From positions 1-41,735 of the forward strand of contig JADLBV010000042.1 of assembly GCA_020847545.1 (NCBI GenBank): a stretch of DNA of 41,735 bases, given 5' to 3'. The notes under the pieces were generated by a model. That model did not search any database. It saw nothing but the letters and a program-made list of their open reading frames with translations, and was not told the DNA's origin. Origin of the DNA: Phycisphaerales bacterium (GTDB lineage Bacteria; Planctomycetota; Phycisphaerae; Tepidisphaerales; Tepidisphaeraceae). Shown here in pieces: positions 1 to 41,735 of the stretch (the stretch's first letter is position 1; every line of letters begins with the position of its first letter). Both the position numbers and the translations under genes were made by a program.

Positions 1-58
1 CGTCATTGACCTGCCAAATCGTTGGCAGTGGTTCGTAGCTCTTTTTGCGTCTTGCCAT
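1..58 (-). CDS. IS5-like transposase, N-terminal fragment (partial)
   Basis: Only the first 19 codons are in the window, beginning MARRKKSYEPLPTIW. A basic start followed by a PLP.IW.V.D pattern resembles the first residues of DDE transposases of the IS5 group, which open with a W.VPD.LW helix. An AGGAG ribosome binding site sits 7 nt before the ATG, which supports this start over the in-phase-incompatible ATG at 62, whose frame stops after 19 codons. No catalytic DDE residue is visible because the gene is cut, so the family call is from the N-terminus and the IS-like setting only. Confidence 0.5.
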   Translation of the reverse strand, partial: MARRKKSYEPLPTIWQVND

Positions 59-122
59 CCATGGCTCCTGTTTGAGTTCCTTGGATAGCTATCGGCTGTT
101 TATGGTGTTTTGAGATAGTTTC
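1..122 (-). mobile_element. 5' end of an insertion sequence (IS5-like), cut by the window edge
   Basis: The transposase start at 58 lies inside this segment and reads off the left edge. The outer boundary is inferred: on the minus strand CTAA (126-123) is followed at 122 by GAAACTATCTCAAAAC, which would fit an IS5-type YTAR target followed by a terminal inverted repeat starting with G. The other end is outside the window, so the inverted repeat cannot be confirmed. Confidence 0.5.
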
Positions 123-1182
123 TTAGTAACCCAGCAGGCGGCGAGGTGGCCGATTTGGCCTTGTTTTTGTTCCAAAGGGGGGACTTCCATGACGCATTTG
201 CGGAGGACGCGAGCGGGTTGGCCGGCGGAGTCGATTTGGATGGTCTCTTTGTCATCCGCTTCGGCGGCGGCTTGGCGGGTGAGGGGGCAGCGGGGGTGAA
301 AGGGACAGCCGGTGGGAGGGTTTGCGGGGGATGGGACTTCGCCTGCCAAGACAATGCGTTTGCGGGTGGGATGGGGGTTGGGTTCGGGGACGGCCGACAG
401 GAGGGAGATCGTATAGGGGTGCTTGGGGTTGCCGTAGAGTTCGAGCGACTCCGCTTTTTCGACAATTCGGCCGAGGTACATGACGGCCACTTCATCCGAA
501 AAATGCTCCACCACCGCGAGATTGTGGGCGATGAAAAGGAAGGCGATGTTGAGTTCGGCCTGAAGGTCATCGAGAAGATTTAATATCTGCGACTGGATGG
601 AGACATCCAAAGCCGACACCGGCTCATCACAGACGATGAAGGCGGGAGAGAGGGACAAGGCGCGGGCGATGCCGATGCGTTGGCGCTGGCCGCCGGAAAA
701 TTCGTGGGGATATCGGCGGGCATAGGTGGGATCGAGGCCGACGCGCTTTAATAATGCGGCAACCCGGTCATCTTTTTCAGCGCCGCGGGCGATGCCGTGG
801 ACTTCGATTGGTTCGCCGATGATCCGGCCGATGGTCATGCGTGGATTGAGGCTGCTGACGGGGTCCTGGAAGACGATCTGCATCTGCCGGCGGAGTTTTC
901 GCAATGATTCGCCGCGATAGGCGAAAAAATCCTCGCCACGGAAGCGCACCTCGCCGCCGGTGGCGGGGATGAGACGGAGGATGGTTCGGCCGACGGTGGT
1001 TTTGCCGCAGCCGGATTCGCCGACCAGGCCGAGTGTTTTGCCGGCGTTGATTTGGAAGCTGACGCCATCAACCGCTTTGACGTGGCCGACGACGCGAGAA
1101 AGGATGCCCCGGCGGATGGGGAACCAAGTGCGAAGGTCTTTTACTTCAATGACCGCAGAGCCGTTGGGTTGGGGATTGGGAT

Positions 1183-1186
<4 letters not shown>
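89..1186 (-). CDS. oppF: OppF/DppF-like peptide ABC transporter ATP-binding protein
   Basis: 365-residue ATPase of a peptide/nickel-type importer; it would pair with OppD on the inner face of the membrane and power uptake. Visible are Walker A GESGCGKT (about 56-63), the Q-loop region VFQDP (about 105-109), the signature FSGGQRQR (about 163-170), Walker B FIVCDEP (about 183-189), and the C-terminal CPFHPRCP motif that is typical of oligopeptide ATPases. The start ATG overlaps the oppD stop by 4 bp (ATGA), so the two are translationally coupled. It is the last gene of the operon. The final residues ([11 protein letters not shown]) are probably read from an inserted IS rather than from native sequence, since family members usually end near the ACW motif seen just before. 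The substrate is not predictable. Confidence 0.9.
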
Positions 1187-2268
<1,082 letters not shown>

Positions 2269-2288
2269 GGTTATTGGGAGAAGAATTT

Positions 2289-2450
2289 ACCACAGAGAAC
2301 ACAGAGGACACAGAGGGAGGAGGAGAGGGATTGTTGATTTTTAATTTTTGATTTTCGATTGGATGAAGTTGTCGTGGGGAACATGTTTTCTCGCACTACT
2401 CCTCTCCAAAATTGTCTTTCTTCTCTGTGTTCTCCGTGGCTCCGTGGCAC
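2289..2450. repeat. CACAGAG inverted-repeat element, copy 1
   Basis: The left arm (2289-2317) carries three CACAGAG units with a 9-nt period; the right arm (2421-2450) carries the complementary CTCTGTG / CTCCGTGG units, so the arms can pair. The interior holds an AT-rich run made of TTGATTTT / TTAATTTTTG units (about 2332-2360). The element fills nearly the whole gap between the oppC stop and the oppD start. Its right edge continues into GTGGCACATTCATCTTCT, which is identical to the flank of copy 2. Confidence 0.8.
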
Positions 2451-2465
2451 ATTCATCTTCTTCCC

Positions 2466-3854
2466 TCATGCCTTGGTCAAATGCGGGTCTATTGCGTCGC
2501 GAAGGGCTTCGCCGATCAGGTTGTAGGCCAGCACGGTCAGGAAGATGGCCATGCCGGGGTAGATGGCGATCCACCAGACGAAGGAGGCGCCGACGCCGCG
2601 GGCCTGGTTGAGCATCTGGCCCCAGCTTGGTTCGTCGATCAGGCCGAGACCCAGAAAGCTCAGGGTCGATTCGTACAAAATGGCGGCGGCGATGCCGAAG
2701 CTGGTGGTGACCAGTACGGGGGTGACGCCGTTGGGGAGCATGTGGCGAAAGAGGACGGATCGCAACGGCAGACCAGCGGCGATGGCGGCCTGGACGAAAT
2801 CCTGTTTGCGGAGTTTGAGAAATTCAGCGCGGATGAAGCGGGCGGTGCTGGTCCAGCCGGTGATGCCGATGATGACCATCATGGCGTAGAGGTTTCGGCC
2901 GTAAAATGCGACGAAGGTGATGAGTAGAAAGAGGGTGGGGATGGCTTCAAAGATTTCGATCAATCTCATGCCCAAGATGTCGAGCGTGCCGGCGAAATAT
3001 CCCATCAGGCCGCCGACGAGAACGCCGATCAGACGGGCGATGCCGGTGGAGATCAATCCGATCGCCAGTGCGATTCGACAGGCGTATATCATTCGGCTGA
3101 GGACATCGGCGCCGGCGTATTCGGTCCCCATGGGGTGGGTTGCGCTGGGGGGTAAAAAGGCGCTGTCACCCATGTCGCGCAGGCGGTCTGAGGGGGAATA
3201 AGGCAAGATGGCATAGAGTGCGTAATCGACTTGGCCGGCGCGGGCCAGGTCGCGATATTTTTCATAGACGACCGTTTTTGGAGGACGGACGGGGTAGATC
3301 ATCAGCCAAATCAGTAGCGGAAGCAGGCATAGCCCGGTGATGAGCGTGGATCGGCGGGAGATGAAGATGGGGGCAAGCACGATGACGGCGGCCAAACCGG
3401 TCCAGAAGCAAACCAGTAGCACGATCGCGGCGGATTGGCCAAAGAGGGATTGCATCTGTTTGAGATAGTCGGCCGTGCTGGGCCAGCAGGAGGCGGCGGC
3501 CGTCAGGGCGCAGGCCCAGAGGACCAGGCAGAGTGATGCGAAGAATTGCATCTTTCGTCGCGCCAGCACGATGGTGCCCACAATCGTTGCCACGGGTAGG
3601 ACGATGTCCACCGGATGCAGGCCGCGAAATAAGGGGAATGAGAGGGTTCCACGACTTTTAAGGATGAAGGGTTCGCTGTTGGCAATAAACGGGGCGAAGG
3701 CGGCGCAGAAAGCAACCAGCGCGATCCAAATCGCCCCGATGCGGGCCGACCAGCGAATGAATGCCTGACCCATCACCTGAGCGATGAAACTGCGCGGCGG
3801 AGGAGGCACATCCGCAGCGCGATCAAGAATGGGTTCGGAGGCGATGCTACTCAT
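2466..3854 (-). CDS. oppC: OppC-like ABC permease with long N-terminal membrane extension
   Basis: 462 residues, against about 300 for ordinary OppC. The last ~230 residues form the standard binding-protein-dependent permease domain: MGTEYAGADVLSRMIY, several membrane segments, and the EAA-type cytoplasmic loop (about FVQAAIAAGLPLRSVLFRHMLPN) that docks on the ATPases, then FLGLGL and WGQML. The first ~230 residues carry the usual N-terminal segment (about 35-55) but then add extra hydrophobic helices (about 80-190) before the permease domain. The start overlaps the oppB stop by 8 bp. The extension may be a planctomycete variant; its role is unknown to me. Confidence 0.88.
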   Translation of the reverse strand: MSSIASEPILDRAADVPPPPRSFIAQVMGQAFIRWSARIGAIWIALVAFCAAFAPFIANSEPFILKSRGTLSFPLFRGLHPVDIVLPVATIVGTIVLARRKMQFFASLCLVLWACALTAAASCWPSTADYLKQMQSLFGQSAAIVLLVCFWTGLAAVIVLAPIFISRRSTLITGLCLLPLLIWLMIYPVRPPKTVVYEKYRDLARAGQVDYALYAILPYSPSDRLRDMGDSAFLPPSATHPMGTEYAGADVLSRMIYACRIALAIGLISTGIARLIGVLVGGLMGYFAGTLDILGMRLIEIFEAIPTLFLLITFVAFYGRNLYAMMVIIGITGWTSTARFIRAEFLKLRKQDFVQAAIAAGLPLRSVLFRHMLPNGVTPVLVTTSFGIAAAILYESTLSFLGLGLIDEPSWGQMLNQARGVGASFVWWIAIYPGMAIFLTVLAYNLIGEALRDAIDPHLTKA

Positions 3855-4950
3855 AACTGACTCTCGGATCGGCCGCGGCGTAGAGGATGTCGGCCAGGAG
3901 ATAACTGACCAGCGTCAACAGACTGACGACAACCGTTTCGGACAGGACCAGTTCGGGGTCTTTCTGGAAGACGGCATCGACCGCGAGTTTGCCCATCCCC
4001 TGAATGCCGAAGATGGTTTCGACGATGACCGATCCGCCGATCAGGCCGGGGAGAATCTCGGCGGCGACGGTGATCAATGGGAGGAGGCTGTTGCGGAAGA
4101 CGTGGTGGTAGAGGACCTGGCGTTGACCAAGTCCCTTGGCGCGGGCGGTGCGGGCGTAGTCGGCGGTCAGATTGTCGAGAACCGCGCCGCGCGCCAGCTT
4201 GGAAAGAATGGCGAAGCTGCCGTAGACCAGACAGAAGACCGGCAGAACCATGTGCCAGAGGAGATCGACCAGCCAGCCGCGTTGCCAGTGGCCGTTTTGG
4301 AGGGTGGGAAGGAAGTTCATCTGATCGGCGGTGAGGGAGCCGGCGTGGATGGCCGAGCGCGTGTGCAGGCCGTTGGTGGGAAACCAATGGACGTAGCGGT
4401 CGTTGGAGAGGAAGCCGATGAGTAGCACCCCCATGAGGATTGTGGGGATGGACCAGAGCGCGATGAAGGAGGTTCCAAGCCCCACATCGAGAAATTTGCC
4501 CCGGTGGCGGGCGGCGAGGATGCCGGTCCAGATCGAGAGGATGTAGATGATGGGGACGGCGATGGCGTTGAGCAGGAGGGTGACGGGGAGTGCCTCGGCG
4601 ATGAGCGCCCCCACCGGCCGACGGCGGATGAAACTTTCGCCAAGATCAGGTGATTTGAGGCCGAATTTCAGATTGGACGGCCAACCGGAACCGATTTCCT
4701 TGACGCCGAGGGGGGAAATTTTATTCAGCCAGCGCAGATATTGGACGGGGAGGGGTTTATCAAGACCGTAGCGTTGGTTGAGGTAGGCTTCGACCGCCTG
4801 GCGTTCTTCGGGGCGCATCATTCCTTCGTTGGCGATCAGGGAGGCGCCGATGCCGCCGGGGGAGAGGGCCATTACCAGAAAAGTGACGATGGTGATGCCG
4901 ATCAGCGTCGGGAAGAGCAGCAGCAATCTGCGCAGGATATAGCTGGCCAT
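3847..4950 (-). CDS. oppB: OppB-like ABC permease
   Basis: 367-residue membrane permease. It opens with the classic short cytoplasmic start and first helix (MASYILRRLLLLFPTLIGIT), has a periplasmic stretch with the conserved RYGLDKPLPVQYL, and ends with the EAA loop (ARTARAKGLGQRQVLYHHVFRNSLLP), IVETIFGIQGMG, and a last segment closing on DPRVSYE. It would form the channel heterodimer with the downstream OppC. AAGGAAA sits about 8 nt before the ATG and supports this start. It follows the binding-protein gene by 25 nt. About 50 residues longer than E. coli OppB, mainly in the periplasmic loops. Confidence 0.92.
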   Translation of the reverse strand: MASYILRRLLLLFPTLIGITIVTFLVMALSPGGIGASLIANEGMMRPEERQAVEAYLNQRYGLDKPLPVQYLRWLNKISPLGVKEIGSGWPSNLKFGLKSPDLGESFIRRRPVGALIAEALPVTLLLNAIAVPIIYILSIWTGILAARHRGKFLDVGLGTSFIALWSIPTILMGVLLIGFLSNDRYVHWFPTNGLHTRSAIHAGSLTADQMNFLPTLQNGHWQRGWLVDLLWHMVLPVFCLVYGSFAILSKLARGAVLDNLTADYARTARAKGLGQRQVLYHHVFRNSLLPLITVAAEILPGLIGGSVIVETIFGIQGMGKLAVDAVFQKDPELVLSETVVVSLLTLVSYLLADILYAAADPRVSYE

Positions 4951-4975
4951 GCGGCGTTTCCTTGGCGGCTAATGA

Positions 4976-6937
4976 TCACCGATGCTTCTGCAATTCCTTT
5001 GGCACATACCACGGGATGGGCATGGAATCGACTTCGACGTAATTCAGTGAAATTCGTGAGCGTTTCACGTTCTGGATGCGTTTGTCGATGAAGACCAGCG
5101 CCTCGCGATTGGCCAAAAAGGTGTAGGGCTGGTCGTGGTTGAGGATGCGGTGGCATTGTTGCCAGAGGGCCATGCGTTTTGAATCATCGACAGTCCGACG
5201 GGCGGAGTCGATGGCGGTGTCCAGTTCGGGGTTGGAGTAGGAGATGAAATTGTCGCCGCCGCCTTCGATCTGGCTGGAATGGAACATCTGGAAGATGTCG
5301 GTTTCGACACCGCCGGTCCAGCCCAGCGAGATGGCGTCAAAATCGCGGGCGTCGAGGCGTTTGAGCATGATCGACCATTCGGTGGGGTCGGGCTGGAGGT
5401 TGACGCCGCCGCGGGCGAGGTCGTCCTTGATGTAGAGTGCGATTTTGTCGTAAAGGGGGCTTTTGTTGGGATAGACCAGCTTGAATGTGAGCGGGTTGCC
5501 GGAAGTGTCTTCCAAGACACCGTCGTTGTTGCGGTCTTCGTAGCCGCATTCCTTTAAGAGCGCCTTGGCCTGAGTGATGTCATGGGGCAAGGGGGTGATC
5601 GTTGGGTCGATCTGCTTGGAGCCGATGCTGAAGGGGCCGGTGGCCACCTTGCCGAAACCCTGGTAGATCGAGTCGATCAGGCCCTGACGGTTGATGAGCA
5701 GGGTCATCGCCCGGCGGATGCGCGGATCGGCGAAGGGGGTGCGTTTGCCGGCCCGTTTTTCGTTCCATGCGATGTAGCTGTAACCGCCGGTCATGCTGTA
5801 ATAGCGGAAGAAGTTGGTGCGGGATTGCACCTGGGGGTCATCCTTCATCTGTTTGTATTGGTCCGGCTGGGCGCCGAAGAGGTCGAATTCGCCATTGAGG
5901 AACATCGTCATGGCGGCGGCTTCCTCCTCCACTTCGAGATAGACCACGCGGTCGAAGGTGGGACGAACACCCCAGTAGCGTTCGTTGCGCAGGAGGATGA
6001 TTGGTTTGCCCGGCCGCCAGTCGGTGGGGCTTTCGAGGCGATAGGGGCCGGTTCCCATGAGCAATCCAACGGTTTCGTTGAACTGTTGCGGGGTGTATTG
6101 GCCGTAAAAATGGGCGGGAAGGACGATCAGGCCGGCCGAGTTGGCGAAGGCTTCAAAATAGGGTTCGTTCCATTCAAAGACCACCTCGTGCGGGCCGGTT
6201 TTTTTGACTCCTCGGCAGAGCGTGTAGCCGGTGCGGGCGCGGGGGGCGTCAACCTGCTTGTTCTGGATCCAGTCGTAGGTGAAGAGGACATCATCGGCCG
6301 TCATCGGCTGACCATCGCTGAAACTGACATCGTCGCGCAACTGAAAGGTGATGGTGATGGCCGGGGGGAGGGTGGGATCGGCGGCGATCTGTTCCCTGGT
6401 CATCCCCTTGTCCTGACGTTCCTTGACGGCCGCCTGCCAATTTTCGGAGTTGTCCTTGATCTGCCAGCTTTTGGCCAACAGGGGGACATATTCCAACGTG
6501 TCGGGGTCGCGATAGACCAGCGATTCAACCACGCGGGATTGGGTGATGGCGGCGTAGACATCGGAGGAGAGCAGAGGCGTGAGTTTGGGACCTTTAACCG
6601 AGAAATTTTCCGTCAGCCAGTCGCCTCGTGCAAAATCGGGTTGTTTTTCGGCCTGTCGGATGGCAAGAAACGGATTGCGTGAATTCATCTCCGTGAATCG
6701 ATCCATTGATTGGCCGGATGGCTGTGTGGATGAGCCGGTGTTCGCGTTGAAATTCCCCCGTTCCAGCAGATTGCGGATAGCGATCAGTTCGCGGGTCTGT
6801 TCGGATTCGGATTTGCGGGACTCCTGCATCAGATCCCATTGACGGCCATACTGCACCATCGCCAACCCCACCATCACAATCAAAACCACCAGCAGCAACA
6901 GCAGGATCAGGTCTTTGAAACCGAAGCGATTGTCCAT
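4976..6937 (-). CDS. Membrane-anchored extracellular solute-binding protein, family 5
   Basis: 653 residues from the ATG at 6937; an in-frame TTG 18 nt upstream is possible but less likely. The family-5 body is clear: the LAKSWQIKDN and ITFQLRDDVSFSDGQPMTADDVLFTYDWI blocks, the GTGPYRL segment, and the C-terminal AKALLKECGYEDRNNDG and NWQAAV-type regions. Instead of a signal peptide with a lipobox cysteine it has an uncleaved-looking helix at about 11-31 (LLLLLVVLIVMVGLAMV), then a charged, probably coiled stretch (about 38-60). It is therefore likely tethered to the inner membrane rather than free or lipidated. Oligopeptides are the usual ligand, but the ligand cannot be read from sequence. 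Its leader lies in a 14-bp tandem repeat. Confidence 0.9.
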   Translation of the reverse strand: MDNRFGFKDLILLLLLVVLIVMVGLAMVQYGRQWDLMQESRKSESEQTRELIAIRNLLERGNFNANTGSSTQPSGQSMDRFTEMNSRNPFLAIRQAEKQPDFARGDWLTENFSVKGPKLTPLLSSDVYAAITQSRVVESLVYRDPDTLEYVPLLAKSWQIKDNSENWQAAVKERQDKGMTREQIAADPTLPPAITITFQLRDDVSFSDGQPMTADDVLFTYDWIQNKQVDAPRARTGYTLCRGVKKTGPHEVVFEWNEPYFEAFANSAGLIVLPAHFYGQYTPQQFNETVGLLMGTGPYRLESPTDWRPGKPIILLRNERYWGVRPTFDRVVYLEVEEEAAAMTMFLNGEFDLFGAQPDQYKQMKDDPQVQSRTNFFRYYSMTGGYSYIAWNEKRAGKRTPFADPRIRRAMTLLINRQGLIDSIYQGFGKVATGPFSIGSKQIDPTITPLPHDITQAKALLKECGYEDRNNDGVLEDTSGNPLTFKLVYPNKSPLYDKIALYIKDDLARGGVNLQPDPTEWSIMLKRLDARDFDAISLGWTGGVETDIFQMFHSSQIEGGGDNFISYSNPELDTAIDSARRTVDDSKRMALWQQCHRILNHDQPYTFLANREALVFIDKRIQNVKRSRISLNYVEVDSMPIPWYVPKELQKHR

Positions 6938-6946
6938 AATGATCTC

Positions 6947-7000
6947 AAGTTTCAAGTATCGAGTTTCAGGTCTCTAGTTTCGAGTCTCTGGTATCCAGTA
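6947..7000. repeat. 14-bp tandem repeat across the oppC/binding-protein junction
   Basis: Units AAGTTTCAAGTATC (6947-6960), GAGTTTCAGGTCTC (6961-6974), TAGTTTCGAGTCTC (6975-6988) and a decayed fourth unit TGGTATCCAG (6989-6998) follow one another without gaps. On the coding strand it supplies the last codons of the upstream permease (LLDTRDSKLET then stop) and the leader of the binding-protein gene. Since 14 is not a multiple of 3, a gain or loss of one unit would shift the permease reading frame end. Confidence 0.8.
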
Positions 7001-7904
7001 AATCCCGCAACCCATCGCCCAGAAAATTCAGGCTCAGCAGCGTCAGCGCCAGCAGGGTACACGGAAAAACCAGCATCCACCAGCGCGAATGAATCGTGTT
7101 CAACGCCGGCATCAGCCCGTCGCTGGCCAGTGATCCCCAGGTCGGCATGGGGGCCTTGATGCCGACGCCCAGGAAGCTCAAAAAAGATTCCTGCAAAATC
7201 GCCGATGGGATCGTCAGCGTGGCATAGACGATGATCGGCCCGGCCAGATTGGGGAGCAGGTGGCGAATGAAAATCCGCGACTCCTTCGCGCCGCACGCGC
7301 GGGCGGCCTCGACGAACGGCTGTGTGCGCAGCGACATCACTTGGCCACGCACCACCCGCGCCATCGTCAGCCAACTGACCAACCCGATCGCCAGAAAAAG
7401 GACCACAAGGTTGGCCGCGTTTTCGCCCATGAAGCGTTGCAGCAGCGGTTCGAGTGCGATTTTGAAGAGGATCACCATCAGGATGTACGGCAGGCCGTAG
7501 AGGACATCCACCATCCGCATCAACAGCCCATCGACCCACCCGCCGCGATATCCGGCGATCAGACCCACGGAGACGCCCAGAACCACGGAAATCAGGGCGG
7601 CCGAGGCGCCGATGAGCAGGCTGATCGCCCCGCCAATCAGGCATCTCCCCAGCAAACTGCGGCCAAGGCCATCGGTCCCAAACCAGTATTTGGGTCCATT
7701 GTCAATCCGGGGCGGACGGCGTGCCTCGGTTGATTCCTGATTGTTGTAATAAAGTGTCCCGCCGGGAGCGTTGGTCCAGGGCAGTGAGACGATGCAGACC
7801 AGCAACATCAATGCCACAAAACCGCCTCCCAACGCGAGTCGGCCGTGGCCGGGGATTCGCCGAATAAACCCGATCGTGTTTGATTCCACAGCCGCGCTGG
7901 TCAT
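6966..7904 (-). CDS. OppC-like ABC permease (second permease pair)
   Basis: 312 residues, of normal OppC length. Features: a single N-terminal helix (about 24-42), the periplasmic block with FGTDGLGRSLLGRCLIGG, core helices, the EAA loop (VEAARACGAKESRIFIRHLLPN), then SFLSFLGVGIKAPMPTWGSL and a final helix ending FLGDGLRDLLD. It is the partner of the OppB-like gene just upstream. The last ~8 residues derive from a 14-bp tandem repeat, so the native C-terminus was probably a little different. It differs clearly from the long OppC at 2466-3854, so the two are not a recent duplication. Confidence 0.9.
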   Translation of the reverse strand: MTSAAVESNTIGFIRRIPGHGRLALGGGFVALMLLVCIVSLPWTNAPGGTLYYNNQESTEARRPPRIDNGPKYWFGTDGLGRSLLGRCLIGGAISLLIGASAALISVVLGVSVGLIAGYRGGWVDGLLMRMVDVLYGLPYILMVILFKIALEPLLQRFMGENAANLVVLFLAIGLVSWLTMARVVRGQVMSLRTQPFVEAARACGAKESRIFIRHLLPNLAGPIIVYATLTIPSAILQESFLSFLGVGIKAPMPTWGSLASDGLMPALNTIHSRWWMLVFPCTLLALTLLSLNFLGDGLRDLLDTRDSKLET

Positions 7905-7920
7905 GAAAATGCTCCGGAAT

Positions 7921-8032
7921 AATGTGCCACTGAGACACAGAGAGCACAGAGAATAAAGTCATATTCCAAAAATATATTTTGGAATTTTGTATTTGTATTT
8001 CCTCTGTGTTCTCTGTGTCTCAGTGGCACATT
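7921..8032. repeat. CACAGAG inverted-repeat element, copy 2, with nested palindrome
   Basis: Two 31-bp arms (7921-7951 and 8002-8032) are inverted repeats with one mismatch; each contains CACTGAGA plus two CACAGAG units at 9-nt spacing. The 50-nt interior holds a second, perfect palindrome: ATTCCAAAA (7963-7971), 5-nt loop, TTTTGGAAT (7977-7985). The whole element can fold as one long hairpin or a branched one. It sits between two permease genes, with its right flank touching the stop codon of the upstream OppB-like gene. Confidence 0.88.
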
Positions 8033-8038
8033 CATCTT

Positions 8039-8962
8039 CTATTTCCCCAATTCAATGCGTGGATCGACGACGGCATAGCCGATGTCCACCAGCAGGTTAA
8101 AGGTCAGCAGAAAGACCGAATAGACCATGACCGTCCCCAGAATCAGCGTTTGGTCGCGGTTCAAAACCGAATTGACAAAATGTTGCCCCAGGCCGGGGAT
8201 ATTGAAGACCTTTTCGACGACGAAGGAGCCGGTCAATGTCATCGCGGCGGCCGGGCCGAGGTAGCTGAGGACCGGCAGAAATGCGTTGCGCAGGCAATGT
8301 TTCCAGATCACCACCGAATTGGAAAGTCCCTTGGCCCGCGCGGTGCGGACAAAATCACCGGCCAGCACATCGATCATCGCCACGCGCATCAGCCGGGCGA
8401 TGTAGGCCATCGGCATCAACGACAGGGCGACTGAAGGCAGGAGCAAGTCGCGCCAGTTTCCCCACTGGCCAAAGGGGAGCCAGCGCAGTTTGATGCAGAA
8501 AATCGCCGACAAGGCGGCCGCGATCACAAATGCCGGCACGCTGACGCCCAGCAGCGCCACCGTCAGGCTCACTCCATCCCACGTCCCGCCCCGCCGCACC
8601 GCCGCCAGAACACCCAACCCCACCCCCGCGAAGGTGGCGATCACCATCGCGCACATTCCCAACGTGACACTTACCGGCAGGGAAGTTCGCAGGATATCGT
8701 TGACGGTGAATTCCTCATAATTGAAACTGCGGCCAAAATCCCCGCTGAGCAGCACGTTTTTGGGGTAATAGGCCAGAAATCCGTACCAATGTTCGGCATG
8801 AAAGCTGCGTTTGAGCGATTGTTCCACCGCCGGCGGCAGTTTTCGTTCGGTCCGGTCAAACGGACTGCCCGGCGCCACCCACGCCAGCAGAAATGTAATC
8901 AGATAGATCGCCGCCAGAATCAGCGGAAACTGCGCCACCCGCCAGGCAATGAAACGCGCCAT
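8039..8962 (-). CDS. OppB-like ABC permease (second permease pair)
   Basis: 307 residues from the ATG at 8962, where the family-typical start MARFIAWRVAQFPL begins; an in-frame ATG at 9004 would add 14 residues unlike the family. Core features: a first helix, the WVAPGSPFD block, the periplasmic segment, the EAA loop (VRTARAKGLSNSVVIWKHCLRN), VVEKVFNIPGLGQHFV, and an end at VDPRIELGK. No good ribosome binding site precedes either start. A weak TTGGGA / TACACT promoter-like pair is placed so that transcripts could start within a few bases of 8962. It is the first gene of the transporter set proper. Confidence 0.88.
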   Translation of the reverse strand: MARFIAWRVAQFPLILAAIYLITFLLAWVAPGSPFDRTERKLPPAVEQSLKRSFHAEHWYGFLAYYPKNVLLSGDFGRSFNYEEFTVNDILRTSLPVSVTLGMCAMVIATFAGVGLGVLAAVRRGGTWDGVSLTVALLGVSVPAFVIAAALSAIFCIKLRWLPFGQWGNWRDLLLPSVALSLMPMAYIARLMRVAMIDVLAGDFVRTARAKGLSNSVVIWKHCLRNAFLPVLSYLGPAAAMTLTGSFVVEKVFNIPGLGQHFVNSVLNRDQTLILGTVMVYSVFLLTFNLLVDIGYAVVDPRIELGK

Positions 8963-9088
8963 CAGGATGGATAGTGTAGCCGACGACCGTTTTATCCCAA
9001 ACATACGACCATAATTTTTTATAGAAAATCAGCATGGCCACCATCTAGGTGATGGTACGTTGTTGGGAATCGATCAACCATCAAGTAT

Positions 9089-10039
9089 CTATCCAAGTAA
9101 TCCGTACCGACGCATCCACGAAACGGCTCGCCATAATGACTGCTCGGGGGTATGATGCGGTTCGTATCCCAGCCGTTCTCGCAGCTTTGTGATGTCCGGG
9201 CACATGTGCGCCTCGAAGTGATAGCGAGCGCCGGGGTCCGGAACCACTTCCTCGGCGAACTGTTTCCAGGGCACCCGACGTACCGGAATTCGAACGCCGT
9301 AAATTTGGCCATAAGTGGCGACGAACTCCTCGGCCGTCAGTGCGTAGGCGGAACCGACGTTGAAAATTTCTCCGGCTGCGCGCCGGGGTTGACGGGCGGC
9401 CAGACAGAACGGCCTTGCCACATCCTCGGCATCGCACGGGCCGATCAATACATCCGGGCCTTCAGGAAGCAGTACGGTTGTGCCTTCCATCAGCGAGCGG
9501 TGTACGGCAAGGTCGCGTCCACCTTGTGTATCGAGCGGAATTTTTCCCGGACCGGAGATGTTCGGCGGCAAGATCGCCGTAAAGAGTGGTCCATCTCCTG
9601 CGATGCCGCGCTGCAACACATTTTGGATGGTTTTCCAACGCGTCGCGTACCCTTCGCCCCAGAATGGGGTTTGTGAAATCTCGTTGTACGGCACGCGCCG
9701 GGGTGTGCCCAGCATCCAGACCGAACCACACGCGATCACATGACCGACGCCGCGTGACTTGGCAATGTCGTATGTACCCATCAGGTCCGCGCCGAGGATG
9801 TCGATCAGCGTGTCGCCGTCGCGAAGGATTTTCTTCAGGAATGCCGACCAGTTCGCGCCTGCCTCGCCACCGCCCCCATCGTATGAACCCTGTTCGATGC
9901 GCACCTTTGACCATTCATCGCAACGGGGCACTTCGCCGCGGCCACGGGTGATGACGACAACCTGTGCGCCATCGCGCACAAGCATGGGGATCAGATGCCC
10001 GCCGATGTGTCCTGTTCCGCCGATGACAATGATTCTCAT
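9089..10039 (-). CDS. NAD-dependent epimerase/dehydratase family protein (extended SDR-like)
   Basis: 316 residues. The N-terminal nucleotide-binding motif GGTGHIGGHLIP (8-19) and the TRGRG stretch that would contact the adenine ribose are clear, and the C-terminal half (FNVGSAYALTAEEFVATYG) matches the sugar-nucleotide epimerase type. The usual catalytic YxxxK is not intact: the corresponding place reads YATRWK, with five positions between Tyr and Lys instead of four. It may be a non-catalytic or atypical member. It starts 10 nt after the Ldh2-type gene and is probably co-transcribed with it, upstream of the transporter. The substrate is unknown. Confidence 0.8.
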   Translation of the reverse strand: MRIIVIGGTGHIGGHLIPMLVRDGAQVVVITRGRGEVPRCDEWSKVRIEQGSYDGGGGEAGANWSAFLKKILRDGDTLIDILGADLMGTYDIAKSRGVGHVIACGSVWMLGTPRRVPYNEISQTPFWGEGYATRWKTIQNVLQRGIAGDGPLFTAILPPNISGPGKIPLDTQGGRDLAVHRSLMEGTTVLLPEGPDVLIGPCDAEDVARPFCLAARQPRRAAGEIFNVGSAYALTAEEFVATYGQIYGVRIPVRRVPWKQFAEEVVPDPGARYHFEAHMCPDITKLRERLGYEPHHTPEQSLWRAVSWMRRYGLLG

Positions 10040-10049
10040 CTGTTGATCC

Positions 10050-11036
10050 TTACCTATTCCAGGGTGTTTTCAGTCCCAGTTCGTTCGCCAGTGATTCCAA
10101 ATCTTGCCGATGGGCATCGCCCAGCGGGATGCCGTCACGAAGGTTGGTTCGTTCAGTTTGTGCTTCAATGCCGCCGGGCAGGAAGGCTTCGTGTGATTCA
10201 TCGATGGGCTTCATCTTCCGAACCTGTCGGGCATATTCATCCATTTCACGTTTGAATTGGTCCACATCGGCAAACAGGGAGATCTGAAACGTGAAAAGCA
10301 TCGCGCCCTGATGGGCCGCCTTGTAGGGGGAGGTGAATCGTGCCGAATCGATTGTTAATCCGGCCAGAAGTCCGCCCCAGCTTTGGCAGATGGTGCCGAA
10401 TCCGATAGCGCGTAAAACGGCATGCGGGGCGATTTGTGTCAATGGTGCGAACTGGGGGGCGTTGTTTTGGATGTCGTGCGTCACGCCGCAATCCAAGACC
10501 AGTGGCGGCTCGGTTAATGCCGGCGAACTGAATGACATTGGCGACCCGCCGGCGGCTTTAACCACCGATTTGTCGGGGTTCAGGTACAGTTGCACGCCGG
10601 AAGTGACGAAGGTCAGCAGGTCGTGCTGGAGCGTCATCCGCGAATAGATGCCGGCCGCGCCGATGTGGCCGTGGTGGCGGGTGACCATCGCGGCCATCCC
10701 TTGCCGGCGGGCTTTTTCGATGGTTTTGATCGTCCCCTCGTATGCGGGGAAATATCCAAGACCATAATCGCCATCCATGACAAGACTGTTGGCCGTCTCG
10801 TGTGCGATGGTGACATTGGGGCGGGGATTGATCCCACCTTGGCGGATTTCGTGGACATAGCGGACGATCTGTCGGCTGCCGTGGCTGTAGATGCCGCGCA
10901 GATCGCTGGCGATCAGCAGGTCTGACAGGAGCGCGGCGTGGTTGTCGGGGATGTCCGCATGGATGGCCGATTCATAAACAAACCGCCGCAGCGCATCTTT
11001 CGGGACTCGTATGGCATCGGCTTGGGGTTGATCCAT
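10050..11036 (-). CDS. Malate/L-lactate dehydrogenase family (Ldh2/YlbC-type) oxidoreductase
   Basis: 328 residues from the ATG at 11036 (MDQPQADAIRVP). Family landmarks are DLLIASDLRGIYSHGSRQIVRYV near the N-terminus, the RHHGHIGAAGIYSRM region with the likely catalytic histidine, and the VLDCG segment. These are NAD(P)-dependent 2-hydroxyacid dehydrogenases (malate, lactate, sulfolactate, ureidoglycolate and imino-acid reducing members), so the exact substrate cannot be named. The frame stays open for a further 97 codons upstream, but that part overlaps the divergent lipoprotein leader and looks non-coding. A TATAGT hexamer (11049-11044) lies 7 nt before the ATG, so the transcript may be leaderless. 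Confidence 0.85.
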   Translation of the reverse strand: MDQPQADAIRVPKDALRRFVYESAIHADIPDNHAALLSDLLIASDLRGIYSHGSRQIVRYVHEIRQGGINPRPNVTIAHETANSLVMDGDYGLGYFPAYEGTIKTIEKARRQGMAAMVTRHHGHIGAAGIYSRMTLQHDLLTFVTSGVQLYLNPDKSVVKAAGGSPMSFSSPALTEPPLVLDCGVTHDIQNNAPQFAPLTQIAPHAVLRAIGFGTICQSWGGLLAGLTIDSARFTSPYKAAHQGAMLFTFQISLFADVDQFKREMDEYARQVRKMKPIDESHEAFLPGGIEAQTERTNLRDGIPLGDAHRQDLESLANELGLKTPWNR

Positions 11037-11218
11037 GTGGTTGACTATAGCGACAGGTGGAGAATTCGCATCGGAAAATTTGCGGCGGTGGCCGCGTTTT
11101 GCTTGCAATTCTTTGTGTCGGTTGTAGTTTATCGCATGAGTTTTCGGGCGAATGGGTTGGAAATTGGACACCACCCGTGCCGATCCATCATTTTCCGCGG
11201 TGCTACACGGAGGTAGTC

Positions 11219-12085
11219 GTGATTCGAGCTTCATCAAAACTGGCGTGTGCGATCCTGTCGTTGGCGTTGTCGGCGACTGCGGTACCATTCTTGGGCGGCT
11301 GCGCCACCACCACCACCAATCGTGCAACCACCTATGGGCTGGATTCGCGCGATGATGGGGCGCGGTTCTTCAACGAAGGGCAATACGCGGATGCCGCCGG
11401 CGCCTATCGCAACGCCGTCCGCACCGTCCCCAGCGACTTTATGTCCTATTACCATCTGGGGTTGTGTGAGGAAAAGCTCGGCGCGATGCAGCAGGCGATT
11501 CAGGCCTTCAAGACCTCGCTGGATGTGATGCCGCTGACGCTGGCCGGCCGGGATCGGATGACCACCTTCCGCTTCACCATCATGGACGCCCTCGCCCGTG
11601 TCATTGCCAACAGCAACGATAAAACCTCGGAGATCGAAAAGCTTACCGAAAAGGCCCGTGGCGGTTCGGTTGAAAGCTACCGCATCCTCGCCCGCGTCTA
11701 CCGCTACGGCATGGACCCGGACTCGGCCATCGACGCCTACAACCGCGCCTCGCTTCTGGAGCCGCGCAACGTCAGTTTGCTCAAAGAATTCGGCCTGTAC
11801 CTCGAACAGTTGCACCAGAACGCGCAGGCCGAGGAGATTCTCCGCCGTGCTTATGGACTGGATACGGTCGATGCCGAGATCAGCGACGCCCTGCGCCGGT
11901 TGGGTGTCATCGTCGGCCCCAGCATCAAGGAGAAGGATCAGCTCGTCCAACCCATCATCCCCCCCGGCCCCATCGCCCCCCCCACCCGTCTGCCTGGCCA
12001 GCCGCACACGGATGGGGCGCAATCCCCCGCTCCGTCTCCCACTCCTGTTGCTCCTACGGAATCGACCCAGACCCCGCGCGAATAG
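11219..12085 (+). CDS. TPR-repeat lipoprotein
   Basis: 288 residues from GTG at 11219, chosen because GGAGG (11209-11213) sits 5 nt upstream; the open frame extends back to 11057 but that part overlaps the divergent promoter region. A basic start and hydrophobic segment (LACAILSLALSATAVPF) lead to a lipobox-like LGGC, so the mature protein is probably a lipoprotein. It then has about four TPR-like helix pairs (ARFFNEGQYADAAGAYRNAV, YYHLGLCEEKLGAMQQAIQAFKTSLD, SYRILARVYRYGMDPDSAIDAYNRAS, LKEFGLYLEQLHQNAQAEEIL), and a Pro-rich tail of about 50 residues. Probably a periplasmic scaffold; the partner is unknown. A CACAGAG element follows its stop by about 18 nt. Confidence 0.82.
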   Translation: MIRASSKLACAILSLALSATAVPFLGGCATTTTNRATTYGLDSRDDGARFFNEGQYADAAGAYRNAVRTVPSDFMSYYHLGLCEEKLGAMQQAIQAFKTSLDVMPLTLAGRDRMTTFRFTIMDALARVIANSNDKTSEIEKLTEKARGGSVESYRILARVYRYGMDPDSAIDAYNRASLLEPRNVSLLKEFGLYLEQLHQNAQAEEILRRAYGLDTVDAEISDALRRLGVIVGPSIKEKDQLVQPIIPPGPIAPPTRLPGQPHTDGAQSPAPSPTPVAPTESTQTPRE

Positions 12086-12102
12086 AGCGAAAGAAAAACA
12101 TA

Positions 12103-12221
12103 TACGCCACAGAGGCACAGAGAGCACAGAGAAGAAGATAATTGAGACAAGGAGGCTGGGAAACAAGGAGATTGGAATTCTCTGTGTATTTCCTCTGTGT
12201 TTTCAGTGGCTCTGTGGCGTA
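12103..12221. repeat. CACAGAG inverted-repeat element, copy 3
   Basis: The left arm (12103-12133) reads TACGCCACAGAGGCACAGAG and continues with one more CACAGAG unit; the right arm (12178-12221) is its imperfect complement, with 12 perfect outer pairs (TACGCCACAGAG). The interior includes GAGACAAGGAGGCTGGGAAA and ACAAGGAGATTGG, a second short-unit repeat (ACAAGGAG). It lies in the 282-nt gap between the TPR lipoprotein stop and the argB promoter. Confidence 0.8.
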
Positions 12222-12305
12222 CCTCTTTGGTACTTTCATTCCATACGATCGAACGGCGGAAAATGAAACTGCCTTGGAAAGGGCGCGAAATTTGATCCCC
12301 GGTTT

Positions 12306-12334
12306 TTGACACGCACACCCCGGACGCTTAAAAT
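12306..12334 (+). promoter_or_regulatory. Sigma-70-type promoter of the argB operon
   Basis: TTGACA (12306-12311), a 17-nt spacer and TAAAAT (12329-12334): a perfect -35 and a -10 with one mismatch. A start near 12341 would give a leader of about 27 nt before argB. This is the best promoter match in the window. Confidence 0.75.
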
Positions 12335-12367
12335 TCTCCTTTTTTCCACACGGAGCATCGCGCCAAC

Positions 12368-13246
12368 ATGATGGATCAGGCGATCAGCAAGGCGGAGGCG
12401 CTTAGCGAGGCCCTCTCCTATATTCAGCGATTTCACAACAAAGTCGTTGTCGTCAAGGTGGGTGGTTCGATCATGGACGATGAACTGGCGTTGTCGCAGA
12501 TTCTCAGCGACATCGTTTTTATGAACTACGTCGGCATGCAGCCGGTTCTGGTTCACGGGGGCGGCAAGGCGATCAATCAGGCGATGGAGACGGCCGGATT
12601 GAAGCCCCAGTGGGTGCAGGGACGCCGATACACCGATGAACGCACGCTGGCCATCGCCGAACATGTGCTGTGCAACCAGATCAACCGTTTCATCGTCAAT
12701 TTCATGCAAAGCCAGGGATGCGAGGCGATGGGGCTGCATTCGCTCAGCAGCGTCGTTTTGTTCGCTGAAAAGACCTATCTGGACGGCCCGGATGGGCGAA
12801 AGATCGATCTGGGGCTGGTTGGAGAGGTCAAGAGCGTCAATGCCCGGCTGCTGCAATTGCTGGTGCAGGCGGATTCGATCCCATGTATCGCGACCATCGC
12901 CCGCGACCCGGTTGGCAGCCGGTTGAATGTCAACGCCGACACGGCCGCCGGGGCGGTCGCGGCCGCCATGAAGGCCGAAAAACTGGTCGTTGTTTCAGAC
13001 ACCCACGGCATCCGCACCAAGGCGGATGATCCGGACACCCGCGTATCGCACCTGAACGTCCAGCAGCTCGACGAGATGGTCAAAACCGGCGTCATCACGA
13101 GCGGGATGCTCCCCAAGGTGGAAGCGTGCGTGCTGGCGTTGCAAAGCGGCGTGGGGAAGGCCCATATCATCGACGGCCGGATCCCCCACTCATTGCTTCT
13201 TGAAATTTACACCGAAGCCGGCATCGGCACCGAGATCGTTCTATGA
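12368..13246 (+). CDS. argB: Acetylglutamate kinase
   Basis: 292 residues. It phosphorylates N-acetyl-L-glutamate with ATP, the second step of arginine synthesis. The amino-acid-kinase fold shows VKVGGS (29-34) and VHGGGKAI (about 62-69) for phosphate and substrate binding, then NVNADTAAGAVAAAM and VVSDTHGI for the nucleotide part, and TSGMLPKVEAC. An N-terminal helix of about 22 residues precedes the first strand and the C-terminus ends GIGTEIVL. In this family the extra N-helix marks hexameric, arginine-inhibited enzymes, so feedback control is likely (inference). First gene of a six-gene run; argF follows after 36 nt. The ATG at 12371 is an equally possible start. Confidence 0.95.
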   Translation: MMDQAISKAEALSEALSYIQRFHNKVVVVKVGGSIMDDELALSQILSDIVFMNYVGMQPVLVHGGGKAINQAMETAGLKPQWVQGRRYTDERTLAIAEHVLCNQINRFIVNFMQSQGCEAMGLHSLSSVVLFAEKTYLDGPDGRKIDLGLVGEVKSVNARLLQLLVQADSIPCIATIARDPVGSRLNVNADTAAGAVAAAMKAEKLVVVSDTHGIRTKADDPDTRVSHLNVQQLDEMVKTGVITSGMLPKVEACVLALQSGVGKAHIIDGRIPHSLLLEIYTEAGIGTEIVL

Positions 13247-13282
13247 AAGGGCATTTGCCCATCCCCTGACCACCAACCACCC

Positions 13283-14203
13283 ATGCACCATTTCACCTCC
13301 ATCGCCGAAAACGCTCCCGATGACCTTCGTCACCTGCTGGATGTCGCGGGACGGTTGAAGGCCCAATACAAGACCACCGGCCGAAACGATCCGATTCTGG
13401 CCGGCAAGGTGCTGGCGATGATTTTTGAAAAACCGAGCCTGCGCACCCGCGTCAGCTTCAACAACGCGGCCGTCCATCTGGGCGGGACCGGCCTGCTGTT
13501 GCGCGATGAGGAGGTAGGTCTTGATTCACGCGAGCCGACGAAGGATGTCGCCCGTGTCCTGTCGGGGATGTGCGACGGGATCATGGCCCGCACCTTCGCG
13601 CATGAGAAAATCCTGACCCTCCGCCAATGGTCCACCGTGCCGGTGATCAACGGGTTGACCGATTACAGCCATCCTTGTCAGGCGATGGCCGACCTGATGA
13701 CCATCAGGGAGCATTTTGGGTCGCTGGAAGGGAAAACGGTCGCCTTTATCGGGGATGGGAACAATGTTGCCCGTTCATTGTCGGTGGCGTGCGGCAAATT
13801 CAACATGCGGTTTATTCTCGCCTCGCCACCCGGATATGAACTGCCCAAAGAGGATGTGGACCGGATCATGTCGCAGGTTCCACAGATGGATTTTCAACTG
13901 ACCGCCGACCCGGCCGACGCGGCTCGTCAGGCGGATGTGTTGTACACCGATACATGGGTGTCGATGGGGCAGGAGGCCGAAAAAGCACGACGATTGAAGG
14001 ATTTCGCCGGATTCCAGATCGATCAGAAGATGCTGTCGGCCGCCCCGCAACAGGCGGTGGTGCTGCATTGCCTGCCGGCCTATCGGGGGCTGGAAATTTC
14101 CGATGAGGTGATGGAAGACCCCCGGTCGCTGATCTTCCCACAGGCTGAAAATCGACTGCATTTCCAAAAAGGGTTGTTGGCCGTCCTCATGGGTGGACAA
14201 TAA
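13283..14203 (+). CDS. argF: Ornithine carbamoyltransferase
   Basis: 306 residues, normal for the family. It makes citrulline from ornithine and carbamoyl phosphate. The carbamoyl-phosphate site is KPSLRTR (50-56; S-L-R-T-R replaces STRTR), then HPCQAMADL, the DGNNVARSL turn, DTWVSMGQE, and the HCLPAYRG ornithine-site motif near 260. DxWVSMG and HCLPA argue for ornithine rather than aspartate or acetylornithine as co-substrate. The carB gene that makes its carbamoyl phosphate is about 16 kb further on in the same window. The 3' end overlaps the next gene by 11 bp if that gene starts at 14193. Confidence 0.95.
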   Translation: MHHFTSIAENAPDDLRHLLDVAGRLKAQYKTTGRNDPILAGKVLAMIFEKPSLRTRVSFNNAAVHLGGTGLLLRDEEVGLDSREPTKDVARVLSGMCDGIMARTFAHEKILTLRQWSTVPVINGLTDYSHPCQAMADLMTIREHFGSLEGKTVAFIGDGNNVARSLSVACGKFNMRFILASPPGYELPKEDVDRIMSQVPQMDFQLTADPADAARQADVLYTDTWVSMGQEAEKARRLKDFAGFQIDQKMLSAAPQQAVVLHCLPAYRGLEISDEVMEDPRSLIFPQAENRLHFQKGLLAVLMGGQ

Positions 14204-14897
14204 AGGGCGTCGTTCTTCCTGCCTGCCATTCCATAAGAATGATTCGCTGCCTACACTGGATGCCGTGAGCAGCGATTCGGCCAAAGTTGATTCCGATGAG
14301 ACACCGGCGTATCTGGCCCCGTATGTGCGCGCGGTGCGGCGGCATGGGGATGGGTTTGGGTCGTTGTTGTGGGCCAGTCGGCGGACGCAGGAGACGCGGT
14401 TTGGGGCGTTGTGTCGATTGCGGGATTTAAGTGGCTGCTCGGTGTTGGATGTGGGGTGCGGGCGGGCGGATTTGTTGGATTATCTGCTGCGCCGCGGGAT
14501 GACGCCGGCCGATTATGTGGGGTTGGAGGCCGTGGGGACGTTGGCCAAGGCGGCCGGTCGTAAAAAGCTGCCCAACTGCACGATCATCGAGGGTGATTTT
14601 GTGTCCGATCCCCGGCGGATGTATGTCGGGGCGGATGTGGTTTTGTTCAGCGGGTCGTTGAACACATTGTCGGATGAGGCATTTTATCGCACACTGGGCC
14701 ATGCGTTTGAGGCAAGCGCCCAGGAGGTGGTGTTCAACTATCTCTGTTCGGATGAACTGGCCGGGACGCGCTATCTGAACTGGCACAAGCCGGCGGATGT
14801 GATGGATTTCGCCCGCAAACTGACGCCGCATGTGTTAAGCATCAACGGGTATATTTCGGGGGATTGCAGCGTGTCGATGAGGAAATCATTTTTATGA
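14193..14897 (+). CDS. Class I SAM-dependent methyltransferase
   Basis: 234 residues from the ATG at 14193; a GTG at 14265 would give about 210 residues and avoid the overlap with argF. Motif I is CSVLDVGCGRADLLDYL, followed by the acidic loop end VGLEAVG, motif II-like CTIIEGDF and VLFSGSLNTL. The seven-strand Rossmann fold is clear but the substrate is not. The last ~30 residues (HVLSINGYISGDCSVSMRKSF) look complete. The gene is embedded in the arg operon with an ATGA overlap to the next gene, so it is translationally coupled to the CpsB-type protein. Confidence 0.8.
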   Translation: MDNKGRRSSCLPFHKNDSLPTLDAVSSDSAKVDSDETPAYLAPYVRAVRRHGDGFGSLLWASRRTQETRFGALCRLRDLSGCSVLDVGCGRADLLDYLLRRGMTPADYVGLEAVGTLAKAAGRKKLPNCTIIEGDFVSDPRRMYVGADVVLFSGSLNTLSDEAFYRTLGHAFEASAQEVVFNYLCSDELAGTRYLNWHKPADVMDFARKLTPHVLSINGYISGDCSVSMRKSFL

Positions 14898-15607
14898 ATC
14901 GGATTGATGTGCATTCGCATCTGTTGCCGGGGCTGGATGATGGATGCCAGACGATGGAGGAGTCGATCGAGTGCGCCCGCCTGCTGGTGAAGTCGGGGTA
15001 TTCGCACGCCTTTTGCACGCCACATGTCTGGCCAAATTTGCCGGACAATTCGCCACAGGAGATCGCCCAGCGGACGGTGGAACTGCAGATGGCGCTGAAC
15101 ATGGAACGGATCGAGCTGAAGGTTTTTCCCGGCGGCGAGATCAATCTGCGTCCGGATACCATCGAAACGCCGCCCGATCAGATGGTGACCTATGGCATGA
15201 ACGGACATTATTGCCTGATCGACCTGTGGGCGCAGACGCTGCCTGATTTTTTTGAGCCATCGGTGCGCTGGATGCAGTCGCTGGGGTTGACGGTGGTGCT
15301 GGCCCATCCGGAGCGGATGCGGGCGATTCAGGACCAGCCGGAACTGGTGGATGAGATCGGAGCGATGGGCGTTTTGTTGCAGGGAAATCTGCATTGCCTG
15401 GTCGATCCACCCGATTCGATGACACGGATTCGGGTGGAGGAATTTTTGTGTGATGACCGGTATTTCATGCTGGGGTCTGATCTGCACCGGCTGCAAAGCC
15501 TGCCGCCGCGAATGGCGGGGATACAGCGGGCGATTGAGCTGGTGGGTGAGGATGCGGTGGATCGGCTGACGATGGAGAACCCGGCGAAACTGCTGGGGAT
15601 CAAGTGA
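14894..15607 (+). CDS. CpsB/CapC-type PHP-domain protein tyrosine phosphatase
   Basis: 237 residues from the ATG at 14894 (ATGA overlap with the upstream stop; GAGGAAA lies about 10 nt before). It is a metal-dependent PHP fold: DVHSHLLPGLDDG near the start (His7, His9 and the Asp pair), FCTPHVWP, GGEINL, VLAHPERM and LGSDLHR provide the usual metal ligands in the usual order. Characterised family members dephosphorylate tyrosine kinases that control capsule or exopolysaccharide export. No such kinase is in the window, but glycan genes lie 8 kb away. Its place in an arg operon is not explained by that role. Confidence 0.85.
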   Translation: MNRIDVHSHLLPGLDDGCQTMEESIECARLLVKSGYSHAFCTPHVWPNLPDNSPQEIAQRTVELQMALNMERIELKVFPGGEINLRPDTIETPPDQMVTYGMNGHYCLIDLWAQTLPDFFEPSVRWMQSLGLTVVLAHPERMRAIQDQPELVDEIGAMGVLLQGNLHCLVDPPDSMTRIRVEEFLCDDRYFMLGSDLHRLQSLPPRMAGIQRAIELVGEDAVDRLTMENPAKLLGIK

Positions 15608-15613
15608 GCGGCC

Positions 15614-16519
15614 ATGCGAGAGGCGATTGCGGGGGTACCGCCGGGACGATATGCCGTGGGGGTCAGCGGCGGCGCGGACAGCGTGGCGCTTTTGTCGTTG
15701 CTGCGACAACGCGATGACCTGACGTTGCACATCGCCCATCTGAACCATCAGACGCGCGGGGATGAGAACACGAAAGATGCCGAATTTGTGACCGAACTTT
15801 CAAGCCGATGGGCGATTCCCCGCACCATTGGCCGATTGGATCAGATCGAAGCCGACGGCTTAACACTTAATTCCAATCCCTCCGCACGATACCGGGACGC
15901 CCGGTTGGCGTTTTTTGGACAGGTGGTGCGTGAAAATAATCTGCACGGGGTCATTCTAGCCCATCATGCGGATGATCAGGCCGAGACGATTTTACAACGA
16001 CTGTTGCGCGGGTCCGGGCCGGCGGGGTTGGGTGGGATGCGTGCATCATCCCATATCGGTGGGCTACTGATCCTTCGGCCGCTTCTGGCGATTAGTGGGC
16101 AGTCATTGCGGTCTCATTTGCGGCAGATCGGTCAGGAATGGCGGGAGGATGCCAGCAATCGGTCGGACCGTTATTTTCGCAATGTGCTGCGGCAATTCCT
16201 GGCCAACCGGTCGCAAATGGGCGTTGCGTTGGTGCAATTGGGCAAGGCGATGGAACAATGGGTCGACTGGACGCGGGAAAACGCGCCGGAACTGGCCGAT
16301 TCGTTTGATGTGCGGGATTTGGCCGATTTGCCGTCCCCCCTGGCACTGGAATCGGCCAGAAAATGGCTGTTGGCGCGGGGTGTGCGGCCGGATGAGATTT
16401 TTCCATCCCATCTGGAGGCACTTTATCGGATGGCAACCGATGCGGCCGATGCCCCCCGGCGTCATTTTCCAGGTCGGTTGCTGGTGCGTCGGCGTGGCGG
16501 GCGAATCGAAATTGGTTGA
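15614..16519 (+). CDS. tilS: tRNA(Ile)-lysidine synthase
   Basis: 301 residues. It converts the wobble cytidine of tRNA-Ile (CAU) to lysidine using ATP and lysine. The N-terminal PP-loop VSGGADSVALLSLL (about 17-30) binds ATP; LNHQTRGDENTKDAEFV, the ARYRDAR segment, ILAHHADDQAETILQRLLRGSGPAGLGGM and the WREDASN motif are all family hallmarks. It is shorter than the E. coli enzyme (over 400 residues) and lacks most of the C-terminal tRNA-binding domains, like other short-form TilS. It starts 6 nt after the preceding stop. Confidence 0.92.
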   Translation: MREAIAGVPPGRYAVGVSGGADSVALLSLLRQRDDLTLHIAHLNHQTRGDENTKDAEFVTELSSRWAIPRTIGRLDQIEADGLTLNSNPSARYRDARLAFFGQVVRENNLHGVILAHHADDQAETILQRLLRGSGPAGLGGMRASSHIGGLLILRPLLAISGQSLRSHLRQIGQEWREDASNRSDRYFRNVLRQFLANRSQMGVALVQLGKAMEQWVDWTRENAPELADSFDVRDLADLPSPLALESARKWLLARGVRPDEIFPSHLEALYRMATDAADAPRRHFPGRLLVRRRGGRIEIG

Positions 16520-16568
16520 TCCGGCCGCCGATCTTCCCATAATGACCCACGGCCCCAATCGGAGCGAT

Positions 16569-17477
16569 ATGAATCGACCCGCCATTTTCTTCGACCGCGA
16601 CAACACCCTCATCGCCTGTGATGGTTTCCTTGGAGACCCTGCACAAGTGTCGCTCATCAGCGGCGCCGCCGACGCCGTGGCTCGGGCGCGGCAACTCGGA
16701 TACGCCACGGTCATCATCAGCAACCAGAGCGGCGTGGGACGCGGGCTGTTCAGCGAAGATGATGTGCGCGCGGTGAACAGTCGGCTCGACACGCTGCTGG
16801 CGGCCGACAATTCCGCCGCCGTCATCGACCGACATGAATTTTGCCCCTTCCATCCCGAAGCGACCGTGGAGGCGTATCGTCAGGAGAGCGACCTGCGAAA
16901 ACCCAAACCGGGCATGATCCTCAAAGCCGCGCGTCAATTGGGGTTGGATTTGACTCGAAGCTGGATGATCGGCGATGCGCCACGTGATATCGAAGCGGGC
17001 AACGCCGCCGGTTGCCGAACGATATTGTTTTGTGATCCGGCCATCCCTCCTTCAACCGCGACAACCCAACCCACAAATGTCGCCCCGGAATTCACCGTGG
17101 ACAGTCTGGAGGATGCGATGGAGATCATCGAGCAGGATGGGAAACCGCCAAAACCAATCGATCCTCCCCAGCCGTCGGCCACTCAACCCACCCCACAACC
17201 CATCACAGTTCAACCAATACCCACACCCCCATCCACCGCGCGGCTTGAAAGTCTCGCCGAGGACATTTTGCGTGAATTGCGCCGACGCACCGAGCGCGAT
17301 CATTCCGATTTTTCGGTCAGCAAACTGATGGCGGGCATCGTCCAGATTCTGGCACTGGCGGTCTTGTTTTACGCCTATATCAACCGCAACGACGCCGCAC
17401 TGCCAGCATCGCTGCTGCTGGCGATCATGTTGCAAACCCTCACGGTTGCCCTGTTGATCATGGGCCGGCAGAAATAG
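16569..17477 (+). CDS. HAD phosphatase (GmhB-like) with C-terminal membrane anchor
   Basis: 302 residues from the ATG at 16569, with GGAG just upstream. Residues 1-155 are a HAD phosphatase of the histidinol-/heptose-bisphosphate phosphatase type: FFDRDNTL (nucleophile Asp9, acid Asp11), SNQSGVGRG, RKPKPGM and GDAPRDIEAG. The zinc loop of GmhB is degenerate: Cys92 and His95 remain (FCPFHPE) but the later Cys-x-Cys is replaced by S-D-L before RKP. After a Pro-rich linker (about 157-222) come a charged helix and two membrane helices (about 253-271 and 279-298). It is therefore a tethered phosphatase with its catalytic part probably in the cytoplasm. The substrate is unproven. Confidence 0.82.
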   Translation: MNRPAIFFDRDNTLIACDGFLGDPAQVSLISGAADAVARARQLGYATVIISNQSGVGRGLFSEDDVRAVNSRLDTLLAADNSAAVIDRHEFCPFHPEATVEAYRQESDLRKPKPGMILKAARQLGLDLTRSWMIGDAPRDIEAGNAAGCRTILFCDPAIPPSTATTQPTNVAPEFTVDSLEDAMEIIEQDGKPPKPIDPPQPSATQPTPQPITVQPIPTPPSTARLESLAEDILRELRRRTERDHSDFSVSKLMAGIVQILALAVLFYAYINRNDAALPASLLLAIMLQTLTVALLIMGRQK

Positions 17478-17483
17478 CCTCCT

Positions 17484-20150
17484 TCACGCGGATAAATTAT
17501 TTCGCCCCAATCGCCATTTCAACAGCGGCCGCACCACCAGCACGGTTGCCAGATAAATACATCCCGTCCCCACCGCCATGACCCATCCAAGGCTTTTCAG
17601 CCCCTCGTGATGTCCCAACAGCCAGAAAAATCCGAAACTGCTGGAGGTGATGAATGCGCACAGAAGCAACGCCTGATCGCTGACATCCCAGCGTTTCCAG
17701 ACCCGCCGGGGGTTGTGCAACACCTCCCGATACCGATGCACCATGAATACCCCATATTCGTGCCCCGCCCCGATCAGAATCGGCAGCCCGAAGAAATTGG
17801 CGAAATTCCACTTTACATCAAACAGCCCCATGATCCCGATCAACATCGGCAGCCCCAGCGCCAGCACACTGACCGCCAGCATCGTTTGGCTCAGGCTTTT
17901 CATGTCGATGAAGACCAGAATCACAATCAACGCCAGCGCATAGGCGGTTGACTTGTAAAACGAATTTTCAATCGACGCCGTGGAATGATAAATGTTTGAT
18001 GCGATGCCGGTCACATCCGGATGCCCCGGCACGGCCGCCACCCGCGATTCCACCTCGCGCACAAACCGCCCCAGCGGCTGCGAATGCCAAAGCTGCTCCC
18101 TGGGATAGATATACAGCGCGTATGTCCCGTCCTCGGCTCGCAGATGATTTCGCAACTGCGGCGGCAGCCGATCCACATCCGGCAACGGCGGCGTAAATTG
18201 CCCCGCCAATTCCTTCAACGTCCCCACCAAAACGGTTTGCCATTGATTGATCCGATCGGCCAGTTCCCGTCGAACCATGGGGGAATCGGTTCGCAACACT
18301 TCCATTAACTGCGACAAGGTTTGCGCCGCGGGCTTGCCCTGTAATTTGTCCTTCACCTTCTCCACCCGATCCGCAAGACGAGGCAATTCATCGGATTTCA
18401 ATGGACTTGGCGTGGCCCATTGAATCACGGGAATCTCTTTTTGATGCTCGATCAACCAATCGCGATTGTCATACGCATCCAGAATGCTTTCCGTGCCGGC
18501 AACCGTTGTCGCGCCGGCCAGCGATTGTCGAACCTCCTGAAGCACCGACAAATCCTTCGACAGCACCACCGACGACCAGGTCTGCAATTTGCGGATCATC
18601 CGCACCGATTCGAGATTCTGCGCCTGTAAATTGAGCAAATTGGGATCAAAATCGGTCCGCAGCATGAAGGGGATCATCGCCGCCAATCCCAACGCCCAGA
18701 CCGCCGGCCATACCAATCGCCTCCAACTGCGCGGCGGTGGTTCATCCGGCTCATAACGTCGGCCGGGATGCTTTAGATTCACCTTCACCGGAAACAACAC
18801 CAGCATTGCCGGCAACACCGTATATCCCGCCGCCAGGCACAGCAGCAATCCACCCCCGGCGATCACACCCAGATCGGCCGCCCCGCGAAAATCGGTGAAG
18901 ATCGCCACCCCAAACGCTCCGGCCGCCCCCAGGCACGCCGTCGAGATCGGCGGACTGACATATCGAAACACCCGCGCCCAAACCGCCTGCGCCCGCGGAT
19001 AACGCTGAGCTTCACGCCGATAGCGCGTCAAAATCTGCACCAGATAATCCATGCCGATGCCGATCAGCGCGATCACAAACACCAGCGACAACAGGTTTAA
19101 CTCACCAATGCTGATTGTCGCCCACCCAAACGTCCATCCGATCCCCACCCCCAAGGCCAGTTCGGCCGCCAATGCCAGCCAAAGCGACCGCAGCATCACC
19201 ACCAGCCCGATGAAGACGCAGGTCAACGCCACAATCTCAGCGCGGTGGGTATCGCGGTCGGTGGTGGACATCTCATCGGCCTCCAGCACAGGCCGGCCGG
19301 TCAGGGCGACGTGAAATTCCGGATAACTTTTCGCCACCTCCTCAACGGTCCGTCGAATTTTTCCCACCGTCTGCGAAATCGCCGTCAGGGAGTCAAATCG
19401 CATCACATGATGAACCGTCACCAGCAGAATATGCCGTTGGCCGGTCGGGTCCGATTCATCCGGCAAATACGCATACCCCTGACGGCGCGGATCACCCTGT
19501 TCCAGTGACGAAAATTCGGGCATGAAACGGTCAACCGGCTGACTGGGATTCCGCAAGGCCGACAAAAGGCTCTCGCTGACCAGTTGCACCAGCGGCGCCG
19601 CCTCATCCGCCGGCGCGGCCGCCATCAGGGCATAAAACCGCTCGGTCACAGCGCTGCCCAACAGCACCCGATCCACCCCCGGCTCCCCCACCAAGCTCCC
19701 CAATAGCTGGGCAAACTGCCGATACCCCGCCAGATCGGCCTCCAGCATCTCGTGGTCTTCAAAGAGGAGCGCCTGATTCCCCAAATCTTGCGGATGAACC
19801 CGCGATTCCACCGAATCGACCACATCCAGCGGCCGCAACGCCCCATCAATCGCATCCGCCAGGCTCGTCCAGCGATCAAAAGCCGGCGACTGCCCCCCGC
19901 CGGCCGGCTCGATCAGCACATAAATCGCCTCGTTCTCCGGAAATTTTTCAACGAATTTCAGATAGTCGCCAAAGAATTTGACATCCGGCGAAAAGAGCTT
20001 GTTCTGATCGGTCGAGATTGACAGCCGCATCACCGCGGCCGCCACGCAAACCGCCAGCACCACCCCCGCCACCCCCAGCGTGAGTTTGGGATATTTCACA
20101 ACCATCAGCACGGCCGTCATCAGCCGCCGCTGAACAAAACCCATGATCAC
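17484..20150 (-). CDS. RND/MMPL-family exporter, HpnN-like
   Basis: 888 residues in two homologous halves, each with one helix, a large periplasmic domain and a bundle of five or so helices. The first half has its lead helix at about 22-43 and the core motif GIGMDYLVQILTRYRRE; the second half has the equivalent GAGHEYGVFMVHRYRE, with Glu in place of the usual Asp. The single-polypeptide layout resembles the hopanoid exporter HpnN and mycobacterial MmpL proteins. No hopanoid gene is nearby, so lipid export is inference. It follows spoVR by 57 nt on the same strand and its 3' end lies 6 nt from the convergent HAD gene. Confidence 0.82.
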   Translation of the reverse strand: MIMGFVQRRLMTAVLMVVKYPKLTLGVAGVVLAVCVAAAVMRLSISTDQNKLFSPDVKFFGDYLKFVEKFPENEAIYVLIEPAGGGQSPAFDRWTSLADAIDGALRPLDVVDSVESRVHPQDLGNQALLFEDHEMLEADLAGYRQFAQLLGSLVGEPGVDRVLLGSAVTERFYALMAAAPADEAAPLVQLVSESLLSALRNPSQPVDRFMPEFSSLEQGDPRRQGYAYLPDESDPTGQRHILLVTVHHVMRFDSLTAISQTVGKIRRTVEEVAKSYPEFHVALTGRPVLEADEMSTTDRDTHRAEIVALTCVFIGLVVMLRSLWLALAAELALGVGIGWTFGWATISIGELNLLSLVFVIALIGIGMDYLVQILTRYRREAQRYPRAQAVWARVFRYVSPPISTACLGAAGAFGVAIFTDFRGAADLGVIAGGGLLLCLAAGYTVLPAMLVLFPVKVNLKHPGRRYEPDEPPPRSWRRLVWPAVWALGLAAMIPFMLRTDFDPNLLNLQAQNLESVRMIRKLQTWSSVVLSKDLSVLQEVRQSLAGATTVAGTESILDAYDNRDWLIEHQKEIPVIQWATPSPLKSDELPRLADRVEKVKDKLQGKPAAQTLSQLMEVLRTDSPMVRRELADRINQWQTVLVGTLKELAGQFTPPLPDVDRLPPQLRNHLRAEDGTYALYIYPREQLWHSQPLGRFVREVESRVAAVPGHPDVTGIASNIYHSTASIENSFYKSTAYALALIVILVFIDMKSLSQTMLAVSVLALGLPMLIGIMGLFDVKWNFANFFGLPILIGAGHEYGVFMVHRYREVLHNPRRVWKRWDVSDQALLLCAFITSSSFGFFWLLGHHEGLKSLGWVMAVGTGCIYLATVLVVRPLLKWRLGRNNLSA

Positions 20151-20207
20151 CTCTTGTCTTAAAATCGCCGTCGGCGAATGTGATGGGTTGTCCGAATTTT
20201 GTCAAAT

Positions 20208-21749
20208 TCAGACACTCGCGTGCGCGGGCTTGGGCAGCTCATCATGGATGGTCTGCTGCTTGCACTGATCGCCCGCATATGAAAAGAGGATCATGTCATC
20301 ATCGATCTTCGCCTGCAAATGCACCGGCCGCTGCCAGATGCGATGGATGTTTTTCAACGTCTCGTTAGCGTATTTGATCTCGATGTCCATGCCGTTGTGC
20401 CGGTGGGCCAGATACAGCTCCCCCCGGTTGGCGTAGTTGCCATCGACGACATAGACAAACGGCCGGCCCATGTTGGTCAATTGATAGAGCATCGTCTGCT
20501 TGATGCGCACCGGGTCGCGCGACACGATGCGCAGCTGCCCCGTGTGCGGGTCGCGGCCGTATTGATAAAATTTGTGCTTTTCGATGAATTCCGCCGTCAT
20601 GAATTCATCGATGAAATTGACATCGTTGTAGACCCTGCGCACCTCGAAAATCTTCTGCCGGCCCAGCCCCAGCCCCTTGTCCCAGCGTTTTTTGGCCCCC
20701 AGGTCGCTCGCCTCCTCATAATCACGCCCGAATTTTCCCTTGTTCCAGCGATCCTCGATGTCGCGGAACAACTCGATGCCGATCTTGTACGGATTAAAAT
20801 TTCCCGGCGGCATGTGCACCGTGCCGCTGTGGTGGTCGGCGTAGTCGATGATCTCCTTGGCTTCCACAAAATGCCGGGTCATCAGTGTGCTGTGCCAATA
20901 GCTTGCCCATCCCTCGTTGAGCACCTTGGTCATCCCCTGCGGGGCAAAATAATACGCCTCCTCGCGCACGATCGACAGGCAGTCCATCTGCCAGTCCTCC
21001 AGCCGCGCGTGTTGCAGCAGATACAACAGCACATCCCGCGTCGGCGACGCGGGAGTCACATGACGCATCTTCTTTTTCAGGTCGCGGAGTTTTTTCGCCT
21101 CCGCCTCGATCACGTTGGGCGGGTTGATCCACCGGTCCAGGTAATCCTTGGCCTTGAATTTGCCCGTTGGTTCCTGTGCATTGTCCCGTGAAGCGGTGCC
21201 GCGGTGCTCGTCGGTCGGGGCGCGTTTGAGAAACATGCTGTGCGGATCGATCAAATCCTCGATGCTCAGGCAGACATCCAGAAACTGTTCCACCGTGTCG
21301 TAGCCGTGTTTTTCAATATGTCGGCGGATGCGGGTGGAATGGTTGGCCATCTCATCCATCATTTTGCGGTTGGTCTGGCCGAACCAAAGGTTGTTCTTGA
21401 AAAAATCGGCGTGCCCATACACATGGGCGATCACCAGCTTCTGATCCACCAGGGCGTTGGATTCCTGCAGATAGGCGTAGCACGGGTCGTTGTTGATGAC
21501 CATCTCATAAATGCGCCCCAGTCCGTAAAAATGACGCTTGCGCAGCGATTCATACTCCATCCCAAACCGCCAGTGCGGATAACGTTGCGGGAAACCCCCA
21601 TACGCGGCAATCTGGTTCATCTGCTCATAGTCGCACATCTCGAAGATGACCGGGAAAAAATCCAGGCCATAGGAGCGTGCCTGTTCGCGAATCTGCTTTT
21701 TGGCCGCCAGAAGCTCGGCCGGGAATGTCGCCAGTGTATGTGAAGCCAT
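20208..21749 (-). CDS. spoVR: SpoVR family protein
   Basis: 513 residues from the ATG at 21749 (MASHTLATFPAELL); GAGG lies about 10 nt before it, and the open frame extends 12 codons further without support. Typical family blocks: DFFPVIFEMCDYEQMNQIAA, YPHWRFGMEYE, NNDPCYAYL, VIAHVYGHADFFKNN, EAYYFAPQGMTKVLNEGWASYWHS, and the C-terminal SpoVR core. In Bacillus the protein acts in spore cortex formation; in enterobacteria (YcgB) it travels with the PrkA kinase YeaG and YhbH. Neither partner is here; instead an MMPL exporter follows. Its biochemical role is unknown. Confidence 0.92.
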   Translation of the reverse strand: MASHTLATFPAELLAAKKQIREQARSYGLDFFPVIFEMCDYEQMNQIAAYGGFPQRYPHWRFGMEYESLRKRHFYGLGRIYEMVINNDPCYAYLQESNALVDQKLVIAHVYGHADFFKNNLWFGQTNRKMMDEMANHSTRIRRHIEKHGYDTVEQFLDVCLSIEDLIDPHSMFLKRAPTDEHRGTASRDNAQEPTGKFKAKDYLDRWINPPNVIEAEAKKLRDLKKKMRHVTPASPTRDVLLYLLQHARLEDWQMDCLSIVREEAYYFAPQGMTKVLNEGWASYWHSTLMTRHFVEAKEIIDYADHHSGTVHMPPGNFNPYKIGIELFRDIEDRWNKGKFGRDYEEASDLGAKKRWDKGLGLGRQKIFEVRRVYNDVNFIDEFMTAEFIEKHKFYQYGRDPHTGQLRIVSRDPVRIKQTMLYQLTNMGRPFVYVVDGNYANRGELYLAHRHNGMDIEIKYANETLKNIHRIWQRPVHLQAKIDDDMILFSYAGDQCKQQTIHDELPKPAHASV

Positions 21750-21772
21750 GACGATTAATCCTCGTGTACCAT

Positions 21773-21784
21773 TCCATTGTAGCA
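21773..21784 (-). promoter_or_regulatory. Extended -10 promoter for spoVR
   Basis: On the minus strand the sequence reads TGCTACAAT (TACAAT at 21781-21776 preceded by TGn), an extended -10 element. Transcription would start near 21769, about 20 nt before the spoVR ATG. No convincing -35 is seen, as often with extended -10 promoters. Confidence 0.4.
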
Positions 21785-21820
21785 CCGCAATGTCGGTCCG
21801 GTCCGCAAAAAATCCCTCGC

Positions 21821-21849
21821 TTGCCCATCGACCGCCCCGGCGCTACAGT
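21821..21849 (+). promoter_or_regulatory. Sigma-70-type promoter for the TIM-barrel gene
   Basis: TTGCCC (21821-21826), 17-nt spacer, TACAGT (21844-21849). Four of six and four of six matches. It is placed about 20 nt before the ATG at 21869, so the leader would be short. Confidence 0.4.
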
Positions 21850-21868
21850 CTGCGGCCAACGGTTTTCC

Positions 21869-22771
21869 ATGACCAACCCCCTATTCTCTATCGTCGCCGA
21901 CGCCTATTCGGATGAACCTGGAATTGCCGCCCGCGCCGCCTCGGCCGCAGGTTTTGCCGGCATCCTGTTCGACTCAGCCGGCCCACGCCTCGATCTGACC
22001 ACCCTTTCCAACACCGGAATCCGCGAATTTCGCCACATTTTGTCGGCCGCCAACGTGAAATTGACCGCCCTGCGTGCCCCCATCGACCCCAAAGGATTTT
22101 CCCCCGGATCGGACATCGACCGCCAACTGAATCGGATCGAAAAAACCCTCCGCGCCGCCGCCGACCTGAAAGCCCCGCTGGTCTGCCTCGACATCGGCCC
22201 CCTTCCCCCCGACCCGCAACCCACCACCCCCCGGCCGACCATCACCCCCGCCCAGGCGGGATTGATCCTGATCCCCACCCTCGACGCCGCACCACCCCTC
22301 CAACCCACCCCTCCGGCCAAAATCGACCCCCAATTCATCGCGCAGGTGGATGGCGCACTGGCCGAACTAGGCAACCGCGCTGACCGATTCGGCATCCCAC
22401 TGGCATTTCATTCCGAACGATCCAGTTTCGCCTCTTTGATGCGCGCCTTGCGCCAGGCCGACTGCCCGTGGTTCGGCATCAACCTCGACCCCGTCTCTCT
22501 TCTTCAAGATCAATGGGATATCGACCAGGTCTTCAGTGCCGCCGGCCCCCAAATCCTACACCTGCGCGCCCGCGACGCCCTTCGCGGCGACCAAAATCGC
22601 ATCCAACCCACCCCAATCGGTGCCGGAGATGTGGACTGGCCCCACCTGATGGCCAACCTGCGCCAGACCGGCACACAAATCCCAATCACCTTAGACCCCA
22701 TCTCCCTCCCCAACCGCCCCGCCGCCGCCATTGCGGGCCGGGCGTTTCTGCTCAGGCAGTGGCAAGGTTGA
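21869..22771 (+). CDS. Sugar phosphate isomerase/epimerase-like TIM-barrel protein
   Basis: 300 residues from the ATG at 21869 (MTNPLFSIVADAY); the frame is open further upstream but crosses the predicted promoter. The pattern fits the xylose-isomerase-like TIM barrel: AASAAGFAGILFDSAG, LTALRAPIDPKGF, APLVCLDIG, IPLAFHSERSSF with a likely metal Glu, FGINLDPVSLL, ILHLRARDAL, and GAGDVDWPHLM near the end. These enzymes bind a divalent metal and isomerise or epimerise keto-sugars; the substrate is unknown. A Pro-rich insert (about 110-155) interrupts the barrel and is unusual. It is divergent from spoVR. Confidence 0.75.
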   Translation: MTNPLFSIVADAYSDEPGIAARAASAAGFAGILFDSAGPRLDLTTLSNTGIREFRHILSAANVKLTALRAPIDPKGFSPGSDIDRQLNRIEKTLRAAADLKAPLVCLDIGPLPPDPQPTTPRPTITPAQAGLILIPTLDAAPPLQPTPPAKIDPQFIAQVDGALAELGNRADRFGIPLAFHSERSSFASLMRALRQADCPWFGINLDPVSLLQDQWDIDQVFSAAGPQILHLRARDALRGDQNRIQPTPIGAGDVDWPHLMANLRQTGTQIPITLDPISLPNRPAAAIAGRAFLLRQWQG

Positions 22772-22850
22772 AACCTCGCCCTGATTGGTCTTGTCCATCA
22801 CCTCCACCTCTGGTTTGTCGTTCCACCTTCATCGGCTAGGATCATGCCCA

Positions 22851-24899
22851 TTGAGCGGACGCAAAAAACAACTTCCTTCCGTTGTCGCACCTTTGGGTGA
22901 ACGCAATGGCTTGGTTGGCAAATCGATTCTGGCGGCCATCGGGTTGCTGGCGTTGGTTTGGCTGGCTTATTCGCCAGTGTTGTCGGCCGGATATATTTGG
23001 GATGATCCCGATTATGTCACCCGCAATCCGGTGTTGCGGTCCTGGGAGGGGTTGTCTGACATCTGGATTTCGCCCACCTCCACGCCGCAATATTATCCGA
23101 TGGTCTTCAGTTCATTCTGGGTTGAATATCATCTGTGGGAACTGCATCCGGCCGGTTATCACATTGATAACATTCTGCTTCATACGTTGAGCGCCATTCT
23201 TCTGTGGGTGGTGTTGAAAAAATTGAAGGTTCCCGGGGCGTGGATGGGGGCGGCGATTTTTGCCGTTCATCCCATCGAGGTGGAATCGGTGGCGTGGATC
23301 ACCGAACGCAAAAATGTGTTGTCGCTGGTCTTTTATCTGGCCGCCCTGCTGGTCTATTTTCGCACGCCCGCGGGGAAAATGCTGCTGGAATCAACCGATT
23401 CACAACCCGACAAAACTTTTTGGCGCTCCCCCGCATGGTGGGTGGCGCTGGGATTGTTTGTCGCGGCGCTATTGAGCAAATCGGTGACCGCCTCCTGGCC
23501 GATGGGGGTGCTGGTGTTGGTCTGGTGGAAACGGGGTCGGATTCGTTGGCGCGACCTGTTCCCCCTTCTCCCCTTCATCCTCATCGGCGTCGCGTTGGCG
23601 CTCAACACCGCCCGCATGGAACATCAGCAGGTGGGGGCGTATGGGGCGGAATGGGCCTTTTCATGGATTGATCGTTGTCTGATCGCCGGGCGGGCCCTCT
23701 GGTTTTATGTGGGCAAATTGATTTGGCCTCATCCGCTGGTCTTCATCTATCCACGCTGGACCATCGACGCCAATCAGCCGATGCAATATCTCTATCCAGC
23801 GGCCGCGCTGTTGGTGGTGGCGATTCTCTTTTTCCTGCGTCGGCATATCGGACGAGGACCGTTGGCGGCCGTGCTGCTCTATGGTGGGACGCTCTTTCCG
23901 GCGTTGGGGTTTTTCAATGTCTTTCCGATGCGCTATTCCTTCGTGGCCGATCATTTTCAGTATCACGCGGGAATCGCCCTGATCGTGTTGGGCACGGCTT
24001 GTGGAACGCAATTGATAATGCGATGGAAATGGGCGCCCTTGTACATCTGGATGATCTGCGCGGCCATCCTGGCGGATGGGGTCTGGATGACCCGCAGGCA
24101 GGTGCGCATCTATACCAATCCCATGACATTGTGGACCGACACGCTGAGCAAAAATCCCAACTCGTGGATGGTTCACATGAACCTCGGCCATGTGTGGATG
24201 GATCAATGGAAGGCACTTCACGCGGCCGGCCAGGATGCGCAAGCACATGAGATGTTTGCCAAGGCATTGGCTGAATATCAGGTTTCGCTGCAACTGGCCC
24301 CCCAGCTTCCTGAGACGCATCTGGTACTGGGACAAGCGATGGCCGAACAGGGGGACTATGAGGCCGCCATTCTGTATTACCGACAAACGCAGAGATTGGC
24401 CGAGCGTTCCGGGCGGGCGATCTGGTATGTGGAGGTGTACAACAGCCTTGGGCTGGCCTTGTCGGCCACGGGTCATCCCGATGAAGCCATCGCCAACTAT
24501 CGCAAGGCGATTGAACTGCGTCCCAACTATGCCCGGGCGCATTACAACCTGGCGGTGGAACTGGAAAAACAAAAACGACTCGATGATGCCATCGCCGAAT
24601 ATGGCCGAACCATCGAATTGGATCCGGACAATGTGCAGGCGCATTACAATCTGGGAAATTGCTATCTTAATCAGCGCCGGTTGGCCGAGGCGGCCGAACA
24701 ATATTCGATTGTCATTCGACTGAACCCCCGGCACGCGGCCGCTTATGCCAATCGCGGCTGGGTTTATGTTCTGGCCGGTCAAAATAGCGCGGCGGCGGCC
24801 GATTTCCGCGCCGCACTGGCCATTGATCCCAACCTCGAGCCCGCCCAAAAAGGGCTGCAAAAAGTGGCCCCGGAACGATTCCCACCTGTTGATAGATGA
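22851..24899 (+). CDS. TMTC-like GT-C membrane glycosyltransferase with C-terminal TPRs
   Basis: About 682 residues from TTG at 22851 (AGGA about 10 nt upstream); an earlier TTG at 22785 is possible, so the start is uncertain. The N-terminal ~430 residues hold about ten membrane helices. The first periplasmic loop carries WDDPDYVTRNP, the acidic pair expected of GT-C enzymes that use lipid-linked sugar donors, and FAVHPIEVESVAWITERKN is a strongly conserved block of the TMTC type. The last ~230 residues contain five or so TPRs (HYNLAVELEKQKRLDDAIAEYGRTIELDP and similar). Probably an O-glycosyltransferase acting at the outer face of the inner membrane. A paralogue lies at 38642-40444. Confidence 0.8.
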   Translation: MSGRKKQLPSVVAPLGERNGLVGKSILAAIGLLALVWLAYSPVLSAGYIWDDPDYVTRNPVLRSWEGLSDIWISPTSTPQYYPMVFSSFWVEYHLWELHPAGYHIDNILLHTLSAILLWVVLKKLKVPGAWMGAAIFAVHPIEVESVAWITERKNVLSLVFYLAALLVYFRTPAGKMLLESTDSQPDKTFWRSPAWWVALGLFVAALLSKSVTASWPMGVLVLVWWKRGRIRWRDLFPLLPFILIGVALALNTARMEHQQVGAYGAEWAFSWIDRCLIAGRALWFYVGKLIWPHPLVFIYPRWTIDANQPMQYLYPAAALLVVAILFFLRRHIGRGPLAAVLLYGGTLFPALGFFNVFPMRYSFVADHFQYHAGIALIVLGTACGTQLIMRWKWAPLYIWMICAAILADGVWMTRRQVRIYTNPMTLWTDTLSKNPNSWMVHMNLGHVWMDQWKALHAAGQDAQAHEMFAKALAEYQVSLQLAPQLPETHLVLGQAMAEQGDYEAAILYYRQTQRLAERSGRAIWYVEVYNSLGLALSATGHPDEAIANYRKAIELRPNYARAHYNLAVELEKQKRLDDAIAEYGRTIELDPDNVQAHYNLGNCYLNQRRLAEAAEQYSIVIRLNPRHAAAYANRGWVYVLAGQNSAAAADFRAALAIDPNLEPAQKGLQKVAPERFPPVDR

Positions 24900-25002
24900 T
24901 AAGTTAAGTACCAATAAAGAGTTATGACAATTTCAACCCTTCCGATTGGACAAATCACAAAAATGCGCCTATCCTATGTCAGATAAGACATTTAACCCTC
25001 CG

Positions 25003-25036
25003 ACGGCCCGTCGCATGCCCTCCAGCGGCGGGCCGT
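25003..25036. terminator. Hairpin between convergent genes, possible terminator
   Basis: ACGGCCCGTCGC (25003-25014) and GCGGCGGGCCGT (25025-25036) form a GC-rich stem with one mismatch and a 10-nt loop. It lies between the convergent TMTC-like and GT2 genes. A short CTTTT follows on the plus strand; the T-tract is weak, so termination is likely but not certain. Confidence 0.4.
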
Positions 25037-25042
25037 TACCTT

Positions 25043-25954
25043 TTACCCCAAAAGAGATGCCCGCCTGCGGATTTTACGCCGGGTTTCCAGGATGCGCCAG
25101 GTTGATCGCTCGGCTAATGTACCAAGCGTGCGGGTGGAGAGGAGATGGCCGGCCGCCGATTTGGCGGATTTGATGGCCTGTATGGCCGACCCTTGTCGAA
25201 TGGCTTCCACCACCTCATTGGCCCGCATGGCGGCGGCTTCGAGGGCGAAATAGGACGGCAATCCTTTTCCACCGTGCCGGCGGGCGACCTGTTCCACCTC
25301 GTTGAGCCGGCTCATCCCGCCGGTTGCTGTTTTGTTTCCTCCATCCCACCGATAATCCGCGAAAACCCTCGGCACATAAGCCACCGGAAACCGTTTGGCG
25401 ATTTTGAGCCACAGATCATAATCCATCGCCCATGACAAACCGGCGTCCAGCCCCCCTACCGCTTCATAGGCCGATCGTCGAAAAAAAGTGGCGGGCTGAA
25501 CGATGAAGTCGGATATGTTCAGCAACCGCTGGTAATTAAACGGCTCCACCTGCGAACAGGGACCGAGTTGTCGGCCATGCGAATCGATAAAGCACGCATC
25601 TCCATAAATGAGCATGACTTGCGGATGATCCGAAAAATATTGAGCCGCTGTCGCGATGGCACCGGTGCGATAGCGGTCGTCGGCGTTGAGCCAGCCGAGA
25701 ATCTCGCCGCAAGATTGCTTAAATCCCTTGATAATCGCATCGGTTTGACCGCGATCCGGCTCGCTGATCCATGCAAGTCGGCCGGTGTATTGTTGAAGCA
25801 AGGCCTGCGTCTGGTCGGCCGATCCGCCGTCGATCACTCGATATTCCAGTTGGGAATAATTCTGCTCCAGCACGCTATCAACCGCCTCGCGCAGGCGATG
25901 GGCGTGGTTGAAAGTGGGGGTAATGATCGAAACCGATAGCAAATCCCGCTCCAT
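25043..25954 (-). CDS. Glycosyltransferase family 2
   Basis: 303 residues from the ATG at 25954; a GTG 18 nt earlier is also in frame. The GT-A fold is clear: SVSIITPTFNHAHRL, YRVIDGGSADQT (nucleotide-binding Asp), SEPDRGQTDAIIKGF, and the LNADDRY sequence in the DxD position. The QPATFFRRSAYEAVGGLD and MDYDLWLKI segments are the usual acceptor-side blocks. No membrane helices are evident, so it is probably cytoplasmic and adds a sugar to a surface-glycan precursor. It is transcribed away from the second GT2 gene across a shared 166-nt upstream region. Confidence 0.88.
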   Translation of the reverse strand: MERDLLSVSIITPTFNHAHRLREAVDSVLEQNYSQLEYRVIDGGSADQTQALLQQYTGRLAWISEPDRGQTDAIIKGFKQSCGEILGWLNADDRYRTGAIATAAQYFSDHPQVMLIYGDACFIDSHGRQLGPCSQVEPFNYQRLLNISDFIVQPATFFRRSAYEAVGGLDAGLSWAMDYDLWLKIAKRFPVAYVPRVFADYRWDGGNKTATGGMSRLNEVEQVARRHGGKGLPSYFALEAAAMRANEVVEAIRQGSAIQAIKSAKSAAGHLLSTRTLGTLAERSTWRILETRRKIRRRASLLG

Positions 25955-26071
25955 TTTTGGAGTTGTCACCACAGGCTATCGGCCTTTTAGCCATGGGGCA
26001 AATGGGGTATCGTCATGGACCATTGTGGGTGATGGTTGCCGTTTTAAGAGTCCCAACGAAGTCTGATTTTC

Positions 26072-26080
26072 TGTTACAAT
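26072..26080 (+). promoter_or_regulatory. Extended -10 promoter for the GT2-DUF2304 pair
   Basis: TGTTACAAT: TACAAT (26075-26080) with the TGn extension. Transcription would start near 26087, about 34 nt before the ATG at 26121. No clear -35. Confidence 0.45.
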
Positions 26081-26120
26081 ACGGGTTTATCGGGTTTTCC
26101 ATCGTTTTGCCCGGCTGTTT

Positions 26121-26993
26121 ATGAAGCGATTCGCATTGCCAACGGATGGTTCGGTGCGTTGCCTGATCATTGTTCCGGTCTTTAATGAACGGGATTCGGT
26201 CGGCAAGCTGGTGCATCGTCTGCGCCGGGCTTTGCCTCGCTTTTGCGATGTGCTGGTGATCGACGATGGATCGACCGATGACACAGTGCGGCAGGTTCCC
26301 GTCGGGACGAAGGTGATTCCGCTCCCGTTTAACCTGGGGATCGGCGGGGCGATGCAGACGGGTTATCGATACGCGGCACTGAACAATTACGATCTGGCGG
26401 TGCAGGTGGATGGGGATGGGCAACATCGGCCGGGGGAGGTTTGTCGGCTGATTGAGCATCTTCGGTCGGCTGATGTGGACATGGTTGTCGGGTCGCGATT
26501 TCTGGAACCCGTCAAATTTTATCATCAGACGACGATCCGCAAGGCGGGTAGCTGGTTTTTGCGGGCGTTGATCCGGGGGTTGACGGGATTAAACATCACC
26601 GACTGCACCAGCGGGTTTCGGGCCGCCAATCGGCGGGTGATCGATGCCTTTGCCCACTGGTATCCGGAGGATTATCCGGAACCGGAAGTGATTGTGCTGC
26701 TGCACCGCGCCGGGTTTAAGATTGATGAACTCGCGGTTCGGATGCGCCAACGTCGCACCGGCCAGAGCAGCATCAGTTTGATCAATGGAATTTTTTACGT
26801 TCTGAAAGTCACCACCTGCCTTCTGCTGGACCTGGTGCGCCGGCCGTGGCCGATGGGGAAGATCGATTTACCGGTGAAAGACCATGTGGCTGTACCAACT
26901 CATCGTGCCGTACCTGAAACAATTGATCCTGCTGGCGATTGGGGCGAGCCTGCTGCTGCTGGCGGTTCGGCGGCTCAGTCAATACAAGCTTAA
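26121..26993 (+). CDS. Polyprenyl-phosphate-type glycosyltransferase family 2
   Basis: 290 residues to the first stop. IIVPVFNERDSVGKLV, VLVIDDGSTDDT, FNLGIGGAMQTGYRYA and VQVDGDGQHRPGEV define a dolichol-phosphate-mannose-synthase-like GT2 (DPM1/DPG type), and DCTSGFRAANRRVID is a conserved acceptor block. It probably loads a sugar onto polyprenyl phosphate at the inner face. The last ~36 residues (from about VAVPTHR) run over the start of the DUF2304 gene in another frame and are Ala/Gly/Pro-rich, unlike the family. Either a long real overlap or a lost stop or frameshift near 26880 explains this. Confidence 0.88.
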   Translation: MKRFALPTDGSVRCLIIVPVFNERDSVGKLVHRLRRALPRFCDVLVIDDGSTDDTVRQVPVGTKVIPLPFNLGIGGAMQTGYRYAALNNYDLAVQVDGDGQHRPGEVCRLIEHLRSADVDMVVGSRFLEPVKFYHQTTIRKAGSWFLRALIRGLTGLNITDCTSGFRAANRRVIDAFAHWYPEDYPEPEVIVLLHRAGFKIDELAVRMRQRRTGQSSISLINGIFYVLKVTTCLLLDLVRRPWPMGKIDLPVKDHVAVPTHRAVPETIDPAGDWGEPAAAGGSAAQSIQA

Positions 26994-27312
26994 GGAACGC
27001 TACACGCTGGTTTTCCTGTTCATCGGCCTGCCCTTTTTTGTGCTGGCGATGTGGCCCAGCGGCATCGGGTGGGTGGGAGAGGTGCTGCACATGCAGTACC
27101 AGACGATTGTGCTGCTGTGCGTGTCGGCCTTTTTTCTGTTGATTATTCTGGAACTGCTCACCATCGTCAGTCAGCAGGATCGCAAGATCACGACGCTGGC
27201 GCAGATGGTCGGCATCCTCGTTCAACAACGGCAGGAATCGGCAACACCGCTGGATGACTCACAGCAGACGGCATTGCGGCAGGCCGGCGAGGCGCTTCGT
27301 GGCCAACGGTAA
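26884..27312 (+). CDS. DUF2304 small membrane protein
   Basis: 142 residues. Helices lie at about 10-28, 41-56 and 66-90, with the short RRLSQYKLKERYTLVFLF loop between the first two; this is the DUF2304 pattern. Members occur next to DPM-like GT2 genes, as here, and are thought to be membrane partners of the glycosyltransferase or to help handle its lipid product. A ~50-residue polar tail (about 92-142) with a likely coiled coil follows. The start is inside the upstream GT2 reading frame (110-bp overlap). The 3' end is 8 nt from the convergent methyltransferase. Confidence 0.8.
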   Translation: MWLYQLIVPYLKQLILLAIGASLLLLAVRRLSQYKLKERYTLVFLFIGLPFFVLAMWPSGIGWVGEVLHMQYQTIVLLCVSAFFLLIILELLTIVSQQDRKITTLAQMVGILVQQRQESATPLDDSQQTALRQAGEALRGQR

Positions 27313-27320
27313 TCGCAGGC

Positions 27321-28064
27321 TTATTTTTTACACACAACCAGAATGATCGAACTGCCCGGTGGAAGATTCACATGTCGTAAAAATCCAGCTTCGGAACGGA
27401 AAATCGCATATAAAATGGCATCCAGCCAGCGGAGGCCAAAATGATTGTCATGGGTGGGCGGGGTTGTTGAGTTGCGCTCGCGAAAATTCTTCAGTTTTCG
27501 GAATGTCCAGATCATCGGCAGCAGAAAGCTGCAAAAGTACGAACACTTCAACACATCCCATTGTCGATGATCGAACAGCGCCAGCAATTGCTTACGGTTG
27601 TATCGACGAAAATGGTGGTTGATGACATCGTGGCTGGACCAGAGGCTTTGCAACGCCGGCACGGTCACCAGCAGAATGCCGCCCGGTTTGAGGGCATCGT
27701 AGACCGCCTTGATCGCCGGCTGTTCATGTTCGACATGTTCAATCACGTCGCAAAGACTGATCAGGTCGAATTGGCCATACGGTTCAAGGTTCCATTCCAA
27801 GCCGGTCTGGAGAACATTCAACCCCTTGGATTGTGCCCGCTTGACGCAATTGGCATCGGCTTCGAGTCCGATCTTGTCGGTGATGCGTTGATAATCGTTG
27901 AGCATCACACCCGTGCCGCACCCAACATCGAGCCAGCGCGGTGAATTTGATGAATAGTTGGGGATGTACCTGTCAAAAAATCCCGTAATGATCCGACGCC
28001 GGGCAACGTGCCACCAATGGCGAAGTTCAAACTGCTCGTATTCCAGAAGAAATTGCAAGTCCAT
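27321..28064 (-). CDS. Class I SAM-dependent methyltransferase (glycan cluster)
   Basis: 247 residues. Motif I PRWLDVGCGTGVMLNDY (about 42-58), acidic loop IGLEAD, LISLCDVIEHVEHE, and ALKPGGILLVTVPALQSLWSSHD followed by HHFRRYNRKQL are the signature of methyltransferases of the UbiE/Methyltransf_11-23 type commonly found in lipopolysaccharide and exopolysaccharide clusters. It is likely to methylate a sugar or lipid-linked intermediate. Last gene of a four-gene minus-strand run; 12 nt separate it from the GtrB-like gene. Confidence 0.83.
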   Translation of the reverse strand: MDLQFLLEYEQFELRHWWHVARRRIITGFFDRYIPNYSSNSPRWLDVGCGTGVMLNDYQRITDKIGLEADANCVKRAQSKGLNVLQTGLEWNLEPYGQFDLISLCDVIEHVEHEQPAIKAVYDALKPGGILLVTVPALQSLWSSHDVINHHFRRYNRKQLLALFDHRQWDVLKCSYFCSFLLPMIWTFRKLKNFRERNSTTPPTHDNHFGLRWLDAILYAIFRSEAGFLRHVNLPPGSSIILVVCKK

Positions 28065-28076
28065 GATGGCGGGGGT

Positions 28077-29132
28077 TTATCCGGTGTGGATGCCGGTTTC
28101 CTGGGTGTTGTTTGTTGATTCCACTGGCGGTTGTTGCGCGGGCAATGGGGGCTTGGGCAGGTTCATTGTCCGGCTGACGATGTACAGTGGCCGGCCTTTG
28201 CTTTGCTCAAAGATCCGACCAATGTATTCACCAAGAATGCCGTTGGAGACCAGAATCGCCCCGCCGACCATGCAGACGAGGATCACCTGTGATGTCCAGC
28301 CGGCCGTGGTGTGGCCGGTCAGTTTGGAGACCACCGCGATGATGGAGACGATGACCCCCAGCGATGCGGTGATGATCCCAAGCCCCAGGCTCAATCGAAG
28401 GGGCAGCGGTGAAAACGACACAGCCGCCGTCCATGCGAATCGGATCATTTTGCTCAGTGGATATTTGGTCGAACCGGCCGCCCGGGCCGGTCGGTCGAAT
28501 CGGACGGCCGTCTGGGGAAATCCGACCCAAGCCACCATGCCGCGTAAAAACCGGTGGGTTTCGCGCATGGCCTTGAGGGCGTCGAGGCATTCGCGTGAGA
28601 CCAGTCGAAAATCGCCCGTGTCGGCCGGCAGATCGGGGTGGATAAACCGCCGCATGAACCGGTAAAAACCCCACGCGGTTAGTCGTTTGAAGGCCGATTC
28701 GTTCTGTCGCGAGGCCCGCTGGCCATAAACCACATCATACCCACGGCCATATTCGCGGATCATCTCCAGCACCACTTCGGGTGGATCCTGTAAATCGGCG
28801 TCCATGACCACCACCGCATCCCCAACCGCCAAATCCAGCCCGGCCGTGACGGCCGCCTGATGGCCGAAATTCCGAGCCAAGGCCGCCACCTTGATGCGCG
28901 AATCAACGCTTGCCCAATCCATCAACAGTTCCAAAGTCCGATCCGAACTGCCATCGTTGACGAACAGCACCTCCACGGCACAGGGAAGCGTCTTCAAAAA
29001 CGCCTCCAATCGCGGCCGAAGATGCGGGATCACCTCCTGCTCGTTGTAAGCGGGAATCACAATTGACAGCAACGAAGGCGTCGGCCGCGGTGTCAGATGG
29101 TGATAAGTCTGAGGCATAGGTCTGTCGGCCAT
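28077..29132 (-). CDS. GtrB-like polyprenyl-phosphate glycosyltransferase (GT2) with two C-terminal helices
   Basis: 352 residues from the ATG at 29132; GTG at 29144 and ATG at 29114 are also in frame. Core: SIVIPAYNEQEVIPHL, VLFVNDGSSDRT, ARNFGHQAAVTAGLDLAVGDAVVVMDADLQDPPEV (the DADLQDPPE box), and ADTGDFRLVSR. Two helices near 250-275 and 285-310 (LSLGLGIITASLGVIVSII and ILVCMVGGAILVSNGILGEYIGRI) match the GtrB/ArnC membrane part. It would transfer a sugar from UDP- or GDP-sugar to polyprenyl phosphate. A Pro-rich tail of about 35 residues is extra. It is co-directional with moaB, 40 nt upstream. Confidence 0.88.
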   Translation of the reverse strand: MADRPMPQTYHHLTPRPTPSLLSIVIPAYNEQEVIPHLRPRLEAFLKTLPCAVEVLFVNDGSSDRTLELLMDWASVDSRIKVAALARNFGHQAAVTAGLDLAVGDAVVVMDADLQDPPEVVLEMIREYGRGYDVVYGQRASRQNESAFKRLTAWGFYRFMRRFIHPDLPADTGDFRLVSRECLDALKAMRETHRFLRGMVAWVGFPQTAVRFDRPARAAGSTKYPLSKMIRFAWTAAVSFSPLPLRLSLGLGIITASLGVIVSIIAVVSKLTGHTTAGWTSQVILVCMVGGAILVSNGILGEYIGRIFEQSKGRPLYIVSRTMNLPKPPLPAQQPPVESTNNTQETGIHTG

Positions 29133-29172
29133 GATAGAGGGCACAACATCGGACGCAAGAAAACGTGAATTG

Positions 29173-29682
29173 TTAATGTTTGTGCAACTGAGCCAACAGG
29201 TGTCTTAATTCGGGGAGAATCAGGCCGGTCAAGGCCAGTTCAACCGCCTTGGTTGATCCCGGTAGGCAAAATATGGGCTTGTTGGTGGCGATACCGGCAC
29301 AGGCGCGGCTCAACATGGCGGCAGCGCCGATCTGCTGGTGGCTGAGCATTCGGAACAGTTCCCCAAAACCGGGCATGGGTTTGTCGAATAATTGCTGTAT
29401 TGTGTCGATGGTCCGGTCGCGCGGGCTGAAGCCGGTGCCCCCATTGGTGATGATGACTTCCACGTCATCGCGTTTCAGGAGGGATTGAACCAATTGGATG
29501 AGTTGATCGGCCTCATCGGGGATCAGATGGTAGGCCGTGAGGGTGTGACCATTTTCAGTCAGCAGATGTTGGATCGTCTGGCCGCTGCGGTCGGTTTGAG
29601 GGGTGCGGGTGTCGCTGAGGGTGATGATGGCACAGTGGGCCGACAGCGCCTGTGCGGATTGTTTGTGTTCCTGATGACTCAT
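29173..29682 (-). CDS. moaB: MoaB/Mog family molybdopterin-binding protein
   Basis: 169 residues, of normal length. The fold signature is AIITLSDTRTPQTDRSGQTI, then VIITNGGTGFSPRDRTIDTI (the GGTG motif and the Asp used for molybdopterin adenylation), GFGELFRMLS, and FCLPGSTKAVELAL. It would adenylate molybdopterin before molybdenum insertion. No other molybdenum-cofactor gene is in the window, which is odd. It begins 3 nt after a lipoprotein gene stop and precedes glycan genes, so the context says nothing about cofactor synthesis. Confidence 0.9.
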   Translation of the reverse strand: MSHQEHKQSAQALSAHCAIITLSDTRTPQTDRSGQTIQHLLTENGHTLTAYHLIPDEADQLIQLVQSLLKRDDVEVIITNGGTGFSPRDRTIDTIQQLFDKPMPGFGELFRMLSHQQIGAAAMLSRACAGIATNKPIFCLPGSTKAVELALTGLILPELRHLLAQLHKH

Positions 29683-29685
29683 GGG

Positions 29686-30129
29686 TCAGGGTTGGATGTC
29701 AGTTTCCTGGGCGATCAGCCGACCATCCTGTTCGACGATGGTGAGGCGGTGTTTACCGGGCAGGGTCAGATAATCCAGCCGGTCGTGGCTGCCGCGGCTG
29801 ATGGCGAGGATTTCATCCAGTGTGTGCAGACCTTGATAGACGCGCAGCCAGGCGTTGACCCCCGGCGCGAATTGGCCGGTCAATGGCCCGGCATGGGCCA
29901 CTTTGCCCGGCTCCACGGTGGTGAAACTGAACGTGGTGGTTTGTGGGAGCAACGCCAGTTGTTCGGGTGATTCCCACCCTTGCTCATCGGGTGGGCCATC
30001 CTTGGTCAGCCAGATCGAGATGGGGGTACTGGTCTGATTTTTCACAGACAATTCAAAGGTTTCCTGTCGATTGGAGGCGCAACCGACCATCAGCAACAAC
30101 GCGGCCAGCGGCAGAAAAAGTCGATTCAT
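29686..30129 (-). CDS. Small lipoprotein of unknown function
   Basis: 147 residues from the ATG at 30129 (MNRLFLPLAALLLMVGC), with AGGA about 10 nt upstream; a 12-codon upstream extension lacks the signal-peptide pattern. Hydrophobic segment and lipobox LMVGC give a predicted lipoprotein. The mature part is mostly beta-like, with SVKNQTSTPISIWLTKDG, TTFSFTTVEPGKVAHAG and LTLPGKHRLTIVEQDG. I do not recognise the family; an immunoglobulin-like fold is possible. It is first in the run lipoprotein-moaB-GtrB-methyltransferase and divergent from carB. Confidence 0.72.
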   Translation of the reverse strand: MNRLFLPLAALLLMVGCASNRQETFELSVKNQTSTPISIWLTKDGPPDEQGWESPEQLALLPQTTTFSFTTVEPGKVAHAGPLTGQFAPGVNAWLRVYQGLHTLDEILAISRGSHDRLDYLTLPGKHRLTIVEQDGRLIAQETDIQP

Positions 30130-30215
30130 GGGTTTTGATCCTAACGGGCACGGGGTGGAATACAATGTTTATCCCGCACTTCTCAAAATGGCCGTATTTT
30201 AAGGCATCTGGACAA

Positions 30216-30244
30216 TGGAAAAATCCGCCCCTGACGGCTACAGT
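30216..30244 (+). promoter_or_regulatory. Sigma-70-type promoter for carB
   Basis: TGGAAA (30216-30221), 17-nt spacer, TACAGT (30239-30244); four of six matches at each hexamer. The start would be near 30251, about 32 nt before the carB ATG. I see no arginine-type operator or pyrimidine attenuator in the short leader. Confidence 0.4.
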
Positions 30245-30282
30245 ACGTCGAATTTTGCGCACGAACCATTTGAAAGAAAGCT

Positions 30283-33200
30283 ATGCCCCGACGGACCGAC
30301 CTTCACACCATTTTGATCATTGGCTCCGGCCCCATTGTCATCGGACAGGGATGCGAATTTGACTATTCCGGCGTGCAGGCCTGCCGGGCGCTCAAGGAGG
30401 AGGGGTATCGCGTGGTGCTGATCAACAGCAACCCCGCCACCATCATGACCGATCCGGAATTCGCGGATGCCACCTACATCGAGCCGATCACCCCCGAAGC
30501 GGTCGAAAAAATCCTCATCCACGAGGCGGCCGCCGGACACCCCATCGACGCCGTTTTGCCCACGCTTGGGGGCCAGACCGGCCTGAACACCGCCGTCGCC
30601 TGCTACGACCGTGACATCTTCAAAAAACACAACGTCAGGATGATCGGCGCCAACCGCGAGGCGATCTATCGCGGCGAAGACCGTCAGGTTTTCAAAGACC
30701 TGATGCTCAAAATCGGCCTGAATGTCCCACGGTCGGGCGTCGTTCACAACATGGAGGAGGCCCGCAAGGTATTGGATGACATCGGCCTGCCGCTGATCAT
30801 CCGCCCCGCCTTCACCCTGGGTGGCACCGGCGGCGGCATCGCGTACAACGTCGAGGAGTTTGAAACCATCGTCACGCGCGGCCTCGATGCCAGCCCCGTC
30901 ACCGAAGTCCTCATCGAGCAATCGGTCATCGGTTGGAAAGAGTTTGAGATGGAGGTCATGCGCGACCGCAACGACAACGCGGTCATCATCTGCTCCATTG
31001 AAAACCTTGATGCCATGGGGGTTCACACCGGCGATTCGATCACGGTCGCACCCATCCAGACGCTTACGGACAAGGAATATCAGCGGATGCGCGATGCCAG
31101 CATCGCCGTCATCCGCGCCGTCGGCGTTGAGACGGGCGGCTCCAACATCCAGTTCGCCATCGACCCCGACAAAGGGGACATGGTTGTCGTCGAGATGAAC
31201 CCCCGCGTCTCCCGCTCCAGCGCGTTGGCATCCAAGGCCACCGGCTACCCGATCGCCAAGATCGCAGCTCTGTTGGCAGTGGGGTATACGCTCGATGAAC
31301 TGCCCAATTTTATTACCTCTGACAAGGCCAAAGGACTGCACACCAGCGCTTGTTTTGAGCCGACCATCGACTATTGCGTCATCAAAATCCCGCGCTGGAC
31401 GTTTGAAAAGTTCCCCGACGCCGATGAGACCCTGACGACCCAGATGAAAAGCGTCGGCGAGGCGATGGCCATCGGCCGAACTTTCAAGGAAGCCCTGCAA
31501 AAAGGGATTCGCAGCATGGAGGTCAAGCGTTTCGGGTTCGGTCTGGACAAATACGACAAATGGCTCAACGCCCGCAAGGGGACGCAGTCAACCGTTCACG
31601 CCGATTCCACGGATAAAACCACACAGGGGGAGTCCATCGACCACGAATGGCCGATCCCCGAAGCCAAGTTGCGGCGAAAACTGGCCGTCCCCAGCCAGGG
31701 CCGGCTTTATTACCTGCGATACGCCTTCAAGATGGGATGGAGCATCGATCAGGTGTATGACCTGACCAAGATCGATCGCTGGTTTTTGTCGCAGATGAAA
31801 CAACTGGTCGATTTTGAAATCCTCCTCGCCAATTCCCCGTGGAACGCCGATGTCATCCGTCAGGCCAAGGAATGGGGATACAGCGATGTGCAGCTCGGCT
31901 CGATTCTGGGACAAAAACCCGCCGAGGTGCGGCATCGACGCGAACAGGATGGGATCAAACCGGTCTACAAGCTGGTCGACACCTGCGCCGCCGAATTTGA
32001 AGCATTTACTCCATACTATTATTCCACCTACGAACAGCCGTATGTGCAAAACGGCAAGCTGGTGAACGAGGATGAAATCCGCCTGACCGACCGCCGCAAG
32101 GTGCTTATCATCGGTGGCGGCCCCAACCGCATCGGCCAGGGGATCGAGTTTGATTATTGCTGCGTACAGGCTGCCTTTGCGATGAAGCAACTGGGGTATG
32201 AGTCGGTCATGATCAACTCCAACCCCGAAACCGTCAGCACCGACTACAACACCAGCGACCTTCTCTTTTTTGAACCGCTGACCCACGAAGATGTATTAAA
32301 CATTTTCGACCGTCTTAACATCGGGGGTAAAGTCCACGGCGTCATTGTCCAATTTGGCGGCCAGACCCCGTTGAACCTTGCCCGTGGATTGATGGAGGCC
32401 GGCGTTCCGATTCTGGGGACTAGCGTCGATTCGCTCGACGCCGCCGGCGACCGCGAGCAATTCCGCCAACTCGTGCAAACCCTGAAGCTCAAACAACCCG
32501 CCAACGGCATCGCCCGCAGCCTGACCGAAGCGCGGGAGATTGCCCGGCAGATCGGCTATCCAGTACTCGTTCGCCCCAGTTTTGTCCTTGGTGGGCGGGC
32601 GATGGAGATCGTCTCCGATGAGGATCAGCTCAATTACTACATGGCCAATGCCGTCGAGGCCTCCACCATCGCCGATGCACCCATCCTGATCGACAAATTT
32701 CTCGACCACGCCACCGAAGTGGATGTGGACTGCATCGCCGATTACGACCCCCACGGCCCGGCCGACCGTGGAAACGCGATCATCTGTGGCGTCATGGAAC
32801 ACATCGAGGAAGCCGGCATTCATTCGGGCGATTCCGCCTGCGCCCTGCCCCCTTATTCGCTGCCCGCTAAGATCGTCGATGAACTTAAACGACAAACCAA
32901 GGCGCTGGCCAAAGCCCTGCGCGTGCGCGGCCTGATGAATGTCCAATACGCCATCAAAGAGGGTGAAATTTACCTGATCGAAGTCAATCCCCGCGCCAGC
33001 CGAACCGTCCCCTTTGTCTCCAAGGCGACCGGCATTTCCTGGGCGCAGGTCGCCGCCAAGGTCATGGCGGGCAAATCACTGGCCGAACTGAACATCCGCG
33101 AGCAACAAGATCCCAAGCACACTTCGGTCAAGGAGGTCGTCTTCCCCTTCGCCAAATTCCCCGGTGTCGATGTGATCCTCGGCCCGGAGATGCGATCGAC

Positions 33201-33681
33201 CGGCGAAGTCATGGGGATCGACCTGAATTTTCCCATGGCCTTTGCCAAGAGCCAGCTTGCCGCCGGAACCATGCTCCCCACCCAGGGGGCGGTCTTCATC
33301 TCGGTGCGGGATGCGGACAAGGCCGACATCATTCCCGCCGCCCGCGTACTGCATCAGTGCGGGTTTGAGATTCTCGCCTCCACCGGCACATGCGACGCCC
33401 TAAACCAACAGGACATCCCCGCCACGCGCATCACCAAGATCAGCGAGGGTCGGCCCAACATCATCGACTACATCAAAAACGGCAAGGTACAGCTCCTGAT
33501 CAATACCCCCACCAAAAAAGGGCCGCAGACCGATGAGGGCAAAATCCGCGCCACCGCAACCCTCAACCGCGTCCCCATCGTCACCACCATCACCGGCGCC
33601 AACGCCGCGGCGCGGGCCATTCAGGCGCTTCAGGCCGCCGACTGGACCGTGCGCCCCTTACAAGACTATTTCGCCAAATAA
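30283..33681 (+). CDS. carB: Carbamoyl-phosphate synthase large subunit
   Basis: 1132 residues, about 60 longer than the E. coli protein. With CarA it makes carbamoyl phosphate for arginine and pyrimidines. Two ATP-grasp halves are visible: [19 protein letters not shown] (11-29) with the first ATP site ([40 protein letters not shown]), and [20 protein letters not shown] near 610 with the second ([33 protein letters not shown]). The C-terminal ~150 residues are the MGS-like allosteric domain ([27 protein letters not shown]). Extra length includes a polar insert near 437-455 ([17 protein letters not shown]) in the oligomerisation region. carA is not in the window. Its 3' end overlaps the convergent AraC gene by 16 bp. 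Confidence 0.96.
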
Positions 33682-34535
33682 TGTTCATGACGAGCATATT
33701 CACCCGGCGTGATTCCCGCATATTTTCTAAATAGCCGGATGAAATAACCCGCTTCATACCCCAGTTCATTGGCGATGGCGGCGATCTTTTTCCCCGGCTC
33801 GCGCAGCATCTGCTTGGCACGTTCCATCCGTTGATTCATCAGATACCGCGAGGGGGAGATGCCGAATTTTCGGGTAAAGGCCCGGCACAGATGCTCATAA
33901 CTGTATCCCAGCCCACCCAATGTCTCGATGATCGAATCATGCCTCACCTGGATGCCGTGCAAGAGCGTACGCACCCCAAACGCCAGTTCATCCCCCTCGT
34001 GTCGGCCGGGCGATGCCTGATCGGCCGGGGCGAACAACCGCACCAACGCCTCCAGCATCAACGCCCTGCACGAATGGCGGTCGCTGGTCGAATCGCTGTT
34101 CCATCGATGACACAACGTCTGAACCAGCGTCACCACCGGCGAATGCCCCGGATCAAACGAACCATAAAATGATTGCCCGAGCAAAAACGTCGGAGCTTCA
34201 TGCAGCGTCTTTTGTTTCGGCTCGGCCGGCCAGTAGACCCACCAGGACCTGCCCGATTGCGCCCGGCGGCTCCACACCCAGTCAAAATGGACACAATACC
34301 GATACGCCACCCCATCCACCCCCCGCGTGGTGTGCAACACCCCCGGCGGCACCACCAGCGCCGTCCCGGCCGGGCAGGGCCACTTGCGCCCCTCCATCTC
34401 CACTTCGCACACCCCTTGCGTAAACAAAACCAATTCATGATCCCGCAGTGTGCGCAGCGGCTCCACCTGTCCCGGCTTCCAACGCCCGTGCCAGGTTTCA
34501 TGCACCTGAGGATGTATCCGATACCACCATTCCAT
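33666..34535 (-). CDS. AraC-family transcriptional regulator
   Basis: 289 residues. The N-terminal ~170 residues form a cupin-like sensor ([37 protein letters not shown]), which in this family binds a sugar or small ligand. The C-terminal ~100 residues hold two helix-turn-helix units: [23 protein letters not shown] and [29 protein letters not shown]. It is divergent from two medium-chain dehydrogenases and probably controls them and itself. A palindrome lies just upstream of its ATG (34539-34558), consistent with autoregulation. The last 16 bp overlap the convergent carB 3' end. Confidence 0.9.
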
Positions 34536-34538
34536 ATG

Positions 34539-34558
34539 TCAGAATTGTCCTATTCTGA
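34539..34558. promoter_or_regulatory. Palindrome upstream of the AraC gene, candidate operator
   Basis: TCAGAAT (34539-34545), 6-nt spacer, ATTCTGA (34552-34558): a perfect 7-bp inverted repeat beginning 4 bp before the regulator's start codon. Its position fits autorepression or a leader hairpin. Confidence 0.5.
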
Positions 34559-34572
34559 TCAACATTATCACA

Positions 34573-34600
34573 TTGTAAAGTCGAATATCCAGCATATAGT
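34573..34600 (+). promoter_or_regulatory. Sigma-70-type promoter for the two-dehydrogenase operon
   Basis: TTGTAA (34573-34578), 16-nt spacer, TATAGT (34595-34600). Five of six matches at the -10 and four of six at the -35. The start would be near 34607, directly beside the palindrome at 34611-34626. Confidence 0.5.
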
Positions 34601-34610
34601 TTACATCAAT

Positions 34611-34626
34611 TGACCGGATATGGTCA
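34611..34626. promoter_or_regulatory. TGACC-N6-GGTCA palindrome, candidate operator
   Basis: TGACC (34611-34615) and GGTCA (34622-34626) flank 6 nt. It lies just downstream of the predicted transcription start of the dehydrogenase operon, where a bound protein would block transcription. It differs in sequence from the palindrome at 34539-34558, so one protein may not bind both. Confidence 0.45.
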
Positions 34627-34653
34627 GATTTGTTCCATAAAGGCCCAACCACC

Positions 34654-35673
34654 ATGAAAACCAAGGCGATCGTTTTCGACAAGGTCAACAGCGTCATCCT
34701 CGATGAATTGCAACTCCCTGATCCCACACCGCGCGATCTGGTCGTCCAGAATCTTGTCAGCGGCGTGTCGGTCGGCACCGAACGATGGGCCTATCTCGGC
34801 AAGCGGGATGAATTGACCTTCCCCAACGTCCCCGGATATATGGGCGTCGGCCGGATTCTGGAGGCTGGCAAGGAGGCCGAAAAACGCGGCTATCGCCCCG
34901 GCCAGGTGGTCAACTACATGGCCGGCCGACTGAACGCCCCCCACGGCCCCAACAGTTGGATGGCCACCCATATGTCCCACGCCATCGTCGATGCGTGCGT
35001 CGATCCCGATGGTGGGTTCAACATCCACCGCTGTGAACGACTCCCCGAAGGGCTTGATCCATTTGACGCCTCACTGGCCGGATTGTGCGCGGTGGCGTTG
35101 CGTGGCATCGAAATGGCCCGCATCCCGGCCGGTTCCACCGTGCTGGTCGTCGGGCTGGGGGTGATCGGTCAATACGCCGCCCAGATCTGCCGACTCAAGG
35201 GGGCCATGGTCGCGGTGTCGGATGTGGATGATCAACGCCTGCAAATCGCGGCCGGCAACGGAGCCGAATGGACCATCAACAGCAAAAAAGAGGATATCAA
35301 GGAACGATTCACTCAAGTCGCTCCGCAGGGTTTTGACATCATCATCGACACCTCCTCCATCCCCGCCGTCGTCAACAGCGTGATGCCTTATCTTAAACTT
35401 TTTGGACAGTTCATCTTCCAGGGATGGTATCCACCCCCTTCCGCGCTCGATTTGAACGTTTTCCATATGCGGATGCCCACCTGTTATTTCCCCTGCGCCT
35501 TCAGTGGCAGCGCCGTTGCCACGTCGATGCGCTGGTCCAAGGATGGTAAAACCAACACCCAAAGCCTGATCACCCACCGGCCTCGCCCACAGGATGCCAA
35601 GCAGATTTATGAGATGATCGCCCGCGGCAGCGATGGGTTTCTGGGGATCGTTTTCGACTGGAGCCAGGCATGA
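34654..35673 (+). CDS. Medium-chain dehydrogenase/reductase family protein, atypical zinc site
   Basis: 339 residues from the ATG at 34654 (MKTKAIVFDKV), with AAAGG about 9 nt upstream; an earlier in-frame TTG at 34630 is less likely. The fold is the alcohol-dehydrogenase type: an N-terminal GroES-like domain, then the Rossmann motif VVGLGVIGQYAAQICRLKGA (about 166-185) and VSDVDDQRL. The usual catalytic-zinc cysteine region (CGxCGTD) reads SGVSVGTERW, with Ser in place of Cys, so catalytic zinc is probably absent or bound differently, as in the BchC-like branch. It is translationally coupled (ATGA) to the next dehydrogenase. The substrate is probably a sugar or polyol, by context only. Confidence 0.83.
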   Translation: MKTKAIVFDKVNSVILDELQLPDPTPRDLVVQNLVSGVSVGTERWAYLGKRDELTFPNVPGYMGVGRILEAGKEAEKRGYRPGQVVNYMAGRLNAPHGPNSWMATHMSHAIVDACVDPDGGFNIHRCERLPEGLDPFDASLAGLCAVALRGIEMARIPAGSTVLVVGLGVIGQYAAQICRLKGAMVAVSDVDDQRLQIAAGNGAEWTINSKKEDIKERFTQVAPQGFDIIIDTSSIPAVVNSVMPYLKLFGQFIFQGWYPPPSALDLNVFHMRMPTCYFPCAFSGSAVATSMRWSKDGKTNTQSLITHRPRPQDAKQIYEMIARGSDGFLGIVFDWSQA

Positions 35674-36698
35674 AAGGGTTGATCGTCACCGCCGACCACA
35701 AACTGCAACTGCAGGGCCTGCCCGAACCCAAAATCGGGCCGTACGATGCCCTGGTCAAAATCCGCGCCTGCGGCATCTGTTCCACCACCGACCGCGAAAT
35801 CATCAAAGGCCGACAACCGTATCACAGCGTCTACCCTTGCCTCTTGGGACACGAGGCGATCGGCGAGGTGGTCAAGCTGGGGGAGAAGGTGCGCACCTTC
35901 AAGGTGGGCGATCTTGTCACCCGCCCCAATGGCATCTGGCCCGGCACTCAACGCGACGGCCTGGCGAGCGGCTGGGGAGGATTCGCACAAGTCGGTCTCG
36001 TGCGCGACCGTCGGGCGATGGAGGCTGATGGGGACCCTTCCCTCGTCAACGATTACACCGCCCTGCGACAAAATCGCGTCCCGGCCGGCGCAACGATCAA
36101 ACAGGCGGTGCTCGCCATCGCTCTGGCCGAAACCTCCAGTTGGCTGCGCCACGCCCCATCCGTGGCCGGTCAGACAGTCTGTGTCGGTGGCACCGGCATC
36201 GCCGGCCTCAGCATCGCCTTCTGGTGCAAACTGGCCGGCGCCAAACGGGTCATCATACTCGGTCGGCGGGATGAGCGATTAAAAATCGCCCGCGACATCG
36301 CCGCCGATCAAACCATCAATGTCACCCAGTCCGACCCGGCCGAGATCATCCGCAAGGAATTCCCCGCCGGCATCGACCTCTACTGCGAAGCCGTCGGCCA
36401 GAAGGACCAGCTCCGCATCGGTTTGTCTCTCTTAAAATCAGGCGGAACCCTCGCGGTCTATGGTGTCCCCACCGACCAGCACTACGAGCTGCACTGGAAA
36501 TGGATCCCCGGCGATATTCGACTCATGCAACCCCCCGCCGAGGAACATGTTGACTACGACTGGGTCATCGACCTGATGCGCCGGGGGATCATCCCCGTGG
36601 ACAAGCTACTCACCCACTCCTGGCCCCTGGAACAATTTCAAACCGCCTTCGACGCGGTCGCCGGCGGGGATGTCATCAAAGGAATGCTCGAACTCTAA
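35670..36698 (+). CDS. Zinc-type medium-chain alcohol/polyol dehydrogenase
   Basis: 342 residues. ACGICSTTDREIIKG carries the catalytic-zinc cysteine, and LLGHEAIGEVVKLG the following His-Glu pair. The cofactor domain has VGGTGIAGLSIAFWCKLAGAKRVIILGRRDERL. The four structural-zinc cysteines usual after position 90 are absent, replaced by a WPGTQRDGLASGWGGFAQ loop. Its sister gene upstream lacks the zinc cysteine, so the pair may carry out two linked redox steps or one oxidation with a partner subunit. It is 12 nt from the convergent SirB1-type gene and probably under AraC control. Confidence 0.85.
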   Translation: MKGLIVTADHKLQLQGLPEPKIGPYDALVKIRACGICSTTDREIIKGRQPYHSVYPCLLGHEAIGEVVKLGEKVRTFKVGDLVTRPNGIWPGTQRDGLASGWGGFAQVGLVRDRRAMEADGDPSLVNDYTALRQNRVPAGATIKQAVLAIALAETSSWLRHAPSVAGQTVCVGGTGIAGLSIAFWCKLAGAKRVIILGRRDERLKIARDIAADQTINVTQSDPAEIIRKEFPAGIDLYCEAVGQKDQLRIGLSLLKSGGTLAVYGVPTDQHYELHWKWIPGDIRLMQPPAEEHVDYDWVIDLMRRGIIPVDKLLTHSWPLEQFQTAFDAVAGGDVIKGMLEL

Positions 36699-36710
36699 TC
36701 CCTCAGCCAC

Positions 36711-37559
36711 TCAGGCCGTCAATACTTCCAACAACTGTTTCAAATCCGACTCCTGCGGATCATCCGGATTGTTTTTCAGGTAACGGTTCAGCCACACCCC
36801 CGCCGCCTCCATCATCCCGCACCGCGCCAGCACCAGCGCCAGATCTCGCTGTAACCGGCTCTCCCGTGGCCACAGCAACATCTCCAGCTCCAACATCGCC
36901 GCCACATCGGTGTATCGCTCGGCCGCCCCATAGTTGGCCAGCAGATTCTGCAACATCCGCGTCAACCAGTGCCGGTTGGTCGCCGGCTGCAACAGATCGC
37001 TCGACCACTCCACTTCCTGCCCAAAAATCTCCACCAACCGGTCATGCGCCTCATCGGCCGTCAAAATTCGCCCGCGGGCAAATGGATCCACCAGCATCGC
37101 CCCGTCTCCTGCATCCACACCCACCAGAAAATGCCCCGGCAGCGCCACCCCCCAGGCCCTGATCCCCAGTCGCTGTGCCACCGACTTGTAGATCAAACTC
37201 AACGTGATCGGCAACCCGCGCCGCGACTGCAGGACGGAGGGCAAAAAACTGTTCGACTCCGAATAATAACTCTCCGTATCCCCCACAAACCCAAGCTCAT
37301 CAAACAGATGTTCATGCAGATGCGCCAACAACGCCTGCGGTTGAGGGCCGCGCACGCGCGAACAGACCGCATCGGCCATCCCCTGCAACTGCCCATCCAC
37401 CTCCGCCGGCTTGACCTCCTTCATCTGGTGCATCGCAATCGCCACCGCCCCGCCGACCAGCGCCCCGGGCGATTCAATGTGTTTAATCTGTTTGGAAAGC
37501 AGCCGAAACGAGCCGGTTGCACAGCACAATGGCAACGATGGGGAAAGTGATGGCCGCAT
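36711..37559 (-). CDS. SirB1-family transglutaminase-like protein with TPR tail
   Basis: 282 residues from the ATG at 37559, chosen because GGAG lies about 10 nt upstream; a GTG three codons earlier is in frame. The Transglut_core2 block is clear: YYSESNSFLPSVLQSRRGLPITLSLIYKSVAQRLGIRAWGVALPGHFLVGVD, followed by DPFARGRILTADEAHDRL. The C-terminal ~80 residues have TPR-like helices (LANYGAAERYTDVAAMLELEMLLWP and RDLALVLARCGMMEAAGVWLNRYL). The family is widespread but its reaction is not established; the catalytic Cys of true transglutaminases is not evident. Confidence 0.8.
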   Translation of the reverse strand: MRPSLSPSLPLCCATGSFRLLSKQIKHIESPGALVGGAVAIAMHQMKEVKPAEVDGQLQGMADAVCSRVRGPQPQALLAHLHEHLFDELGFVGDTESYYSESNSFLPSVLQSRRGLPITLSLIYKSVAQRLGIRAWGVALPGHFLVGVDAGDGAMLVDPFARGRILTADEAHDRLVEIFGQEVEWSSDLLQPATNRHWLTRMLQNLLANYGAAERYTDVAAMLELEMLLWPRESRLQRDLALVLARCGMMEAAGVWLNRYLKNNPDDPQESDLKQLLEVLTA

Positions 37560-37718
37560 GATGCTCACTCCGGTCAGCCGCAGTCATTCCTTATCGGCCA
37601 ACCACCGTGAACTCATGCAGATTCCGTGCCGTGGATGGAAAAATGTGTTAAATCCTCCCAAATGAACCCTGCGTCAATCGGTTTTTTCGCGTTTTAGCAT
37701 CGATATTTCAAATTACGA

Positions 37719-38012
37719 TCAGATGGACGAAGCTTGCCCCATCGCCTGTTTCCAGTTGCGGTGGATGCCGCGGGCGAGTTGGATCAGTTCGCTTCGGCGG
37801 AGTCGGCCGATGAGCTGGTCGGTCTTGAGTTGCAGTTTTTGCAATGTCTGCTCGATGGCCTGCGGGCAGACGCCGGTTGTCTGAACCGATTGTTGCAGCA
37901 CCTCATTGAGGGGCTGGTGGGGATGCAGAAACTGGTTGTCGGTAAGGAATGCCAGAATCGTCTCGGCCGGCAGGATTTTACTTGATTGTTCGATGGTTGG
38001 TGTTGTGGACAT
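37719..38012 (-). CDS. Small protein of unknown function
   Basis: 97 residues from the ATG at 38012 (MSTTPTIEQSS), chosen because AGGGA lies about 7 nt upstream; the frame continues 7 codons further without support. It is helix-rich and polar, with no signal peptide or membrane segment: PAETILAFLTDNQFLHP, NEVLQQSVQTTGVCPQAIEQTLQKLQL, and a basic end SELIQLARGIHRNWKQAM. I do not recognise the family. It is divergent from nuoA across a 146-nt region containing a 10-bp perfect inverted repeat, so the two may share control. Confidence 0.6.
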   Translation of the reverse strand: MSTTPTIEQSSKILPAETILAFLTDNQFLHPHQPLNEVLQQSVQTTGVCPQAIEQTLQKLQLKTDQLIGRLRRSELIQLARGIHRNWKQAMGQASSI

Positions 38013-38058
38013 TGGGCTTCCCTGTTGATTCACTTGGGATTATAGGCCCGCTCCTTGG

Positions 38059-38097
38059 CCCGTGGCCACCGGGGGGATGAAAATAATTGGCCACGGG
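38059..38097. promoter_or_regulatory. 10-bp perfect inverted repeat in the nuoA divergent region
   Basis: CCCGTGGCCA (38059-38068) and TGGCCACGGG (38088-38097) are perfect inverted repeats with a 19-nt spacer. The right half covers the -35 hexamer of the proposed nuoA promoter. It could be a two-site operator or a hairpin in the opposite transcript. Confidence 0.5.
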
Positions 38098-38115
38098 GGT
38101 GAATTTCGATAAAAT
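38087..38115 (+). promoter_or_regulatory. Sigma-70-type promoter for nuoA
   Basis: TTGGCC (38087-38092), 17-nt spacer, TAAAAT (38110-38115); four and five of six matches. The start would be near 38122, giving a 37-nt leader before the ATG at 38159. Confidence 0.45.
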
Positions 38116-38158
38116 GCACCCTGTTCCATGTGGAACGATCGTGCGGGAGGTTCTGCCA

Positions 38159-38638
38159 ATGGAATTGTTATTGTCGGTCACGTTGTTTCTCTCCTTTGGC
38201 GCCTTCTTCGTCTTTTTGAATTTGATGGTGGGGAAACTGGTTCGGCCCCGCCTCCCCAACCCCGACAAGGGGGCGGTCTACGAATGTGGCGAGGTGGGGA
38301 TCGGGCAGAGCTGGGTGCAGTTTGATCTGCGCTTTTACATCATCGCGCTGGTCTTTTTGATCTTTGATGTCGAGGTGGCGTTGTTTTATCCATGGGCGGT
38401 CGCCTATGGAAGCGCTGCGGAATTGGCCGCCAGGGTGGGGATGAGCGCGTTTGATCTGCGCGTGGTGGCGCTGGTGGACATGCTCTTCTTCTTTGGTGTG
38501 TTGCTGGTGGGGTTCGCCTATCTGTGGCGGTTTGGATATCTGGATTGGGTGCGCTCGGCCGCTTCCAACAGTCTGAAAATCGACTATTCCCCCGGCATCG
38601 ACCTGCGCCACGAAGCCCGGGTGGATCGGCCCATCTGA
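38159..38638 (+). CDS. nuoA: NADH-quinone oxidoreductase subunit A
   Basis: 159 residues from the ATG at 38159, with GGGAGG 8 nt upstream; the frame is open for 24 codons before this but lacks support. Three membrane helices (about 3-24, 59-78 and 98-120) and the subunit A signature: YECGE (41-45) and FYIIALVFLIFDVEVALFYPWA (about 59-80). In complex I it sits in the membrane arm beside the quinone site. The C-terminal tail (~40 residues, SLKIDYSPGIDLRHEAR) is longer than usual. No other nuo gene flanks it; the next gene, 3 nt downstream, is a GT-C/TPR membrane protein. Confidence 0.92.
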   Translation: MELLLSVTLFLSFGAFFVFLNLMVGKLVRPRLPNPDKGAVYECGEVGIGQSWVQFDLRFYIIALVFLIFDVEVALFYPWAVAYGSAAELAARVGMSAFDLRVVALVDMLFFFGVLLVGFAYLWRFGYLDWVRSAASNSLKIDYSPGIDLRHEARVDRPI

Positions 38639-38641
38639 TTT

Positions 38642-40444
38642 GTGTCGTTGAAACCCATACAACCCGCCGGTCGAGCGTGGCTGCCGCTGATCCTTTGTCT
38701 GCTGTTGGCGTTGGTTGCGATGGGGGGTGTCTGTGTCAATGATTTTACATCCTGGGATGATCCGCACACGCTGGCTTTTAATCCGTGGATCATCGATCCA
38801 TCCATTCAATCGCTGATCCACTATTGGCAACAACCGGCGATGGACCTGTACATCCCGGTGACTTATTCCCTTTGGGTGGTGGTCGCGGCCGTGGGAAGAT
38901 GGTTTGCCGATGCGCCATTGTCGGGACCAAATCCGCATCTGTTTCATGCGTTGAATCTGCTGGTTCATCTGGTGTGCGCGGGGTTGGTCTTCGCCCTTTT
39001 GCTGGAATTGTTTGAGAAACCCTGGACGGCCTTTGTCGGGGCGGTTGTTTTTGCCATTCATCCAGTTCAAGTAGAGGCGGTGGCGTGGGCATCGGGATTG
39101 AAGGATGTACTGGCGGCGACGCTGTCGATGGTTTCGATTCTTCTGGTGGTGCGCCAACTCAAACAATCAACCAAACCATTGATGAAAAGCCCCCGGTATT
39201 GGTTGGCGCTGCCGGCTTACGCGGCCGCGTTGCTGGCCAAACCATCGGCCGTGGTGACGCCGTTGGTTCTGGTGATCCTGGCGCGATGGGCGCTGAAGAT
39301 TTCGTGGCGGCGGGTGTTCATCGCGATTTGGCCGTGGGCAGTGCTGGCGATCCCGTGCATCATCTGGACCAAGCTGGCACAGCCGGCGGTCGTGGTGGCG
39401 GCCTCCAGTCCGGTCTGGGCAAGGCCGTTGGTGGCAGGCGATGCGCTGGGGTTTTATCTGATCAAACTTTTTTGGCCGGTTTGGTTGTGCGTGGATTATG
39501 GCCGAACCCCCGCGTGGGTGTTGTCGCAGGGTTGGAAAGAGGGGCAGTGGGGGATTCCGATTCTGGTTGTCATTGTTTTATGGCTGGTTCGTAAGCGGTT
39601 TGCGTGGGGGCTTGTTGGCGCGGCGATTTTTCTGGCCTCCCTGCTGCCGGTGCTGGGCTTGGTCCGATTTGATTTTCAGCATTATTCGACAACGGCCGAT
39701 CATTACCTCTATTTGCCCATGCTGGGGGTGGCGATTGGGGTTTGTGGCGTGACTCGACTGCGCGGGTGGTTGTGGCCGATGGTGGCGGCGATCGTTTTGA
39801 TGATGCTCTTGTCGATGGCACAGGTTCGCCATTGGCGGGAGACACCGGCGCTCTTCACCCGCGTCCTGGCGGTCAACCCGCGAAGCTGGGCCGCCCACAA
39901 CAGTCTATCCGCGTGGTTGCTGCAACAGGGTGATATTGACAAGGCTCAACATGAGGCGCAACTGGCGGTCAACATCAACCCCGACAGCGCCCCTTCGTGG
40001 GTCAATCTGGGGGCGGCGATGGCGTTGAAGAATGATTTATCCGGGGCGCGAATCGCCTATCAGCGCGCCATCGAGGTGAACCCTTCGGATGCGGTCCCCC
40101 ATGCGGCGATGGGTGGCTTGCTTGGCCAGCTCGGCCAGTTGGCCGAGGCCCGCCGGCATTGTTTGCTGGCCATCGAACTGGATGGAGAGCAACCCACCGC
40201 GTGGCTGAACCTTGGAACCATCGATGCGGCCGAGGAAAAATGGCCCGATGCCCGCAAACATCTGGCCCGCGCGGTGGAACTCGCCCCGCGCGATGTGCGC
40301 GCCCGCACCAATTACGCCATCGCCCTGATTTTGACCGGAGAACCTTCCATGGCCGAATCACAACTGCAACTTGCACTCTCCATCGACCCCGCCTTCCCCC
40401 CCGCCCGACAGACTTTGCAACAATTGCACACTCCTTCGCGATAA
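38642..40444 (+). CDS. TMTC-like GT-C membrane glycosyltransferase with C-terminal TPRs (second copy)
   Basis: 600 residues from GTG at 38642, 3 nt after nuoA. The layout matches the gene at 22851-24899: a first helix, a loop with SWDDPHTLAFNP (the acidic pair of GT-C enzymes), multiple helices, FAIHPVQVEAVAWASGLKDVL in place of the VHPIEVESVAWITERKN block, YSTTADHYLYLPMLG, and a C-terminal TPR stretch (about 410-600) of five or so repeats. The two proteins are clearly related but far diverged. No strong ribosome binding site is visible, so translation may depend on nuoA. Confidence 0.78.
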   Translation: MSLKPIQPAGRAWLPLILCLLLALVAMGGVCVNDFTSWDDPHTLAFNPWIIDPSIQSLIHYWQQPAMDLYIPVTYSLWVVVAAVGRWFADAPLSGPNPHLFHALNLLVHLVCAGLVFALLLELFEKPWTAFVGAVVFAIHPVQVEAVAWASGLKDVLAATLSMVSILLVVRQLKQSTKPLMKSPRYWLALPAYAAALLAKPSAVVTPLVLVILARWALKISWRRVFIAIWPWAVLAIPCIIWTKLAQPAVVVAASSPVWARPLVAGDALGFYLIKLFWPVWLCVDYGRTPAWVLSQGWKEGQWGIPILVVIVLWLVRKRFAWGLVGAAIFLASLLPVLGLVRFDFQHYSTTADHYLYLPMLGVAIGVCGVTRLRGWLWPMVAAIVLMMLLSMAQVRHWRETPALFTRVLAVNPRSWAAHNSLSAWLLQQGDIDKAQHEAQLAVNINPDSAPSWVNLGAAMALKNDLSGARIAYQRAIEVNPSDAVPHAAMGGLLGQLGQLAEARRHCLLAIELDGEQPTAWLNLGTIDAAEEKWPDARKHLARAVELAPRDVRARTNYAIALILTGEPSMAESQLQLALSIDPAFPPARQTLQQLHTPSR

Positions 40445-40493
40445 AGACTTATGCCGAGGCTTCCAACGCTTTAGCCGCACTGCTGGCAACGCA

Positions 40494-40844
40494 TCAACCG
40501 AAGATGGCGCCATAGAACAGGCCGAAGATAATCGCGGCCACGGTGAATGCGCCGATGAATCCGATCACCATCACCTTCACCAGTGCAAACAGCACCGCAC
40601 CGGCAATGATGCCGGCGGGCATCGAGCGGGTGATCGCCAACACCAATCCCACCACCGCGCCAAACACTGCCCCCAGAACCCCCGCGCTGATCAACGAAGT
40701 CGGCAGGCCATATCGGGCCGTTTCACGCGACTTGAAGAAAAAGTGGTCGATCAGAATGATCACCACGAAAATGATGACCCCGGACAACGCGCCTGATGCG
40801 ATGGCACTGAGCGTTGGTTTGTTGGGTGTTGATTGAACGGCCAT
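40494..40844 (-). CDS. Small glycine/alanine-rich membrane protein
   Basis: 116 residues from the ATG at 40844, set by GGAGG 8 nt upstream. Three or four helices: about 14-33 (ALSGVIIFVVIILIDHFFF), 48-67 (LISAGVLGAVFGAVVGLVLA), 73-92 and 95-115, rich in Gly and Ala and with few charges apart from a basic loop KSRETARYG. The Gly-rich helices suggest tight packing. No family recognised. The 49 nt between it and the convergent GT-C gene show nothing else. Confidence 0.68.
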   Translation of the reverse strand: MAVQSTPNKPTLSAIASGALSGVIIFVVIILIDHFFFKSRETARYGLPTSLISAGVLGAVFGAVVGLVLAITRSMPAGIIAGAVLFALVKVMVIGFIGAFTVAAIIFGLFYGAIFG

Positions 40845-40893
40845 GACAATAACCTCCGGAGTAAGAGGAACCGGTCGCGGCATTCACGAAGAT

Positions 40894-40927
40894 GAAAAAA
40901 GATCATAACAGCCAATTATCTGTTATG
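40894..40927 (-). terminator. Rho-independent-type terminator after the AIG2-like gene
   Basis: On the minus strand CATAACAG and CTGTTATG (40927-40920 and 40911-40904) form a perfect 8-bp stem with an 8-nt loop, followed by ATCTTTTTT (to about 40895). The stem is AT-rich, so it may be weak; it could alternatively be an operator for the downstream small membrane protein. Confidence 0.45.
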
Positions 40928-40948
40928 CCAGAAAAAGATTGATATTTT

Positions 40949-41491
40949 TTACAGCCTTGCCGCCGCATCCCCTTGGCCGGGTGGACGGGGCTTTCGGCCC
41001 GCTTGGGTGCTGAAACTCTGCAAATAGGAGATCCACATCATCGACAACCCGATCCCATAGGCCCCTTGAATCATCAGGTCCATGTAGTGGCGGGTCGGGG
41101 GGATGTGGTATTTTTCGGCGGTGATCCCCTGATAGGTGATCGCTTTGATCGGTTCGGGGCGCGCCTGCGGCGTCACCAGGACTTCGATGCGGCGATAAGT
41201 CCCGATCTCCCGGCCGGAGGCGTCAACCCTTCGGTCCACCTTCTGGTCGAGCATTCGCAGGTCCGATTCACTCAGGTCAAACAAAGCCCCGGCGACGTGC
41301 TTGCCCGGATCATAAATGATGTCCGCGATACCACCCCCCCAGTATTCGCTGTAGACCGAAAACCCCAGCCGGTAATTGTTCAGCAGCGCCGGCCTGGCCC
41401 CTTTCATGGGGACGGCGCGGTGTTGAAAATGCCGGCACCATTCCGCGACGGCGCGCACATTCAAGTTCGATCCGTACGCGAAGTACCACAT
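40949..41491 (-). CDS. Gamma-glutamylcyclotransferase-like (AIG2 fold) protein
   Basis: 180 residues from the ATG at 41491, where the family-typical start MWYFAYGSNL begins and AAGGA lies about 10 nt upstream; in-frame ATGs at 41530 and 41557 are possible. The YGSN motif, YRLGFSVYSEYWGGGIADII, VAGALFDLSESDLRMLDQKV and TYRRIEVLV follow the fold. In characterised enzymes the catalytic Glu lies in LDxxEG; here that position is Val (LDQKVD), so cyclotransferase activity is doubtful. A C-terminal Pro/Arg-rich tail is extra. Transcribed toward the small membrane protein. Confidence 0.75.
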   Translation of the reverse strand: MWYFAYGSNLNVRAVAEWCRHFQHRAVPMKGARPALLNNYRLGFSVYSEYWGGGIADIIYDPGKHVAGALFDLSESDLRMLDQKVDRRVDASGREIGTYRRIEVLVTPQARPEPIKAITYQGITAEKYHIPPTRHYMDLMIQGAYGIGLSMMWISYLQSFSTQAGRKPRPPGQGDAAARL

Positions 41492-41611
41492 GCCCGGCGA
41501 TTCCTTCCCCTTTGATTCGATCACCGGCATTTTGGAGCAAAACGCCTTCAAACGCAAAAATCCGTTAATGCGATTGGGATACTGACCAGGGCAATCGCAT
41601 TTATATTATTA

Positions 41612-41735
41612 GAGCGTGTTATGAACTTCCGCCGATTCCGGCGAATAGGCATTTGAGCATCAGAAACGCAAAGGCCGCATAATGCAGTCCGGCCAATGTC
41701 GCGGGTAAACGCTCGTAGTCCTTGGCCAGCCGACG
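41612..41735 (-). mobile_element. 3' end of a second insertion sequence (IS5-like), cut by the window edge
   Basis: The segment holds the transposase C-terminus and ends just beyond its stop. The likely terminus is at 41612, where GAGCGTGTTATGAACTT follows a TTA that may be the target site. This terminal sequence does not match the left-edge IS terminus, so the two edges probably carry different elements. Confidence 0.6.
41619..41735 (-). CDS. IS5-like transposase, C-terminal fragment (partial)
   Basis: The last 38 codons and stop are present, beginning RRLAKDYERLPATLAGLHYA. The (K/R)R(L/W)xxDYERLPxTxAGLHxxAFAxLMLK pattern is a hallmark of the C-terminus of IS5-group DDE transposases, after the catalytic Glu helix. 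The frame is open to the window edge. It ends in CLFAGIGGSS. The start lies outside the window. Confidence 0.72.
   Translation of the reverse strand, partial: RRLAKDYERLPATLAGLHYAAFAFLMLKCLFAGIGGSS

Follow-up and report, generated by a model that had tools for sequence, protein, structure and literature searches.

A non-coding hairpin between two permease genes belongs to a family of palindromic elements associated with GxxExxY, a predicted nuclease

The 112 bp palindrome that separates two permease genes in this planctomycete is best read as a non-coding derivative of the GxxExxY palindromic element, and it has probably been moved or maintained in trans by the nuclease that the GxxExxY gene is predicted to encode; we put the probability of this reading at about 60%. 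Its membership in the family of GxxExxY-associated elements is well supported. The palindrome has inverted arms of the unit CRCNRAG, which recurs about every 9 nt, the same genome carries a GxxExxY gene inside like arms (locus L029), and the element is polymorphic for presence and absence at orthologous sites, two other sites being shared. The focal copy contains neither a gene nor the remnant of one, a feature that marks full-length members only.

Within the window (the whole stretch of 41,735 nucleotides that was analysed), the focal element occupies positions 7921–8032, as delimited by its sequence, its fold, and the empty site in G001, a genome of the same genus. The initial annotation described 31 bp arms matching at 30 positions and enclosing a second, perfect 9 bp palindrome, and we find both as described. 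The left arm (7921–7951, plus strand) consists of three units, CACTGAG, CACAGAG, and CACAGAG, and the right arm (8002–8032, minus strand) is its inverted copy, with 97% complementarity (30/31) across a spacing of 50 nt. The inner palindrome (7963–7985), ATTCCAAAA-ATATA-TTTTGGAAT, with its 5 nt loop, is peculiar to the focal copy, as judged by comparing its loop by eye with those of the other listed copies. No GxxExxY or other coding remnant was seen in the 50 nt between the arms. The window contains 14 occurrences of CACAGAG, compared with 2.6 expected, and none of 100 shuffles reached 14. The palindrome is far beyond chance: minus-strand RNA of the element folds at −66.4 kcal/mol, compared with −21.8 ± 3.5 kcal/mol for shuffled sequences (z = −12.9).

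The element does lie between two permease genes, as was initially noted. Both neighbors encode binding-protein-dependent permeases (PF00528) in a minus-strand oligopeptide ABC-transporter operon: a dppB-like gene at 8039–9004 (93% amino acid identity to its G001 ortholog) and a dppC-like gene at 6966–7904 (86% identity), both on the minus strand. The stop codon at 8039 is separated from the element by 6 bp, and because the element ends 16 bp short of the start codon at 7904, a Shine-Dalgarno-like stretch next to it (CCGGAG on the minus strand) is, by eye, left intact.

This location, between a stop codon and the start of the next gene inside an operon, together with the very stable predicted RNA fold, could mean that the hairpin is selected by the host for its effect in RNA, being cut by RNase III or protecting transcript ends and so tuning the ratio of the permease subunits. 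The layout is that of the 23S rRNA intervening sequences, which are cut by RNase III (PMC4990558). By analogy with these, the hairpin in the transcript may be an RNase III substrate, which would make an insertion inside an operon tolerable and could even make it beneficial, and the effect on transcript processing foreseen in the initial annotation is plausible. As the reason why the hairpin is kept, however, a role in RNA seems improbable. The congener G001 has no element at this site, and among the other relatives only the more distant G013 showed a hairpin of such arm type in the same permease gap, built there from another unit, CACGGAG; the 25-mer of the arm recurs in unrelated contexts and phyla; and a search of Rfam with the element found no family at its gathering score. 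A known RNA family was rejected, the only matches being sub-threshold ones to plant miRNA precursors and one Wolbachia sRNA, which arise because of the long hairpin. An intrinsic terminator (a GC-rich stem followed by a T run) was also rejected: the search gave no match on the operon strand and one weak match, on the plus strand, inside the right arm.

The arms are repeated throughout the genome, where the initial annotation had predicted many paired copies. A two-unit arm pattern has 28 matches in the 3.75 Mb genome (G000), compared with none for the reversed control pattern, and nearly all of the matches are paired arms around unrelated loops; reading them in context yielded at least 15 hairpin loci, the focal one included. 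Two further copies lie in the window, both intergenic and both paired, less perfectly than the focal copy: copy 1 (~2290–2450, with arms at 2290–2315 and 2423–2450), between a permease gene of the operon and an ATPase gene, and copy 3 (~12096–12228, with arms at 12096–12131 and 12193–12228). Selection for pairing, one of the explanations first offered for the near-perfect arms, does not follow from these data. Because all arms are near one consensus, arm similarity within elements does not significantly exceed that between elements (0.84 versus 0.82, p = 0.12), and we dropped within-genome arm covariation as evidence on that account.

Several of the copies in this genome have additional features. 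The sequence GCACATTCATCTTCT is common to copy 1 (2447–2461) and the focal element, copy 2 (8026–8040), and runs beyond the paired arm of the latter, so that, on one side, the boundary of the mobile unit may lie outside the arms. The loop of copy 1 contains (at 2325–2362) TTGATTTTTAATTTTTGATTTTCGATT, an A+T repeat also found elsewhere in intergenic DNA (e.g., at L033 and L035). A second repeat, GACTTCGGCGAGCTCAGTCGAGCCGTG, is embedded in CACAGAG arms at L009, L019, L021, and L024 (~position 1500).

Comparison with G001 revealed turnover of the elements. The orthologous permease pair of G001 is separated by TGAAAGGAGTTGCCCATG, without the element; the region corresponding to copy 1 is free of arms; and copy 3 was not seen after the orthologous gene, at a point where synteny breaks near a contig end. 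As all three are absent from the corresponding G001 positions, the three window copies are insertions or losses since the split between G000 and G001. A recent origin of the focal element, which had been suggested from its arms, is compatible with its absence at the same site in G001, an absence that could in principle reflect loss instead of insertion. We found no target-site duplication or target motif at the empty G001 site. Elements were present in both genomes at two other sites, between rpsB and tsf (where the loops differ) and at L015, which indicates that turnover is real but slow. With these two sites shared, we do not conclude that G001 lacks an element at most of the G000 sites.

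Further palindromes were seen in related genomes. In genome G020 (L048), the permease gap has other inverted repeats, CATCCTGAGCGAAGCGGAGGATC and GTGGCGAGGGCAT, and the gap may thus accept several kinds of palindrome. The loop of the rpsB-tsf element of G001 (L288, ~1500–1650) has a further hairpin of CACAGATT/GGGGCACAGATT units, so that one palindrome appears to be nested inside another. Three G001 elements (L279, L281, and L287) have loop sequence in common, and L279 and L287 are also alike over ~20 bp outside the arms, which suggests recent amplification of a larger composite.

The only GxxExxY gene in the focal genome (TIGR04256) sits, at L029, exactly between the arm ATGTGCCACAGAGGCACGGAGAGCACAGAGAA and its inverted partner, and these arms end in ATGTGCCACAGAG, as they do in the short copies. 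We looked for such enclosure elsewhere by measuring inverted similarity in the 250 bp on each side of GxxExxY genes; windows shifted away from the gene served as controls. In a set comprising the locus of the focal genome and the 30 best GxxExxY loci from a search of the class (298 genomes), 22 of 31 loci reached the threshold, compared with 0 of 121 displaced controls. Enclosure was found for 19 of 29 loci in other phyla (0 of 106 controls), in an independent set of genomes found solely by the arm DNA pattern CTCTGTGYYCTCTGTGYCTCTGTGG. Overall, 41 of 60 GxxExxY loci from many phyla were enclosed, compared with 0 of 227 displaced controls, and about a third of the loci failed the arm test. In 39 of the 41 enclosed loci, CRCNRA[G/T] units occurred at least twice in each arm, and across genomes the two arms of one element were more similar than arms of different elements (50.8 versus 19.9, p < 5e-5).

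The pattern CTCTGTGYYCTCTGTGYCTCTGTGG occurs in Planctomycetota, Verrucomicrobiota, Acidobacteriota, Chloroflexota, Cyanobacteria, Myxococcota, and Bacteroidota, and also in Chlamydiota, Gemmatimonadota, Cloacimonadota, Proteobacteria, archaeal bins, and others, among which single contigs may be errors of MAG binning. Near-identical 25-mer arms recur in many phyla and in unrelated contexts. The unit varies (CACAGAG, CGCAGAG, CGCAAAG, CACGAAG, CATGAAG, CGCGGATT), with a constant period of ~9 nt. An inverted partner was found on the expected side, less than 1.6 kb away, for 87 of 133 arms; on the opposite side, 7 of 127 arms had one. The loops between paired arms ranged from 0 to 738 nt.

Tandem units of low complexity might also originate without mobility, by local slippage and by template switching. 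Such events create quasi-palindromes in simple sequence and correct them, and template switching could in principle homogenise the two arms. We regard this origin as very improbable for the focal element, because the same degenerate 25-mer appears across phyla, the empty site shows the 112 bp unit to be wholly present or wholly absent, and the cargo is consistent.

GxxExxY, a predicted nuclease, falls in PF13366 of the PD-(D/E)XK nuclease superfamily (E = 5e-44). Residues H17, E26, E36, D65, E75, K77, Q89, and Y93 are invariant in 30 aligned members, and we take the resulting motif, D..ExK..QxxxY, to resemble the RecB/Cas4 signature. An AlphaFold model built from three sequences was poor (pLDDT 47), and neither sequence nor profile searches found a relative of GxxExxY in the PDB. 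Comparison of the G000 and G001 genes gave a dN of ~0.145 and a dN/dS of ~0.12–0.15 (with a dS of ~1.0–1.2 that is near saturation), which indicates that GxxExxY is under purifying selection. Among 2.9 million viral contigs we found a single GxxExxY locus, and carriage by phages is therefore unlikely.

Enclosed GxxExxY genes were found in several states of decay. The gene is intact in a 406 nt loop at L183 (Chloroflexi), frameshifted between arms at L186 (Cloacimonadota), and degenerate between arms at L182 (a Thermoplasmatales bin), and pieces of it with internal deletions lie between good arms at L112 (Prevotella) and L130 (a Diapherotrites bin). By this comparison of sequences, the short elements have the appearance of decayed long ones.

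A second gene family has a parallel arrangement. Genes for S23/four-helix-bundle proteins (TIGR02436, PF05635, 23S_rRNA_IVP) were enclosed at 20 of 32 loci, at a looser threshold (32) that 2 displaced controls also reached, and the arms had a 7 nt period in 17 of the 20 enclosed loci of the class. The focal genome provides an example on contig C83 (L034:1420–1900), where an S23/four-helix-bundle gene lies within inverted arms of the unit GACAAGGA. The layout of these loci, with arms around a gene, is that of the 23S rRNA intervening sequences, for which mobility by their ORF has been proposed (PMC4990558). S23 genes are present in 230 of the 298 genomes of the class, and GxxExxY in 187. The genome-level correlation between arms and GxxExxY is real (odds ratio 4–12), but S23 counts correlate equally with arm counts, and we therefore did not use genome-level co-occurrence as specific evidence.

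Could GxxExxY be a passenger of palindromes that another enzyme spreads, with the nuclease serving in addiction, defence, or repair? The activity of GxxExxY is a prediction from sequence, S23 genes, whose products have no nuclease fold, reside in palindromes of a comparable kind, and no GxxExxY was detected in 5 of 50 arm-bearing genomes, all of which would fit a passenger. We nevertheless consider this unlikely, although less so than a role in RNA, because the enclosure is tight and specific for arm type across phyla, because the catalytic motif is conserved, and because co-presence is 90% in the genomes picked by arm DNA alone (45 of 50); in 14 control genomes, nothing scored above the GxxExxY cut-off.

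The most likely interpretation of these results is one in which the arms are recognised by the nuclease encoded between them, which promotes their spread or maintenance and takes gene-less copies along. An element of the family would consist of two inverted arms, each of about three 9 nt units (NNCRCNRAG, usually with ACC first), with a single gene, GxxExxY, enclosed in full-length members; short members would have lost this gene or never have had one. We infer that arms of the matching kind are recognised by the predicted nuclease in the form of a DNA hairpin, a cruciform, or a target, and that, by cutting there, the enzyme may drive the copying of arms into intergenic sites, or their upkeep. 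Gene-less copies, including the focal one, would then be moved or kept in trans.

The arrangement of many small intergenic palindromes, copies of which also flank a partner bearing a candidate enzyme, recalls the REP/REPIN elements and their RAYT partners (PMC2817692, PMC3116915), and the focal genome has four Y1_Tnp genes. That the focal element is itself a classical REP/REPIN moved by a RAYT (a Y1 tyrosine transposase) is nonetheless hardly credible. None of the four Y1_Tnp genes is flanked by CACAGAG-type arms; arms of tandem 9 nt units, distributed over many phyla, flank GxxExxY (PF13366) instead, which is not a Y1 HUH transposase. By eye, each of the four RAYT-like loci (L030, L031, L032, and L033) apparently has a palindrome of its own, e.g., GGACAGGTCC and GTGGGCACTGCCCAC.

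The elements also share features with other known systems. The 23S rRNA intervening sequence with an S23/IVP gene in Coxiella burnetii likewise forms a long stem from inverted repeats (28 bp, interrupted by one mismatch and a bulge, compared with 31 bp in the focal element) and lies within a transcribed unit; full members have a small ORF in the loop, and the sequence has been proposed to be a selfish element (PMC4990558). The focal element, in contrast, lies in a protein-coding operon and not in a 23S rRNA gene, and GxxExxY elements have arms of 9 nt units and a PD-(D/E)XK family protein; it is the S23 loci with 7 nt-period arms that form the parallel family. MITEs (PMC10969869) are likewise short, non-coding, and bounded by inverted repeats, and the hairpins in which the cargo has decayed resemble derivatives formed by internal deletion, but no target-site duplication is evident at the empty G001 site, and we found no known transposase in the arm-flanked loci that we examined, their full-length partners encoding a predicted nuclease. 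The TAACTGA heptamer repeats of Beggiatoaceae (PMC4679880) are intergenic tandem short units common to distant phyla. They differ from the elements described here in having a 7 nt unit, in being direct repeats and not paired arms, and in having no reported protein partner, and their period resembles that of the S23-type arms.

In the open-access literature that was searched, the arm sequences appeared in no bacterial paper, the sole match being to fish eDNA. GxxExxY is named there in two papers only, and no link to repeats was found in them. Provisionally, we regard the pairing of palindromic arms with GxxExxY as unreported. The system resembles both REPIN-RAYT and the intervening sequences by function but lacks defining features of each, and our results suggest that it is an overlooked kind of mobile element across many bacterial phyla. 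We propose, tentatively and at somewhat less than even odds, that these elements represent an unrecognised class of minimal mobile element (a RecB/Cas4-like GxxExxY protein, arms of 9 nt units, hairpins moved in trans) in many bacterial and some archaeal phyla, and that there is a sister class with S23/Avd-like four-helix proteins and 7 nt arms, of which the 23S intervening sequences are one instance.

GxxExxY and the S23 four-helix-bundle proteins are very common uncharacterised proteins. With the rule of arm period, 9 nt for GxxExxY and 7 nt for S23, a testable role can be assigned to both, as proteins encoded by an element. The rule also accounts for a family of intergenic hairpins common to distant phyla and provides a wider frame for the old question of how the 23S intervening sequences spread. 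If the nuclease recognises its arms, then arm type and protein would constitute a small, separable DNA-recognition pair.
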